Below are positions 1 to 56,095 of a stretch of 56,095 nt of DNA, one piece after another; position 1 is the first letter of the stretch, and each line of letters begins with the position of its first letter. This stretch comes from a virus: the IMG/VR virus record IMGVR_UViG_3300050035_000720, positions 1 through 56,095 of that record; one strand, 5' to 3'. Made by a program: the position numbers and the translations under genes. Below the pieces are notes generated by a model. It searched no databases. It saw nothing but the letters and a program-made list of their open reading frames with translations, and was not told the origin of the DNA.

Positions 1-1140
1 ATGGTTGTAGGTTCAAAATCAAAAAACGGGAAAATGAGCTCAGATACCGGCTCTTTGGACGCATTATTAGGCGACGATGAAAATTACGTGCCCATTTCTG
101 ACGACTGGGCCGACATGTTCCGCGACTACATAAACGACAAAAAGGCTGAAAACAAACTCAATACGGTGAAATATTACCAACTACACGCTGGCCAGATTAT
201 CGAGTGGGCAGTCGAGCATAAGATCTCGCTGAAAGATTTTATGCAAAAACATATGAACCTTTTCGTGATCTACCGACGCAAGCAAAATGTCGACGAGGGG
301 ACAGTACGCAAGGCGCAGCAAGTGATAAAGAACATGATGGCCTTCTCCAAGCGTCAGGGCTACGTACAAATAAACAGGTTTACTGACTACAAGCTGACCA
401 AGCTACGCCGTAAGCGCCAGCGTTGGGTACCAGATGATCTGATGGTTAAATTCGTCGACGGCGGCATCGACACGTTCTACAGCGCGGCCAAGCGGCCGGT
501 AATGAAAAACCTCTGCCTGGCACACAGACAATTCTACCACCTTCGCTTTAAGGCATTCATGTTTATTTTGATCGATACCGGCTGCCGGCCAGACGAACTG
601 CTGAAAATTGAGATGCAAGATATTATCGAGTGTCTGAAGTGGCGGCCGGAAGATTCGTCAAAGCAGACACCGAAGCAGTTCCTCAAGGAACGACCCAGTG
701 CGGACGGCCCAAAAGTTATTTTTAGATATACAAAAAATGGCGATACCCGGGCTGTGCCAATCTCCCCTCTCTCACTCGATATCTTAAAAGCCTGGTTGAG
801 AAAGCGGCCGCAGCGTCACGGTGTGGCACCCACTGACCTAGTATTTACCGCGAACCCAGAAGGAGACACGGGCACAAAGGTAGACTACCGCGGACTACTC
901 CGGACGCTCTACAACGTTCAGGAATGGCTTGGTATCCCCAAGGTTGAACAATACAGCTTTTACTGCTTCAGACGCACCACAGCAAGCGCCATGGCCGCCG
1001 ACAATTTGGTTGATGCCAGGGACTATCTCGGTCACAAAAATATTTCGACAACCAACACATATCTTTACACCAGTGAGCAGAGCGTGGCCGACACTCACGC
1101 AAGGGTTGCACCGCTCGAACGGTTTCATCGTAAAAAGTGA
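1..1140 (+). CDS. int: Tyrosine recombinase (phage integrase)
   Basis: A 379-residue tyrosine recombinase that would catalyse site-specific integration and excision of the phage. Residues about 25-140 look like the SAM-like core-binding domain. The catalytic domain shows R196 in TGCRPDELL, K245 in YTKNGDTR, R324 in YCFRRTTAS, H345 in LGHKN and the nucleophile Y354 nine residues later. In box II the usual first histidine (HxLRR) is replaced by Y321, a substitution that some active family members carry. The ORF begins at base 1, so the true start may lie outside the window or be the ATG at 34, which has GGGAAA just before it. No att site could be identified. Confidence 0.93.
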   Translation: MVVGSKSKNGKMSSDTGSLDALLGDDENYVPISDDWADMFRDYINDKKAENKLNTVKYYQLHAGQIIEWAVEHKISLKDFMQKHMNLFVIYRRKQNVDEGTVRKAQQVIKNMMAFSKRQGYVQINRFTDYKLTKLRRKRQRWVPDDLMVKFVDGGIDTFYSAAKRPVMKNLCLAHRQFYHLRFKAFMFILIDTGCRPDELLKIEMQDIIECLKWRPEDSSKQTPKQFLKERPSADGPKVIFRYTKNGDTRAVPISPLSLDILKAWLRKRPQRHGVAPTDLVFTANPEGDTGTKVDYRGLLRTLYNVQEWLGIPKVEQYSFYCFRRTTASAMAADNLVDARDYLGHKNISTTNTYLYTSEQSVADTHARVAPLERFHRKK

Positions 1141-1173
1141 CGATATAACTCAAAAATATTTTTATTTCTGCCA

Positions 1174-1225
1174 AAACTAACCGTAACAGTGTGTATACTA
1201 TACGTGATGTTTATTACTTACGTAA
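1174..1225 (+). promoter_or_regulatory. Early promoter with TATACT -10 and TTACGTAA palindrome
   Basis: The stretch 1174-1205 contains a TATACT -10-like hexamer at 1194-1199 inside TATACTATA, itself nearly palindromic. It matches 28 of 32 bases of a second copy at 28730-28761. No good -35 is seen 17 bases upstream, so the conserved upstream bases (aaactaaccg) may bind an activator or repressor. A perfect 8-base palindrome TTACGTAA lies at 1218-1225 between the presumed start of transcription and the HTH gene and could be an operator. It would drive the LuxR-like gene and the operon behind it. The promoter role is inference. Confidence 0.6.
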
Positions 1226-1245
1226 TTAATACAGAAAGGAAAGCA

Positions 1246-1452
1246 ATGGCAGACGAAAAAATAGAGCTGACGCCGACAGAACACGCAATCTTGAAACTGA
1301 TGGCTGACGGCATGACCAGCAGCGAAATTGCCGATGAAACATTCAAGGCAAGACGCACGGTTGACGGCCACAAAGCCAACATCTACAACAAGCTCCGTGT
1401 CAGAAACGCTATGGAGGCCGTCAATGAGGCCAGAGAACTGGGACTGATATGA
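1246..1452 (+). CDS. Solo LuxR/GerE-type helix-turn-helix regulator
   Basis: A 68-residue protein that is essentially only a LuxR-type DNA-binding domain: LTPTEHAILKLMADGMTSSE, then a recognition-helix region with RRTVDGHKANIYNKL. It has no sensory or receiver domain. The start at 1246 is chosen over an upstream in-frame ATG at 1189 because AGGAAAG precedes it and the upstream part overlaps the promoter. It is the first gene after the integrase and heads the early operon, so it is a candidate regulator of early genes or of lysogeny. No CI-like repressor is seen elsewhere in the window. The regulatory targets are unknown. Confidence 0.85.
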   Translation: MADEKIELTPTEHAILKLMADGMTSSEIADETFKARRTVDGHKANIYNKLRVRNAMEAVNEARELGLI

Positions 1453-1655
1453 TTGAAAAGTTTACATATGAGTACTGCAATGTTATCACAGACACCAACG
1501 AAGAGTACCTCGATGAAATGAATACTCTGAAGAAGGACGGATGGTCTCCGTCTGACCCTATTGATCCAGCCATGCTCGACCTCTTAATTGCAGGTAAGCA
1601 CGGTAACACTTTTCGCCGCAAGGTTGTGACTACGGCAGAGGCACTATCGAAATGA
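1449..1655 (+). CDS. Small early protein, unknown
   Basis: A 68-residue hypothetical protein whose ATG overlaps the stop of the HTH gene (ATGA), indicating translational coupling. It is acidic in the first half (NEEYLDEMNTL) and more basic near the end (GNTFRRKVV). No family recognised. Its stop overlaps the ATG of the MazG-like gene in the same ATGA fashion, so it belongs to the early operon. Confidence 0.7.
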   Translation: MIEKFTYEYCNVITDTNEEYLDEMNTLKKDGWSPSDPIDPAMLDLLIAGKHGNTFRRKVVTTAEALSK

Positions 1656-2068
1656 GTGATCCATACGATCGAGCTGTTCAGTCTGAATACATTCGTTACC
1701 TTTGCCTATATTCAGACGGCAACCTAAACGCATTAAGAGACCTCGTTCATGAACAATCTATCAACTGGTGGAAGGACCCGGCTACGGGTGAGCCGATTGA
1801 TCGCAATGTTGGTGAACTGCTCATGCTCGCGGTATCCGAGCTGTCAGAAGCGATGGAGGGCCACCGCAAAAACTTAATGGACGACAAGCTGTCAAGCCAC
1901 AAAATGTTCGAGGTAGAGATTGCAGATTGTCTTATTCGCCTGCTGGACATGGCCGGCGGATTAGGTATCAACATTGGCAGTATCGTTGCCCAGAAGATTA
2001 TCTACAACATGTATCGAGAAGACCATAAGATCGAGCAACGACTTGCGCCTAACGGAAAGCGGTATTAA
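1652..2068 (+). CDS. MazG-like nucleotide pyrophosphohydrolase
   Basis: A 138-residue all-alpha protein with the MazG/dUTPase-like metal-binding pattern: E63xxE66 in VSELSEAMEG and E89xxD92 in EVEIADCLIRLLD, about 25 residues apart. Family members hydrolyse (d)NTPs to monophosphates, and phage versions are proposed to adjust nucleotide or ppGpp pools of the infected cell. The start overlaps the previous stop (ATGA). The methyltransferase gene begins two bases after its stop. Confidence 0.8.
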   Translation: MSDPYDRAVQSEYIRYLCLYSDGNLNALRDLVHEQSINWWKDPATGEPIDRNVGELLMLAVSELSEAMEGHRKNLMDDKLSSHKMFEVEIADCLIRLLDMAGGLGINIGSIVAQKIIYNMYREDHKIEQRLAPNGKRY

Positions 2069-2069
2069 T

Positions 2070-2939
2070 GTGATTACGACCGTCCTACGTCCCTTACTGC
2101 GTTACCATGGCGGAAAATTTCGATTGGCCCCGTGGATCATAGGCAATTTCCCTGCCCACAACGTGTATGTTGAGCCGTTTTGTGGCGCGGCGAGCGTATT
2201 GCTGCGCAAACAACGTGTATATGCCGAGGTGATTAACGACCTTGACGAGGATGTCGTAAACATATTCTCGATCATGCGTAATCCTGCACAGGCGAAGGAT
2301 CTAATAAACGCAATCGGTCTGACTCCCTTTGCACGTAAAGAGTTCGAACGCGCCTACGAATACTCGAATGATCCAGTTGAGCGAGCCCGCAGAATGGTCA
2401 TCCGTTCGTACATGGGATTCGGAGCTACTGGCACATTAGGGAACAGCACAGGTTTTCGAAACAACACGACCCGGAGGGGAACCACGCCAGCGCATGACTG
2501 GGCATGGCTGCCTTCCGCACTTGTCGAGATAGTAGATCGACTCCGCGGCGTTATTGTCGAGTCGCGTCCAGCAATAGAATGCATTCAGCAGCATGACGGT
2601 ACGGATGTTCTAATTTACGCGGATCCTCCCTACGTGCATTCCACGCGAAGCAAGGGCAATCCCTATTGCACCAAGCACATGTACCGGCATGAGATGACGG
2701 ACGAGCAGCACCGAGAGTTGGCGGACACGCTGAAACAGGTGAAGGCGATGGTGGTGGTCTCCGGTTATGACTGCCCTCTCTATGCCGAGCTTTATGATGG
2801 CTGGGAGTTTAGAAGCCGAATCGCCATGGCTGACGGCGCGAAAGAGCGTGTCGAATGCCTCTGGCTCAATAATGCTGCCTCTGAAAGGCTTGGACAGAAA
2901 TGTCTAAATCTCGGAAGATTAGAGGCGCCAACAAAATGA
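2070..2939 (+). CDS. Dam-type (D12 class) adenine-N6 DNA methyltransferase
   Basis: A 289-residue D12-class methyltransferase from a GTG start directly after the MazG stop. Extending upstream in frame to 1974 would overlap MazG by about 95 bases. Motifs: RYHGGKFRLAPWI (residues 11-23, start of the D12 fold), the AdoMet-binding PFCGA (36-40) and the catalytic DPPY at 185-188. It would methylate adenine in a short target such as GATC, either to protect phage DNA or to time replication or packaging. No cognate restriction gene lies next to it, so it is an orphan phage enzyme. Target specificity cannot be read from the sequence. Confidence 0.9.
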   Translation: MITTVLRPLLRYHGGKFRLAPWIIGNFPAHNVYVEPFCGAASVLLRKQRVYAEVINDLDEDVVNIFSIMRNPAQAKDLINAIGLTPFARKEFERAYEYSNDPVERARRMVIRSYMGFGATGTLGNSTGFRNNTTRRGTTPAHDWAWLPSALVEIVDRLRGVIVESRPAIECIQQHDGTDVLIYADPPYVHSTRSKGNPYCTKHMYRHEMTDEQHRELADTLKQVKAMVVVSGYDCPLYAELYDGWEFRSRIAMADGAKERVECLWLNNAASERLGQKCLNLGRLEAPTK

Positions 2940-3274
2940 TCACCCGAGCCGATATTGTGCCTGGTCTGTTTTTTACGTCGAGCGACAACGATGACATTTG
3001 CAGGATTGTTCGCGTTTACGATATGCCGGACGGATGGTTTAAGCTCGGTTGTTCTTATTCAAAGACCAATTGGTGCGACACAGAAGGCTGCTGGACAGTT
3101 TCGTACCACATAGTTGAAGGCAAGATCATTGGACGCTGCTACCCGAGTTACACTCCCTATCACAACTCGAATATGCCCACTCCGGACGATATTCATTGTG
3201 ACCAGATTTGGATCGTCGAACCCGAGCCACACATGATCACCGCCCAACACGGGCAGTTAGGATTCGCATTATGA
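2936..3274 (+). CDS. Early operon protein, unknown
   Basis: A 112-residue protein starting at an ATG that overlaps the methyltransferase stop (ATGA). An upstream in-frame ATG at 2900 exists but lies inside the methyltransferase. It is rich in Cys, Trp and Tyr (GCSYSKTNWCDTEGCWTVSY), which suggests a compact beta fold, but no motif was recognised. Its stop again overlaps the next ATG. Confidence 0.65.
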   Translation: MITRADIVPGLFFTSSDNDDICRIVRVYDMPDGWFKLGCSYSKTNWCDTEGCWTVSYHIVEGKIIGRCYPSYTPYHNSNMPTPDDIHCDQIWIVEPEPHMITAQHGQLGFAL

Positions 3275-3648
3275 TTACAGAATTAGTCACCGACCCCGTC
3301 GCGCTGTCGGCTATGGACAAAGGGCAGCTTGCAGTACAGGTGCTAATAAGAAAGCACCCGAAGGTTTGCATCGAAAAGTGCATCCTGTTCACGAACGACT
3401 ACCTGAAGCATTACCTTAATAGCAAGGTGTTCGAATTGCTGGAGGAAATCAAAGTCTCGCCAAAGATTGCCTCTCTGTCTATTAACATCCATACAGGCTA
3501 TGGGCCTACAGATATAGTGGTGCACCAAGACTTGTCGTCCAGATGGTTCGACTGCGAACATGCTGACACAATCTGTTGCATTGCCATCGCATGGGCGCTT
3601 TGCCACGATGCCGGGCTGCTGCCGAAGCCGGAGGCCAGCAATGCCTGA
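3271..3648 (+). CDS. Early operon protein, unknown
   Basis: A 125-residue hypothetical protein. The ATG at 3271 overlaps the preceding TGA, so a longer form from 3208 is unlikely. It has a predicted alpha/beta pattern and a C-terminal hydrophobic stretch (TICCIAIAWALCHDAG) too short and polar-flanked to call a membrane segment. No family recognised. Confidence 0.65.
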   Translation: MITELVTDPVALSAMDKGQLAVQVLIRKHPKVCIEKCILFTNDYLKHYLNSKVFELLEEIKVSPKIASLSINIHTGYGPTDIVVHQDLSSRWFDCEHADTICCIAIAWALCHDAGLLPKPEASNA

Positions 3649-3919
3649 AAAACCATGGCAGGCACGATTCGCGAAAAAGTTTGGCGGTACTTGCAGTAGC
3701 GAGTTTGCTGCAGTTGTTCAGTTCTTTGCTGCCGAGCTTGCCGCGAATGACACGGAAATCGCTGAGCTAAAAGAGCGATTAGCTCATCCAAATGAGATCA
3801 AATGCACTCGTTGTGGCAATTGGGGCAGAGAACGGCATCGGATTGGCCCGTCTACTCTTTGTCCGGATTGTGCGTCCCTGTTTGGTAAGAAATTGAAGGC
3901 GGCTAATGAGCATAGTTAA
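3641..3919 (+). CDS. Small zinc-ribbon-like protein
   Basis: A 92-residue protein with GGAGG seven bases before its ATG, inside the tail of the previous gene. The N-terminal half contains an alpha-helical, coiled-coil-like stretch (AELAANDTEIAELKERL). The C-terminal half carries a four-cysteine ribbon C55xxC58...C74xxC77 (CTRCGNWG / LCPDCASL). It probably binds zinc and possibly nucleic acid. Function unknown. Confidence 0.7.
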   Translation: MPEKPWQARFAKKFGGTCSSEFAAVVQFFAAELAANDTEIAELKERLAHPNEIKCTRCGNWGRERHRIGPSTLCPDCASLFGKKLKAANEHS

Positions 3920-4196
3920 CCATCCAGCCTTTAATATGGCATTAACCGAACTAGCTATAGGTACACATAACCACTTACCTAACGATGAAATTTTTCTTGT
4001 TGAAGCGATAGATGCGTATGTCGCCGCTGCCGTTGCTGCCGAACGCGCCAAATGGCTAAAGGTCATAATACGGTCGTATTCCAGTGGTGTACACGAGTGC
4101 AGAATATGCGGCGGAAGGTATCGCCCATGCCGTGTATATGTTAAACATATGGACTGGTGCCCCGCTTACGAGGAGGCAACCAATGAGCATACGTAA
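3906..4196 (+). CDS. Small CCHC-like protein
   Basis: A 96-residue protein starting inside the end of the previous gene, with GAAGG upstream. The C-terminus holds C65xxC68, H81 and C85 (HECRICGGRYRPC / KHMDWC), consistent with one zinc site. The alanine-rich helix in the middle (VEAIDAYVAAAVAAERAKW) is a common feature of phage early proteins. Function not recognised. Confidence 0.65.
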   Translation: MSIVNHPAFNMALTELAIGTHNHLPNDEIFLVEAIDAYVAAAVAAERAKWLKVIIRSYSSGVHECRICGGRYRPCRVYVKHMDWCPAYEEATNEHT

Positions 4197-4764
4197 AAGC
4201 CACACATTTTGGACAATGTTCAACAACCTTTTTAATGCCTACATCAATGGGCCAGGACATACCACCAAGACAGAAATATGGGGCAAACTATGCGAACTCT
4301 CCGATGAGCATACCGACAACGCCGTCAGTGCAGAGCGAAAGCGAATTGCTACCCTATTAGCGCATGAGTTGATACCACTCAAAAACCAGAACCCGGTGCT
4401 GCTAAAAATTCTGCCCGATCTTCGAACGCAAATCCTGAACCGAATTCTATACCTGGACAACATTGCCACTTTGATAGGCATCCAGGAAGAGTTCAAGTCA
4501 GCGATGCAGGAAACTGAATTCAAGAAGAAAGCGCAAGCCGAATCAATGGCATATATTGTTGCTCACGCCAAAGACGAAAGGTGTCGTGTTTTTTGGGATG
4601 GTCCAAAAACGCAGCCAGCAACGGCACAGCAGTCACCGCTTCAAGAGCTGCGCACAATGGTCGTCAAGGCATGCGAAACCGGAGATAACCGAGGAAATAT
4701 AGGCAGACTAGGCGCGTTTATTGAAGTTATGGGAATGATCGACGAAATGGAGCCAACGCCATGA
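4183..4764 (+). CDS. Early operon protein, helical, unknown
   Basis: A 193-residue protein from an ATG with GAGGAGG upstream, which rules out the longer frame from 4084. It is mostly helical by composition, with the charged run QEEFKSAMQETEFKKKAQAE. No catalytic motif is visible. Its stop overlaps the ATG of the next gene (ATGA). Confidence 0.65.
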   Translation: MSIRKSHTFWTMFNNLFNAYINGPGHTTKTEIWGKLCELSDEHTDNAVSAERKRIATLLAHELIPLKNQNPVLLKILPDLRTQILNRILYLDNIATLIGIQEEFKSAMQETEFKKKAQAESMAYIVAHAKDERCRVFWDGPKTQPATAQQSPLQELRTMVVKACETGDNRGNIGRLGAFIEVMGMIDEMEPTP

Positions 4765-5453
4765 AACCTTGCCGCTATTGCGATAAGCTGTTTATCCCGA
4801 CTGCAGAACTACGTTTCTTTTGCTGTGTTAAGTGTCGAGAAATTAAACAGCATAATGACCGTCTCAGATATGGGCGCGCTTACGATGCCGCCAACAAACA
4901 ACAACGTCTCGCTCAGAATAGTGAGTATTGCAAGCGCCCGGACATTAGAATTGAACGGTATGAGCGCAAACGGAGCGAGGAGTACAAAGAGCGACGACGA
5001 AAAACACGACAGAAGCCCAAAGTAAAAGCTAAGGAAAGGGTCGCATTTGCGGAATGGCAGGCGCGAAACCGTGAACGTCGATCTATTTATATGCTGAACT
5101 GGGATCGCCGCAACCAGGCCATAAAATGGGCAAAAGAAGACTTCTCCCGGGCCAGAGAATTCAAACTGGTTAGAACCAGGCCTGTCGACATGGTAGCGAG
5201 TTTTTGGCGCGGTATTCCGAACTCAGTGAAGATCGCTCCGGAGGAAGAGACAGTAGCCTTCTTCGAGTTTGCCGGCAATATGTGGCACATCACGGCACCG
5301 GCCAACACAACTGCAGAAATCAGGAAGCTTGTGGATACACTCAAAGCTCGTGAGAACAGATTAGTCGGCACTATTGTTGCTCCATCCATGCTCGGCGACA
5401 AACGTCTCAACAAGCAGTTATTTGACAAAGATGGCGAGTTTAAGTCCGCGTAA
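4761..5453 (+). CDS. Zinc-finger, Arg/Lys-rich early protein
   Basis: A 230-residue protein with an N-terminal zinc-binding pattern C4xxC7...C22xxC25 (CRYCDKLF / CCVKCRE), followed by a very basic, helical segment at about residues 50-105 (ERKRSEEYKERRRKTRQ). The second half looks globular. The combination suggests DNA or RNA binding. There is no HNH or other nuclease motif. Start codon overlaps the preceding stop. Confidence 0.65.
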   Translation: MKPCRYCDKLFIPTAELRFFCCVKCREIKQHNDRLRYGRAYDAANKQQRLAQNSEYCKRPDIRIERYERKRSEEYKERRRKTRQKPKVKAKERVAFAEWQARNRERRSIYMLNWDRRNQAIKWAKEDFSRAREFKLVRTRPVDMVASFWRGIPNSVKIAPEEETVAFFEFAGNMWHITAPANTTAEIRKLVDTLKARENRLVGTIVAPSMLGDKRLNKQLFDKDGEFKSA

Positions 5454-5460
5454 AAACGGC

Positions 5461-5500
5461 ACGCAAAAGTGACTACTGCATGTATCAGTATACTGTAATG
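5461..5500 (+). promoter_or_regulatory. Putative promoter with TATACT -10
   Basis: TATACT at 5489-5494 is the same hexamer as in the promoters at 1194 and 28750. It lies just ahead of GGAG and an ATG at 5516. A -35-like box is not evident. If used, transcription would start near 5501, which argues that the downstream gene begins at 5516 and not at the ATGs at 5480 or 5498. Confidence 0.4.
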
Positions 5501-5515
5501 GAGAAAAACAAAACT

Positions 5516-5749
5516 ATGGACACACCAAAATGCGACTTCTGCGGGTACCCCGCTCCGCTCCAAACCGTCAAGATGGGTTTAGGCTCAACGGCTGTCAAGC
5601 ATGAACTGTGCGACCTGTGTGCGAACTCAAGGAGCACCCAGGCACTTGTATACCCGCAGTTGTTCAATCCCGATTTTGTCGAAGAGAAGAAGAAGGTGCT
5701 GTTTAACACCAATGCGCGGTTGGAGGATAAGGGAGCGTTTAAGATCTAA
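5516..5749 (+). CDS. Small four-cysteine protein, last plus-strand early gene
   Basis: A 77-residue protein with CxxC pairs at C6/C9 (CDFCGYP) and C32/C35 (CDLCANS), a typical zinc ribbon, then a charged tail. Start at 5516 is preferred because the TATACT promoter covers the alternatives at 5480 and 5498, although its Shine-Dalgarno GGAG is about 12 bases away. Last gene before the convergent region. Confidence 0.6.
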   Translation: MDTPKCDFCGYPAPLQTVKMGLGSTAVKHELCDLCANSRSTQALVYPQLFNPDFVEEKKKVLFNTNARLEDKGAFKI

Positions 5750-5763
5750 TTATAGGCGTAAAT

Positions 5764-5775
5764 CTGTGGTAAAAT
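5764..5775 (+). promoter_or_regulatory. Extended -10 promoter of the ncRNA gene
   Basis: TGGTAAAAT fits an extended -10 (TGn followed by TAAAAT at 5770-5775). The surrounding 11 of 12 bases (GTGGTAAAATAA) recur before the permuted tRNA-like gene at 45137-45148 as GTGGTAAAATTA. Transcription would start near 5782, at the base of the first large RNA stem. Confidence 0.5.
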
Positions 5776-5781
5776 AACCGC

Positions 5782-5942
5782 AGAAGCATTCGGTGAGAGC
5801 CCGAGAAGCGACCTTAAAGCTCGCAAAGACCGGTTGGAATCCGGGATGCTTTAACCGTCACCCACACAACACAGCCTAGCGGATCGCGCGAATATTCGGG
5901 ATGCCGGGAAAGCCTCAGTCAATATTCTAACTGGGGCTTTTT
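5782..5942 (+). ncRNA. Structured non-coding RNA candidate
   Basis: No credible ORF fills this gap. A closed stem AAGCATTC (from 5784) with GGATGCTT (one G-T pair) encloses three short hairpins: TCGG/CCGA, GCGA/TCGC and CCGG/CCGG with loop TTGGAAT. The layout resembles a tRNA cloverleaf of about 68 bases, but the D-arm is abnormal, the T-loop has G where C56 should be, and the anticodon stem has a C-C mismatch. I therefore do not call it a tRNA. A 3' tail leads to the terminator at 5911. It is a promoter-RNA-terminator unit of about 160 bases, family not recognised. Confidence 0.45.
5911..5942 (+). terminator. Rho-independent terminator, plus strand
   Basis: AGCCTCAG (5911-5918) pairs with CTGGGGCT (5931-5938, one G-T pair) and is followed by a T run. 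It ends the ncRNA unit and the early plus-strand operon before the convergent endolysin gene. Confidence 0.75.
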
Positions 5943-5947
5943 GCGGT

Positions 5948-6484
5948 CTACAGGTTTGCAATCACGAGAGATAGCCGATTAACTCTACCAAGCCAACCGG
6001 GAAGGAACTTTTTCAGTTTCGGATTTTCCGCAACCAGCGCATGGTAATGCGCCTCACGACGAGCCAGTATTCCCGCAGCCATTTCGGCATCGGAATGTCC
6101 CACCGCAAACCAATTGTGATATCCCATACTGGTCATCGTGTCGAAAACACGGGTAACAGGAATGCCTAGCACGCCCTGCATGAACTCTAAAGCTGTTCCG
6201 ACACCACAATTTACCCCAGTATCAAAGAGTGTATACGCGGTGCGACTGGCAACGTAGTCCCCGTGAATAGGCACCCAATAATATGCTTTATAAATAGCGC
6301 CGGCTTCGTCATCGGTGATGAACGCCACTGATCGCAGCGGAAGCCCGCTCCGGCGCCGCCAGACGTCATATTCACCCTGCTCGATGCCCTTGCAGGTTGC
6401 ACCGCCCGGATCATCCTGATCATCGCTGTATCCGCCCTCTGCCTGCAGTACAAAGGCTAGTGCTCCTGTGAAATCGTTTTGCAT
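5948..6484 (-). CDS. Endolysin, glycoside hydrolase family 108
   Basis: A 178-residue lysozyme-like protein that would cleave peptidoglycan at the end of infection. The GH108 signature is clear: E16-G-G-Y followed by DDPGGATCKGI, with E16 the expected catalytic acid. The C-terminal part (AVGHSDAEMAAGILARREAHYHALV) corresponds to the family's C-terminal helical domain. There is no signal peptide, so release needs a holin, and candidates lie directly upstream. It is the last gene of the late minus-strand unit. Confidence 0.9.
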   Translation of the reverse strand: MQNDFTGALAFVLQAEGGYSDDQDDPGGATCKGIEQGEYDVWRRRSGLPLRSVAFITDDEAGAIYKAYYWVPIHGDYVASRTAYTLFDTGVNCGVGTALEFMQGVLGIPVTRVFDTMTSMGYHNWFAVGHSDAEMAAGILARREAHYHALVAENPKLKKFLPGWLGRVNRLSLVIANL

Positions 6485-6511
6485 GGCCGTTCCCTTTCAT
6501 TGTCAGTCAAA

Positions 6512-6537
6512 GAAAAAGCCGCCCGAAAGCGGTTTGA
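6512..6537 (-). terminator. Rho-independent terminator before endolysin
   Basis: Read on the minus strand, AAACCGC pairs with GCGGCTT around a 6-base loop and is followed by TTTTTCTTT. It lies between the spanin/holin-like gene and the endolysin start, so endolysin synthesis would depend on readthrough or on a promoter further down. Confidence 0.65.
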
Positions 6538-6634
6538 ACAAAGTTAGAATATTTGGCATTTTTTCGAACAAAACAGCCATTTATTGGCTATTTAATGAAA
6601 CAAAATGCCGTTTTCGTGAAACAAATCGCAATTT

Positions 6635-6686
6635 AACCCAAGTGGATCAGGCTGCAATTAACTGACCAGATTGATCCACTTGGGTT
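6635..6686. repeat. 15-bp perfect inverted repeat
   Basis: AACCCAAGTGGATCA at 6635-6649 is perfectly repeated in reverse complement at 6672-6686 around a 22-base loop. It begins three bases after the stop codon of the gene ending at 6689. It may act as a long-stem terminator or RNA-stability element for minus-strand transcripts, though the T run behind it is weak (TTAAATTG). It could also be a protein-binding dyad. Confidence 0.6.
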
Positions 6687-6688
6687 GT

Positions 6689-7054
6689 TTAAGTTGCTAC
6701 ATGTCGTCGACCGGCCAGCTCGCGCTGCAGCGCGGTCACCTTGCCCTCTAGGACCTTAACCTGCCTGATGGCTGCGTCTCTCTCCGTCTTGAGAACGTCG
6801 ACCTCGGATCTCAGATCTTTGACCTCGGATTGCACCTGCATCAAAATCTGCATGAGCTGGCTGAACGTCGACTCTCCCTGTTGTCGTTCTTCTGCTCGTT
6901 CGGCGAGCTCGACCTGGCGACGAGAAAGCTCGAGCTGTTCTTTGACAGGACGGTTGCGCCACCATTCAATGATTTTGCCTAATAAAACAGACAAGATCCC
7001 TGCCCCTCCGAACGATTGGGCGAGCTTAATCACTTCGGCCTCCTTGGTAGTCAT
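6689..7054 (-). CDS. Membrane-anchored coiled-coil lysis protein (spanin or holin-like)
   Basis: A 121-residue protein with a short N-terminal hydrophobic segment (SFGGAGILSVLLGKIIEWW, about residues 14-32) and a long predicted coiled coil from about residue 40 to 115 (heptads in VKDLRSEVDVLKTERDAAI). This fold is like an inner-membrane spanin, or a single-pass holin partner. Position between the presumed holin and the endolysin supports a lysis role. No lipoprotein outer-membrane spanin was seen nested in or next to it. Confidence 0.55.
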   Translation of the reverse strand: MTTKEAEVIKLAQSFGGAGILSVLLGKIIEWWRNRPVKEQLELSRRQVELAERAEERQQGESTFSQLMQILMQVQSEVKDLRSEVDVLKTERDAAIRQVKVLEGKVTALQRELAGRRHVAT

Positions 7055-7057
7055 GGC

Positions 7058-7255
7058 TTAAACCTCCGTGTTTGCTGGTGTGGATCCACGCGGCACCGAT
7101 AGGTACCCTTTCCACGCTGTGCAGCCGGCCATTATTGAGGCGATGATAACGGCGACAAGTGTTCTGTCGGAAAACGGCTGCACGGCGAAGACAGAGAATG
7201 GAGATACAAACGAGGGAATGATTACTAACGCGCCTTCGATGTCAAACCTCTTCAA
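7058..7255 (-). CDS. Probable holin (two membrane segments, TTG start)
   Basis: A 65-residue protein with two hydrophobic segments (about residues 9-27, GALVIIPSFVSPFSVFAV, and 33-53, TLVAVIIASIMAGCTAWKGY) separated by a short charged turn. This is the size and shape of a small phage holin that makes the inner-membrane hole for the endolysin. I place the start at TTG 7255 because CTGGAGG precedes it at ideal spacing. A GTG start at 7375 would add 40 residues that run through a terminator-like hairpin. Confidence 0.6.
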   Translation of the reverse strand: MKRFDIEGALVIIPSFVSPFSVFAVQPFSDRTLVAVIIASIMAGCTAWKGYLSVPRGSTPANTEV

Positions 7256-7353
7256 GGCCGCCTCCAGGTAGTTTAATGAATGCGAGCTGCCCGGGTTAAC
7301 CGAACAACTCGCACGGGCACGCTGCGCCCAATAGAACAAAACCCACGGATGTA

Positions 7354-7373
7354 GTCCCGGCTCTTCCGGGCTC
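7354..7373 (-). terminator. Terminator-like hairpin
   Basis: CCCGG (7356-7360) pairs with CCGGG (7366-7370) around a 5-base loop, with a GTTTTG tract about ten bases after it on the minus strand. It is a weak terminator or attenuator between the 134-residue gene and the holin. Confidence 0.4.
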
Positions 7374-7776
7374 ACGATTGGGGGACTATAATGCCCTGGG
7401 CCGCAAGAATGGAAGCAGCCTGGCCAGCGCCTACTGCGTCCTGCAGCGCTGTGATATAACCGTCCGCCACTCCCTGCTCGATCAGGGTGTTTAGTGTCGG
7501 CTCTTCTGTTACGAAGAAAGCTTCACTGAGCACATTGGCCGGCACTGGGAGCTTCGCAAGAGTGTCGGTAATAGCATTGTCGGCGAACGTGACAGCTTCG
7601 CCCTGGACACTCGCCAGCGTCACGCTTGGGTTAGCCTTGATGATCGCTGCCAGTCCGGTTGCTACGCCGTTCTGAATCGCCGAACCAAGCGTTTGTTTAG
7701 CGATGTAGACCTGCGCCTTGGTGACCGACTTACTGACGTCAATATTGATACCTGTGATTTTTGATAACCAACTCAT
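7372..7776 (-). CDS. Small late protein with GINIDV motif (paralogue 1)
   Basis: A 134-residue protein from ATG 7776, preceded by AAGGAAA. The N-terminus (MSWLSKITGINIDVSKSVTKA) is shared with the next upstream gene (MSILSNATGINIDVTKAV), so the two are paralogues that diverge afterwards. It has an alanine-rich helical middle and no membrane segment. Lies between fibre and lysis genes. Function unknown, and a minor virion or lysis-associated role is only a guess. Confidence 0.65.
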   Translation of the reverse strand: MSWLSKITGINIDVSKSVTKAQVYIAKQTLGSAIQNGVATGLAAIIKANPSVTLASVQGEAVTFADNAITDTLAKLPVPANVLSEAFFVTEEPTLNTLIEQGVADGYITALQDAVGAGQAASILAAQGIIVPQS

Positions 7777-7789
7777 GATGATTGTTTCC

Positions 7790-8062
7790 TTATAGTGTGA
7801 TGTCCGGGATGTCCGGTTCGAGAGAATTGTAAAGTGCTTCAAGGAGCGCCTTGATGTCGTTGCCGATTACGCCCGGGTATTTGGCAACGAGGTCCTTTTC
7901 GGCAAGTGCCTTGAAGTAGAGAACTACGCCCTTGACAGTCGGTTCAATACCGGCTGACTTGAGTTTGTTTGCGAGAAACTGTTCACCCGCATCAACGGCA
8001 AGGTTTTCGACTGCCTTGGTAACGTCGATATTGATTCCAGTTGCATTGCTGAGGATTGACAT
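7790..8062 (-). CDS. Small late protein with GINIDV motif (paralogue 2)
   Basis: A 90-residue protein from ATG 8062, preceded by GGAGG at good spacing. A TTG four codons further up is less likely. It shares the N-terminal GINIDV(S/T)K motif with the downstream gene. The remainder (EPTVKGVVLYFKALAEKDLV) is helical. No enzyme motif. Confidence 0.65.
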   Translation of the reverse strand: MSILSNATGINIDVTKAVENLAVDAGEQFLANKLKSAGIEPTVKGVVLYFKALAEKDLVAKYPGVIGNDIKALLEALYNSLEPDIPDITL

Positions 8063-8081
8063 TGGAACCTCCAAAGAAATA

Positions 8082-8106
8082 ACCCCGTGCTCTTTCGAGT
8101 AGGGGC
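8082..8106 (-). terminator. Terminator-like hairpin
   Basis: On the minus strand CCCC and GGGG close a hairpin with an inner CTC/GAG stem, followed by TTATTTCTTT. It separates the 168-residue gene from the GINIDV pair. Confidence 0.5.
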
Positions 8107-8124
8107 TGTGGTCAAAATTGGTGA

Positions 8125-8631
8125 TTAGTGCGTAAACGTAAACTTTTTACGTGGCCCGCTCTTTACAAACGGCTCTGTCATAAGTCGTTCATGTGTCCAG
8201 TCGGGATGAGCGCGTATCCTGTTAATTAGCCCACTCCTTGACATAATACAACGAGAATCATTAACCCATTCCGTGCATGTTTTGATCTCTCCAAATGCAG
8301 TTAAGTAAACCTTCTCTCTCTTCTGTGCCTGCTTATCAAGAGTAATCACTGCTATGTCTGAAGGTTCCGCGGCAATAATCTTATCGCGATAGTCTAAAAG
8401 TCGCAAAACCTGAGAAAGCTGAGGATTAAGTGCAAAATTCGCGCAAGGTTTGGCTTCCCTGCTGTTAAGTTCAAACAGCACTATCGAACCGTCTCCGCAC
8501 TCATATTTATCGTTGTCGCTGATCGTCAACGCACAAACAAGTTTTGGGTGGCCGTCTCGCTCAATCAATATATGACGCTGGTCATAGTCGTGAACGATTC
8601 CTATGAGTCTGATCTGTTTGTTGTAAACCAT
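8125..8631 (-). CDS. Late-region protein with C-terminal phage HTH-like repeat
   Basis: A 168-residue protein from ATG 8631. The upstream in-frame extension runs through a terminator and is rejected. The last 55 residues (AFGEIKTCTEWVNDSRC, then INRIRAHPDWTHERLMTEP) match the pattern of a short helix-turn-helix-like module common in phage proteins, ending in 'GWs.E.Alt.P'. This suggests DNA binding. The N-terminal 100 residues form an unrecognised alpha/beta domain. It sits between fibre and lysis genes without obvious logic, so it may be a moron. Confidence 0.55.
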   Translation of the reverse strand: MVYNKQIRLIGIVHDYDQRHILIERDGHPKLVCALTISDNDKYECGDGSIVLFELNSREAKPCANFALNPQLSQVLRLLDYRDKIIAAEPSDIAVITLDKQAQKREKVYLTAFGEIKTCTEWVNDSRCIMSRSGLINRIRAHPDWTHERLMTEPFVKSGPRKKFTFTH

Positions 8632-8641
8632 AGATGTCTCC

Positions 8642-8672
8642 AAAGAAAAAGCCGCTCTGTCGGGAGAGCGGC
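8642..8672 (-). terminator. Rho-independent terminator
   Basis: Perfect 8-bp stem GCCGCTCT (8651-8658) with AGAGCGGC (8665-8672). On the minus strand it is followed by TTTTTCTTT. It ends transcription of the fibre genes just after the stop at 8711. Confidence 0.85.
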
Positions 8673-8710
8673 AAGCATTAAATTGAGTGCACGGTTTTTT
8701 TCGTCGGCTA

Positions 8711-9367
8711 CTAGAACCAGAAACTGCCGTAACTTGGCGTGCTGACCGCTGCACCGGTAAGTGCCAAGGCGATGGCTACCCAAGGCTCGCTTGACGTGTT
8801 ACTGAACGAAACAGGGACAGATGCAGGCGTGGCCGTATACGCGGACGCGATTTCTCCAAGTAAATCGTAATAACCATTCACTGTGGGATATATCCCGGTA
8901 GATGAGAAGCCGCTTCCCGCACCGGGAACGCTTTGGTTGGTAGAGATTTCGTAGGCAAGCACCTGGTCGAAAGCGTTGACCGTCGTAATCGATGTCGACG
9001 GATCTGCCGATGTCCCTTGAAACGGTGCGGACGTAGAAAGTACTGGGTAGGCCGTGGCCCCCGCTGCATCATAAAACGGATCGAGCGTCAGCAGTAATAC
9101 CGAACCGCTGGTAACAGTCACAGTTGTTGTACCGGACGCGGCTGCAGCGGTTCCTGTAATTACACGCAGCGAAAACGTACCATTGCTGACAATGGCACCC
9201 GCTCCCCATATGATAGACGGGTCCGAAACGAATGGAACAGCTGTACCGTAGACTGCTATCGCTAGGACAATTGTACGGTAATCCCCAGTGGTTGACCAGG
9301 CAATGTTCTCCGTCGTACCGCCGCCGCTGACCTTGTAGTGTCCGTCCTGTAATATACTGTTGGCCAT
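8711..9367 (-). CDS. Putative tail fibre/receptor-binding accessory protein
   Basis: A 218-residue protein rich in Ser, Thr, Ala and Gly with alternating beta-strand-like segments (GTTTVTVTSGSVLLLTLDPF), typical of distal fibre domains. It begins one base after the previous fibre gene ends. No chaperone or hydrolase domain. Function inferred only from composition and position. Confidence 0.55.
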   Translation of the reverse strand: MANSILQDGHYKVSGGGTTENIAWSTTGDYRTIVLAIAVYGTAVPFVSDPSIIWGAGAIVSNGTFSLRVITGTAAAASGTTTVTVTSGSVLLLTLDPFYDAAGATAYPVLSTSAPFQGTSADPSTSITTVNAFDQVLAYEISTNQSVPGAGSGFSSTGIYPTVNGYYDLLGEIASAYTATPASVPVSFSNTSSEPWVAIALALTGAAVSTPSYGSFWF

Positions 9368-10399
9368 TTAATAACCTGTAAGATCAGCAGCCATCGCCAC
9401 CCACAGAGACTTAACAGCGTCATAAATGACCCTGACCATATGTGTTTTTGTCGCGACGGTGGTTACTGGTAATGTCACAGGACCATTGATGAAATTCGCG
9501 CCCCATGCAATCGCCTGAGCGGTCCCGTTATCGTGGATCCGGAACGTGTACTCCTGACCATCCGTCGGTGCCCCAGTCATACTGCTTGACATTGATGTTA
9601 TCGCCGTGGCAAGTGACGTGATGTTAAGCTGGTCACTTGCGGCAATATTGTAAGTCGGTGTTGCAGAGCTCACCACCGTAAGTATGCGCTTGTTTGATGT
9701 GAGTCCTGGCGGAAGGTCAGCATACACGAGTGCTGCCCAAAAAGGAGCCGTTGGTGAGCCCGACGCTGGCCCGCGAAGAAACGTATTTGCAACCTGTGGG
9801 TTAAAGGTGAGCGCAATTGTCCCGGAGGTCGTCACTGGGTCTCCAGTTTCAGCGAATGTAGAAGCAGGAGCGGTAACGCTAACACTCGTCACCGTGCCAG
9901 CGGCCCCACCAGGCGGCGTATTCCAGCTGCCATCTTCGCGCAGATACCGGGTAGTCCCTGCCGTGGCACCTGGATCCGGCACGATGCCAGCCGCATGAGA
10001 AGCGCCAGAAGCACCGAACACGACGCCAACAATTTGCAGTGTTTCGTCACCTCCAGGATTGGCGGTTGAGCTACTTAAACCTCCGGATGCGACAATCTTG
10101 CTAGATGCAAATCCAGGCGTAGAGTCCGACGAACTGTTCAAGAACTCGTAACTTGGGCTGGCCACCACGTTATTAGTGCTTACCGACTCCGAGGGGGTAC
10201 TCACACTGTTACTGGTCGTCGAGGTCGTCTTAGTTGAAGCTTGAGAGTTGACGGCCGCAAACTTCTGGAACGACTGTACATGATCGTACAGTTGCGCCTG
10301 TGTCATTCCGCGAGTACCCGCATAACTCGGTTTCGTTGGAGTTGCAGGCGACGTGCGAGTATTTGGCTTCCCTGTCGGTACGTTTGGATTACTTGCCAT
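9368..10399 (-). CDS. Tail fibre protein
   Basis: A 343-residue protein. About residues 150-240 contain the widespread fibre-shaft motif TRYLREDGSWNTPPG followed by GTVTSVSVTAPASTF and TSGTIALTFNPQVANTFLRG, seen in many phage fibres. Residues 45-115 are a low-complexity Ser/Thr linker. The C-terminal 100 residues look like a compact beta domain. Its start overlaps the stop of the giant polyvalent gene (TAATG), so the two are translationally coupled. Confidence 0.7.
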   Translation of the reverse strand: MASNPNVPTGKPNTRTSPATPTKPSYAGTRGMTQAQLYDHVQSFQKFAAVNSQASTKTTSTTSNSVSTPSESVSTNNVVASPSYEFLNSSSDSTPGFASSKIVASGGLSSSTANPGGDETLQIVGVVFGASGASHAAGIVPDPGATAGTTRYLREDGSWNTPPGGAAGTVTSVSVTAPASTFAETGDPVTTSGTIALTFNPQVANTFLRGPASGSPTAPFWAALVYADLPPGLTSNKRILTVVSSATPTYNIAASDQLNITSLATAITSMSSSMTGAPTDGQEYTFRIHDNGTAQAIAWGANFINGPVTLPVTTVATKTHMVRVIYDAVKSLWVAMAADLTGY

Positions 10400-13300
10400 T
10401 ATTTCGGCCTCGAAAGTTGTCCCATAATGCCCAGCCGATTAGCTAGCATTGCATCCGCCGGCGTCGCTTCTCGCGACCGGATAGCAGCGAGTACTCTTTG
10501 CATGATGAACGGCCTCCATGTCTGCCTGAGCTGCACTGGCTGCTGCTGATACGCCTGCAGTACTTGAGATATCGGCAGCGCATTGACCGCCTGTATCATT
10601 TGTGCTGGCTGCGGTGCCGTCCTCATTTCAGCATTTACCGCAGCAGGTGATGCCGATGCGTACGATGTGCCCTGACCTGGTGCGTTTCGGTCAATGATCG
10701 CCTGCTGTTCAGGTGTGAGTGCTATAGGTGATCGCTGCAGCTTCTGCTCAAGGTAAGGCTTCAATAACTGCTGATCCTGTGTCGACGCATTCTGATAGAA
10801 TGTCTGCTCTGCAGCAAGTGGTAATTCACGAAATTTCGTAACCACGGGGTTGCTGACTGCATCTCTAAGCGAATCTTCAATCTGCATTTTAGAGGCATGG
10901 CCAGACCGTATAAGTTGACCAGCTTCGGCGCTTACATCCTCACCTTTCTGATGCCGTTGAACGATGTCCTGTATTGTCGCATTCACGCCAGGCTGGATTA
11001 CTGCTTTATGCGCTGCAGCTGCAGTATCAGCGAGTCCCAGCCCTGTCATGTCTGTTGCCGGTTGAGTTAGCCCACGCGGCAGGAACGTATTGACAATGTT
11101 CTTTGCAAACTGCGCGGATCCGCTCATAGGCGACTGCCCTTTTGGTGTATAATCGGCATTTGAGCCATAACCTGCTTTTCCAAGTAATGCGCCGGCTACC
11201 GGGTTTGCGGTGGCAGCTACAGAAAGTGCACGATTTTCTACCTGGTTTGCGTAGCCTGGCTCTGAAGGTGGAAGAGTATGCTCGAATTGCGGCACGTTCT
11301 GTCCACTGCTTCGATCTCTAAGGCTGCTAAGGTACGGAGTAATGCCGCCTGCAGCTAGAATGTCATTCAGTAAAGGGCCGCTGGTAAACGGCTGAGAAAG
11401 TCCGTTGATCTGGCCGCGCAGCGCTTCTTCTCCCACCATTCCCGGTGTCGCGCCTTCCTGATAAGCATTGTAAGCATTGCGTACACCAAGGGCATTTAAT
11501 CCCCTCGAAACAGTCGGATTCATTATCGCAGTGCTTACTCCGGGTTCTTGACCTTTTTGAGCGTTCTCCAGTTTACCTATTACATCGGAGACTCCGGGGA
11601 ATGCCTTGCCGAGCCTCGTATCAGTTCCAACAGGAACAGTGAGAAACCGGCTCTTCTTATCATCAAACGGCAGATGTCCGGTCTGAATTGCGTATAGCGC
11701 CGCCCATGTTCCGATCAGTGCCACTGGCCCAGCGATAGCCTGCTCGAACATTTTATTAGCAACCTGGCGGCCAAGGGCAACACCCTTAGTAGGCAGCGTG
11801 TTTACATCCCAAAATCTGGTATTCGCTTCGATGCCCTGCTTCATAAACGTAGTGCCGGCCACTGCGAACGGATTACCAAGCGGATGCTTGACTAGTCCTC
11901 GCACAACAGAATTTTGCAACACTCGGTTGTATTGACCAACCGTGTCGGTTACATATTTGGCAAGTTGCGCCGCCATCTCCGGATCTTGGTATGAACCGTT
12001 TGGATTTGTCGGCAGCGGTGCGTCCGGATCCAGTCCGACCATAGCCTTAGCAGAGCGGTAGAGTGCAATGCGAGTCCGGACATCCATGCCTCTGTCTCCA
12101 AATAGCAGGAACTTCGGATTGGTCGCAAGCCTAGTATTGCCAACCGTTACGCCACTAACCGGCTTTGTGCCAAGTAGTTCAGCGACTTTGGGATCATTGG
12201 TCAGACTGCCGTATCTATCACTAAGAGCACCACTGCGGGCCATCTCCTGGAGTGCTACGGCGTTCCTGTCCGGATCGTTATTTGCGACCTGTGCAAATCG
12301 CTTAGCCATGTTCTGCACGCCGCACTCGCCCCCGAGGATGTGAACCAAGTTAGGCCCCGCAGATTTAATGAAACCATACGATAGGTTGAATACGTGCGCT
12401 ACTCCCGCCTGCGGAGCAGCTAGACTAATCGTTGTCGCGGCCCGGGAAAGAATGTTCTCCGGCGTGTCATCGTCACTGCCCCATCGCTCATAGTCATGCG
12501 TCAGGACCGGACCTGATTCTTTCTTCAGCCAGTTCGGAACATAGACCGATTTACCCTTAGTGCTAAACGGAACCCCATCAGCACCGACCTTGCGGCCGCC
12601 ATATTCAATGGCAGCAAGCGATGCCGGATACTTTACGCCGCCGACGTCGATAGTTGCCTGGTCGTGAGAGTTTCCGTACTGGTCCTTCTTGCTTACGGTA
12701 GTGATCCGCTGCATCTGAGCTTCGTCGCTCGGATCCACTGTTAGCCCGTCGTTTACGATACCGCGCACAAATGCAGCCTGGCTGTTTCGGCGAAGCAGTC
12801 CAGACACCTTGCTTGCCAATGCGCCGGGGGTGCTGTCGTATTGCTCAGCCTGGCCAGTGGCAAAACGGTTGTGAATATTCTCGGCTGGCTCCATAGCTGG
12901 TGATGGAGTGCCAACAGGTCTTAGTGAACCATCTTGCTTGAACACTGACAGTGGGTAGTAAGTCTTGAGCGGCCCGAGGTCCTGCGAGAAGACACCTTCA
13001 TTGCTAGCATGGCTTTCCGCGATGTGTGGCTCGATCCGATCTTTGTAGATCTGGAGCGCAGTCTTGAACTTTGGATCGTTTACGGTGTTATCGTAGTGCA
13101 GAGGATTCCCGAACATCGTCGGAACGTTCTTGGACGCTCGATTCATAGTACTGGCAACAAAGTTATTCAGGTGAGTTAGATCGCCGGTCTCATTGGCATA
13201 TTCGATCTGCGAATGCAGCTGAGCTGCGATATTACTCCATCTTCCGCCGCCACTGCCAAGTGCTTCAATTGGTTCTGCATACTTGTCGTCCAGCGCAACG

Positions 13301-16300
13301 ATCGTGCCCTTGTTGTCTCGCGTAACAAGATCCTCCGGATTAGCAGCTCGTGCATTGGCCGTAAGTGATTGCCACCGAGCACGTACACCGCGGAGTCTGC
13401 TTTCAGTCAGTACTTTTCCGAAGCGGTCTAGGTCTGCAGAGGTACCGAGTGCATGCACGACGTCGCCCATTGCATGCTTCATCAGCACGTTTGTCCTGGC
13501 AGTTACAGCACCCAGTTCCTGGAATCGGCTGGTGGTTTCCGGGGATGCATGCTTCTTCAGGTAACTGCCGGCAGCGTCAAAGGTATTTCGTACTGCCGGT
13601 TTGGCATTTCGCACTGCATTGGCTAGATCCTGCAGATTCGGTGTTCCAAACTTCCAGTTAAACATCGGAGACTTTGCTCCTGATCCACCGGCCATAACTG
13701 GTGAAGACGCGAGCGGGCTATCACTGGTCGGTTCTCCGGTGATAGACTCATGGCCTTTGCCGCCAAGCATATCATCAAAGAGAGTCTTCATCGTTGGATG
13801 AAGTTCTCCGGCGATTGGACTATCGATTGTATTCTTGTAGATATCTGTCAGCCAGCCCTTGAAGTTATCGAACACTTCCTGCAGCTGTGGGCGCGGAGCT
13901 TTCCCGTTGGCTAGATACGCCTCAAAGTCACGCGCGAAATTCTCTTCGTGGTCAGTCGTCCATTCGCCATTTTTAATGCCGTAGTAATCTTCAGCCCTGG
14001 CCAGCAGATCAGGTGTGAGCGACTTACGAAAGAAGTGTGCAAACTCGTGCGCCGCGGTAGATACGTCAGCTGATTGGTAAAGCTTTATGAGTGCTTGACC
14101 GTCTTTGCGAGACCACTGTATACTTCCCTTTTCACCATCAGGACCAAGTTGTGAGTACTTATTGCCTTTGATTGCGTCAATTATTTCTGACGGCCCAGCG
14201 CCTGCAGCAGGTTCCGAGCCTTTTTGAAATAGTGGCTTACCATCTTCTTGCAGATGATAGTAAGCGTAGTCCGCCAGCTTGCGGGCATTGACTTCGTTTG
14301 GGCTATTTCGGTAGGCGTTGTAATCACCGTTGTAAAGATGCTGTGCACCTTCGTCTGTCAACCTGCCCTTCTTATCCTGCAATGCGTGGGCGGCTTCGTG
14401 AAGGATAGTGTGAAGCGGCCCATGTTCATCCATATCATGCGCGGTGGTGATATCCTTCCAGTTATGATCATACAGGCCATAAGCACCGCGCAGTACTGGA
14501 TCTTCATTCGGAAGATTGGTAATACGGGTATTAAGAACATCCTTGAACAACTCCCTGATTTTAGGGCCCTTCAAGTAATCACCAAGTGTTCTGGGAGATT
14601 CTACATCTCCGAACTTCTTGGATGATGCCCAGTCCAGCGCCTCGGGGGTGAACTTGTCGGCGTAGTCATACGGCTTGTTGAATGGCGCACTCTGATGAAG
14701 AATGTTAGGATCGTTAGGATCGAAGTTACCATTATTACCGATAGCGGACTTGATCTGTGTGCCATTGAATGCTATAGCAACATTGTGCGGCTCGCCTCCT
14801 GTGATGCTTCCGCCAATATGGGTTATGCCGTCGTACCCAGCTTTTTCGAGCACTTCTCGTACATCCCATTTGTCTCCTAAGTGCCTACAGAGAACTTTAT
14901 ATAAGTCCTTGCCAGTACTTAACGGGCTGATATTATTATCGTAAAGTAAAGATTCTGGCAGGCCTTTTTCTTTGAGCGCTTTGACAATCGACTTGGCACC
15001 GTCCAGTCCGATGCTCTTGTCTATGTCGAATGGATTTTTAATGGAAAGGTGAACTGGATACACACCTTTTCCTTTTCCAAGCGCCTGTTTTATGTCGTTA
15101 GTGTTCTCATTATCGATTGAAACACCATAAGTTCTCGGCTTTTCACCTGCAATAGGCGATCCATCACGGTTAACCCTAACACCGGTAACATAGCCGGTTT
15201 TCGGATCATACCCTTTTACAATTTTATCGAATCCTCCATAGGATCTAACAATGCGTCCTTCAGAATAGTATGCCGCCTTATCTGCAGACGTGATTGATCC
15301 TTTGGTTGTTTCAGCATAACCAGATGCAGTCTTTGGGCTATCGGTGAAGTACGCACCGGAACCATAGAGTAGATGATTGTCTCCCGCGTAGTTTGTTGTA
15401 TCAAATTCTGAGTGCCTCGCGCCTCCAGTGCCGTGATACATAACCTTTGGTTGCTGCTGGTCGTCTACTATCCGAGACCTAAGGAACCATTTTTTAAATT
15501 GCGGAGTGTTGACTTGGCTAGGTTTTTGGAATAATTTCTCGTCAGATTGTGGTATATCTGGATTAGCGAGCGAACTACTCCGAGCGGAACCGTCATCGGT
15601 CGACGTATGCGCGACGCCCTCTGTTTTAGAGGTAGCACGTTGCTTCGGAGCGCTCGTGCCTTCATCGTATGCCTTAACAGTCGCAGTAAAAACTAGTTTT
15701 TTGCCTTCACTTACTCCTGTTACAATCTCAATACGCTTGCCTATTTGCTTTTTGAATACTATGGCAGGAACTGTGCCGCCTTGAACAGTATTCTTACCTT
15801 TTTCTATAGTGTCTGCATCTTTTATCACATCATATATATGTGTGAAATCTTCCCTGGTCATGTGCACACGGTTTTCTTCGTGTTCATCTTCTACACCCCT
15901 ATTGGGGCCACCCTTGTTCGAATGATGGACAGTGCTCGTATCAGCAACTAAAGTAGATCCTTCTGTTTCTAATCCGACGGCGCCCCTGATACGATTAGCA
16001 AGTTCGTGATCTACTATCGCTATAGGCATTTTTGCATTCTTCGAAGATACGCCACTCTTTCCTTTTTGCCCTACTGCCAGGTCGTAAAGCTTTCCAAGCC
16101 TGTCAGCAATATAGCCTCGCGGATCTTGTGACCATTCAGTAATTTGTTTAGGTATGAGGATGTTGCGAACATCCTGGCTAATAGGCATATTCAGACTTTC
16201 TCCATTCCTAATCCTATGGTTTCCCAGGGAATCGGTTATAAACGTTACGCCTCCAAGACCTGGGACATAATGATCTTCACCTTCGCCAAATGGTGACTTC

Positions 16301-19300
16301 TGGAACAGCGTTCCGCTAAATCCGCTATTCGGCTCCGCTGCTCCCACATTACTCCGAACATACACGCGAGTCTTGCCATCAGGTGAAACAATGGCAGTAA
16401 GGTGATGATCGCCGTCGACAAGGTTGTAGGTAATGTCTCCGTTCGCTCCGTGTAGCACTTGGCCATGACCATTGGCCGCAGCCTTCTCCATGTCGCTGAC
16501 GGTCATCTGTGCGCCGTAGTTGACCCACTTGCCGTTAATCTTTGCGCGAGCCGCATTCTTGACATTGCCAGAAGCTGACAGGGAGCCGTCTGACTGCCGT
16601 TCGGCGTTGCCGATTACATCCCTGATAGTTTGAGGAATACGCTCGTCAGACTGAAACGGATGAACTTCATCTTCAAATTGCAGCCTTCCTGTAACACCAT
16701 TGGGAATAGCCTTAGTATTGGCAGTAGGCTTTTCAGTTGGAGGCTGCAGGCGGAAATCTTCTACATTGTCATCGCCGAACAAAGACCCAGTCGGTGCACG
16801 TTGGAAGAGCTGGCCAGTTACGTGGTCTTCTTCTTCGGTTGGGATAACTGTTCCCGCTGTTCCCATCGCTCCGGCGGCTGACTGTGGGTGAATTGCTGCA
16901 CCTTCGCCAACAGGTTCGCCTGCTGCTGCAGTCGTTGCTGTATCTCCGGTTGTTCGCTGGCCAAGGGATCTGATGATGTCGGGTGCGGCTGTACGGAACT
17001 TGTTAAGGGCATCTTGTTTGACGACATTTGGCGACTCTCCTTTTCCTAGACGGCGTGAAGCTTCGTCTAGTATATCTGATACTGGACCAGACGAGTTCTT
17101 GGTTCGGTCGAATATCTCCTGAGCTTGATTAGTTTCATGAGCTTTCTGCGCACTTGTCTCTGCGTCGATCACGTTTTTGCCGGTAGCAAAGGCCTCGGCA
17201 TTCGCGGTGTTACCGGCGGTCTTTAATACATTTGCGGTTCGTCCGAGTTGTCTGCGAATATAATCAGCAACACTGGCTCGCTCAAAGAACAGGCTCTTGT
17301 CTGCAGGGGTTGCATCGTCGCCAAACATATTCGGCGTGGATACTCCCGCTGCACCCCTTGGAGCGCCTGCAATACTGTCGGCCATTTCGGATATTTGCCC
17401 GTTGGTCGGTTCCTTGCCTGACTTCTCCAAGTCGTCCATCCGACGGGTAAGCAAAAGCTGATCGTCCGGGTTCGGCAACTTACTGCCGATAATCGATGCA
17501 CGTTCTGCAGGAATCTCTCCGCGAACGACCTTGGAAAATATCGAAGGATGAAGCTGTGAAAGTGCAATGCCCTGTTCCGCTACTTTGCCCTTCAGAGGTA
17601 TGCCCTGGTCGGAGATTTCCTGCGGCGTCATCTTCGAGTCTCTAAAGAACTGCGCAGCGTCAACTGCCGTACCTTGGCCTTCAGCAATGTTTACCAGTGC
17701 GCCGTGGGCCCTGGCCTCGCCTGGAGTTGCAGCATCGAGATATTGAACATTGACATTCTTAACGCCAAGCCGATTAGCAAGCGCGAGACGATTATGCCCG
17801 TTGACTGCGTAGGTCTGTCCATCCGCTGGATCACGCCATACTTGCAGTGCGCCGGCGGAGTTGGGATTCCATGATTTTACACTAGAAAGCGATCCGGTCT
17901 GACCACCATGTCCTTTGATAATCTTGTACTGAAAACGATCAGGATCAACCTGGATCGAGGAAGTAGGCACATTAGCAAAAGCGGCAACTGGCTGTCCTGA
18001 TGCAACTTCATGTTTAGACGCAGTACTATCCGCAAACAGATCATCTGTCTGCGGCTGCGCTGCATGCTCCTTAACAGCATTGTTAATATTATCAACTAAC
18101 TGCTGGCCTTCCGTAGTCTTGGCTGTCAGTGTTTCGCCCGGCACGACACCTCGGAGATTAGCCTCCAGGTATTGAGATGGAGACTCGCCAGTTTTAGCAG
18201 CTCTAGTATTCAGGTAAGCGTCAACCAATGTAGAGACTGCACGCGCTCCATCCTGTGGTATCCCGGACTCAACAAGCGCGTTAGCAATATCGGCGGTCGA
18301 AGTGATCTGCACAGGCTTCCCATTCGACGCGGCGAATTTCGCGTGGCTGACCAATACTGAGTCCGGATTGCTGAAAGCGTCATCTAAATTGTTGGCGGCC
18401 GCCTGGGACGGCTCGAATGCGGATAGTGGGTCGTTAGTATGTTCCGCTGCGCTTGCTCCGAGAGCTGTATTGGATGCGGCTTGAGCTGCTTCCTTCGCAC
18501 TCTGAATACCTTGAGCCCTCTCTTTTGTCGCCTTCAACACACTGCCCAAAGAATTGATTGGCTTCGGGGCTTCGGGCACATTTGCCTTAGCTTCTGCTTC
18601 CTGCATGGCCGCAACACTGGACGTTTTCAATGGTGGTGCTGTCGTTTTTGAGATACCAAGTACTTGCTCAGTATTCTGCGTTAATTCATGTGATAGTTGC
18701 TGTGAGACACTTCCGTCAGCGTTCCGAACTGACTTATAGACTTCGACGCCTTCAGGTAAGGAGTGGATTCCGTTAAGCGGTGCTTTATACCAAGTCGGAT
18801 TAACGTGTATCGTTGTGGCCGACGATGCGATAGTGCTGTTCGGCAAGACGAGCGGCTTGTTGATAGGATCGGCTTCTGGTGCAACACCGCTCTCTGGCTC
18901 AATGGTTGTGCGTTCACCCTTCGTAGAAAATGCGCGTAGCAATTTGCCTTTCAGGTTAGGGATACCGCTGCTGGCTAGGAACTGTAGACGGTTATTAGTG
19001 TCGACCAGCAGTTGAGCCTTGGCAAGTGATTCGGTATCTCCGGCAGCACGTAGAGCGTTGATCTGTGCGTTGTTGGTAATGATTGTACGGTTTAATGCCG
19101 CCGGAGCATCCATGATACGAAGCGCAGCGCCCAACGCTGATCCGCCGACAACCATACCGGTATTTGCTAAAAATCCGGCAGGGTCCGCGCGGTACTCTTG
19201 ACCATACGTCCCATTGATAGATCTGCCACCGGCTTTTATTGCTTGGAGTACACCTGCGTCTGCAGACTGCCCTATTCTGCTGGTGGCATTGTAAAGCACA

Positions 19301-20178
19301 CCGCCAGGTTCGGCGCCAGCCAACGGAGCAACATCGCCCTTCAAGTGCGCCTGCGACAATTCGGGCGTGATATCCTGTGTCGGCAACTCCCCGCGCTGGG
19401 TACGGTAGATTGACTCAAGCCCCATCAATGCGTGAAGAACTCCGCCAGTCTCTATTGGCTTCTTTGTGGGTCCATTAAATGCGCCTGGATAAACAATTGA
19501 TTTGCCTCGCATAGCGGTGTCTATTGCATCAGACGTGATACTTCCAGCAAGGTTTAACGCACCCGTTCCCAATCCTTCAATTCCCTTCACTATCGGCGGC
19601 ACTGATGGTACATCCATCGTGTAGCCTGCGATTGTTTCGGGATGTGTAGATCCCGGCTTGAAATCGTTTATAATGTCAGTAGCGACTTCGCCAAATGAAG
19701 GTAAGCCCGCTGAGACATGGTGACCTGCTATCTTAGGCTGATGTACCTGTCTCACTTCGTTATTTACATTACTCTGGAACTGCGTAGCCATACGAGACGC
19801 TTCGCTATTGTTAGACGCCCACGGAATGCCGCCGCCTGCAGTACTGGGTGTCATTCCGTGCGGAGTGTTTCCCGCAATTGGATCGTTGCTATTGCTTCGG
19901 TACGGATTGTTATCGGCAATGATCTGGGACGGTGTGCGCTGCGGCGGTGCGCCAGACTGAACCGAATATCCTCTTTGATTTAGTTCAGTGTCTGTAAATG
20001 TCGGTGTAACAGGAGGCGGTGCTCCGCTCTTCACCAAAAGGCCAAGTTTCGCAAAATCAGCATCACTCATCCCGGATGTTGCCTGAGGTTGCGACTGCGG
20101 AGGGGCACCGTCCCTCACTGTATAGCCTTTTGACTGAAGCAACTCGTCGTTGATTGTTATTGGTCCAGTAGTTGACAT
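10399..20178 (-). CDS. Giant polyvalent protein (ParB-like, MuF-C-like nuclease, ART and two metallopeptidase modules)
   Basis: A 3259-residue multidomain protein of the polyvalent type, which phages are thought to package and inject to disarm the host. Visible parts: three GAPP repeats near the N-terminus (residues 24, 52, 76); a ParB/sulfiredoxin-like domain around NGHNR at 793-797; a MuF-C/PBECR-like nuclease candidate around H1418-H1419 (STVHH); an ADP-ribosyltransferase beginning VMYHGTGG (H1582) with GSGAYFTDS; and two zincin metallopeptidases, HEAAH at 1927-1931 and HEFAH at 2044-2048. LFQ-type tripeptides at 1124, 1291, 1549, 1827 (LHQ) and 1983 separate the modules. The C-terminal third has large helical, partly hydrophobic regions suited to membrane or DNA translocation. 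Module boundaries and activities are inferred by motif only. Confidence 0.85.
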   Translation of the reverse strand: MSTTGPITINDELLQSKGYTVRDGAPPQSQPQATSGMSDADFAKLGLLVKSGAPPPVTPTFTDTELNQRGYSVQSGAPPQRTPSQIIADNNPYRSNSNDPIAGNTPHGMTPSTAGGGIPWASNNSEASRMATQFQSNVNNEVRQVHQPKIAGHHVSAGLPSFGEVATDIINDFKPGSTHPETIAGYTMDVPSVPPIVKGIEGLGTGALNLAGSITSDAIDTAMRGKSIVYPGAFNGPTKKPIETGGVLHALMGLESIYRTQRGELPTQDITPELSQAHLKGDVAPLAGAEPGGVLYNATSRIGQSADAGVLQAIKAGGRSINGTYGQEYRADPAGFLANTGMVVGGSALGAALRIMDAPAALNRTIITNNAQINALRAAGDTESLAKAQLLVDTNNRLQFLASSGIPNLKGKLLRAFSTKGERTTIEPESGVAPEADPINKPLVLPNSTIASSATTIHVNPTWYKAPLNGIHSLPEGVEVYKSVRNADGSVSQQLSHELTQNTEQVLGISKTTAPPLKTSSVAAMQEAEAKANVPEAPKPINSLGSVLKATKERAQGIQSAKEAAQAASNTALGASAAEHTNDPLSAFEPSQAAANNLDDAFSNPDSVLVSHAKFAASNGKPVQITSTADIANALVESGIPQDGARAVSTLVDAYLNTRAAKTGESPSQYLEANLRGVVPGETLTAKTTEGQQLVDNINNAVKEHAAQPQTDDLFADSTASKHEVASGQPVAAFANVPTSSIQVDPDRFQYKIIKGHGGQTGSLSSVKSWNPNSAGALQVWRDPADGQTYAVNGHNRLALANRLGVKNVNVQYLDAATPGEARAHGALVNIAEGQGTAVDAAQFFRDSKMTPQEISDQGIPLKGKVAEQGIALSQLHPSIFSKVVRGEIPAERASIIGSKLPNPDDQLLLTRRMDDLEKSGKEPTNGQISEMADSIAGAPRGAAGVSTPNMFGDDATPADKSLFFERASVADYIRRQLGRTANVLKTAGNTANAEAFATGKNVIDAETSAQKAHETNQAQEIFDRTKNSSGPVSDILDEASRRLGKGESPNVVKQDALNKFRTAAPDIIRSLGQRTTGDTATTAAAGEPVGEGAAIHPQSAAGAMGTAGTVIPTEEEDHVTGQLFQRAPTGSLFGDDNVEDFRLQPPTEKPTANTKAIPNGVTGRLQFEDEVHPFQSDERIPQTIRDVIGNAERQSDGSLSASGNVKNAARAKINGKWVNYGAQMTVSDMEKAAANGHGQVLHGANGDITYNLVDGDHHLTAIVSPDGKTRVYVRSNVGAAEPNSGFSGTLFQKSPFGEGEDHYVPGLGGVTFITDSLGNHRIRNGESLNMPISQDVRNILIPKQITEWSQDPRGYIADRLGKLYDLAVGQKGKSGVSSKNAKMPIAIVDHELANRIRGAVGLETEGSTLVADTSTVHHSNKGGPNRGVEDEHEENRVHMTREDFTHIYDVIKDADTIEKGKNTVQGGTVPAIVFKKQIGKRIEIVTGVSEGKKLVFTATVKAYDEGTSAPKQRATSKTEGVAHTSTDDGSARSSSLANPDIPQSDEKLFQKPSQVNTPQFKKWFLRSRIVDDQQQPKVMYHGTGGARHSEFDTTNYAGDNHLLYGSGAYFTDSPKTASGYAETTKGSITSADKAAYYSEGRIVRSYGGFDKIVKGYDPKTGYVTGVRVNRDGSPIAGEKPRTYGVSIDNENTNDIKQALGKGKGVYPVHLSIKNPFDIDKSIGLDGAKSIVKALKEKGLPESLLYDNNISPLSTGKDLYKVLCRHLGDKWDVREVLEKAGYDGITHIGGSITGGEPHNVAIAFNGTQIKSAIGNNGNFDPNDPNILHQSAPFNKPYDYADKFTPEALDWASSKKFGDVESPRTLGDYLKGPKIRELFKDVLNTRITNLPNEDPVLRGAYGLYDHNWKDITTAHDMDEHGPLHTILHEAAHALQDKKGRLTDEGAQHLYNGDYNAYRNSPNEVNARKLADYAYYHLQEDGKPLFQKGSEPAAGAGPSEIIDAIKGNKYSQLGPDGEKGSIQWSRKDGQALIKLYQSADVSTAAHEFAHFFRKSLTPDLLARAEDYYGIKNGEWTTDHEENFARDFEAYLANGKAPRPQLQEVFDNFKGWLTDIYKNTIDSPIAGELHPTMKTLFDDMLGGKGHESITGEPTSDSPLASSPVMAGGSGAKSPMFNWKFGTPNLQDLANAVRNAKPAVRNTFDAAGSYLKKHASPETTSRFQELGAVTARTNVLMKHAMGDVVHALGTSADLDRFGKVLTESRLRGVRARWQSLTANARAANPEDLVTRDNKGTIVALDDKYAEPIEALGSGGGRWSNIAAQLHSQIEYANETGDLTHLNNFVASTMNRASKNVPTMFGNPLHYDNTVNDPKFKTALQIYKDRIEPHIAESHASNEGVFSQDLGPLKTYYPLSVFKQDGSLRPVGTPSPAMEPAENIHNRFATGQAEQYDSTPGALASKVSGLLRRNSQAAFVRGIVNDGLTVDPSDEAQMQRITTVSKKDQYGNSHDQATIDVGGVKYPASLAAIEYGGRKVGADGVPFSTKGKSVYVPNWLKKESGPVLTHDYERWGSDDDTPENILSRAATTISLAAPQAGVAHVFNLSYGFIKSAGPNLVHILGGECGVQNMAKRFAQVANNDPDRNAVALQEMARSGALSDRYGSLTNDPKVAELLGTKPVSGVTVGNTRLATNPKFLLFGDRGMDVRTRIALYRSAKAMVGLDPDAPLPTNPNGSYQDPEMAAQLAKYVTDTVGQYNRVLQNSVVRGLVKHPLGNPFAVAGTTFMKQGIEANTRFWDVNTLPTKGVALGRQVANKMFEQAIAGPVALIGTWAALYAIQTGHLPFDDKKSRFLTVPVGTDTRLGKAFPGVSDVIGKLENAQKGQEPGVSTAIMNPTVSRGLNALGVRNAYNAYQEGATPGMVGEEALRGQINGLSQPFTSGPLLNDILAAGGITPYLSSLRDRSSGQNVPQFEHTLPPSEPGYANQVENRALSVAATANPVAGALLGKAGYGSNADYTPKGQSPMSGSAQFAKNIVNTFLPRGLTQPATDMTGLGLADTAAAAHKAVIQPGVNATIQDIVQRHQKGEDVSAEAGQLIRSGHASKMQIEDSLRDAVSNPVVTKFRELPLAAEQTFYQNASTQDQQLLKPYLEQKLQRSPIALTPEQQAIIDRNAPGQGTSYASASPAAVNAEMRTAPQPAQMIQAVNALPISQVLQAYQQQPVQLRQTWRPFIMQRVLAAIRSREATPADAMLANRLGIMGQLSRPK

Positions 20179-21819
20179 TTATTTTCTCGTTATGTAGTGT
20201 CCGGAGTAAGAGCCGTCTTGATTGAACAGTTTTAGGTAGGGACCTTCTGGCACTACTGAATACTGTTTTCCGTTATAGGTGACCTGCTGTCCTTGCGATC
20301 CACTCATTGCGCTGTGCGCAGTCCTCGCAATCGCCGGATGTACTGGCGGAGCTGATGGAACGTTCGGATGTGGAACAGCGGAGCCTGGTATCCCTGACGG
20401 AGTCACGACCGGAAACGGTCTGATTGTTTGGCCATTTGGATCAGTCCCCTGCGTGGCAGGCGAAGACACATTAGAACCGCCTCCAGTATCTAGTGAAGAT
20501 CCAGACTTTCCGAGCCTTGCGGTAACAACAGTTATCGCCTGACTAAGCAACGACTGATAGGCAGCTACCTCTTTTGGATTCGCAAGAGGATCATTGATTA
20601 CCTTGCTGGCAAGGGTCATCGTATTCATTGCACTTCTGAAACTACCGTCCTGGTCTTTTGAATAAATATCAGCTATACGTGCCTGAGTCAAATTATCGGT
20701 AACGCCCATACTAGTCAGCGTCTGTTTAAGAAGCGTTGTTCGATCAGCAAGGTTTCCCTGTGCGATTGAGAGCAACCCTTGACGATAGCCCGGTATCGAT
20801 GCTGCAGCTGTTGTTTGGGCGTCGTACAGATTCTCCTTTGCTTTATCAAGAGAAGGCAGCATATTTGCCTGAACTTTCTTCAATGCGCCTTCATTCTGCC
20901 AAAGTGCAATCTGTGCCGCGTCCCTTGGGGCTATGAAGGGCAGATTTGCTAAAATAGTTTGAGTTTTTGCCCCTGTCTCCTTGACGTCCGCGTCTCCAAT
21001 TTTTGCGTAAGTTTGTGCTCTAGAAGCGGATGCATCAGCCGATATTGTTCCGTTGTTAGCTGTTACCGTGCCATTGTCAGCCTTTTGCTGGTCTATAGAG
21101 AGCAGCCCACCCTTTTGCGGTCCCTGGTTCATCCAGTCCGGAGTAGTCGACGTGGTCATCGAACTGGGCATAGGCGCCAGACCAGGCGCAGTACTCCTTG
21201 GCTGCGGAACAGGTCCAGGTATTCCAATCTGCGGCATACCGCGCGCAGCAATTGGAGGGTGATAGTCCAATCCTGTGATTGGCGGTGTCGTAGGTATCGT
21301 AGCAGGACCTGGCGAAACATTTGAAGGCATCGGCGCTAAAAGTCCAGCCGGTCCACTCGTATAGTTGTTCGTTCCTGTAATTGGAGCTGTGCCTGGTACA
21401 GTCCGTGGAATACTCGCAAAAGCTCCCATTGGCGTTGAGTCTACCGAAGGGGGTAACGGTGTAGGCATTCCGTCAGATCCAGGATAACCAGGAATGGGTT
21501 GATTGGACCCGAGAGATCTTCCGTAGTCCATAATCTGTCCAGGAGTTAATCCATAGGCTGTTCCGAGTTTTTCGGCTGTTCCGGCATCGGCCGCAGCTGC
21601 TCGAATAAGTGCTGGATCAACGCCGCGAAGCCTTGCTTCCGCAATGCCTGTAGCATTCCTCTGCTCCATCCAATCACCGTAAGCCTGGTTCTTCTGAATT
21701 TCACTCTGGTTCAGAGCGGCTTGTTGCCTGATCTGCGTGCCATGTTCCAAGCCTGAGTCAAAGCCAGTTAATGCCGCACCAAGCCCTGCGATCGGGCCGC
21801 CTAATGTGTTAAGTGACAT
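20179..21819 (-). CDS. Internal virion or ejection-like protein, Pro-rich
   Basis: A 546-residue protein directly upstream of, and abutting, the giant gene. The N-terminus (LGGPIAGLGAALTGFDSGLE) is glycine-rich. Residues about 120-225 are very Pro/Gly/Thr-rich and probably unstructured. Residues 250-420 are helical. The pattern, and its place between the tail genes and the polyvalent gene, resembles internal core proteins of podoviruses that leave the capsid with the DNA. No peptidoglycan hydrolase motif seen. Confidence 0.5.
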   Translation of the reverse strand: MSLNTLGGPIAGLGAALTGFDSGLEHGTQIRQQAALNQSEIQKNQAYGDWMEQRNATGIAEARLRGVDPALIRAAAADAGTAEKLGTAYGLTPGQIMDYGRSLGSNQPIPGYPGSDGMPTPLPPSVDSTPMGAFASIPRTVPGTAPITGTNNYTSGPAGLLAPMPSNVSPGPATIPTTPPITGLDYHPPIAARGMPQIGIPGPVPQPRSTAPGLAPMPSSMTTSTTPDWMNQGPQKGGLLSIDQQKADNGTVTANNGTISADASASRAQTYAKIGDADVKETGAKTQTILANLPFIAPRDAAQIALWQNEGALKKVQANMLPSLDKAKENLYDAQTTAAASIPGYRQGLLSIAQGNLADRTTLLKQTLTSMGVTDNLTQARIADIYSKDQDGSFRSAMNTMTLASKVINDPLANPKEVAAYQSLLSQAITVVTARLGKSGSSLDTGGGSNVSSPATQGTDPNGQTIRPFPVVTPSGIPGSAVPHPNVPSAPPVHPAIARTAHSAMSGSQGQQVTYNGKQYSVVPEGPYLKLFNQDGSYSGHYITRK

Positions 21820-21828
21820 AGTTTTTCC

Positions 21829-22569
21829 TTAGACCAGTGATCCGAGACCTGCAAGGCTTCCGCCGAATGAAGTGATTCCGCCATAACCAGCGTTTTGCGC
21901 TTGCTGAGCGGTTTGCGTATTCTGTATCTCCTGCTGTCCCTCGTTCAGATAATCGTTACCAGCCTGACTGGATAGCTCTCCTCCAGAACTTAAAGCACCC
22001 GTACCCTCACTGCTGGCCTGCCCCTGGGCAGACTGCGCTGCAGAGTTGGCTGTCATAAGATTGTTCAGATGCTGCCGCATCATGTCCCATGTATTGGTGT
22101 TGTTTATACTTGCGTCAGATGCAGCCTGGGTTGCCGCGACATCAGCCTGGCCGCCTGCAACTGCAGAACTGTTTCCGCCGGCGGATGCGACGCCGCGAGC
22201 TCCGGCATCAGCAAGCACTTTGGCATCCGCAGATTGGAACTGTTTGTCGTTGTTTGTCTGATTGTCGAGAGCTTCCATCTGCGTGTTGGTCATGCCCGTG
22301 GTAGGGTTGGCCGTGTCAGACAGAAGATTGGAGAGTGTGCTGTTTTCAGTATTCTGCAGTGTATTCGCTTGTCCGACCTGCGATTGTCCATACTGGCTGA
22401 GATCGGCACCGTCAGAGGCTTCCTGCGCATATCCTGAGTTCGCCTGAGACGAGTACGGATTGGTAACAGTCTGTACGCCGCCGCTTACAAGTGGCAACAA
22501 TGCACCCAGTGCACCAATGCCGACGCCTACCGAGCCAGCAGTTGTAGATAATGGATTTGATCCTGCCAT
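21829..22569 (-). CDS. Virion protein, Ala/Ser/Gln-rich, ejection-like
   Basis: A 246-residue protein with a hydrophobic glycine-rich N-terminal stretch (VGVGIGALGALLPLVSGGV, about residues 14-32) and a long Ala/Gln/Asn-rich helical body. This composition is typical of small podovirus ejection proteins (P22 gp7-like) and of phage minor head proteins. Assigned by composition and neighbours only. Confidence 0.5.
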   Translation of the reverse strand: MAGSNPLSTTAGSVGVGIGALGALLPLVSGGVQTVTNPYSSQANSGYAQEASDGADLSQYGQSQVGQANTLQNTENSTLSNLLSDTANPTTGMTNTQMEALDNQTNNDKQFQSADAKVLADAGARGVASAGGNSSAVAGGQADVAATQAASDASINNTNTWDMMRQHLNNLMTANSAAQSAQGQASSEGTGALSSGGELSSQAGNDYLNEGQQEIQNTQTAQQAQNAGYGGITSFGGSLAGLGSLV

Positions 22570-22583
22570 GGTGTTTAACCTTC

Positions 22584-25500
22584 CTAATATTCAGGTGCAG
22601 TTTTCGATATGTCGAGAGCTAGAAATCGTACTGCAAATTGTCCACTCGTGATTGATGCGGAGATACCGGCAAAAAGTTGCGTGCCGGACAAACCCGGAGC
22701 GAGAGACCAACGGAACTTGTGTTTCCCGCCAGCGGCCGCGTATGTGTTGCTTTGGTACGTCGGGTCTCCAGCAGCGTTGTCGTCGTCAGCAAAGGCAAAT
22801 GTGGTGACCGTGCAGCCAGAAGAAGGGATACGAACCTCTGTGTAGTATTCAGTCGCAACGGTGTCCAGCAGTGCTGCCAGCCCAACTTCCATTGACGGAG
22901 AGTACGAAGCAACTTCCTCCCCCATGCCTCTTGACGTTACAGAAGCGACGATCGGAATTACCGCCCCACCTATACTGGTATAGTCTCCTGTACCCGGCGA
23001 GTAAGTATAGATTTGGCCGTCGAGTCCGCCCATGTAAACGCAATCTCCATCCGAGGATGCGACAAGGCTGCAGCCAGATGTCATTCCAACAGGATAGATC
23101 CACTGCGTCCATGCATTCTCGATGAAGTCGAACACCCAGTCTACCGAGTTGTTACTGCCACCGGCCACAGGAGCCAGTAGGTGCAATCTGCCCTGATACA
23201 CAAACATCGCAGAAAGTGCAGCAGCTGCAGCGCTAACTGTTGCTTCACCAGCGTTCCCAGATGGATGCAATTGCGGCCCAATCTCTATACTTCGTCGATC
23301 TACTGTGTCACCGTTGAACTGGTATACAGAGTCCGGACCAAGAAACAGAATTTGGTTATTGTATGCCACTGTCCCTCTCGGAGCTATGCAACCGTTTCCA
23401 GCGTCGACCAGATAACTCTGTAGTACAAAGTTCGATGGATCGTAGCCTTGCATAAGTCCGCATGACTTAGATTTGAATGCGACGAGCTGCGTGTCGAGTG
23501 CGACTAGGCTACGTATCGGATCGTTGTCACCCGGTCTTATATCGTCGGCAAATCCTTTAATGATACAGTTTGGATCAGTACTCGAATCATTGGTATCACT
23601 GATGTAGATGCCATTCTGTGCGTCTGCGATAAGGCTCCAGGATAGCGAGAGTGTTTCGTCACTGCCAAAGGCTATACGGTTGTCCCAGTAGGCCATACAT
23701 GTGACGCCTGCAGGAATTAAGTCTCTGCTAAGCTGTAATGTCAACGCTTGGTTTAGATAACTATCCGGGGTATTGTCTGTGACGGCGCGAGTCGAATGCT
23801 TCCACGTAACAAACGGATTTTCCAGGTCGCAAGCCAGGTTGTCACCAGCGAAATTCCCGCTTGCACCGGAACTTCCGGCTGTTCCCGCCGAACTGTTGAG
23901 GACCCATGCAGTGCCGGATATCCCCACGATTTGATAGAGTCCTGCGGTAAATCCAGTTGGCACCGGCGCATTGATCATCACCGTCTGTCCGACGTCAGTA
24001 GTTACTGCAGGCCTGGTCGCACTGTGCATCTGCATCGGCTGTCCAGCGGGGATTGAGAAGTCAGTTAAATCGATAGGTGCCAGCACGTCATAAGCCTTCG
24101 GTAATGTGCCGATCACTCTAAACTGTCCATCGTCATACGTACCGCCTCGTCGCCCTACCCTGACGTAATCAGCCAATGGATTGATGAACTGCGGAATAGT
24201 AATCAGCCCTGTCGCTTGGTCAATAGTCGCCGTCAGTGCGTTTGACGTCGGGCTGTAGAATGTCTCAATTGGATCTGAAAGCGTGAAATCTCCAACGCTG
24301 TAAACTTCCTCAAAAGCATAAGTAACATCAGTAAATCCAATTGGCAAATTCCCGCTAGACACTATGGAGTTGATCGTAAACATCGCGGACGTACTAACAG
24401 TTGTAGTTAGATCGGCAGTAAACTCTATGCTGAAATACCGGAAAGCCGAGAGAATGCTGGCTGGGATTGCATTTGAAACGTCCGTGCCAACATAGGTAAA
24501 GGATGTGTCGAATGTCAGCGGTGACGAATCATAGTCAACCGTTGCGCCGTCTTGCCGGAAAACAAACTGCATAGCCATGCCTGCAGTCACAAGATCGCTG
24601 ATCGTGAGCGCGCCGCCTGTGCTGGATGTGCCAATATTGAGAGCAACAACAGGGCAACTCGACCAGTTCAGAATGTTTCCCGGACCGGAGTCATAAGTGA
24701 TCCGTGTGCCATTCAGTGCGCCGAAATAACCAGATGAAGGCTCCAGGTGGGACAGTGCCATCGAACTATTGGCTCCTTGGGCTATGGTAAAACCGTTCGG
24801 AACTGGTGCCCATACTGGATTTGCAGCATAAACCCATCCGTGCCCAGTCGGGTAGTTTGTGGCCGCGCCGCCGATGAACAATTTAACTCCCGCAATCGGA
24901 GCAGTAAGGTCGGAGAAATCAAGTATAAAATCACAGAACTGGCCCGGTGTTTGTCCACCGTTCTGCGGTATGAATGTCTTGGTACATGGTGCTCCAAGTT
25001 GAACAGTGCAGTACACATCGCTGTAGGCTGTAAGTGTGACGGCGAAACCCTGTTTAGAGGAGGTGTCTGTCGTGTAATAGTTGAAACCCACATAAAACTG
25101 TGAGCATGATCTATAAGCATCCGGAGCCTCAAGCGTAGGGGACTGGTAGTATATAGACTGCCCACCGTTAATGACTGCGCCATTTTGGAAGATAAAGCCT
25201 TCGCCAGCATTATCAAATTGCATCCAGGATGAAGTGGTTATGCCGTTGATCGAGCCGTAAGACGATGGAAGCCCTTCAGTGTTTATAGGCTCCACGGCAG
25301 GATTAGCACCTGTCGAGAGCATAACGGAGTTGGTCTGTACACCAGATGTTATGCTGCCGTCTTGGTTGTAATATCCGGACGTATAGCCTCCGCTATTGCC
25401 TATAGCGTTGAGAGCCTTTTGCACAACGTTCAATCCGCCCTGATAAAAGTAGTTACCTGTTTCAAGGTTAAAGCCCGGCAGGCAATTTGTAATAGCTCCA

Positions 25501-26057
25501 CTCCACGAGTCTTGGCTCCAATTTGACAGAGACGCAAGTGACAAAAGCGGCTGACTAGTGAGCGCTGCGACAGGAGCACTTGTTGGCGGGTTTAACGCTG
25601 TGACCGCTGCGGCCGTGCTTGTGGCTAGATTGGTTCGGTAGACATTCGCCCCGCCCCAGCAGAAGTAGGCGTAGCTACCACCCTGAACCGCACGAAATGC
25701 CGAGGCATTAATCGAAAAATGAGCATTGCCGTTGGTCGCGTCGAGGATTTCTGTCGGTGTTCCGCCGGCCTTTGTTACCTGCCAAATGGTTCCACCAGTA
25801 GTATTACCTGGAACACCCACGGCATAGATGAGCCATTCTGATCCATCCGATTTGACATAAGGAAACCCGGTATAGCAAGCTTGTCCAGTATGAGCGGCCG
25901 TCAGTATGGCATTAACGCCCGGTCGACTGTAATAGTCGCCACCCTGGGCGTAGACGTTACTAGCCTGGATTGTCTTGCCCGGGGAAATGGAATACAATCC
26001 GCCTGGATCGGTCCGAACATCAATACCGGAAAAGTTACGGGCAGATACGACTGGCAT
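22584..26057 (-). CDS. Tail nozzle/DNA-stabilisation protein (P22 gp10 or T7 gp12-like)
   Basis: A 1157-residue beta-rich protein. The N-terminus (RNFSGIDVRTDPGGLYSISP, then NVYAQGGDYYSRPGV) and the C-terminal repeats (CIAPRGTVAYNNQILFLGPDS, RLHLLAPVAGGSN, DGDCVYMGGLDGQIY) match the propeller-like tail tube/nozzle proteins of short-tailed phages. It would form the distal tail tube that plugs the packaged DNA. At over 1100 residues it is longer than P22 gp10 (472) or T7 gp12 (794), with the extra length in a central beta region. Start overlaps the fibre gene stop (TGATG). Confidence 0.7.
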   Translation of the reverse strand: MPVVSARNFSGIDVRTDPGGLYSISPGKTIQASNVYAQGGDYYSRPGVNAILTAAHTGQACYTGFPYVKSDGSEWLIYAVGVPGNTTGGTIWQVTKAGGTPTEILDATNGNAHFSINASAFRAVQGGSYAYFCWGGANVYRTNLATSTAAAVTALNPPTSAPVAALTSQPLLSLASLSNWSQDSWSGAITNCLPGFNLETGNYFYQGGLNVVQKALNAIGNSGGYTSGYYNQDGSITSGVQTNSVMLSTGANPAVEPINTEGLPSSYGSINGITTSSWMQFDNAGEGFIFQNGAVINGGQSIYYQSPTLEAPDAYRSCSQFYVGFNYYTTDTSSKQGFAVTLTAYSDVYCTVQLGAPCTKTFIPQNGGQTPGQFCDFILDFSDLTAPIAGVKLFIGGAATNYPTGHGWVYAANPVWAPVPNGFTIAQGANSSMALSHLEPSSGYFGALNGTRITYDSGPGNILNWSSCPVVALNIGTSSTGGALTISDLVTAGMAMQFVFRQDGATVDYDSSPLTFDTSFTYVGTDVSNAIPASILSAFRYFSIEFTADLTTTVSTSAMFTINSIVSSGNLPIGFTDVTYAFEEVYSVGDFTLSDPIETFYSPTSNALTATIDQATGLITIPQFINPLADYVRVGRRGGTYDDGQFRVIGTLPKAYDVLAPIDLTDFSIPAGQPMQMHSATRPAVTTDVGQTVMINAPVPTGFTAGLYQIVGISGTAWVLNSSAGTAGSSGASGNFAGDNLACDLENPFVTWKHSTRAVTDNTPDSYLNQALTLQLSRDLIPAGVTCMAYWDNRIAFGSDETLSLSWSLIADAQNGIYISDTNDSSTDPNCIIKGFADDIRPGDNDPIRSLVALDTQLVAFKSKSCGLMQGYDPSNFVLQSYLVDAGNGCIAPRGTVAYNNQILFLGPDSVYQFNGDTVDRRSIEIGPQLHPSGNAGEATVSAAAAALSAMFVYQGRLHLLAPVAGGSNNSVDWVFDFIENAWTQWIYPVGMTSGCSLVASSDGDCVYMGGLDGQIYTYSPGTGDYTSIGGAVIPIVASVTSRGMGEEVASYSPSMEVGLAALLDTVATEYYTEVRIPSSGCTVTTFAFADDDNAAGDPTYQSNTYAAAGGKHKFRWSLAPGLSGTQLFAGISASITSGQFAVRFLALDISKTAPEY

Positions 26058-28696
26058 CAGTTATAAATAGCTCCTGTCCCGCTGAGAAACCTAGCGGGAG
26101 TAATTGACTGCGCTGCGCTTTGTGCTGACTCTCCGCCAGCATTAACAGCAGTCACAGAGTAGTAGACCGTCACACCAAAGTTTGCCGCGGCGTCGACGTA
26201 AAACAGGTTAGTGACGCCGGTTGAATAGATCGTCATATTTCCTGCACTGTAGCCTTTGTAAATGTTGTACGATGTCGCACCAGGAACTGCAGGCCACGTC
26301 AAGAACGGTAATCCGGTCGGACTGATCATGGCACTCGCCACATTGCCATTTCCCGGCACTGCGCCGCCTAGCAGTGTCACAACAGGCGAAGACGGAATAA
26401 GTATCGAAGCAGCAGAATAGTCGACCGTGTACGGGCTGCAGTTGCCTGCAGCGTCACTCGATCGAGCACGGTAATAGTAAGTCGTGCCCGGGATCGGTGT
26501 CGTATCGGTATATGTTCCTGCTGATAGTGCTACAGAGGCGATTTGAGCAAACACGTTGCCATCAATTGATCGCTCAATCAGCACATTTTGAGTACAAGCT
26601 GTCACCGGGGTAGTCGACCATGAGACTATAACGTTTCCAGCAGCTGCGCCAGTAAACGATAGGCTTGACGGCGGCTTAGGTCCACACACCCAAATATCGG
26701 TCCAAACGCTTTGAGTGATTCCTCCTGCTCCAATAGCAGTCAGATTGACGCGATTATCTCCGGGCAAAGTTGGTGTAAGCGCTGCGGATCCACTTGCTGT
26801 CACTGTGCCTATTCCATTGTCGATAGTCACGGTGGTCGGACTGTTGAGTACTCCCCATGCGACTTCTGAAGTTTGGCCGGCATTGATGCTTGACGGCGTA
26901 GCTGTAATTGTTGGATCCGGACCTGGGCCCTGCAGAGAGAATGTCGGCGGCATACTGCCCGGAAGACATCCAGCGGTTGAGTCTAGGTTCAAATAGATTC
27001 CTATTGGGCCGCCGTTATGCTGATAGTAAACAGCAATTCCAGCATTTACAGTACTAGCAGCTGCAGACGACGAGTAAGGAACGAAGTGGCCCGGTGCATC
27101 GAATATGTATCTTCCCTCGCCACTGGCAGGAGCGAAAGCGTGGCCGGGCAGTGGGTTGAACGTTCCTGGCACCGTGGTGATCTTAAACGCCTGGTCAACG
27201 GATGTTTTCTCGTCGCTCCAGTTGATGCCGAATCCAGCATTATTGTTATACTGAAAGCTTCCGCCGCAGCAGGTGATTAGATATGTCCCTGCAGTGAAAT
27301 TCTCTCCGCCTTCGAACCAGTTAATCATGCCGTCGAGCGACGGAAACAAAAGTGTTGGATCTACCGTTACAGTCGCCGAAGCAGTGATGTTCCCCGGCTG
27401 CGCTGTGAGCGTCCACGTTTCGGTCGTGAGCGGGTAAACCTGTAATGACCCCACAGGTCCCACTGCGCCAATTCCCTGGTCGATACTTTGGCTTATTGTG
27501 CCGGTACAGAACCAGCTTAGTGCTGCACCGGTTGAGATATTAGCACAGGTGAGCAGTGTCGTCGTAACACCAGCGCTCGGCGTAATACCTAGGCAAACGA
27601 GCTGCGCTGGGATTGTAATTGTCACCTGTGCCGTCGATGTGCCACCGGGGCCTATCGCGGTAATCGTATAAATCACGGTCGAGATTGGTGATACCTGGCA
27701 AGCGCCGACCAAATTGTTTGGTAGCGGAGCATAGTAATCAAGAACACTCACCGGCGCATCGATGTTGCCGATTGCGTACAAAAGGTTGCTGCCAATGACA
27801 GCCCCGGGCGCATTGATTATGCCTATCAGTGTTCCAACAACGAGCGTCCCGTTATCCAGCGTGCAGGTCGGTATACCGTCTATCGCGCCCCATTTAATCT
27901 CCCAGTTTAGCGGAGTTCCGTTTAGCTCGTATGACTGAAAGTTCCCGCAGCCAATCACCAGATTGCCATCAAAAAGTATGGTTGGAGGTTGAGGGCAATT
28001 TAAGCAAACACTTGTAATATTGTTGAAAGCAGAACTGCGACCCGTAACGAACTCTGGGGTTACAGCAACACCTGCCGCATAAGAAGAAGTAGAATATTGG
28101 CCACTTATTTCTCCATCGTCACCGTTTATTACAACATTGCTTGTTGATACATATCCAGGAAGAGGACTTTCAGTAACTCCTCCACCCCATGAAGCAAGAT
28201 ATGTTGCGATATAGGAATTGTTATATGCTGGAGTTATAGAACCAATTGGATCAATCCCGTAACCTGAATACACAGAATTCGAGACTGTCGCAATTGGGAG
28301 AATCGGGCTCCCGTTGTTAGTAAAGTAATAGGTGTCGCAAAGCCAACTAAAATCCCCTGCTGTTGCTGTCAGAGTAACTGCTGCTGTATAGCTCCCACTG
28401 ACCGGTACGGCAGCAGACCATACTTCTTGGTCATCCTGAGTGTTTGTGGGTGGTTGACTAGGAACTAGACTACCGAGCGGAGGAAATAGACTAGCTGATA
28501 ATTTCGTCCAGATAAGCCCTGGTGTTTGAATATTTAGGACGGACGGAGCATTAGAAACGCCGCTTGCAGGTAACGTTATACAAAGAATTGCAAGCCGATT
28601 TGCGCCCGTTGTGGAAAAGTTGGCACTAAAGGAACTTGCGTTCCCCTGCACTATTGGCCCAGGATTACTTGTATCTAGCAAAAGAGCAGACGACAT
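26057..28696 (-). CDS. Fibronectin-III/Ig-like tail adhesin
   Basis: An 879-residue surface protein. The C-terminal 200 residues contain two fibronectin type III-like units (about 675-770, with VIVSWSTTP and TTYYYRARSSDAAGNCSPY; and about 775-870, with ATSYNIYKGYS and VYYSVTAVNAGGESA). The middle holds Ig-like or SprB-type beta repeats (GPGGTSTAQVTITIP, ASATVTVDP). Such domains decorate phage virions and bind glycans or the host surface weakly. It is the last gene of the tail block before the plus-strand insertion. Confidence 0.7.
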   Translation of the reverse strand: MSSALLLDTSNPGPIVQGNASSFSANFSTTGANRLAILCITLPASGVSNAPSVLNIQTPGLIWTKLSASLFPPLGSLVPSQPPTNTQDDQEVWSAAVPVSGSYTAAVTLTATAGDFSWLCDTYYFTNNGSPILPIATVSNSVYSGYGIDPIGSITPAYNNSYIATYLASWGGGVTESPLPGYVSTSNVVINGDDGEISGQYSTSSYAAGVAVTPEFVTGRSSAFNNITSVCLNCPQPPTILFDGNLVIGCGNFQSYELNGTPLNWEIKWGAIDGIPTCTLDNGTLVVGTLIGIINAPGAVIGSNLLYAIGNIDAPVSVLDYYAPLPNNLVGACQVSPISTVIYTITAIGPGGTSTAQVTITIPAQLVCLGITPSAGVTTTLLTCANISTGAALSWFCTGTISQSIDQGIGAVGPVGSLQVYPLTTETWTLTAQPGNITASATVTVDPTLLFPSLDGMINWFEGGENFTAGTYLITCCGGSFQYNNNAGFGINWSDEKTSVDQAFKITTVPGTFNPLPGHAFAPASGEGRYIFDAPGHFVPYSSSAAASTVNAGIAVYYQHNGGPIGIYLNLDSTAGCLPGSMPPTFSLQGPGPDPTITATPSSINAGQTSEVAWGVLNSPTTVTIDNGIGTVTASGSAALTPTLPGDNRVNLTAIGAGGITQSVWTDIWVCGPKPPSSLSFTGAAAGNVIVSWSTTPVTACTQNVLIERSIDGNVFAQIASVALSAGTYTDTTPIPGTTYYYRARSSDAAGNCSPYTVDYSAASILIPSSPVVTLLGGAVPGNGNVASAMISPTGLPFLTWPAVPGATSYNIYKGYSAGNMTIYSTGVTNLFYVDAAANFGVTVYYSVTAVNAGGESAQSAAQSITPARFLSGTGAIYN

Positions 28697-28729
28697 GATT
28701 AATCTATCTTAATATTTTCTCGGCCAATA

Positions 28730-28761
28730 AAACTAACCGCAACGGTGCATATACTATACGT
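28730..28761 (+). promoter_or_regulatory. Second copy of the early promoter element
   Basis: Matches 28 of 32 bases of the element at 1174-1205, including TATACTATACGT with TATACT at 28750-28755. Bases further upstream are also similar. It points to the plus strand and lies about 20 bases before the gene at 28783, inside the otherwise minus-strand late region. Confidence 0.65.
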
Positions 28762-28782
28762 AAAGGATATTTTTCAAGCATT

Positions 28783-29085
28783 ATGAAAACAGCATATTGG
28801 CCAATTCTGGCGTTATTCCTGGTTTGTTGTGGCGCATACTTATCTGCTATTCCGTGTCGACGACAAACGCAATCAAGCGATGTGTCGCAATCCTACTTCA
28901 GTCCTGCATCAGATAAAAGTATCGAGAAAGACCAAATCGAGTGGTTGATTAAGGATAGAAATATCGTGCTGGACAAACGGAAGCCTTCTGCCGAACGAGA
29001 CAATGCAAGCGAAAGCTATAACGCTATTTCAAGTCAAATGAAGCAGGGTGTGCTCGCAGCTAATCACTTGCCGCGTAAGATCTAA
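28783..29085 (+). CDS. Moron-like small secreted or membrane-anchored protein
   Basis: A 100-residue protein with an N-terminal hydrophobic signal or anchor (YWPILALFLVCCGAYLSAIP, residues 5-24). The cysteine pair in LVCCGA could serve as an imperfect lipobox. The rest is polar and charged and would face the periplasm. It is the only clear plus-strand gene between 6 and 45 kb and has its own promoter copy, features of a lysogenic-conversion or superinfection-exclusion gene. No family recognised, and that role is inference. Its C-terminal NHLPRKI is duplicated downstream at about 29440. Confidence 0.6.
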   Translation: MKTAYWPILALFLVCCGAYLSAIPCRRQTQSSDVSQSYFSPASDKSIEKDQIEWLIKDRNIVLDKRKPSAERDNASESYNAISSQMKQGVLAANHLPRKI

Positions 29086-29088
29086 TCT
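29051..29088 (+). repeat. Direct repeat, copy 1 (end of moron gene)
   Basis: This 38-base segment, encoding VLAANHLPRKI and the stop, is repeated at 29427-29464 with about 80 percent identity. Changes in the second copy are mostly synonymous in the same frame. Confidence 0.65.
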
Positions 29089-29132
29089 TCGCTTGAATAG
29101 CCAGCGGTATAACCGTCTCAAAAAGGTCTCTT

Positions 29133-29276
29133 TCATTCTACTGGTGTCCATTTGTCCCTTGTAGTTGCTCGCCAGAACAACTTTCCACAAACCTTACATT
29201 TCTGCTCACACCCGAACAAAAAATTGTTAAACTCATGGCAGTTAAAAATTGTGCATAGTAACAGATGTAGTGTCAT
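29133..29276 (-). CDS. Tiny zinc-finger protein candidate
   Basis: A 47-residue reading frame on the minus strand, ATG at 29276 preceded by AAGGT at good spacing. It contains C13-H14, C23 and C27xxC30 (FNCHEF / FGCEQKCKVCGKLFW), a plausible single zinc site resembling small phage zinc-finger proteins. It lies in the gap between the moron gene and the connector gene, in the orientation of the late genes. Short and without a recognised family, so only moderately certain. Confidence 0.4.
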   Translation of the reverse strand: MTLHLLLCTIFNCHEFNNFLFGCEQKCKVCGKLFWRATTRDKWTPVE

Positions 29277-29325
29277 TAAGTACCTTCGTATAATTGTGTA
29301 TACTTGTGAACGCTATCACGCATTC

Positions 29326-29342
29326 GGATTAGTCTGACTAAT
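29326..29342. promoter_or_regulatory. Operator-like dyad
   Basis: GATTAGTC and GACTAATC form a perfect 8-bp inverted repeat separated by one T. It lies in the 372-base gap near TATAAT (29289-29294) and TATACT (29299-29304) sequences that could be promoters on either strand. Protein binding is inference. Confidence 0.4.
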
Positions 29343-29365
29343 CTGAGTCGGGTTGACGCCGGTAA

Positions 29366-29461
29366 GTGGCTGAATGTTACGTGCAAAGATCGCACGATAG
29401 GCATGCGGCCGCAATGCCGCCATCGGTGCTCATTGCTAATCACCTACCGCGTAAGATTTAA
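29366..29461 (+). pseudogene. Decayed or miniature second copy of the moron C-terminus
   Basis: A 31-codon GTG-start frame ending VLIANHLPRKI. The last eleven residues match the end of the 100-residue moron protein except for one position, with silent codon differences (ttg/cta, atc/att). The upstream 20 codons are unrelated. It is either the remnant of a duplicated gene or a very small functional peptide. Its stop overlaps the convergent connector gene's stop. Confidence 0.4.
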
Positions 29462-29464
29462 CTT
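29427..29464 (+). repeat. Direct repeat, copy 2
   Basis: Partner of 29051-29088. Together the copies bracket a 340-base segment and may mark how the moron region was inserted or duplicated. Confidence 0.65.
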
Positions 29465-30195
29465 GTATGCTGCTCTCGGTCGCCAGTGTTCGGTGTCGTT
29501 ACCGCTGAATACCTAAGCACATTAGCAATATCTGTATCGCTGCGGAACACACGACCGAGGCAGTCGGATCCTATGCGCAAATATTCGGTATCGAAATCTT
29601 TTCCTCTTGCCTGCAGTTCTGGGCTGTCTCGACGCTGCAGTAATAACTTCGCACATACACCTACCGACAAGGCGTAATGCAGATCTGCGGGAAACTGTGG
29701 TGTATCGGTGCTGGAAACCAACGCTTGCGGAGTTACCAGTACAGAGCCGGCTACTGTAGCAATAGACGGAGGCGGTGCGCTAAGTCTCACACCCTCGAGG
29801 AAATCGTAATAGTAAAGCGGATATCCTGTCGTCGGACAGGCAAGCTGTGTCGGATCCCAGTTCGATATCGCTCCTCTGCTGGCATAATTCATCTGAGTTC
29901 CTGCATAACTCATGCTAAGTGCTGCGAACGGCACGTTGCCAGAGACTATGCTGCATGTCCACAGAGACCATTTTGCAAGGAACGCACCAGCTGGCCACGC
30001 ATACGAAGCATAGTCTTCAATCGGACAATAACTGCGGGCAAAGTCATCCTGCAGCTCGTTGATGTACGATGTCAAAACCGTATCGGTCGGCGTCGTCGGA
30101 GTACCCGACGTGCCAGGCATAAGCGCGAACTGGTTCGTATTCAACACTCGCCCGAGTCGGGTCAGTATGTCATTTTGCAGCTGTCCTAAGTTCAC
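29458..30195 (-). CDS. Head-tail connector/tail accessory protein
   Basis: A 245-residue protein. The N-terminal helix (LGQLQNDILTRLGRVL), the DDFARSYCPIEDYASYAWP region and the C-terminal helix pair around FPADLHYALSVGVCAKLLLQ resemble the adaptor or tail-accessory proteins (P22 gp4-like, gp6-like) that sit below the portal. The gene at 32908 has a similar DLHDLVVLKGC motif. Assigned by pattern and location. Confidence 0.5.
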   Translation of the reverse strand: MNLGQLQNDILTRLGRVLNTNQFALMPGTSGTPTTPTDTVLTSYINELQDDFARSYCPIEDYASYAWPAGAFLAKWSLWTCSIVSGNVPFAALSMSYAGTQMNYASRGAISNWDPTQLACPTTGYPLYYYDFLEGVRLSAPPPSIATVAGSVLVTPQALVSSTDTPQFPADLHYALSVGVCAKLLLQRRDSPELQARGKDFDTEYLRIGSDCLGRVFRSDTDIANVLRYSAVTTPNTGDREQHTS

Positions 30196-30503
30196 AGCCA
30201 GATCCCCACAACCTGAATAGCAAGCGTACTATTGACAGGGTCATTTGTCACATCGGCAACGCCAGTCGGTGCCGTCAATGTCTCTGTCGTGCGGATTGTC
30301 GCGTACCACGTTCCGACAACTCCGGTCGATGGAACTGCAGGGGTGATGATGTTGCCCTGCCCGTCTGTGACGGCTGCTACGGCTGCGGTGCCCTGCCCTA
30401 CACGGCAGTTCGGGAATACGATAGGCTGACCATTGCTGACGTCCACGAGAGAAGCCAGTAAGCTTGTTTGAGATGTGCTTGACCAATAATAAGTGTTTGT
30501 CAT
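30192..30503 (-). CDS. Small tail-region protein, unknown
   Basis: A 103-residue protein overlapping both neighbours by a few bases. Beta-rich by composition, with VTNDPVNSTLAIQVVGIWL at the end. It could be a minor tail or connector protein. No family recognised. Confidence 0.6.
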   Translation of the reverse strand: MTNTYYWSSTSQTSLLASLVDVSNGQPIVFPNCRVGQGTAAVAAVTDGQGNIITPAVPSTGVVGTWYATIRTTETLTAPTGVADVTNDPVNSTLAIQVVGIWL

Positions 30504-31777
30504 GTTGCTTGCTCTTGTTGAGATGTTGAGAGAACGTAATTCCAGTAGTTAAACTTCTGCAGCCAGCCTGAAATTTGCGCTCCACCGACACTGTTGCATC
30601 CGAGGTTAAGCAAGGTCGGAGTGTTCGCGACAGCACCACTCGCCTGAGTGGTCGGAACGGCCGCATCGAGTGTTGCAGAGAACGAGGGAGCGGTCGAGTA
30701 CGAGAGCAAAGCTCGCTGAAGATTACCGGGTGAAAGTGTGCCGATATTCGCGGTGAACTCTGTAGTCGAAGCGTTGACAGCAAGGGCAGATATGTTGCTT
30801 GTTGAGCAGTAAAGTTGGTAGCCGTTCGTGCCGCTTGGGCCGGAGAGCTGCATTGCGCATTGAGAAGACCCAAAACTGATTGCCTGTGGCACCCACTCTA
30901 CCTCCAGTGTTCCTGCGCTGCTGTTAAACCAGGTTAATGAACTAGTTGAAAGTACGTCTGATGCGCGGGTAACGGTGCTGCCTGCAGTAGGGATGTAACT
31001 TGTGGCAAAAGATAGGTTTTCGTACTGGGGTTGCGAGATATAAAATGATCCGTTATTTTGCGCGTTCGTAAATGAGCCCGACCAAAATCCAGCAGAAGAT
31101 CCCGTATGCCCTGCATTAATAGTCCATGTGATCGTGATTCTGTAGATGCCGTTGCTGATAAATTGTATGGTAGAAGTTGTTCCTGTACCATTTGCTGTCG
31201 CTGTACCTGCACCTACTAACGTAAATGTGCCGTAATTAAGCTGATTGTTATTATCAAATATAGTAACACTGGTTGATGTTCCAGCTTGCACATAGGCTGA
31301 AGCTGTCCATGTTGTTCCCGGGGTTACAATGATTTGCTGTAAAATATATGCCCACTTCGCAGTGGACTGTAATAGGTACATGTAAGATGCATTGTCAGGA
31401 CTCAAAATAGATGAGAGAGCGCATGTTGCAGCTTGCATCGACCACGGTGCTGAAAGCATGTTTGTAGAGTATAGGAACGCATTAGTGCTCTGCGCCTCCA
31501 TAAGCAGCCCATTGCACGAAAGCGTGGCAGGGTTGTAATCAATTCGTGGCGTGTTGATCGCCGCAGATGTGAGTACACCTGCGCTATTGTAATAATAGCC
31601 GACCGAAGCACGGGAAAAACCTGAGGCCAAAGACGCCCCAAGTGTTCCTGACATACTACCAAGCGCATTGAAGTTTGCAGTTGTTGCCGGAAGTGCCGGT
31701 ACTGTCACTCCTGCGAGGCTGAAGTACGGGACATATTTCGTCCCGCACTTCATCATAGTTAAGATAGGAGCAGTCAT
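30500..31777 (-). CDS. LamG/concanavalin-like phage surface protein
   Basis: A 425-residue protein carrying the frequent phage fibre or head-spike motif SYIPTAGSTVTRASDVLS (near residue 260), which precedes a lectin-like beta-sandwich (AGTLEVEWVPQAISFG onward, ending in NLGCNSVGGAQISGWLQKFNYW). Family members bind carbohydrates. Preceded by GGAG before its ATG. Confidence 0.6.
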   Translation of the reverse strand: MTAPILTMMKCGTKYVPYFSLAGVTVPALPATTANFNALGSMSGTLGASLASGFSRASVGYYYNSAGVLTSAAINTPRIDYNPATLSCNGLLMEAQSTNAFLYSTNMLSAPWSMQAATCALSSILSPDNASYMYLLQSTAKWAYILQQIIVTPGTTWTASAYVQAGTSTSVTIFDNNNQLNYGTFTLVGAGTATANGTGTTSTIQFISNGIYRITITWTINAGHTGSSAGFWSGSFTNAQNNGSFYISQPQYENLSFATSYIPTAGSTVTRASDVLSTSSLTWFNSSAGTLEVEWVPQAISFGSSQCAMQLSGPSGTNGYQLYCSTSNISALAVNASTTEFTANIGTLSPGNLQRALLSYSTAPSFSATLDAAVPTTQASGAVANTPTLLNLGCNSVGGAQISGWLQKFNYWNYVLSTSQQEQAT

Positions 31778-31780
31778 TGT

Positions 31781-32905
31781 TTACGCTCCAGACCAGCTAA
31801 ACCAATCCGAAGCCGTGCCGTTGAAGTACACAGTGTTTAAATTCACACCGGCAGGGATTACTATTGATGTTGAAGCAGCGCAATAAGCGCCTGTGCCTGT
31901 GCCGCCTACAGTGTTGTTTACACCAGCTACACCGATAGTACTCACTATCGAGTTGGACGGCCCCGCTGTACAAATAACAAACGACTGTACAACGTAAGAA
32001 ACGCTTGTCATTTGTACGGCCGTGCCGGTCGTAACTACTGTTTTCTGACCTGTCTGAAATACTGCCGGCAACACAGGCGGCAGGTTCGTAGCCGGGTCTA
32101 TCTGTACAGTAGTCAGTGAAACGTCCGGCGTAGAGCTTGTGACAAGGACGATTGAAACCGACGACGAACCTGTAATCTGCGTAGCAAGCCTGACACGAAA
32201 TTGTGCAAATGGCGGCGGCGATGCCGTCCACATTTGAGTGAGACCAGATGTACCGGACAGGTTGTATACCAGGTTCGTATTCGGAGAGTTAATCTGAGCA
32301 ATTCGTAGGTTAAACCAGTTTGAGCCATCGTACACCTCGAAGATTAGCTGCCCTGCTGTAAGCGTACCGGCGCTGCAGGTGACTGTTACACCAACAGTGT
32401 CCATACCAGACGTGTTTGCGGTCAGCGCCGTGTTGGCGGCGGTAGCGGAAGTCCAAGTTACAGTTTGCGGAGCGAGAAAAGCATCTGCAAAATAGAGAGG
32501 ACCGTACGGCGTATTTCCCGCGTCTCCAATACCGGTGAATAGAGACGTGTTTACTCGTCCAAAGCCATAGACTTCGCCAGCAGTTAGTGGGATACCATTA
32601 GCATCAGCAGTAATTAACAGGTTCTCGCCAAGGCCAAAGTTTACGGACTGGCTAAAGAACCCTAGGAAACCAATTGCCGTAGCCGGCAACGCAGCACCGT
32701 ATGCCATCGTAAACGTAAAAGGTGTCGTAATTGTGAAATTGTAACTGAGGCTTGCCCCGACCTGCTGACCTTGTCTGTCAACAAAGATTCCCTTCATTGT
32801 GCCTGAAGCTTGCGGGTAAAACGAGAATGCACCAATATCAGGCGTCACGCCTGATAAATCGGCAACTCGGCCCTGGAGTTCAAGAGTAGAAACTGAATTA
32901 GTCAT
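31781..32905 (-). CDS. Virion surface/tail protein, beta-rich
   Basis: A 374-residue protein from ATG 32905, with the longer frame rejected because it overlaps the upstream gene. Contains repeated beta-strand patterns and Thr/Ser/Val-rich text. The middle (FEVYDGSNWFNLRIAQ) resembles phage structural beta-sandwich domains. No enzyme motif. Confidence 0.55.
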   Translation of the reverse strand: MTNSVSTLELQGRVADLSGVTPDIGAFSFYPQASGTMKGIFVDRQGQQVGASLSYNFTITTPFTFTMAYGAALPATAIGFLGFFSQSVNFGLGENLLITADANGIPLTAGEVYGFGRVNTSLFTGIGDAGNTPYGPLYFADAFLAPQTVTWTSATAANTALTANTSGMDTVGVTVTCSAGTLTAGQLIFEVYDGSNWFNLRIAQINSPNTNLVYNLSGTSGLTQMWTASPPPFAQFRVRLATQITGSSSVSIVLVTSSTPDVSLTTVQIDPATNLPPVLPAVFQTGQKTVVTTGTAVQMTSVSYVVQSFVICTAGPSNSIVSTIGVAGVNNTVGGTGTGAYCAASTSIVIPAGVNLNTVYFNGTASDWFSWSGA

Positions 32906-32907
32906 AA

Positions 32908-33669
32908 TTAAAATCCAATCAGCGGATTTACTACCGCCGTATTGCCGAACCCGCCGTCCCACCAAGACGAGTACTCGTCGGCGTAAGCTGGAAGATTTGC
33001 GGCTGAGTTGTCGCCAATTCGATCCTGATAAGCCTGCTGCATCTGCTCACGGTACTCTTTCTCGAAGCCCTTAAGCCTGCGCATATTCCAGTCGGTAGGG
33101 TTCTGTTCACAGCGCATAATGCAGCCTTTGAGCACGACAAGGTCATGCAGATCGGTAGGCAGTGGACACTCTGCCGTAGGCGATGCCCAGCTGAGACCAG
33201 GAAGAATTGCGCCCTCCATGAACATTCCTGCAGGTGGTGGTCCTGCCGATGCGGTTGCACTGAAATTAGGTACCGGCCAAAGCGCGAAAGATGAAATTCC
33301 AAGCACCACATAAAGTTTAGGCAGCGCAGACGCAGGAGCCGAGCGCCATCCTGGGAGCCGCGAGTCCATAGTTTGCGGCTTCACCGGATTTAGCGTATGT
33401 GGATAGCCGTTCACGTCGTAAATGGTCAGTGCGACCTTCTTGTTTAAGATCGCCTGACCAAGTGGAACGGACGTAGGCGAAAGATAAAGAGCCTGGTTAG
33501 CGACTATATTTATGGGGCAAACACCATAGTCAGTTTTCAGCAGCTTGGCAACCTGATTGGCGGAGTTCGTGATGATGTCGTTAAGCTGCATGGGCGAACC
33601 GGACATGGGATCGCCCTTGTACTCGCTGATCCGATCCAGAATTGCCGCCAATATATGTTGCCTGGTCAT
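32908..33669 (-). CDS. Head-tail adaptor (gp6-like) candidate
   Basis: A 253-residue protein with an N-terminal helical region (HILAAILDRISEYKG), a beta-rich middle, and a C-terminal helical end beginning LPTDLHDLVVLKGCIMRC and continuing RRLKGFEKEYREQMQQAYQDR. This arrangement is typical of phage adaptor proteins that bind beneath the portal ring. Assigned by pattern only. Confidence 0.55.
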   Translation of the reverse strand: MTRQHILAAILDRISEYKGDPMSGSPMQLNDIITNSANQVAKLLKTDYGVCPINIVANQALYLSPTSVPLGQAILNKKVALTIYDVNGYPHTLNPVKPQTMDSRLPGWRSAPASALPKLYVVLGISSFALWPVPNFSATASAGPPPAGMFMEGAILPGLSWASPTAECPLPTDLHDLVVLKGCIMRCEQNPTDWNMRRLKGFEKEYREQMQQAYQDRIGDNSAANLPAYADEYSSWWDGGFGNTAVVNPLIGF

Positions 33670-33672
33670 CGC

Positions 33673-34506
33673 TTATTTGACAGCTTCCGGCGCGGTGCGA
33701 GCACCACGAGGCACTTCTGAGGCGATGTCTGCCGTCTGGCCTACTGCAACGTCAACAGGAAGGCCAATAGCGCGAGGATCAACCCATGCAGGTGGAGCAT
33801 CTTCAGGTGCCTGAGTCTTACGCATGCCTGGTCGCTCATTAGAGTAAGAGCCAAACACGCGGCGAGGTTCAAGCTTGACGCCTGCCTTCTCTTTGCTGTT
33901 GCCCTTGCGAACCGTGCGCGGAGTAAGGGCAATGTCTTCGATAGTCAGCGGAGAAATGATCCCGGCGGACACGCCAATTTCATACACCGGACGCGGTATC
34001 TCAATAGGTATCCCTGTCGGAATATACCAATAGGTGCCTGTGTGAACGATCAGCTCATAATGGTCGTGTGTTCCGTCCTGGTAGGATGGTTCCTGCTTGA
34101 TATGCTCAGGTGTAGGTACAGAAACGGTAACAAATGGTTCTCTGTGCAACCTTGCCAGCATATCCTGAGCTGATGGCAGTTCATACTCGTCGTTTAGTGG
34201 CCTGCCATTCCTGCCCTTGCGCTTTTCATCTCGTCCGGCGCGGGTAAGAATTGCATCCTGCGGACTGAGCCAGCCAGCGTTACGCAACTGCTCCATGATC
34301 TTAGGGATAATCGCGTTGATAATGTTCTGTGACGGTGCAGACGTTGCGGTTTCCGCATTTGGGTCGCCTACCTGCTGATTGGCAGGGGCAAAGTATCCTT
34401 CCGCCAGCAGCTGCTGTTTAGCGGCTTCGAGAACGTCGGCAGGGATCGGCTCGGTGTCGATTTTGCTTTCGACAAATGGCGGCCGCTTGATCGGTGTAAT
34501 AGACAA
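33673..34506 (-). CDS. Capsid-associated protein, unknown
   Basis: A 277-residue protein directly downstream of the major capsid gene and its terminator. Pro-rich ends flank a segment with GRDEKRKGRNGRPLNDEYEL and a beta region (HYELIVHTGTYWYIPTGIPIE). Position suggests a head protein. No family recognised. Confidence 0.55.
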   Translation of the reverse strand: MSITPIKRPPFVESKIDTEPIPADVLEAAKQQLLAEGYFAPANQQVGDPNAETATSAPSQNIINAIIPKIMEQLRNAGWLSPQDAILTRAGRDEKRKGRNGRPLNDEYELPSAQDMLARLHREPFVTVSVPTPEHIKQEPSYQDGTHDHYELIVHTGTYWYIPTGIPIEIPRPVYEIGVSAGIISPLTIEDIALTPRTVRKGNSKEKAGVKLEPRRVFGSYSNERPGMRKTQAPEDAPPAWVDPRAIGLPVDVAVGQTADIASEVPRGARTAPEAVK

Positions 34507-34536
34507 GGTTTTGCTTCCTTTGCTTTAGAGATTGGA

Positions 34537-34569
34537 AAAGAAAAAGAGCCGCCTGATCGGGCGACTCTT
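34537..34569 (-). terminator. Rho-independent terminator after capsid gene
   Basis: On the minus strand AGAGTCGCC pairs with GGCGGCTCT, followed by TTTTCTTTTCC. It lies directly after the major capsid stop and probably limits downstream expression relative to capsid. Confidence 0.8.
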
Positions 34570-34594
34570 GGAGACGGAGTTCACGAAATATCGC

Positions 34595-35536
34595 TTAGAG
34601 CGTATTCGCGCTTTCAATGCGGTTAACGTATGCCTGGTTTTCAATCGCTCCACCGAACGTGGTCTTCACGGCGATCGTTCCGCGCTGGTTGGCCGCGTCA
34701 GCAACGCCAGAGCTACCCGGCATATGGATGATTAGCTCGAGGGTTTCGCCGGAAATCTCACTCTTGCCAAAAGCGCCATCACCAAAGACAGGAGTACTCA
34801 TGACATTAATCGTCGAGCTGAACGTCACACCCTGCGGAGACATGACAAAGCGGATACCGTACAGGACTCCGGCTTCACCCTGGTAGATGCGCTCCGGATC
34901 GCTATACTCGGCGGACGCCAGCCATTCAGGGATGTTCTCAAGGTCATAAAGGACTTCCGGGCGAATGACTGCGAAGAAGTTCTTTCCGTCCCATGGACGC
35001 GCCCAGTTGAGTTGCAGAGTTCGAACAGATTTTTTAATTTCGACCGATGTCAGAACGTTGCTCTGAATAAGTGCAGAGCGGGAGATTGCTCCGCCGGCAT
35101 ACAGGACGTTGGTACCACTGGACATGAAGTTAGCAGCTACCAGGTCCGGAGTGCGAGCTCCATCAAACGCCAGGCGCTTGGTGCCTTCAGCAATCACATC
35201 GTCGATGCTTGCCCATATCGTTAGATCAGTGAAGCCGATGATACGAGCGTACTGCGAGACACTGATTGGAATGTTCGCTCCGGTCAGCACATCAAGATCG
35301 GGCGTGACGCCCTCGGTGAGTGGTGTGGTATTCGGCGCGAGAATTTCAATCCTGCGAAGGTTGATCACGAGACCGGTATGCTTTTCAATCGGGTGAGGAT
35401 CGCAGAACTGGGTGTGAACAAGCGCAGGGCGCGCCTCTTTCAGAAGTTTAATGTCGTACGCCTGTCGTACTTCGAACGGGAGCGTACCGCCGGTGCCTGG
35501 GGTTGTGCCAGGGCCGTAGCTGATAATGATAGCCAT
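34595..35536 (-). CDS. Major capsid protein, N4-gp56 family
   Basis: A 313-residue capsid protein that forms the head shell. The N-terminal third reads YDIKLLKEARPALVHTQF, then KHTGLVINLRRIEILAP, then NTTPLTEGVTPD, a pattern characteristic of the N4-gp56 capsid family. The SQYARIIGFTDL segment follows in the expected place. Start at 35536 has AAGGGG before it. A longer frame from 35620 overlaps the terminator and the scaffold gene. Flanked by terminators on both sides, consistent with very high and separate expression. Confidence 0.85.
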   Translation of the reverse strand: MAIIISYGPGTTPGTGGTLPFEVRQAYDIKLLKEARPALVHTQFCDPHPIEKHTGLVINLRRIEILAPNTTPLTEGVTPDLDVLTGANIPISVSQYARIIGFTDLTIWASIDDVIAEGTKRLAFDGARTPDLVAANFMSSGTNVLYAGGAISRSALIQSNVLTSVEIKKSVRTLQLNWARPWDGKNFFAVIRPEVLYDLENIPEWLASAEYSDPERIYQGEAGVLYGIRFVMSPQGVTFSSTINVMSTPVFGDGAFGKSEISGETLELIIHMPGSSGVADAANQRGTIAVKTTFGGAIENQAYVNRIESANTL

Positions 35537-35560
35537 AATTACCCCTTGATTTTTGTCGTG

Positions 35561-35591
35561 AAAAAAGGGCCAAGTAGTAATCCTCGGCCCT
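35561..35591 (-). terminator. Rho-independent terminator between scaffold and capsid
   Basis: AGGGCC (35566-35571) pairs with GGCCCT (35586-35591). On the minus strand it is followed by a run of six T. It sits just after the scaffold stop. Confidence 0.7.
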
Positions 35592-35592
35592 C

Positions 35593-36408
35593 TTATTTGG
35601 ATTTGTTTCGGTTTCGCCACTCGGCGATCACCTCGTCGGCGGCCTGGTTGGCGCCTTTTGGATCTGTGTCGTAGTTTGGTATGTCGGGGCCAAACCGTTT
35701 AGTGTTTGCCGATGACCCGTTGCCGCCGGCTGTCGCCGGTTTGCCTGATTTTTCCTGCTCTTGTTTCTTGCCGCCATATGCCGAGATTGTTGCGTCATGT
35801 CTCTTCTGGAGCCGTGCTGCTTCTTTCTCCAAGTCCTCTCCCGGGTTTGCCTTAGCAAAGTTTTGGAGAGCGATTGGATCGGCGTCTGGGTATCGACTAG
35901 CAGCGGTTAACTGCTTTATGCGGACTGCTGTAGTTTTGGCAGGATCTTCTCTGGCTACCGTGTCGGCAACCTGCTTGAGCAATGCGTTTTCGCGCCTGAT
36001 ATACTTGGCGTCGAGCTTTGCGAATGCAGTCTCGAAGTGGACTTGAGCCTCTTCTTTGGTCATGCCTCCAGCGATTTTATCCCAGTACTCTCTCTGAGCA
36101 AGACCATCTTCCTCTGCCTTGCGATCAACGGTGATCTGTCCTATTTGCGCCTGCAGTTGTTTAGTAGTTGTTGTTTTGTTTTGCTCTGATAGGTATTCGG
36201 AAAGCGCATCCATCGTTGTCACGCCTTCGCCGTGCAGCTTTTCTATCAGGTCGCCTAATCCGGACGCCCGGTCAAGGAAAGCTTTTTGCTGTGGTGTGAT
36301 ACTGATGGATGTTTCGGCTGTCGCTTCTGTATTATCCGCTTCAGTTGCTACTGGTGCCGCTTCGGCTGCGGCTGGTTGATGTTGCGTAATCTCTGTTAAG
36401 AGGGGCAT
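35593..36408 (-). CDS. Scaffolding-like protein
   Basis: A 271-residue, highly charged, helical protein with coiled-coil character (QIGQITVDRKAEEDGLAQRE, then QVHFETAFAKLDAKYIRREN) and a disordered basic tail (KKQEQEKSGKPATAGGNGSS). Position immediately upstream of the N4-gp56 capsid gene and composition fit an internal scaffold that is removed during head assembly. Confidence 0.7.
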   Translation of the reverse strand: MPLLTEITQHQPAAAEAAPVATEADNTEATAETSISITPQQKAFLDRASGLGDLIEKLHGEGVTTMDALSEYLSEQNKTTTTKQLQAQIGQITVDRKAEEDGLAQREYWDKIAGGMTKEEAQVHFETAFAKLDAKYIRRENALLKQVADTVAREDPAKTTAVRIKQLTAASRYPDADPIALQNFAKANPGEDLEKEAARLQKRHDATISAYGGKKQEQEKSGKPATAGGNGSSANTKRFGPDIPNYDTDPKGANQAADEVIAEWRNRNKSK

Positions 36409-36432
36409 GAGTTTTGCTTCTCCTGCTAGGTA

Positions 36433-36458
36433 AAGGGTCGCTTTTGCTTGCGATCCTT
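36433..36458 (-). terminator. Hairpin between decoration and scaffold genes
   Basis: AAGGGTCGC pairs with GCGATCCTT in a 9-bp stem (one G-T pair), followed on the minus strand by only a short T stretch. Attenuator or mRNA-processing stem. Confidence 0.5.
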
Positions 36459-36468
36459 GGAAAGTTGC

Positions 36469-37110
36469 TTACTGTGCGCCGTTGGCAAGTGCGCCAGCAG
36501 CAAAGAGAGGAACTGGATAACCCTGGAAGAACGTGACAGTGATCGCGCCTGACGTTGCGACGTTCGTCACGTTAGCCTCAAAGCCGATCGATCCAGCCGC
36601 TACTGCAATACGGACACCGCCCAAGACGGTGATGCCGTTGATTGGCAGTCCGCCGTTGGACGGCAGCTCCGGGTATGGAGCCTGGCCACTGCCTGTGAAC
36701 TGCAGTGCGGATGTATTGGCGACGTTGAGTGTCGACAAAGGATACTGGACACCTTCGCTATCGGTCGTCTGGAACGTTGAGATCATTCCAAGCGTGCCGG
36801 CGGAAGTGATTGTCACAGCATAGACGCGCTCCTGAACAGTGGTAGCGTTTGGTGTGATATCCCAAAGGCCGGTAAACTGTGCGTTTCCAGTAACCGGGAA
36901 TGCGACCTGTGCCGCTGATGTCGTAGTATAGAGCTGCCCACCGCAGCGATACGTGACAGCGTTAGTCACTTTCAGGCTGGTTGTGGTTGCGCCCTGAGCG
37001 ATGCCGGCGTTACCGAGCGGCTGATTACCGATCAATAGCGCCAGCAGGTCGTGGTCGTTCAGATGTGCCTGACTGAGGACGAGCCCGTTGCCGAATGGTT
37101 TCTGATTCAT
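36469..37110 (-). CDS. Putative head decoration protein
   Basis: A 213-residue beta-rich protein (MNQKPFGNGLVLSQAHLNDH at the start, then GATTTSLKVTNAVTYRCGG). It lies upstream of scaffold and capsid genes. Size and composition fit a head decoration or fibre-like protein. No confirming motif. Confidence 0.5.
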   Translation of the reverse strand: MNQKPFGNGLVLSQAHLNDHDLLALLIGNQPLGNAGIAQGATTTSLKVTNAVTYRCGGQLYTTTSAAQVAFPVTGNAQFTGLWDITPNATTVQERVYAVTITSAGTLGMISTFQTTDSEGVQYPLSTLNVANTSALQFTGSGQAPYPELPSNGGLPINGITVLGGVRIAVAAGSIGFEANVTNVATSGAITVTFFQGYPVPLFAAGALANGAQ

Positions 37111-37146
37111 AGTGTTTTCACCTACTTTCGAATAATGTGGATTGTC

Positions 37147-37371
37147 TTACTTAGGTTTGTTGCGACGAATGGCTGCCTGAGCTTTTACGCTTGCAGTCGG
37201 ATCGGTCTTAACTGGATGCAGGTATCGCCCGAGATTTTGATGCGGATACTGCTGCGAGTAGTTGGTCTCTTTATCCTGCTTCGTCTTGGCTGTCTTGTTT
37301 TGAGCCTGGTCGGCTGTGCGCTGCAGAACTTGTTCTCGCCTGGAAACTTGTGATAAGTTATCGTTTGCCAT
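37147..37371 (-). CDS. Small basic protein
   Basis: A 74-residue Lys/Gln-rich protein (NKTAKTKQDKETNYSQQYPH), probably disordered. It follows a strong terminator, so it would need its own promoter or readthrough. Function unknown. Confidence 0.5.
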   Translation of the reverse strand: MANDNLSQVSRREQVLQRTADQAQNKTAKTKQDKETNYSQQYPHQNLGRYLHPVKTDPTASVKAQAAIRRNKPK

Positions 37372-37390
37372 TTTGTTTTGTACCGGGCAT

Positions 37391-37423
37391 TAAAAACCCC
37401 TCAGTCTCGGGAGGACTGAAGGG
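37391..37423 (-). terminator. Rho-independent terminator
   Basis: CCCCTCAGTC pairs with GACTGAAGGG (10 bp with one wobble). On the minus strand it is followed by TTTTTAA. Confidence 0.8.
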
Positions 37424-37442
37424 CAGCGTTGGCACTTGCCAT

Positions 37443-37610
37443 CTATCTATGTCGTGTCGGATCTTCGGATCTTGCCTGATCCCGCTTTTGTCTTACTGGT
37501 GCGAGCGCTGAAGCTTTGCGCTCATTGAGCACAATGCTACCGCCTGGCTGCTTTCGACCGTGATCCTTCGGTTTTGGTACCTGCCGTTCGGCATCGTCGA
37601 TGCTAGACAT
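37443..37610 (-). CDS. Small basic protein, 55 residues
   Basis: A 55-residue frame whose ATG overlaps the stop of the previous gene (TAATG), indicating translational coupling. Sequence begins MSSIDDAERQVPKPKDHGRK and ends RSEDPTRHR, strongly charged and likely disordered. Followed directly by the terminator at 37423. Function unknown. Confidence 0.5.
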   Translation of the reverse strand: MSSIDDAERQVPKPKDHGRKQPGGSIVLNERKASALAPVRQKRDQARSEDPTRHR

Positions 37611-37813
37611 TAGTCTCTCGTGATCTTCGCGCCCATCGTGCTGTTCCAGTCGCCCTGGTGCGACGCAGAACCCGCGCCGGTGCTCCCCACAGTCTTCTTG
37701 CTATCGCCAGGTTTCACAGGTACGGGAGCAGCCTTTACAGCACTCCTGCCCTTACTTAATCCTGATTGCGTACCGCGGCTGTTGGTGCCGCCGTCATCAT
37801 CTGTTCTCATCAT
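37610..37813 (-). CDS. Small disordered head-region protein
   Basis: A 67-residue protein rich in Gly, Ser, Lys and Asp (GLSKGRSAVKAAPVPVKPGD). Four bases separate it from the zinc-ribbon gene upstream. Function unknown. Confidence 0.5.
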   Translation of the reverse strand: MMRTDDDGGTNSRGTQSGLSKGRSAVKAAPVPVKPGDSKKTVGSTGAGSASHQGDWNSTMGAKITRD

Positions 37814-37817
37814 GTTA

Positions 37818-38297
37818 TCAACTGCCTTTCAGTTTTGCTATGTGACGATCGGCAAGCTCGTCTGGTGTTTCGCCGGGTTGGAGTTTGGTGGAGATTGAGA
37901 GCGGAGTTGCTGCCTCTTGATTAACTGCTATCTCCACAATTGCGTGAAACTGTCCGCCGCAGAAAATGCACATATACATGTTTCGCGCCATATCATGCGA
38001 AAACGTAGCGCCACACTTGGAGCACTTCACGCGAGTATCGGTCGCAGGCTTTCGGGTCGACAATTCTTTGACTGCAGCGATTATAGAGTCTCCGCTAATC
38101 CTGACGTGCTTGGTGGTAGCAGAGCCAGTCATGGCATCCTGAACGTCCTGTGCTTGCTCGACAAACTTGTCGATGTCCCAGTTCTGGTTTGACTTGATTG
38201 TCACATGTCCGGGAGTTGCTTCAATGTGAAGATCCGGATTGTCCATTACGACTTTGTTGGGGATATCGTATTGCTCAGTTGAAATTTCGTTAGTCAT
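37818..38297 (-). CDS. Zinc-ribbon protein near portal
   Basis: A 159-residue protein with a clear zinc ribbon C92xxC95...C110xxC113 (KCSKCGATFSHDMARNMYMC). The first half is acidic and helical. Two bases after the portal stop. A zinc-ribbon protein among packaging genes might regulate late steps or bind DNA ends, but this is speculation. Confidence 0.65.
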   Translation of the reverse strand: MTNEISTEQYDIPNKVVMDNPDLHIEATPGHVTIKSNQNWDIDKFVEQAQDVQDAMTGSATTKHVRISGDSIIAAVKELSTRKPATDTRVKCSKCGATFSHDMARNMYMCIFCGGQFHAIVEIAVNQEAATPLSISTKLQPGETPDELADRHIAKLKGS

Positions 38298-38299
38298 AA

Positions 38300-40924
38300 T
38301 TACTGCCCTCCCGAGGCAGTATTATCGTCACTATCAGTGGCCCCCGGTTGGGCCTGCTCTGCTTGCTCTTGTTCTTGCTCCATTTGTTGCTGTTGTAGCT
38401 GTTGAGACTGTTGTGCCTGATTGTCGACCTGCTGCTGCTTTATCGCATTGGCATGAGCCGGGGCAGCGGTTGCAAGGATGTTTGCCTGATGCTCCATCTC
38501 GGCAGCTGCAGGCGATGGGCTCACGCCGAACGTTTCCTGCTCGTATGCTGCCTGGGCCTGCGGAGAAAGCGTGACGGAAGCGGTAATACGGTTATTGAGG
38601 TGTTCGAGCATTGCCTGAGCACTTGCCAGTTCACGCTGCATTTCCGCAATTTCTTTGTTCGCCTCCAGTTGAGAGTTGATCTTGTCCTGCTCGATCTGGC
38701 CCTTGATCTGCGCCAGCTGCGAGTCTGCAGCGAGTTTCGTCTGTGCTTTGTGATCCTCAAACTGCGCCTTGAGCTGTTCCATAGCCATCTGATGATCTTG
38801 ATCTGACTGCTGTTGAGCTGCAGGATTCGGAGCAGTGGCCATCTGAAGCAACATATTTTTGTATGCTGCGTCTTCCATCATCTCCACAATCTCATCGCCA
38901 CCTGCAAACTCTAATGCGGCAAGTACAATCTGTGCGGTCGACGGCATGTTCACGGGCCCAAACAATCCTGCTTTGTAAAGCTCGATAACTTCGGCCCTGG
39001 CGGCTACTGGGTCTCTCGCAAGTGCAGAGCCTGGCGTAATAACGAGGTGGCAGCTTCCGCCGGCGGCTAGTGCCTTGAAAGATTGCGCTCGCTTCAAAGC
39101 TGAAGGTGGAGCGTCCGGCGCCTGCGGAGATGGAGTGGCAGGCTGAGGCTGTCCTGGTTGACCAGGCTGCTGTGTCTGTCCTTGCTGCTGGCCAGTTGGC
39201 TTCAGTCCAAGCTTCTTTGCCGGGTCGCCAAAGTATCCTTGACTGACGAACATCATCCGCTCTTCAGTGTAATTGCGGCCGCACACATGGAGCTCAAGAG
39301 CTGCGCGGTGAGCGTGATAATGCTCAATGTTCGATGCCCGTTCAGCACCCATCAGCTCATCGAGAGCCGCCAGTGCCATGATCGCCTGGGCTGCAGTTAC
39401 GCCAGTCGGAACGTTTCCCTCTGACGTTTCATGGAGTCCGGAGATGTCGTCGATGTAGCCCTCTTCGACTTTGAGTATGTCGAACATCCACGCTGGTGCT
39501 TCAGCGGCTTTTAATATCTCAGGGAACTGTGCGCCTTGAGTGACTGCGATCTTTTCGTTCGGCTTGGCCATATCGAACGAGTCTATCGGAATAGACATGG
39601 CCTCAAATACGAGTTTGCCCCAGCTGGTGTTGCGGTGCTCTTCGAGCCGGCTGATCGTGTTATTGATTGAACGCTGCGACGGTATAAGATCCTGAACGGC
39701 TGATAGTGGATAGAGCGATCCCAGTTGCTCTTCTTCCATCATCAGACTGATCGGAAACCTGATACCTTGAGCTGATAATTGCTTGGCATCCATCCCAGGC
39801 CAACACTGATCGTCTGCCAGCAATACATTGTTCGACATGACTACATGGCGGCCATTCGGGCAAAAATCAGGATCGACAGGGAACCATAGTTCCCAAACCT
39901 CAGCGCAATTTTTTTTGTTCGGCCCTGGCTCGGCACCTCGCACATATTCGCCTACCACGGAGGCCATGCGGCTTTCCACGGTGGCAGCAATACCAGTGCC
40001 GGCATTTGGTCTTACAGCAGGTCCCCACTCGGGATACATTGCTCGAATGTCGGCAAGCGTTCGGACTTTCCGAATGCCTATCCAACCAAGCTCTTCTTCT
40101 TCCCGAGCCTGTGGATCGAGAAGCAAATCAGGGAACGGAACGATCATCTGCTTCATGCAGCCTGCGCGCTTCATGACCGAACCGATCAGGATCGGGTTCC
40201 CCTGCTCGTCATAAACGAGTGGACTGTTTTCGTCATTCGGATCTTCGTGCTGGTAGTTTGGCACCTCAGCCCAGCCGCGCGGATCATGGTATGTGAGAAG
40301 TCCACAAATACCAGTAACCATAGACCATTTGCCGACCTTTTTGGTCTGTCGGTCTCGCTTTACACGGTGGTCATTGTCAGATAGGATTCCCCTGCCCTCT
40401 TCGGCTGCAGCTTTGTCGATGTCGCTATCGCTGGAGGCTTTGACACTGGCATCTGGCTTGTGGCTGTAGGCCTTGGCATGCAAACGTTTGATCTTTGGGC
40501 GGATCAGCGGCCTGGTCGTGCGCACGGCCCAGGTCGAGCCCTGGCCCCCGCTGAACTGCAGCGTACGCATCTGGTAGTTGTAGCGAAGCAACTGCATGCC
40601 TGAGTACATCGCGAGACATTCAAACACGCGCGGCTCGACAACTCGGCGATAATTCAACGCCCCAGTAACCAGTCGCGTGATCTCATTAATCGTGTTCGAC
40701 TGCAGGCTGTCAGGATTGAACTCTTTGTAATCGTAATCGTCCGGCCCAACTTCGAGCCCGGCATTGTCGGGATCATTGAGACGTAGATTTCGCGCCATCT
40801 CTCGGGCAGGAATATCCTGCTTGCGGATGGTATGCTCTGTAACGCCCTCTTTAGGACTGCGGCGCCATCGGCGCTTTGCCTCTTCAGGCAAGCGAGCAAC
40901 TATGTGGTCAATGAGTCCTGGCAT
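38300..40924 (-). CDS. Portal protein
   Basis: An 874-residue portal, the dodecameric ring at the DNA-entry vertex. Central features include MRTLQFSGGQGSTWAVRTTR, a stem-like helix (VQDLIPSQRSINNTISRLEEHRN) and ILKVEEGYIDDISGLHETSEG, which fit podovirus portals of the P22-like size class. From about residue 660 on there is a long coiled coil (QLKAQFEDHKAQTKLAADSQ and onward) and a Gln-rich C-terminus, reminiscent of the P22 portal barrel. Placed between TerL and scaffold, as expected. Confidence 0.85.
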   Translation of the reverse strand: MPGLIDHIVARLPEEAKRRWRRSPKEGVTEHTIRKQDIPAREMARNLRLNDPDNAGLEVGPDDYDYKEFNPDSLQSNTINEITRLVTGALNYRRVVEPRVFECLAMYSGMQLLRYNYQMRTLQFSGGQGSTWAVRTTRPLIRPKIKRLHAKAYSHKPDASVKASSDSDIDKAAAEEGRGILSDNDHRVKRDRQTKKVGKWSMVTGICGLLTYHDPRGWAEVPNYQHEDPNDENSPLVYDEQGNPILIGSVMKRAGCMKQMIVPFPDLLLDPQAREEEELGWIGIRKVRTLADIRAMYPEWGPAVRPNAGTGIAATVESRMASVVGEYVRGAEPGPNKKNCAEVWELWFPVDPDFCPNGRHVVMSNNVLLADDQCWPGMDAKQLSAQGIRFPISLMMEEEQLGSLYPLSAVQDLIPSQRSINNTISRLEEHRNTSWGKLVFEAMSIPIDSFDMAKPNEKIAVTQGAQFPEILKAAEAPAWMFDILKVEEGYIDDISGLHETSEGNVPTGVTAAQAIMALAALDELMGAERASNIEHYHAHRAALELHVCGRNYTEERMMFVSQGYFGDPAKKLGLKPTGQQQGQTQQPGQPGQPQPATPSPQAPDAPPSALKRAQSFKALAAGGSCHLVITPGSALARDPVAARAEVIELYKAGLFGPVNMPSTAQIVLAALEFAGGDEIVEMMEDAAYKNMLLQMATAPNPAAQQQSDQDHQMAMEQLKAQFEDHKAQTKLAADSQLAQIKGQIEQDKINSQLEANKEIAEMQRELASAQAMLEHLNNRITASVTLSPQAQAAYEQETFGVSPSPAAAEMEHQANILATAAPAHANAIKQQQVDNQAQQSQQLQQQQMEQEQEQAEQAQPGATDSDDNTASGGQ

Positions 40925-40927
40925 TTA

Positions 40928-41347
40928 TTAGGAAGCCTGTCCAGCAGCAGGATTAGCAGCAGCAGCGAGTTTGTCGGCATCAGCAATACCGGAAGTTGGC
41001 GGAGCAACGAAAACTGCAGCAGGAGTCACCGGAATGGCGGCTGCAGCAGGAACGGAAGCATTGGCGACTGCGGTAAGTGCGGCCGCCAGCTCTTGGCCGT
41101 ATCCAGCATAAGCATTGCGAAGCGCCAGAATGTCATCAGCCATTGACGATAACTTTTCGCCGCCTTGGATGATGTCAGTGGCAACGTCGGAGTAGATCAC
41201 ACTGGTTAGCGTGTTGTGCTGGTGCGTCTGCGGATCCTGATAAGTGTAGACTGCATGACTGACGACAACAAGCCCGGCATCATGCGCGGAATCCAGCCCT
41301 GCCTGCAGGTCAGCTCGATTAGTATACTCTTCGGTGGTGTAGCTCAA
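40928..41347 (-). CDS. Packaging-region protein, unknown
   Basis: A 139-residue protein with a folded-looking first 95 residues (DAGLVVVSHAVYTYQDPQTH) and an Ala/Pro-rich tail. Overlaps the upstream gene by four bases. Not recognised. Confidence 0.6.
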   Translation of the reverse strand: MSYTTEEYTNRADLQAGLDSAHDAGLVVVSHAVYTYQDPQTHQHNTLTSVIYSDVATDIIQGGEKLSSMADDILALRNAYAGYGQELAAALTAVANASVPAAAAIPVTPAAVFVAPPTSGIADADKLAAAANPAAGQAS

Positions 41348-41808
41348 AATATTCTCCCTTTTTGCTTGCGAGCTTTAGGTGCCACAAGCGCATGCTTGTC
41401 CTCGTCTCGGCGATTGTCTTGCTGCATGACTGGGTCGATGGAGCCGGATTTGACTCTAGCGGAAGCGTCGAAGATCAACTGAGCGACGTGCCGGCGCTTG
41501 ATGGCAATGCGGTGTGCTTGTCCGTCCATCAGGAATCTATCGCGTGACTCAACGGTTGGATACCTCTTCTTGGGCAGCGCAAAATAGAGGGTGACGAACG
41601 GTGATAAACCGTACAGCGGCCCGGGCACTTGATCGAAATTCAGTGTGTTTGGATCCCAGCCTTTGTCTATCAGCATCTGCAGCCACGCAGTGAACGCTTC
41701 GTCTCGACGCTGCACAAGCATGCCAAGTTCCCTGTTAGCTGCCAGAACTTCTGAAAGCGGAGCCCCAGGCATTGCAGACTTGGGTATGAATGATCCATCA
41801 TTGCTCAT
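41344..41808 (-). CDS. Packaging-region protein, unknown
   Basis: A 154-residue protein. The helical start SEVLAANRELGMLVQRRDEA is followed by a basic C-terminus (DKHALVAPKARKQKGRIF). Overlaps both neighbours. Possibly a minor head protein. Not recognised. Confidence 0.6.
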   Translation of the reverse strand: MSNDGSFIPKSAMPGAPLSEVLAANRELGMLVQRRDEAFTAWLQMLIDKGWDPNTLNFDQVPGPLYGLSPFVTLYFALPKKRYPTVESRDRFLMDGQAHRIAIKRRHVAQLIFDASARVKSGSIDPVMQQDNRRDEDKHALVAPKARKQKGRIF

Positions 41809-42169
41809 ATTGCACTACACTCCCATCATTCTCAATGCCGTACGTGTCATCGTCTGGATCCCAGTTAAAATCTTTTCTCATCTGAGCTCGAAATTCTGCG
41901 TTGTGCCTTAGATCGACTTCAGCTTGTATCTGTGCTTGCTCTTTGGTAAGTTGCTGTTGACTAGGCCCCATCACTGCTTTGGTCAGCCCAATGCCCGGAT
42001 TTGGGCTCGCAGGAGCCACGGACAGCGGCTGTTTTTCGTTTCGTGGATTGTATGTCACAGGCTGCGGAGCGTCGGCGATCTTACGAAGCATCCACAGCAG
42101 AATACTTGCGGCGGTGGTCGACCCGCCAAGAGTGAACCATAGAGCACAGTCTAAAATGCGGGCTATCAT
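41798..42169 (-). CDS. Membrane-anchored small protein in packaging region
   Basis: A 123-residue protein with an N-terminal membrane segment (ILDCALWFTLGGSTTAASIL, about residues 4-27), a Pro-rich linker and a charged C-terminus (AEFRAQMRKDFNWDPDDDTY). Overlaps neighbours. A membrane protein between TerL and portal genes is unusual. Function unknown. Confidence 0.6.
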   Translation of the reverse strand: MIARILDCALWFTLGGSTTAASILLWMLRKIADAPQPVTYNPRNEKQPLSVAPASPNPGIGLTKAVMGPSQQQLTKEQAQIQAEVDLRHNAEFRAQMRKDFNWDPDDDTYGIENDGSVVQYEQ

Positions 42170-42399
42170 TCTGGGTCCTCGCGTTTAGAAATAGTTTCAG
42201 GCGGCAGGAAACAAATCTCATCGCACTCGACATCTTCGACGATAGCCACCCACTGAATATTTTCAGAGTCTATAATGCGAACAATTGTGTGTGACAAACG
42301 GAAATCATGTGACATGCTATCGAATTCAATTCTCAGGTACTTCTCAACGTCAATATCGTGGCGTTGCCTTGCACGCAATAACCCGTCTTCTCTGCTCAT
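42166..42399 (-). CDS. Small acidic protein after TerL
   Basis: A 77-residue protein from ATG 42399, with GGGAGGGCG upstream at good spacing. A longer frame from 42435 would overlap TerL. Beta-rich middle (LSHTIVRIIDSENIQWVAIV) and acidic end (DVECDEICFLPPE). Not recognised. Confidence 0.6.
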   Translation of the reverse strand: MSREDGLLRARQRHDIDVEKYLRIEFDSMSHDFRLSHTIVRIIDSENIQWVAIVEDVECDEICFLPPETISKREDPE

Positions 42400-42425
42400 A
42401 ATAACGCCCTCCCGAGGCGCTGCGC

Positions 42426-44144
42426 TTATCCCCAATGCGCCAGCTCGTGCTCCGAGACTGCGCCGGGATCATAGCTGTCTGCTTGCTTTTCAGGATTCTG
42501 CAGGTAGTACGGCAGCTCTTCTTCCGGAATGTTGACGATCTTGCGTCCGTCGAACTCTAAGCCGGTGTCGTTTGGATCACCGGGGTCTTCAGCTGGATTC
42601 GGTCTTGTCGAAAGCATATTGCCAATAGCTACAACGATATGGCTGAACTTGTCATGCAACACCATTTCGCGCTTAGTAGGATCATGTCGCGCACCCTCTA
42701 GGCCTTCCTTGGCAGCTGAATTGAAACCTCGATAAATCTTGAACTTACCGGGAACGCGAAGGAACGCGCGGATCTGGTTATTTCTATGCTGGATCGAGAC
42801 TATGGCATTGCTCGCCTTAACACAACGCAGTCCTGCTCTTTGGAAATCAGCAATGTCAGGTTCGGCTTTGACTCCGTTGATAGTCTTTTGTGACCACATC
42901 GACTCATCACAAACGAGAATAAACTTGTCTTTTGGGATGCTCCACCACGCTAGCCCCTCACAAACTAATTCAGCCTGTTCAGCATTACTCAGCCTTGATT
43001 GTTCGTGGGAGCAAAGGCAATGCACCGCGCCGGTTTCGTCCACGCAGCCAACAGTAAATGCATATGGATCGGCGTAGCCCCAGTCGAGACCTCCGACAAA
43101 CGTGTACCACCTTGGGGGTGGCTGCTCCCGTGTAAAAATTGGAGTTATACAATGCTGATCCTCAATAAACGTATCGAAGAATGCTTTGCCGGTAACACGA
43201 AACGCCTCTTCGTCGTCGCTCGGGTATTCTTGCGGGAACATGGCGCCCATACCCGGTTCGGCAATCTTGTTACGGCGCCATTGAAGCTGGCCATTCATCA
43301 GCGAGTGCTGCGCCTGCAGTACAAGTTCTTCCTCAGTTGCAGTAAAGCCTGGCCCTGGCTCAGCAGTGTACTCCGGATGCCAATGCCACGGGTAGAAATG
43401 AGCGTTGAATACGCTTTTTGTTCTGCCGTCTTCGGTTTGTTTCAGCTTACCTGTGGCCAACTGGTACTCTTCGTAGAACTGGTTACCTCGCCCGTTAGCT
43501 GTTGTCTCGCCGAAAACGTTACCCGTTGTCGGTATCGCCTGCAGCAGTCCGGTGAGTACATCCTCGTTATCCCAGAACGCCCACTCCGACATGTGTAGGT
43601 TGTTGATTGTATCGCCGCGGCCTGCTGTCCCCTTGCCGGCGGTCATAATCGAAACACGACTGTTTATCGAAGGCCAGTAGATCTCACGTTTGGACGCGTA
43701 CTGTGTTTCCGGCTTGCCTTCCGGTAGAAAATCATAAAAGCGTGACTGCATACGGAATAGCTTTTCAGCCGATTCCAGGTCGTGCGCCATAATGATCGTG
43801 TTTGTGTTTCGATTGTTAATCGTGTCTAGAAATAACAAACCGCCGATCAGGGTAGAAAAACCGAACTGCCTTGCCTTCAGTGTTAGGTCTCGAAGTGACG
43901 CGAGTCTTACACCGTCTTCATAGCCAATGTCATCCAGGAACATACGCTGGATCGCATTAAGCTGGAACCGAACAACTGTACGTTCTTTGGTCTGGATGTA
44001 GAGGTCAGCAAGTCCGTAAACTCTCGTTACTTCGCATTCCGCCAGGCCCCTACGCTGCGCCTGCGTGTATAGCTCCTCGAATAGATCGACGTGCGGCAAG
44101 TTTTTCGAGGATTTTCTTTCTGCTGCCCGGTTCGCATTCATCAA
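42426..44144 (-). CDS. Terminase large subunit
   Basis: A 572-residue packaging motor. The ATPase half has a Walker A-like K90ARQFGFST98, a form typical of phage terminases, and a Walker B-like region INNLHMSEWAFW. The nuclease half has the RNase H-like motif GGLDWGYADP with D354 as a likely metal ligand. Followed by FILVCDESMWSQKTINGVKA. It would pump DNA into the prohead through the portal and cut the concatemer. The start at 44144 overlaps the terS gene by 95 bases, and no better ATG is available before residue 60. Confidence 0.9.
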   Translation of the reverse strand: MMNANRAAERKSSKNLPHVDLFEELYTQAQRRGLAECEVTRVYGLADLYIQTKERTVVRFQLNAIQRMFLDDIGYEDGVRLASLRDLTLKARQFGFSTLIGGLLFLDTINNRNTNTIIMAHDLESAEKLFRMQSRFYDFLPEGKPETQYASKREIYWPSINSRVSIMTAGKGTAGRGDTINNLHMSEWAFWDNEDVLTGLLQAIPTTGNVFGETTANGRGNQFYEEYQLATGKLKQTEDGRTKSVFNAHFYPWHWHPEYTAEPGPGFTATEEELVLQAQHSLMNGQLQWRRNKIAEPGMGAMFPQEYPSDDEEAFRVTGKAFFDTFIEDQHCITPIFTREQPPPRWYTFVGGLDWGYADPYAFTVGCVDETGAVHCLCSHEQSRLSNAEQAELVCEGLAWWSIPKDKFILVCDESMWSQKTINGVKAEPDIADFQRAGLRCVKASNAIVSIQHRNNQIRAFLRVPGKFKIYRGFNSAAKEGLEGARHDPTKREMVLHDKFSHIVVAIGNMLSTRPNPAEDPGDPNDTGLEFDGRKIVNIPEEELPYYLQNPEKQADSYDPGAVSEHELAHWG

Positions 44145-44526
44145 GTATGTTCATAACCTCGTCCATGAACGCCTGAGTCTCCTGGATGTTATAAAGCGTC
44201 TCCATCACATTCATCGCGAACTCTAAATGCTTGCGGATCTCGGTAATGGTGGCCCTTTTGTCGCCCGGCAAGTGACAATCTTCGAGCAGGGTTAATGCGC
44301 GTTTGTAATTATCTTCGGCCGCCTGCTTTGTGTCCCACATGGAGGCATATGCAGCTTGGGCAGCAGCTGGGGCAGCAGCTACAATTACGGCAGATGATGT
44401 AAGTTTCTTAATACGCTGGTTGACCGCACTACGGCTAACGCCCGATATTTCAGCAATGGCAGTTGGACCAAAGCCTTTATTAATTAGGTCCTGTAGCTCT
44501 TCATCTGTGAGTTTCTTAGGTCGCAT
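44050..44526 (-). CDS. Terminase small subunit
   Basis: A 158-residue protein with an N-terminal helix-turn-helix (LTDEELQDLINKGFGPTAIA followed by EISGVSRSAVNQRIKKL, residues 6-43), an Ala-rich linker, then an oligomerisation-type coiled helix pair (ATITEIRKHLEFAMNVMETL and beyond). This is the usual layout of phage TerS proteins that recognise the packaging site. Immediately upstream of TerL. An 18-bp palindrome lies 17 bases before its start codon. Confidence 0.8.
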   Translation of the reverse strand: MRPKKLTDEELQDLINKGFGPTAIAEISGVSRSAVNQRIKKLTSSAVIVAAAPAAAQAAYASMWDTKQAAEDNYKRALTLLEDCHLPGDKRATITEIRKHLEFAMNVMETLYNIQETQAFMDEVMNILDECEPGSRKKILEKLAARRSIRGAIHAGAA

Positions 44527-44542
44527 GTTGGTAAGTGTACAG

Positions 44543-44560
44543 ACTGTACAGCTGTACAGT
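44543..44560. promoter_or_regulatory. 18-bp perfect palindrome: LexA-box-like, or TerS site
   Basis: ACTGTACAGCTGTACAGT is a perfect palindrome containing CTGT-N8-ACAG, the core of the gamma-proteobacterial LexA box, with the favoured flanking A and T. TGTACAG also occurs three times in tandem here (from 44535). It sits 17 bases before the terS start. It could couple late/packaging expression to SOS induction or be the TerS recognition (pac) site. Which is unknown. Confidence 0.55.
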
Positions 44561-44571
44561 ACAGTGCACAG

Positions 44572-44949
44572 TTAAGCAGCTCGACCGAGTTGTGTGCGCT
44601 CGGAGTAATACCCATACTTAGAGCGGTAAAGATTCTCGGTCTCTAGGTCACACGGTATACGGCCATGCTCGTCTCGCTTTTTAACGTGTCCCTGGCTATC
44701 TCGTGCAGCAATAGCGTTAATCGCTTCGCTGGCAGCTTCCGGCACTAAGCGGAATGTGACACCAGTTAAACAAGCAACTACTTTGCGTAGAGACACAATT
44801 GATTCGCGGCGGCAGAAATCAAGACGGTCATCGTTACTCATGACTGCCCAGGCTGTTGGAGCGTGGAACTTGATGTATCTGGCAACTTCGAGCCGTTCCC
44901 GTTTACGCTGCAAATACTGCCGGAAGTTTCTTCGCTCTTGCTTGGTCAT
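44572..44949 (-). CDS. Helical basic protein upstream of TerS
   Basis: A 125-residue protein from ATG 44949 with GGAGG upstream. The longer frame from 45021 passes through a terminator. N-terminus is very basic (KQERRNFRQYLQRKRERLEV). The C-terminal part contains KKRDEHGRIPCDLETENLYR. Could be a DNA-binding regulator or packaging accessory. Not recognised. Confidence 0.6.
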   Translation of the reverse strand: MTKQERRNFRQYLQRKRERLEVARYIKFHAPTAWAVMSNDDRLDFCRRESIVSLRKVVACLTGVTFRLVPEAASEAINAIAARDSQGHVKKRDEHGRIPCDLETENLYRSKYGYYSERTQLGRAA

Positions 44950-44960
44950 GGGTGCCTCCA

Positions 44961-44999
44961 CAAAAAAAATAGAGCCCAAAACAGCATCGTTTTGGGCTC
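44961..44999 (-). terminator. Strong rho-independent terminator
   Basis: Perfect 11-bp stem GAGCCCAAAAC (44972-44982) with GTTTTGGGCTC (44989-44999). On the minus strand it is followed by TATTTTTTTT. It separates the replication block from the late block, implying a late promoter just after it or antitermination. Confidence 0.9.
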
Positions 45000-45030
45000 C
45001 AGGACTACAACGCCATCCCATGGGCTATTT

Positions 45031-45059
45031 AAAAGCTCCGCAGCCGGGAAGGACTGCGG
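45031..45059 (-). terminator. Rho-independent terminator, end of replication operon
   Basis: CCGCAG pairs with CTGCGG around a 10-base loop. On the minus strand AGCTTTTAAA follows. Together with 44961-44999 it forms a tandem terminator after the recombination genes. Confidence 0.65.
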
Positions 45060-45065
45060 GTTGCT

Positions 45066-45074
45066 TGTTATAAT
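45066..45074 (+). promoter_or_regulatory. Extended -10 promoter candidate
   Basis: TGTTATAAT is a perfect extended -10 (TGn plus TATAAT at 45069-45074) on the plus strand. It would start transcription near 45081, 70 bases upstream of the tRNA-like gene, with a leader able to form an ACCACTCT/AGAGGTGGT hairpin. No -35 needed or seen. Confidence 0.45.
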
Positions 45075-45136
45075 GCTACCACTCTACCAAACAGCCGTCA
45101 AGAGGTGGTCAGACCTACCAATTTTGCATCTACAAC

Positions 45137-45148
45137 GTGGTAAAATTA
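45137..45148 (+). promoter_or_regulatory. Extended -10 promoter of permuted tRNA-like gene
   Basis: TGGTAAAAT (TAAAAT at 45141-45146) is almost identical to the ncRNA promoter at 5764-5775. It would begin transcription near 45152, within a few bases of the 3'-half anticodon stem, so the RNA would need little 5' trimming. Confidence 0.5.
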
Positions 45149-45154
45149 GCACAT

Positions 45155-45223
45155 ACGGAGATCTGGTTCAAATCCAGCGTTTGGGCCTAGCCCGGGCGTA
45201 GTTCAACATGGTAGAGCATTCGT
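45155..45223 (+). tRNA. Circularly permuted tRNA-like gene (possibly Pro, anticodon GGG)
   Basis: Pieces in order: ACGGA (45155-45159, 3' anticodon stem); CTGG-TTCAAAT-CCAG (45163-45177, T-arm with canonical TTCAAAT loop, 4-bp stem); CGTTTGGGC (45178-45186, 3' acceptor strand); linker CTA; GCCCGGGCG (45190-45198, 5' acceptor strand, pairs with the former over 9 positions with three G-U); TA; GTTC-AACATGGTA-GAGC (45201-45217, canonical D-arm); TTCGT (45219-45223, pairs with ACGGA). All tRNA elements are present but the 3' half precedes the 5' half. The following bases TTGGGA suggest a GGG anticodon, and the C1-G72 closing pair fits proline. No CCA is encoded, and the variable loop is only 2-3 bases. 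Order and pairing are seen; charging or decoding is not shown. Confidence 0.6.
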
Positions 45224-45274
45224 TGGGAGATTACGGTAATTTGGCCAATTACTTAGGGTCTCCCAGGCCCTTTT
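45224..45274 (+). terminator. Plus-strand terminator hairpin after tRNA-like gene
   Basis: TGGGAGA (45224-45230) pairs with TCTCCCA (45259-45265), enclosing a second 6-bp stem GTAATT/AATTAC. GGCCCTTTT follows. It abuts the presumed anticodon stem, so the unit is only about 120 bases long. Confidence 0.6.
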
Positions 45275-45530
45275 AAACCACCCCTTGCCGCCTGAAAAGT
45301 ATCTTGATCACACGCTGCGCTCTCTTTGCACGATCCTGCGTCAATCCGTACGCGGCAACTATTCGCCACCAGCCTATAATCTTGCCGTTTTTTACACAAT
45401 CCCGGGCGATCCGGACATACTGCCCGTGATGCGCTGCGTAGGGGCAACTGGCAACAAAATCCTGGTACTCATCGTCGCTATATTGCCGAATGTCCACCGG
45501 CTCCACTGCCGGTTTGTCTGCCTCTGCCAT
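45273..45530 (-). CDS. Small helical protein, unknown
   Basis: An 85-residue protein at the end of the recombination operon. Acidic N-terminus (DIRQYSDDEYQDFVASCP) and helical basic C-terminus (LTQDRAKRAQRVIKILFRRQ). Four bases after the RusA-like gene. Its stop overlaps the end of the plus-strand terminator. Not recognised. Confidence 0.6.
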   Translation of the reverse strand: MAEADKPAVEPVDIRQYSDDEYQDFVASCPYAAHHGQYVRIARDCVKNGKIIGWWRIVAAYGLTQDRAKRAQRVIKILFRRQGVV

Positions 45531-45533
45531 CTG

Positions 45534-46109
45534 TTACACCGCCTCCCTGATTGTAATTTCCAACCATTCGAGCAGGCCAGGCTCACGCTCTACGATCTGC
45601 GTTGCCGAGCCAATGTCGACTTGCTTGTCGTCGACCCAAACAATGCCTGTAAGCGAGTCCAAGCTCGTCTTGCAGGCAGCAATAATATTGTCTTTGTCCA
45701 TTTGCACACTGTGACGCGGCGTAAAAACAAACCGTAAATCCACAATTAGAGCCCTGTCTATCGTCGACAATTTCAACCCGGGAAACGCTTCGTACGCCAG
45801 CACCTGCAAACATTCAGCCTTATGCGCTGCCTTAATCCGCGCTTTTTCCATGTGCCCCGGACGGCCGTTTGGCCACAGTTTCCGAGGCGGCAAAGGCAGG
45901 CAAATTGTGTGCGGCAAAGCCAATTCTCCGCATTCAGTCAGTTTTGCAAGCTGTTTCTGTCTCAGGTAAAGCCTCACATCCGGCAAATGAGGCTCACTAC
46001 AGCGTTTCTGTGACACTCCGCCACGTTTTGTTTGTGTGCACTCATTTGGCAAAATCCGGCGTCTCTTACAGTACGCATTGTACTCCTGCACTGTCCAGCG
46101 AGCGCTCAT
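45534..46109 (-). CDS. RusA-like Holliday junction resolvase
   Basis: A 191-residue protein. The C-terminal half matches the RusA family: MDKDNIIAACKTSLDSLTG (D138, D140, N141, K147, D151) and VWVDDKQVDIG (D160, D161), the acidic residues that bind the catalytic metal. It would cut branched DNA left by recombination-dependent replication before packaging. The first 80 residues, with CTQTKRGGVSQKRC, are an extra N-terminal region not expected in the core domain. Overlaps the upstream gene by four bases. Confidence 0.85.
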   Translation of the reverse strand: MSARWTVQEYNAYCKRRRILPNECTQTKRGGVSQKRCSEPHLPDVRLYLRQKQLAKLTECGELALPHTICLPLPPRKLWPNGRPGHMEKARIKAAHKAECLQVLAYEAFPGLKLSTIDRALIVDLRFVFTPRHSVQMDKDNIIAACKTSLDSLTGIVWVDDKQVDIGSATQIVEREPGLLEWLEITIREAV

Positions 46110-46585
46110 GCAGCCTCAAACAATGATATTTGCTGCGGTGCATGTTTTCCAAGATCTTCGGCGCTCAACTTACCGGGTATCGTTCGCCGGATTTCATGGA
46201 TGATTTCCGCCGCCGTCGACGATATGCCGGCAAGTAGTAGTAGCTCATCGCCCTGGTACACAACGTCGGTGACATTTTGCAGTACTGCCCTCTCGCCAGC
46301 AAAAACTACAGGCTCTCCGACCAGCTCGCTGTAAAACCGCAGAACTCGGTCCGATCGAGCGAAGTCCGCTAGCGTTCCGGCTGTCATCGACTTCCATTGC
46401 ACATATTTGAGCACCTCGGAGTACTGCCGGCTTATCTCCTTGCGAAGCGACTTAGGCAACGCCTTGATATCTCCCTTAAACCCGGGCTCACCATTGTGCA
46501 CTACGAAGTCACAGCCGAGATGCCGGACGCTCGACAAAATCTCCGGTATCGTCAAATGGTCTTCTACTTCGATTACTGCGTTCAT
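46106..46585 (-). CDS. Unknown protein with C-terminal clamp-binding motif
   Basis: A 159-residue protein. Residues about 1-130 form an unrecognised alpha/beta domain (HLGCDFVVHNGEPGFKGDIK). The C-terminus reads QQISLFEAA: Q152-I-S-L-F156 fits the bacterial sliding-clamp-binding pentapeptide QL(S/D)LF. Lying between helicase and resolvase genes, it may tether phage replication factors to the host clamp or take clamp over. Inference from motif and context. Confidence 0.6.
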   Translation of the reverse strand: MNAVIEVEDHLTIPEILSSVRHLGCDFVVHNGEPGFKGDIKALPKSLRKEISRQYSEVLKYVQWKSMTAGTLADFARSDRVLRFYSELVGEPVVFAGERAVLQNVTDVVYQGDELLLLAGISSTAAEIIHEIRRTIPGKLSAEDLGKHAPQQISLFEAA

Positions 46586-48345
46586 ACCGCTGCCCCCTGA
46601 CTCTTTCGCTTGCGCGAAAATCTCTCATCGATGAACTTTGACGCATCGCCGGCGGACATCATGGAAATCACCGACTCGGCAGTTCCAAATCGCCTCAGTA
46701 AGCCGATCTGCTTCTCCGTCGGTTTCTTGGTCCGCCATCCGGTGCCACTCTTCGCGAGAAATATGGTGTCCGGCCATGTCTGTTCAATCTCATAATCGGC
46801 GGCGGATATAACCTGCTCAATGGTCCATTCCTCGTGAAACAGAGGAGTACTCGAAATAAACTCTTTGCCCTCAGTGAGTATTAACTGCCATTTGCCCTCA
46901 GAGCTTAAGCAGAGCTCAGCGCATCTGTTGCCGGCAACTCCTTTGCCAACTGACAGCCGGTACGCGGGCCCGAACGGCATCCATTCGTACTGTGAGACAT
47001 TGGCGACTGGGTTAGGCGCCTGTACTTTTCCTAGCAGGTCAACCTGTCGCAGTACTGTCCGGAGGTCGTCGAACTGCAGCTCGTCAGCCTTTTTTTCTTT
47101 CCCGGTCGCCTTTGTTAGGATCTCCGCCAAATGCTGCGCGTTTTCTCCCAGCTGGTCGACGGCGTCGGCCGCTTCCATCAGGGAGTGTCCCTGCAAATTG
47201 AGCTGCGGCGGAAGGTCTAAAATTGTCGGGATTGTCGCCAGATTATGCTTACTGGTGTTATCGCAGACGTCGATTATGATTAAATTCTCTTTACCAGGAC
47301 AAATGCGAGTACCGCGGCCGATCATCTGAGAAAATAGACCCCAGCTCTTGGTCGGACGAAGCATCAAAACGCAGTTTATCGGGGGATGATCGTAGCCCTC
47401 AGTTGCCAGTTCGACATTGGTCAGCACTTGGGCCTCGCCGTTTTCGAACCGCTTTATGACGGCCTTTCGTTCGTGTGCTTTCATGCCGCCATTGACTGAC
47501 ACGGCCTTTATTCCAGCCTCACAAAATGCCTGAGCGACATCCTGAGCATGTTGCACGTCGACACAAAACACAATGGTTTTTCGCTCTCCAGCGATTTCCT
47601 GCCAGTGCTCGATTGCCTTCTTGGTCCTACTCGCCACATTGACGGCGGCGGCCAGCTCGGTCTGATTAAAGTCACCGCCACTCGTCTTGACCCCGTCCAG
47701 GTCGACCAGGCCCTTTACGACGTATCCGAGGATGTCGCTCAAATATCCGTCCCTAATAGCTTCCCTAATCGGGTACTGGTAGACCAGTTTTTCGAACACC
47801 GCACCATCCTGATTTCCTACCAGCATCTTTCGATCCAGCCTTTTCGGCGTCGCAGTGCAGCCGACCACAATCACCGGGTCGACCTCGTCGTAAGCGCCAA
47901 ACTCAGCCAACGTGTTTCGGTAGCCGGCAGCTGCCCCGTGGTGTGATTCGTCGATGAAAATTATCGATGGTCGGATCTCTTTCAGCCATTTCAGCCGCTC
48001 ACTGCCGGCCCGGCCAATAGTCGCCACTGAAGCACAAACAATGTCGCTCGACCTGGGCGCTATTTCCGTCCCAATCTCCATGCCGACCTCGACACCAGGG
48101 ATCATTCTCCGCATCGTCCTGGAGGCCTGCGTCAGTAGCTCGTGGCGATGTGCTAAGAACAATGCCGGACGTGGCCGTACTGTCCGTACTCGCCGGATTA
48201 TTTCGACTGCCACAGGAGTTTTGCCGCACCCTGTCGGAAGTACAAAAAGCATCCTCCGGAGGCCCTTGCTCAGCCCCTCGAAAACCCTGTATACTGCCTG
48301 CTGCTGATACTTGCGTAATTCAATTTTTGTTGTTTCGGTTGTCAT
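46582..48345 (-). CDS. Superfamily 2 DNA helicase/ATPase
   Basis: A 587-residue SF2 enzyme. Motif I LPTGCGKT (K42), motif II DESHH (D132-H136), motif III-like VGCTATPKR and motif VI QMIGRGTRICPG are all present. The N-terminal layout and short motif spacing resemble Rad25/UvsW and type III restriction-type helicases. The last 160 residues are a separate domain. It would remodel forks or branched intermediates in phage replication. Start overlaps the RHH gene stop. Confidence 0.9.
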   Translation of the reverse strand: MTTETTKIELRKYQQQAVYRVFEGLSKGLRRMLFVLPTGCGKTPVAVEIIRRVRTVRPRPALFLAHRHELLTQASRTMRRMIPGVEVGMEIGTEIAPRSSDIVCASVATIGRAGSERLKWLKEIRPSIIFIDESHHGAAAGYRNTLAEFGAYDEVDPVIVVGCTATPKRLDRKMLVGNQDGAVFEKLVYQYPIREAIRDGYLSDILGYVVKGLVDLDGVKTSGGDFNQTELAAAVNVASRTKKAIEHWQEIAGERKTIVFCVDVQHAQDVAQAFCEAGIKAVSVNGGMKAHERKAVIKRFENGEAQVLTNVELATEGYDHPPINCVLMLRPTKSWGLFSQMIGRGTRICPGKENLIIIDVCDNTSKHNLATIPTILDLPPQLNLQGHSLMEAADAVDQLGENAQHLAEILTKATGKEKKADELQFDDLRTVLRQVDLLGKVQAPNPVANVSQYEWMPFGPAYRLSVGKGVAGNRCAELCLSSEGKWQLILTEGKEFISSTPLFHEEWTIEQVISAADYEIEQTWPDTIFLAKSGTGWRTKKPTEKQIGLLRRFGTAESVISMMSAGDASKFIDERFSRKRKSQGAAV

Positions 48346-48563
48346 CCTCTGTTCCGATCTTCAGATCCCACTTTTCGGTACATTTCTACGCATTTTCGGT
48401 AATGGTTAATTGCCGAACGACTCACCGCCGACACGGTTCGATCTTGCCTTTGTGCCTCTGCTGTCAACCACTCGATCAGCTCATTGTTGAGGTTGACACC
48501 GATCTGTGTGTATCGGCTTTCCGGTGACTTCTTCGGTCGTCCTCCACCTGGTCTGTTTTCCAT
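48342..48563 (-). CDS. Ribbon-helix-helix-like DNA-binding protein
   Basis: A 73-residue protein from ATG 48563, preceded by GGAGAAA. The pattern YTQIGVNLNNELIEWLTAEA followed by QRQDRTVSAVSRSAINHYRK fits a MetJ/Arc-type ribbon-helix-helix: one beta strand and two helices. Such proteins bind tandem short repeats, and the iteron array lies directly upstream of its start. It may be an origin-binding or autoregulatory protein. A 15-base direct repeat flanks the gene. Confidence 0.6.
   Translation of the reverse strand: MENRPGGGRPKKSPESRYTQIGVNLNNELIEWLTAEAQRQDRTVSAVSRSAINHYRKCVEMYRKVGSEDRNRG
48349..48363. repeat. 15-base direct repeat flanking the RHH gene
   Basis: CCTCTGTTCCGATCT here is repeated exactly at 48574-48588, just before the Shine-Dalgarno of the RHH gene. 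It contains the GTTCC core of the nearby iterons. Confidence 0.55.
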
Positions 48564-48602
48564 TTCAATTTCTCCTCTGTTCCGATCTTTCGTTTCCACC
48601 CC

Positions 48603-48924
48603 GTTCCAGGTGTGATAGGTTTTGGCCATTTTCCTATAGGGGAAATGTTTTATAATATTAATTACAGTTATTAATTAATAATTACAGTTATTTTTATGTT
48701 ATATATAGTTAACTTGGAACACTTGGAACACTTGGAACAAAACACTCTATTTGATCTTAATTTTCTTGTTCCAGGTTGTTCCAGGTTGCCCTATTTGTTC
48801 CAGGTTTATTTTCATACGATTATATGACTACACACTGATACACACTTCGGTACATCATGGTCTAATTGTTGTTTTTGCATTTGTTCCAAGTAACCTGGAA
48901 CAGGACTGCCAATTTGTTCCAGGT
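48603..48924. other. Putative replication origin: iterons plus AT-rich block
   Basis: A 364-base gap without a credible gene. It holds ten copies of the 9-mer GTTCC(A)(A/G)GT or its complement ACTTGGAAC/ACCTGGAAC: 48603, three head-to-tail at 48712-48738, 48768, 48778, 48797, 48883 with inverted partner 48893, and 48916. Between them lies a strongly AT-rich stretch (about 48645-48715) containing two ATTACAGTTATT repeats. Iterons beside an unwinding-prone AT block, next to the primase-helicase gene, are the usual form of a theta-type origin. Alternatively they are operators of the adjacent RHH protein. Confidence 0.6.
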
Positions 48925-48927
48925 TGG

Positions 48928-51441
48928 TCAGTCCCATATGGCATCTTCTATTTTCTCCATTTCGGATTTTAGGGCGATGCCAAACCATACATTGATGGTC
49001 TTGCTGTTTCCGTCCGATTCGTCAACCATACGCTTTTTGTCCTTGCGTAAACCGAGCTTTTTCAGCCGTATTCCAAACGCCACATTCGGCATAATGTAAC
49101 GCTCTCCATTTCGCTCACACCATGCCTTATATGTCGCGTAAATATAGCCCGCAGGAATGGCTTCGCACTCGCTCTCAGCCCGCTTTTCGTAGGTGTCTTT
49201 AAAGAACCTTATGAACGGATCTTCCTGCTCTCGGTAGTCGTCCAGCAGCCTCTGTGATGCAATGGAAAACTCGAACCTGTTACCACGCTCTTGGAACCGT
49301 TTCAGGCCTGCAATGGCCCAGTTGAGGATGCCCGGCAACTCGGCAGCCAGCTTGTCGTCGAGCAGTGGATCTCGCTTGTCGGCGGGCACGTTATAACGCC
49401 ATTCGATCATCTGTATTCGCCGGAAATATCCACCGCTTAAGTCACGAGTCCGCGGCATGGCGTTACAGCTAACGATGATTCGAATGTTGGGAACGAAGCT
49501 GAAAACCTTCTCGGTCGGCCTTCTTGCAGAAATGCTGTCACCTGCAACAATGGCCTTGAAATGCCCGCCGTTCTTGTTCATATCCTTCGGGTCAGGCTCG
49601 TTTACGAAACCTACAATTTTGCCGAACAGCTCCGCCCTGTGGTAGGGGTCATGTAATTGCTCAATTGGTATCGTGGTGTAGCTGTCCTGCCCTGCCATAG
49701 CCTGCAGCACCCTTGTTGCGACACCCTTACCGTTGCCGCCGTCTCCCAACCAGAACATCGAAACTTGGGCCGTGGGGCATGGAAGCATGCAGTAGCCATA
49801 CCACTCTTGCAGTAGGTCGATCCACTCCTTATGAGTCTGTCCGGACTCGGTGATCACCACTTCTGACAAGAACTTGAGCCACAATGGGCATTTAGCATCT
49901 TTGTCGTAGCGCACAGGCGACACGTGAGTAATCAGGTGTTTTGGGTCGTGTTTAATTAGTGTCTGCTCGTCGACATCGTAGATACCATTCGCGAGCGGTA
50001 TCCATCTGGGGTGATTGTCAAATATGTTTGGCTTTACCGGCCCAAGCATGCTTTCAGCAAGGTACAGAATATTCCTGATTAACGTGGGCTTTGGCGTTAC
50101 CTTATCGCCGTCTTGCATGCGTTCAACCAAGAACTCCTGGAGGCAGCGTCTCGCACCCTCTAGTGATGCGTATTCCCAATGGTTACCCGTATATGTCCAC
50201 CATTGATTGCCTTCCACGTACAACCATTTGCCTTCAACGCTCGCTGCCCAGTCGACCGCCAGCGCGTAATCACTAGGCCGGTAGCCGCCTTCATCATCGT
50301 CAGATGTGCTAGTCGACTTCTTGGGTCGACTGGGCCCCCTCTTCGGAGTCTCGGTCGGCTCGACTAATATAAGGTCCGGATCCGATGGCAACGGGTCATA
50401 CGTAGACATCTGAAACGGTGGAACATCATCGTCCGTAAATTGCGCAGCCTGGCTGCTCTCATTCCGTCGCTTCGGTGGGTCGCCGTACCCGAGCTGTCCG
50501 AGCGCAGCGGCCGCAGCCCGATCATCGCCAGCATGCTCTAAAAGTGAATAAACGCGAAACGGTGTGTAGCTCGCATTTGGGTCGAACGGTGATCCGTTCG
50601 ACGTCCAGCAATAAAAGACGTTAGATCCGCCATGGTTCCAGGTTGCGGACAAGCTATTAATAGATGTGTCAGTCTTGCCCGGGCGCAGCAGCTCCGCCTT
50701 GTCTCCGAGCCATTTACTGATCTTCCAGCCGTGCTTTTCTAGGACTTGAAGGCAGTCTCTTGTCTGGTTATACGCATCGCCTGGCCGTTGTCCTGCCTCA
50801 GCCGGTCGTGGCCGAGCTGCAGCTGGTGCCGCTGGTACCGCGGCTACGCGACAATTAAAGGTTGACGCGATCCGGATTAGGTTGGCGCGCTCGCCGGGTG
50901 TTATGATCGGTGCCATCTCCGGGCTCAAATGTTCACACGTATAGAGCCCTAAGTTATGGTGGCACGACGGCGGACAGCCAGGCGCAAGAACTTGCCCTCC
51001 GTCCCCGCGAATTTCAATTAATGTCTTGCCCTCTTCGGTTTCCGCTACTTTCTTGTTGTGCGAAGCGTTTCCAGATACTCTATAGTAGAGATGGTGGCCG
51101 CTCGACGGCGTCCGGACGGCCGGTATTGAATTGAGCAACCCGCCGTACCCTTCGCTCTTCATGGCGCCGACGAATTGAGGCCATACATCGCCATAGGTCA
51201 CGTCAAAATCTAAAACCTCTAGGTTTCCGCTCAGCGGTCCACCGAGTACGCCGATGCCCACCAGCGGCGAAAACTGGTTAATAAAGTAGAAATTAAATTG
51301 GTCATAGCTCAGACCTTGCTGCCATGCGCTTAGCGCCGGCGCTTTGCTTTTGTCTGTGCGAATAGGAATAAGAGACAGCCCTGAAGCCTTGTACTTTAGG
51401 GCCGCCTCTCGTACGATGCACTTGTAATCGCCGTTAGGCAT
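48928..51441 (-). CDS. Primase-polymerase/SF3 replicative helicase
   Basis: An 837-residue two-part replication protein. The N-terminal third is a primase-polymerase (PrimPol) domain with the metal-binding D78-F-D80, SSGHHLYYR (H116) and EIRGDGGQVLAPG. A disordered Pro/Ala linker follows (about 225-245). The C-terminal half is a D5-type superfamily 3 helicase: Walker A GDGGNGKG (K572), NEPDPKDM and the IIVSCNAMPRTRDLSGGYFRR sensor/arginine-finger region. It would unwind and prime phage DNA, possibly loading at the iterons just downstream. Confidence 0.9.
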   Translation of the reverse strand: MPNGDYKCIVREAALKYKASGLSLIPIRTDKSKAPALSAWQQGLSYDQFNFYFINQFSPLVGIGVLGGPLSGNLEVLDFDVTYGDVWPQFVGAMKSEGYGGLLNSIPAVRTPSSGHHLYYRVSGNASHNKKVAETEEGKTLIEIRGDGGQVLAPGCPPSCHHNLGLYTCEHLSPEMAPIITPGERANLIRIASTFNCRVAAVPAAPAAARPRPAEAGQRPGDAYNQTRDCLQVLEKHGWKISKWLGDKAELLRPGKTDTSINSLSATWNHGGSNVFYCWTSNGSPFDPNASYTPFRVYSLLEHAGDDRAAAAALGQLGYGDPPKRRNESSQAAQFTDDDVPPFQMSTYDPLPSDPDLILVEPTETPKRGPSRPKKSTSTSDDDEGGYRPSDYALAVDWAASVEGKWLYVEGNQWWTYTGNHWEYASLEGARRCLQEFLVERMQDGDKVTPKPTLIRNILYLAESMLGPVKPNIFDNHPRWIPLANGIYDVDEQTLIKHDPKHLITHVSPVRYDKDAKCPLWLKFLSEVVITESGQTHKEWIDLLQEWYGYCMLPCPTAQVSMFWLGDGGNGKGVATRVLQAMAGQDSYTTIPIEQLHDPYHRAELFGKIVGFVNEPDPKDMNKNGGHFKAIVAGDSISARRPTEKVFSFVPNIRIIVSCNAMPRTRDLSGGYFRRIQMIEWRYNVPADKRDPLLDDKLAAELPGILNWAIAGLKRFQERGNRFEFSIASQRLLDDYREQEDPFIRFFKDTYEKRAESECEAIPAGYIYATYKAWCERNGERYIMPNVAFGIRLKKLGLRKDKKRMVDESDGNSKTINVWFGIALKSEMEKIEDAIWD

Positions 51442-51724
51442 AATTAGACCATGCTGCCTTCCACTGGTCGACTGTTATGTACACAACGGGTCGCATGTTC
51501 GTACTGCCGATAATGCACTTGGATCCGCAATAGTAGGAGTTAAGGAGCATTCCACTCACTACGGCGAATCCTACTCTGTGACGTCCGCCGCATGATGGGC
51601 ATTCGATATGTTCGCCTGGTCTTACTGTTCCTTGATTTACTGCTGCCCGCCGTACCGGCCCTGGGCTTTCCAGGACCGGCTTCGGCTGCGCCTGCTTGTT
51701 TATGACAAAAACAGAGCGTGTCAT
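51434..51724 (-). CDS. Small zinc-ribbon protein before primase
   Basis: A 96-residue protein from ATG 51724, with GAGGTGAG upstream. The longer frame is rejected. Contains C42xxC45 (ECPSCGGRH) and a second pair in YYCGSKC, so likely one zinc site. The overlap with the primase start and with the previous stop (TAATG) indicates coupling. Function unknown. Confidence 0.65.
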   Translation of the reverse strand: MTRSVFVINKQAQPKPVLESPGPVRRAAVNQGTVRPGEHIECPSCGGRHRVGFAVVSGMLLNSYYCGSKCIIGSTNMRPVVYITVDQWKAAWSNYA

Positions 51725-51921
51725 TATCTCACCTCGCGACGCATGACCGTAACAATGCACCCTACACCGCAGACAAACCGGTGCTTGGCCTCGCCAAATA
51801 GCCAGCCATCGGATTCCATCTGCACCTGCTTCTCGCGCGATTCCTCGGACGTTCTGCGGAAGAACGTATACGATCTCGCCTCTTTGTCGCAAGGTAGTTC
51901 CGGCGGGTCAAATGTGCTCAT
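51724..51921 (-). CDS. Small hypothetical protein
   Basis: A 65-residue protein from ATG 51921, with GAGG upstream. Sequence begins MSTFDPPELPCDKEARSYTF and ends VCGVGCIVTVMRREVR. Stop overlaps the next start (TAATG). Not recognised. Confidence 0.55.
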   Translation of the reverse strand: MSTFDPPELPCDKEARSYTFFRRTSEESREKQVQMESDGWLFGEAKHRFVCGVGCIVTVMRREVR

Positions 51922-52204
51922 GATCATGTTCCTCACGTGCAGCAGAAATGGCAATCGTTCCGCCTTCGCGTACTAACCAAATGCTGATTCCGTCGGCAAG
52001 GCCCCCTACGTAGTTCGCATGTAGTCCGAAGCCGAGAAACAGGATTGCGGCGATAGCCAGCAGTGATATCCACTTGTAATCAAGACATGCCTGATTATGT
52101 GCAAATAGGTATTCGGAGGCTTCGTCCTCCCCGCCGTCGTCGACAAGGACAACGGCGGGATTCTCAATCGTTTGATCGCGTTGATCAATACTGATGTTGG
52201 TCAT
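51908..52204 (-). CDS. Single-pass membrane protein
   Basis: A 98-residue protein with one hydrophobic segment (WISLLAIAAILFLGFGLHA, about residues 45-64) after an acidic N-terminus. Three bases after the RecT stop. Function unknown. A membrane protein in a recombination operon may help host takeover or be a moron. Confidence 0.55.
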   Translation of the reverse strand: MTNISIDQRDQTIENPAVVLVDDGGEDEASEYLFAHNQACLDYKWISLLAIAAILFLGFGLHANYVGGLADGISIWLVREGGTIAISAAREEHDHEHI

Positions 52205-52207
52205 GGC

Positions 52208-53362
52208 TTAATCCTCTAAATCGAACGGGTTTTCACCAGCAAGAGAAAGGAAATCCTCCGTTGGTGCAACAACGGCGGCAGGTACAACAGGCGCAGCGGC
52301 AGCGTCGAACTGCGCTTTGGCCTCAGCCTCCTTCTTGGCAGCCGCTTCGGCCGCCGCCTTATCAGCCAGAGCCTTCTCGGCCTCTTGCGCCGCCTTGTAC
52401 TCCTGCTTGATGACTCGTACCTGCGCGGTCAATTGGTGGATCTGTGCATCGGTGAACTTGAGGATGTCGCCCGACGGGGTAATTGTCTTAGCAAATGCCT
52501 CAATCGCCAGCCGAACAGGTTCAACCTGCTTGGCAATCCCAGCGATACACCCATTCGCCGCTTCCAGACGGGCAACTTCTTTGGGATCGACAGCAACGGT
52601 CTCAGCCACAACCATACTCGACGACTGAACACCGGCTGCCGGCGGAGTACTCGCGGCCGCCGGCGCTTCGCTCACTTTTGTCTCCTGACGTGCACGAAGT
52701 TTGGCCTTGGCCTCATCGTTGCGAGATAAAGGCGCTTCGGCGGGAGTTGCTTCGTCTACACTGATAACATTGCCATGGAGTCTGGCCTTCGCGATTTCCT
52801 CGTCTTCATCCGGGATGTACAGGCCCATCAACATATCAGGGTAGACCATGCGTCCCAAACTGGCGGAGCATCGAGCGCGGAGCATAGCACTCCTGTTGGC
52901 CTTCCAATTGGCTTTGCCAAGCAGATTGGCCGCCGTAGCCATTTCAATGGTATACGTGTATGAAACCTCCGGGTCACCACGACGCTTGGTAACATAAATT
53001 GCCCTCTGCTCATTGCTCTCGACCACGCGGAAATATTCACAGACGTCGCGTCGGGATATTGACAGCCCGCTGATAAGATCCGCCGACAGCGATGTTCTCC
53101 CCTCGATGACGTAGATCGAGCGCATAGATTGCGCTGCCGACAATCCCAGTTCTAACCCTGTCATCAATATCATCAGTGCGGCCGCCGGAGTTTTGACGTT
53201 GAACATGTTCGCCGCGGCAAACCATTCGGCGCACTGGACGCACTCTGCGAAATTCTGTGGCTGAATGCTCGCGCCAGGACGCTGCGCCAGGCTGCGTCCG
53301 GTTGACTCTACAAGGTCGTTATGACCGTTTCCGTTTCCGTTTCTAACTGTTAACTCGTCCAT
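52208..53362 (-). CDS. RecT-family single-strand annealing protein
   Basis: A 384-residue recombinase. Residues about 35-200 carry the RecT/Red-beta superfamily core (ALMILMTGLELGLSAAQSMR, then VIEGRTSLSADLISGL, and ANWKANRSAMLRARCSASLG). The C-terminal 170 residues are a low-complexity Ala/Glu/Lys region ending in the acidic-aromatic tail NPFDLED, a form that could contact SSB. It anneals complementary strands in recombination-dependent replication. Coupled with the YqaJ nuclease directly upstream. Confidence 0.85.
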   Translation of the reverse strand: MDELTVRNGNGNGHNDLVESTGRSLAQRPGASIQPQNFAECVQCAEWFAAANMFNVKTPAAALMILMTGLELGLSAAQSMRSIYVIEGRTSLSADLISGLSISRRDVCEYFRVVESNEQRAIYVTKRRGDPEVSYTYTIEMATAANLLGKANWKANRSAMLRARCSASLGRMVYPDMLMGLYIPDEDEEIAKARLHGNVISVDEATPAEAPLSRNDEAKAKLRARQETKVSEAPAAASTPPAAGVQSSSMVVAETVAVDPKEVARLEAANGCIAGIAKQVEPVRLAIEAFAKTITPSGDILKFTDAQIHQLTAQVRVIKQEYKAAQEAEKALADKAAAEAAAKKEAEAKAQFDAAAAPVVPAAVVAPTEDFLSLAGENPFDLED

Positions 53363-53364
53363 TG

Positions 53365-54288
53365 TTAAATTGCTTTCTTTGAGAAGTTGAGCTGAATGAA
53401 GTCTGTAGGCTGAACGGTGTAACCGGCCCGCTTAACCTGCTTGCGAATGTAGCCGGTGCCGTCCGGTAACTTGGCAATTGCGGCGTTGCCCATGGCGGCG
53501 AGAATATTAACCTTCGCCTCTTTTTCCACCGCTTCGGCTGAAGACCGCTGCAGCTTCGCTGCCGCCAACTTGTCGTGCCAGGGGATCACGTCGTCAGGCA
53601 GCATGATCGTTGTGCCGTCGGTGCCCGGATACAAGCGCTTGATGATCCGGTCAGCGTGAGGCTTCGACGGATCGAACTCCGGCTGGACCTTGTCGATCAC
53701 CGACTGCCAGAACTTGGCGTACTCGACCAGCAGCATCTCGATCAGCTCATCGTCTCGCTGAATCGTATAAATATTGATCGTTGATGTAGAGACAAACAGT
53801 GCAGCTAAATACCACACGTTTCGTCCACTAACCGCCAAGTAGTGTTGGCACTGCAACAAATAGTGGAACGGCACCTGATCGGTACCCGACTCGCCCCATT
53901 CCGATTTGTCGGCACGGTCTCCAACATACTTCGCTTCGAAGCCCGTATCCTCGCCCTCAATCAGGCCATCGTAATGGCCGATGATATAAGGCACGTCAGG
54001 ATGCGTGAACGTTCCCTCGTCTCGAATAACGTGCTTGCCCGTCGCTCGCTCGAACTCGGCCACAATATACGGCTCCATATGCCGCCCTAACCGTGTCGAT
54101 ACGGTGTCCACCCGCGGCTTCGGATTAGCTTCGGTCTTGTCCAGCCACACCTCAAGCGGAGTGGTAAACGGAGACCATCCGAGGATACCGGCGGCATCAG
54201 AGCCGCCGATCCCGCGCCGACGATCAGCGTGGAACGTCTCACGACTGATCGTCCGGCCCTCAATTGCTTCTATAGTAGTAGTACTCAT
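53365..54288 (-). CDS. YqaJ-type phage exonuclease
   Basis: A 307-residue lambda-exonuclease/YqaJ-family nuclease, partner of the RecT protein. Motifs: RRRGIGGSDAAGILGWSPF (23-41), E72 in GRHMEPY, D107 in YDGLI, E118xK120 in GFEAKYVG and Q146 in LLQCQHYL, which together form the PD-(D/E)xK metal site. It would resect double-strand ends to single strands for annealing. Overlaps the ATPase gene by four bases. Confidence 0.9.
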   Translation of the reverse strand: MSTTTIEAIEGRTISRETFHADRRRGIGGSDAAGILGWSPFTTPLEVWLDKTEANPKPRVDTVSTRLGRHMEPYIVAEFERATGKHVIRDEGTFTHPDVPYIIGHYDGLIEGEDTGFEAKYVGDRADKSEWGESGTDQVPFHYLLQCQHYLAVSGRNVWYLAALFVSTSTINIYTIQRDDELIEMLLVEYAKFWQSVIDKVQPEFDPSKPHADRIIKRLYPGTDGTTIMLPDDVIPWHDKLAAAKLQRSSAEAVEKEAKVNILAAMGNAAIAKLPDGTGYIRKQVKRAGYTVQPTDFIQLNFSKKAI

Positions 54289-55559
54289 TCTTCATCCGCT
54301 CCCTTCACGGTTCCATCCTCGATCACATAGTCGCAGTCGCCATTGTCGCCTACAGTCTCAAGGAACACCTGGCAGTTTTGTTCGGTACAAATCTGATCGA
54401 TGATCGCCAAGCTTTCGGCATCGAAGAAGCTCCCATCATAAATAGGCACCCATCGGAGCTTCGGCTCACTGGCAAGATACAGCAAAACACCAGCGCGGAG
54501 CTTTTCAGCGGTGGACGCCTGTTCCAATGGAAATCCGTTCAACGTCACCACATCGCCGTCGATAGACAGTCCCGGCACTGGGAACACCACAGAAGCTAGT
54601 AGTTTGGCCTTTTTCCGGTCAATCTCTTCGATCTGTTTTGTCAGCCTTTCGGCTTCGTCGCGCTTTGCGGTGAAACGATTCATCGCCGACGCCTGCTCAT
54701 TGTTGGCTGACCGATGAGCTGCGCGTTCCCCGTTGATCTGCGAGATGTCGTTCATTTGAGCAACGAGACCAGACGTGTCTTTCATAGTGCGATCGGAGGC
54801 GTTAAACACAGCCGCAAACTCGTCAAGATCCGATTTGGCTGCTTTGTACTCACTAACAGCTTTCTCGTACTGCTCCTTCAGGCTGATAACGCGATCCTTT
54901 ATAGTGTCGAGATCGACAGTCTTTGCTTCCCACTCTCGGCACTTGTCTTTGAGTTTGTTATTGTGATCTTGCGCGTCCTGGACACTCTTCACCAGCTCGG
55001 TTATGGAAAGGTCAGTTTCAGGAACATCCGGCCAGACCGGCATTTCCTTCATTGCGCCTTCAAGGTCTTTCGCATCCCGATTGACCACGGTGCGAGTGTC
55101 AAACAATCGCTTTCGCTCGGCATCCAGCGGCCGCGTATCAATGCCTAGGATTTCCCGCAGCTTTTCCGCCTGGTCGGAAGGCTTCATCCTCACGAAGGCG
55201 GTGATGTCAGGCTTTTGGCCGTCAAACAGCGTAGAAAGCAGCCCTTGAGGCTTGTTAACCACGACGCCGCGCAAGTCCTTAACGACGAGCTTGGTATGGC
55301 CACCAGGCGTAAACTCCTTGCGGATCGTGTACTGATCGGTAACGATCTCAACATGGCCATGTTCAGTTCCTGCGCGCAAAGGCTGCGCGGGAGTATGCTT
55401 GTCACCGGCCAGGGCGGATATGATCGCATCCAGGACAGAGCTCTTGCCCTGTGCGTTGTTACCGCCTATTTTTGTCACCCCGATCGGTCTGGGTTCCATC
55501 CAAACCGCTTCGGCTCGCTTGAAATTTCGTACTTCGATGGTGATGATGTTATTGCTCAT
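54285..55559 (-). CDS. SbcC/RecF-like phage ATPase
   Basis: A 424-residue ABC/SMC-type ATPase. Walker A GGNNAQGKSS (K39) lies near the N-terminus, followed by a moderate coiled coil (about 150-320). The C-terminus has a degenerate signature (STAEKLRAGVLLYLA) and a Walker B-like IYDGSFFDAESL, the form seen in phage recombination ATPases. It lacks a zinc hook and no SbcD nuclease is nearby. With YqaJ and RecT downstream it probably organises DNA ends for resection. Confidence 0.85.
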   Translation of the reverse strand: MSNNIITIEVRNFKRAEAVWMEPRPIGVTKIGGNNAQGKSSVLDAIISALAGDKHTPAQPLRAGTEHGHVEIVTDQYTIRKEFTPGGHTKLVVKDLRGVVVNKPQGLLSTLFDGQKPDITAFVRMKPSDQAEKLREILGIDTRPLDAERKRLFDTRTVVNRDAKDLEGAMKEMPVWPDVPETDLSITELVKSVQDAQDHNNKLKDKCREWEAKTVDLDTIKDRVISLKEQYEKAVSEYKAAKSDLDEFAAVFNASDRTMKDTSGLVAQMNDISQINGERAAHRSANNEQASAMNRFTAKRDEAERLTKQIEEIDRKKAKLLASVVFPVPGLSIDGDVVTLNGFPLEQASTAEKLRAGVLLYLASEPKLRWVPIYDGSFFDAESLAIIDQICTEQNCQVFLETVGDNGDCDYVIEDGTVKGADEE

Positions 55560-55876
55560 GATTGCGCCTCATCCTTCGTAGCCGGCGCATGAAAAACAAG
55601 CGCAAGCACATCGCATAATTGGGCGTGGATGCTTTCATTCAAGCAAACGAAATAACGCCGCCGCGCGTGGTTCTCATCGGTTGCGAAATATCCAAGACAT
55701 CGCTTCGACGCTTCCGCATGCGCTGCGCCCAGCGCTTTCACATAGTGCTCGTAACCCGGCCCGGCCAAGACGCCGAAACCACGGCTACTGCAAGCAAACC
55801 GGTTGATCATTTGCTGATCAATCTTAATGAGCGGGGATTGACCCGCTGCTGTCATACGTTCTATAATAGGGTTCAT
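55556..55876 (-). CDS. Small protein upstream of the ATPase, unknown
   Basis: A 106-residue protein from ATG 55876, preceded by AGAGG. Its start overlaps the stop of the partial gene to the right (ATGA). Contains CSSRGFGVLAGPGYEHYVKA and a basic region (ENHARRRYFVC). Not recognised. Confidence 0.6.
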   Translation of the reverse strand: MNPIIERMTAAGQSPLIKIDQQMINRFACSSRGFGVLAGPGYEHYVKALGAAHAEASKRCLGYFATDENHARRRYFVCLNESIHAQLCDVLALVFHAPATKDEAQS

Positions 55877-56095
55877 TCAATCATCCTCTGGTTGGGTAGT
55901 GAGCCCGGTGTTGCCGCCGGGCTCTTTTTGTTGTCAGTCGCCGTAGCCGTCGCCGGAGCCGGAGCCGTCGCCGTAGCCGGAGCCGTAGCCGTAGCCGTCG
56001 CCGGAGCCGTAGCCGGAGCCGTCGCCGGAGCCGTCGCCGGAGCCGGCGAGTTAGACCTAGCCGGAGCCGGAGCGGGAGCCGGCGCCGGAGCGGGC
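55873..56095 (-). CDS. Partial Ala/Pro/Thr-rich protein, C-terminal end
   Basis: An open minus-strand frame enters from beyond the window and ends in TGA at 55873-55875, overlapping the next ATG (ATGA). The visible 73 codons read as (PA)n and (TA)n repeats followed by DNKKSPAATPGSLPNQRMIE. The low-complexity region comes from the GCCGNN DNA repeat. The coupling to the next gene supports it being translated, but the repeat is open in more than one frame, so confidence is limited. Confidence 0.45.
   Translation of the reverse strand, partial: PAPAPAPAPAPARSNSPAPATAPATAPATAPATATATAPATATAPAPATATATDNKKSPAATPGSLPNQRMIE
55901..55929 (+). terminator. Rho-independent terminator pointing right
   Basis: Perfect 8-bp stem GAGCCCGG (55901-55908) with CCGGGCTC (55917-55924), then TTTTT on the plus strand. 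No plus-strand gene precedes it nearby. On the minus strand it lies in the coding end of the Ala/Pro gene and has no T run. Confidence 0.65.
55938..56095. repeat. GCCGNN hexanucleotide repeat
   Basis: About 25 tandem six-base units of GCCGGA, GCCGTA and GCCGTC in irregular order, interrupted near 56046-56060 (gagttagacctag). It runs to the window edge, so its full length is unknown and an assembly break at this point is possible. Confidence 0.8.

Follow-up and report, generated by a model that had tools for sequence, protein, structure and literature searches.

The window, by which we mean the whole stretch of 56,095 nucleotides analysed here (1-56095), carries a phage of temperate type from a little-known lineage, with an integrase gene at 1-1140, a D12 adenine methylase gene at 1974-2939, a 3259-residue frame at 10399-20178, RecT and YqaJ recombination genes and a D5 primase; its terminase is at most 59% identical to anything found. 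On the + strand, at 45155-45223, lies a short element whose arms follow one another in the order of a circularly permuted tRNA. It begins with ACGGA (45155-45159), the 5′ half of a basal stem and the equivalent of the 3′ strand of an anticodon stem, followed by a T-arm mimic, CTGG-TTCAAAT-CCAG (45163-45177), with a stem of 4 bp and a broken fifth pair (T-C). The acceptor-stem mimic, CGTTTGGGC-CTA-GCCCGGGCG (45178-45198), is a 9-bp hairpin with a CTA triloop, and three of its pairs are G-U. The dinucleotide TA (45199-45200) separates this hairpin from a canonical D-arm mimic, GTTC-AACATGGTA-GAGC (45201-45217), which has a 4-bp D-stem, and TTCGT (45219-45223) completes the basal stem by pairing with ACGGA. 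The T-arm, acceptor strands, D-arm and half-stems listed in the first-pass annotation are therefore present where it had placed them, and the permuted tRNA-like architecture that it described was correct, as all arms and the basal stem were found in permuted order.

Several features distinguish the module from a tRNA. It has no CCA, its acceptor end being closed by the CTA triloop, and its termini form no 7-nt anticodon loop, nor is a readable anticodon loop found there. The variable region measures 2-3 nt. Compared with the other modules, where 5 nt lead to the basal stem, the window module has a shorter linker. At the element, ARAGORN gave no match and Rfam at gathering thresholds matched no family. 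The target fold (-38.6 kcal/mol) and the free fold (-39.0) are nearly equal in stability; the free fold retains the hairpin and the basal stem and pairs the T and D strands differently, and the fold energy by itself is unexceptional (z -1.5).

At a lax Rfam threshold, RF02553 (YrlA, a bacterial Y RNA) was the sole family at the element (45142-45246). The alignment spans all 114 model positions in identical arm order and scores 15.9 bits, short of the gathering threshold of 69 bits. Its middle comprises the T-arm, the GGGCCUAGCCC hairpin, on which the RF02553 consensus and the window agree, and the UAG-UCA...UGGUAGA-C D-arm. YrlA and the window RNA thus share, in the same order, the parts by which a YrlA module is recognised, namely the T-arm, the closed GGGCCUAGCCC acceptor hairpin, the D-arm and the basal stem, and with them the permuted tRNA shape. 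A topology-independent comparison of RNA structures superposed a bacterial Y RNA, in its crystal structure 6CU1, on tRNAs through a circular permutation (PMC11472068). Taken with the arm order of YrlA, this superposition indicates that "permuted tRNA" describes a shape already known, namely that of the tRNA-mimic module in Y RNAs.

We aligned 24 phage and bacterial modules with the window left out (alignment A2) and built a model, R1, from this alignment. R1 matched the window once, end to end, at 45153-45224 (+; 30.1 bits), which delimits the entire YrlA-type module, and the T-arm and D-arm mimics align to R1 as they do to RF02553. Since R1 also scores ordinary tRNAs at 20-43 bits, some of them at junctions of neighbouring tRNA genes, its E-values overstate specificity and the argument rests on the permuted arm order. 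Within A2 the proportion of paired cells is 91%; two-sided changes number 142, and the covariation score reaches 0.75, compared to 0.18 in shuffles. These figures are inflated, since modules were selected in part for their ability to form the hairpin and the D-stem; the basal stem, which played no role in the selection, displays two-sided changes at all four of its pairs. Searches for close relatives by DNA, RusA, terminase, helicase and integrase yielded no syntenic RNA, the terminase relative (L170) ending before the RNA region. Judged from its sequence, the element is a real, YrlA-type tRNA-mimic module.

Sequence inspection upstream of the module revealed a putative extended -10, TGGTAAAAT (45138-45146, +), with no clear -35, from which the RNA start would fall at about 45153, at the foot of the basal stem. 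Downstream, at 45224-45274 (+), a stable hairpin (45224-45265) is followed by a short T tract with four T at 45271-45274, together probably forming a weak intrinsic terminator. Candidates for the promoter and terminator attributed to this gene do exist, but they are weaker than claimed, as a consensus promoter and terminator scan reported neither the TGGTAAAAT -10 nor the 3′ terminator, the T tract falling below the rule of the scan.

RNAs of the module type are common in phages and often lie beside Ro60. A first broad CTA pattern matched mostly tandem tRNA genes with very short spacers and was for this reason tightened to CCTAG; besides such tandem-tRNA artefacts, pattern scans of viral contigs returned more than 20 RNAs of the module type. 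Several of the phage modules were found by Rfam YrlA at 27-43 bits, all below the gathering score, and TROVE (Ro60) is encoded in 14 of the 26 phage records that bear the module. In Microbacterium phage FuzzBuster the module stands just before a gene annotated "Ro-like RNA binding protein", and in Vibrio phage BONAISHI just before an "RNA binding protein" gene; the matching sequence of Mycobacterium phage Myrna is part of a tRNA array and shares positions with tRNAs annotated there. The collection of prokaryote genomes matched the window-derived pattern at one place only, a Bacteriovoracaceae contig in which the module sits between RtcB-like and Ro60-like frames, names given from reading the translations rather than from a domain search. 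Phage Y RNAs were already known (Chen 2014; Sim and Wolin 2018; both as cited in passages of PMC12282133 and PMC7765460).

We made some additional observations on these loci. The RtcB-like and Ro60-like frames of the Bacteriovoracaceae contig (L212; 3237-4493 and 1806-3017, respectively) flank two Y-RNA-like elements, at about 3127-3266 and 3275-3344, the second being a stem that lacks the tRNA module and bears a weak, sub-threshold likeness to RF01656 (nematode sRNA; 23.3 bits). The Myrna stretch (L228, 1201-1350) is 93% identical to the Y RNA region of Mycobacterium phage Phabba and overlaps an annotated tRNA-Val and tRNA-Asp, of which the tRNA-Asp annotation may be a misread Y RNA module. 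In L065, L021 and L089, several YrlA-type modules, more than one per phage, lie in or near phage tRNA arrays.

The tRNA-mimic module is common to the window and to the phage Y RNAs of Phabba, Myrna, FuzzBuster and BONAISHI. However, the phage Y RNAs that we inspected have an extended stem and often precede a Ro-like gene, while the window RNA stands alone. The long end-to-end stem of the other phage RNAs is accompanied by 5′ motifs such as GGTTATC, GGATACTTC or CAGCAA, and motifs of this type were not found upstream of the window module. By inspection of sequence and energy we recognised no Ro-binding stem built from the ends of the window RNA, in contrast to YrlA. The TROVE domain (PF05731) is absent from the 56-kb record, which may be incomplete, and RtcB is represented in it by an unconvincing, sub-threshold match of 13.5 bits.

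These features bear on the possibility, in our view rather unlikely, that the RNA is a divergent but complete Y RNA whose short AU stem docks onto a host Ro60 protein and which acts in the manner of the Rsr-Y RNA-PNPase complex. This reading is consistent with the Rfam alignment, which covers the full model and uses the flanks at the AU stem, and with the 12 of 26 other module-bearing phage records that also lack TROVE, at least within the record. But the sole candidate for a Ro stem, AAATTA (45143-45148) with TAATTT (45237-45242), amounts to six A-U pairs that coincide in part with the only -10-like sequence, and the much stabler 3′ hairpin competes with it; nor does the window RNA have the 5′ motifs seen in its phage counterparts. 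Pairing of the flanks was not above that of shuffles (z -1.5) in a crude duplex-energy test in which many true Y RNAs also score poorly; because the test is weak in general, the absence of a Ro stem is to be taken as a finding of inspection and not as a measured fact.

A similarly bare module was found on the - strand of a second phage record (L213, 1501-1566; 30.6 bits with R1, 18.1 bits with Rfam YrlA). The two phages are distantly related, with terminases 34% identical, and TROVE was not found in the L213 record. The 9-mer GGTAAAATT is common to both, standing 5 nt before the basal stem in L213 and 7 nt before it in the window, a spacing by which transcription would start at the stem foot in each. 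This shared promoter-like layout is suggestive, coming from two cases in one of which (L213) the acceptor hairpin is short. A promoter-anchored scan for bare modules returned L213 again, tRNAs, one ordinary Y RNA-like element (L222) and noise.

The existence of this second case argues against a functionless remnant, decaying after the loss of the Ro stem and the Ro60 gene. The mismatch in the T-stem, the short linker and the three G-U pairs of the acceptor mimic would all fit such decay, as would the missing homologue in the nearer relatives searched; nonetheless, all four helices can still form and the promoter-like and terminator-like elements fit the ends of the module, and we judge a remnant to be improbable.

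That two tRNA remnants came to lie side by side by chance, or that the element is a fragment of an attachment site, is very improbable. Short-spaced tandem tRNA genes did dominate our broadest scan, yet here a 9-bp pairing spans the junction and its CTA loop is typical of the family, in agreement with the earlier view that two unrelated tRNA fragments are disfavoured. We defined a loose module as a T-arm, a hairpin next to it with 7 or more positions, of which one may be mismatched, and a D-arm starting TAGYT; the window has one such module, and a set of 6358 first-order random windows gave 7 (about 1 per 900), so that with an expectation of about 0.001 per random window a chance origin is unlikely. 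The position of the integrase gene, at the opposite end (1-1140), led us to reject an attP remnant. A permuted two-piece tmRNA, which likewise places its 3′ part before its 5′ part, was also rejected: the window RNA differs in its canonical 4-bp D-stem, and no tmRNA match was obtained in the window with ARAGORN, which alone sought a tag frame, or with Rfam.

Hardest to credit is a genuine tRNA gene, circularly permuted or split, whose pieces are joined into a working tRNA by some unknown route. This proposal of the first-pass annotation agrees with the arm order and pairing and otherwise found no support, given the triloop-closed, CCA-less acceptor, the missing anticodon loop, the 2-3 nt variable region and the fact that Y RNA modules normally have the same closed form. 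Algae and archaea also have tRNA genes with circularly permuted parts, but the products of these genes are spliced into working tRNAs and depend on the tRNA splicing endonuclease, an enzyme that is not known in bacteria. As the closed acceptor hairpin is the normal finished form of the YrlA module, which the first-pass annotation did not take into account, the window RNA requires no splicing or ligation.

The explanation that we favour, with moderate confidence, is a stand-alone YrlA-type tRNA mimic, devoid of a recognisable Ro stem or Ro60 gene, that occupies tRNA-binding proteins. A small non-coding RNA gene would extend over approximately 45153-45274 (+) with the YrlA-type module as its core; judging from the anatomy, transcription would proceed from the TAAAAT promoter, beginning at about 45153, and end at about 45274 at the hairpin 45224-45265. 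The RNA is predicted to adopt the L-like shape of a tRNA, its acceptor end being permanently closed, and because of this closure the mimic could not be charged; presumably it would not be translated either. Proteins that recognise the tRNA elbow would be occupied, our guesses being a host anticodon nuclease, PNPase or a tRNA-modifying enzyme, and the phage would be expected to benefit from their occupation. There are two precedents, one being a published proposal that the YrlA module may inhibit an anticodon nuclease by competition (PMC7790460), the other the Rsr-Y RNA complexes with PNPase (PMC7790460, PMC8058203). With no recognised Ro stem on the window RNA, the simplest model to work with is one in which it acts as a decoy or binds its target directly, and "tRNA mimic or decoy", one of the options raised earlier, is in line with the tRNA-mimic module of YrlA. 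More tentatively, and with considerable doubt, phages may have excised the module from Y RNAs and employ it by itself, without Ro60, as a transcribed decoy for, or inhibitor of, host proteins that recognise tRNA, for example defence anticodon nucleases, in which case the window and L213 would represent a Ro-independent class.

What is novel is the apparently Ro-independent, stand-alone module, the Y RNA module itself being already known in phages. A testable reading takes over from the startling claim of a permuted tRNA gene in a phage, and the analysis indicates that Y RNA tRNA-mimic modules, sometimes located within phage tRNA arrays, are liable to be taken for tRNAs and may occur in the absence of Ro60. 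Should a bare module prove functional by itself, it would provide a minimal setting in which to ask what the YrlA module binds, and it could show whether phages counter tRNA-cutting defences with this module.

Divergent from the tRNA mimic, the sequence suggests a second small RNA on the - strand (window 45101-44970), with a promoter-like TTGACG-17-TAGCAT and a TG before the -10 at 45101-45073; at 45001-44970 there is a strong terminator with a run of eight T behind it.
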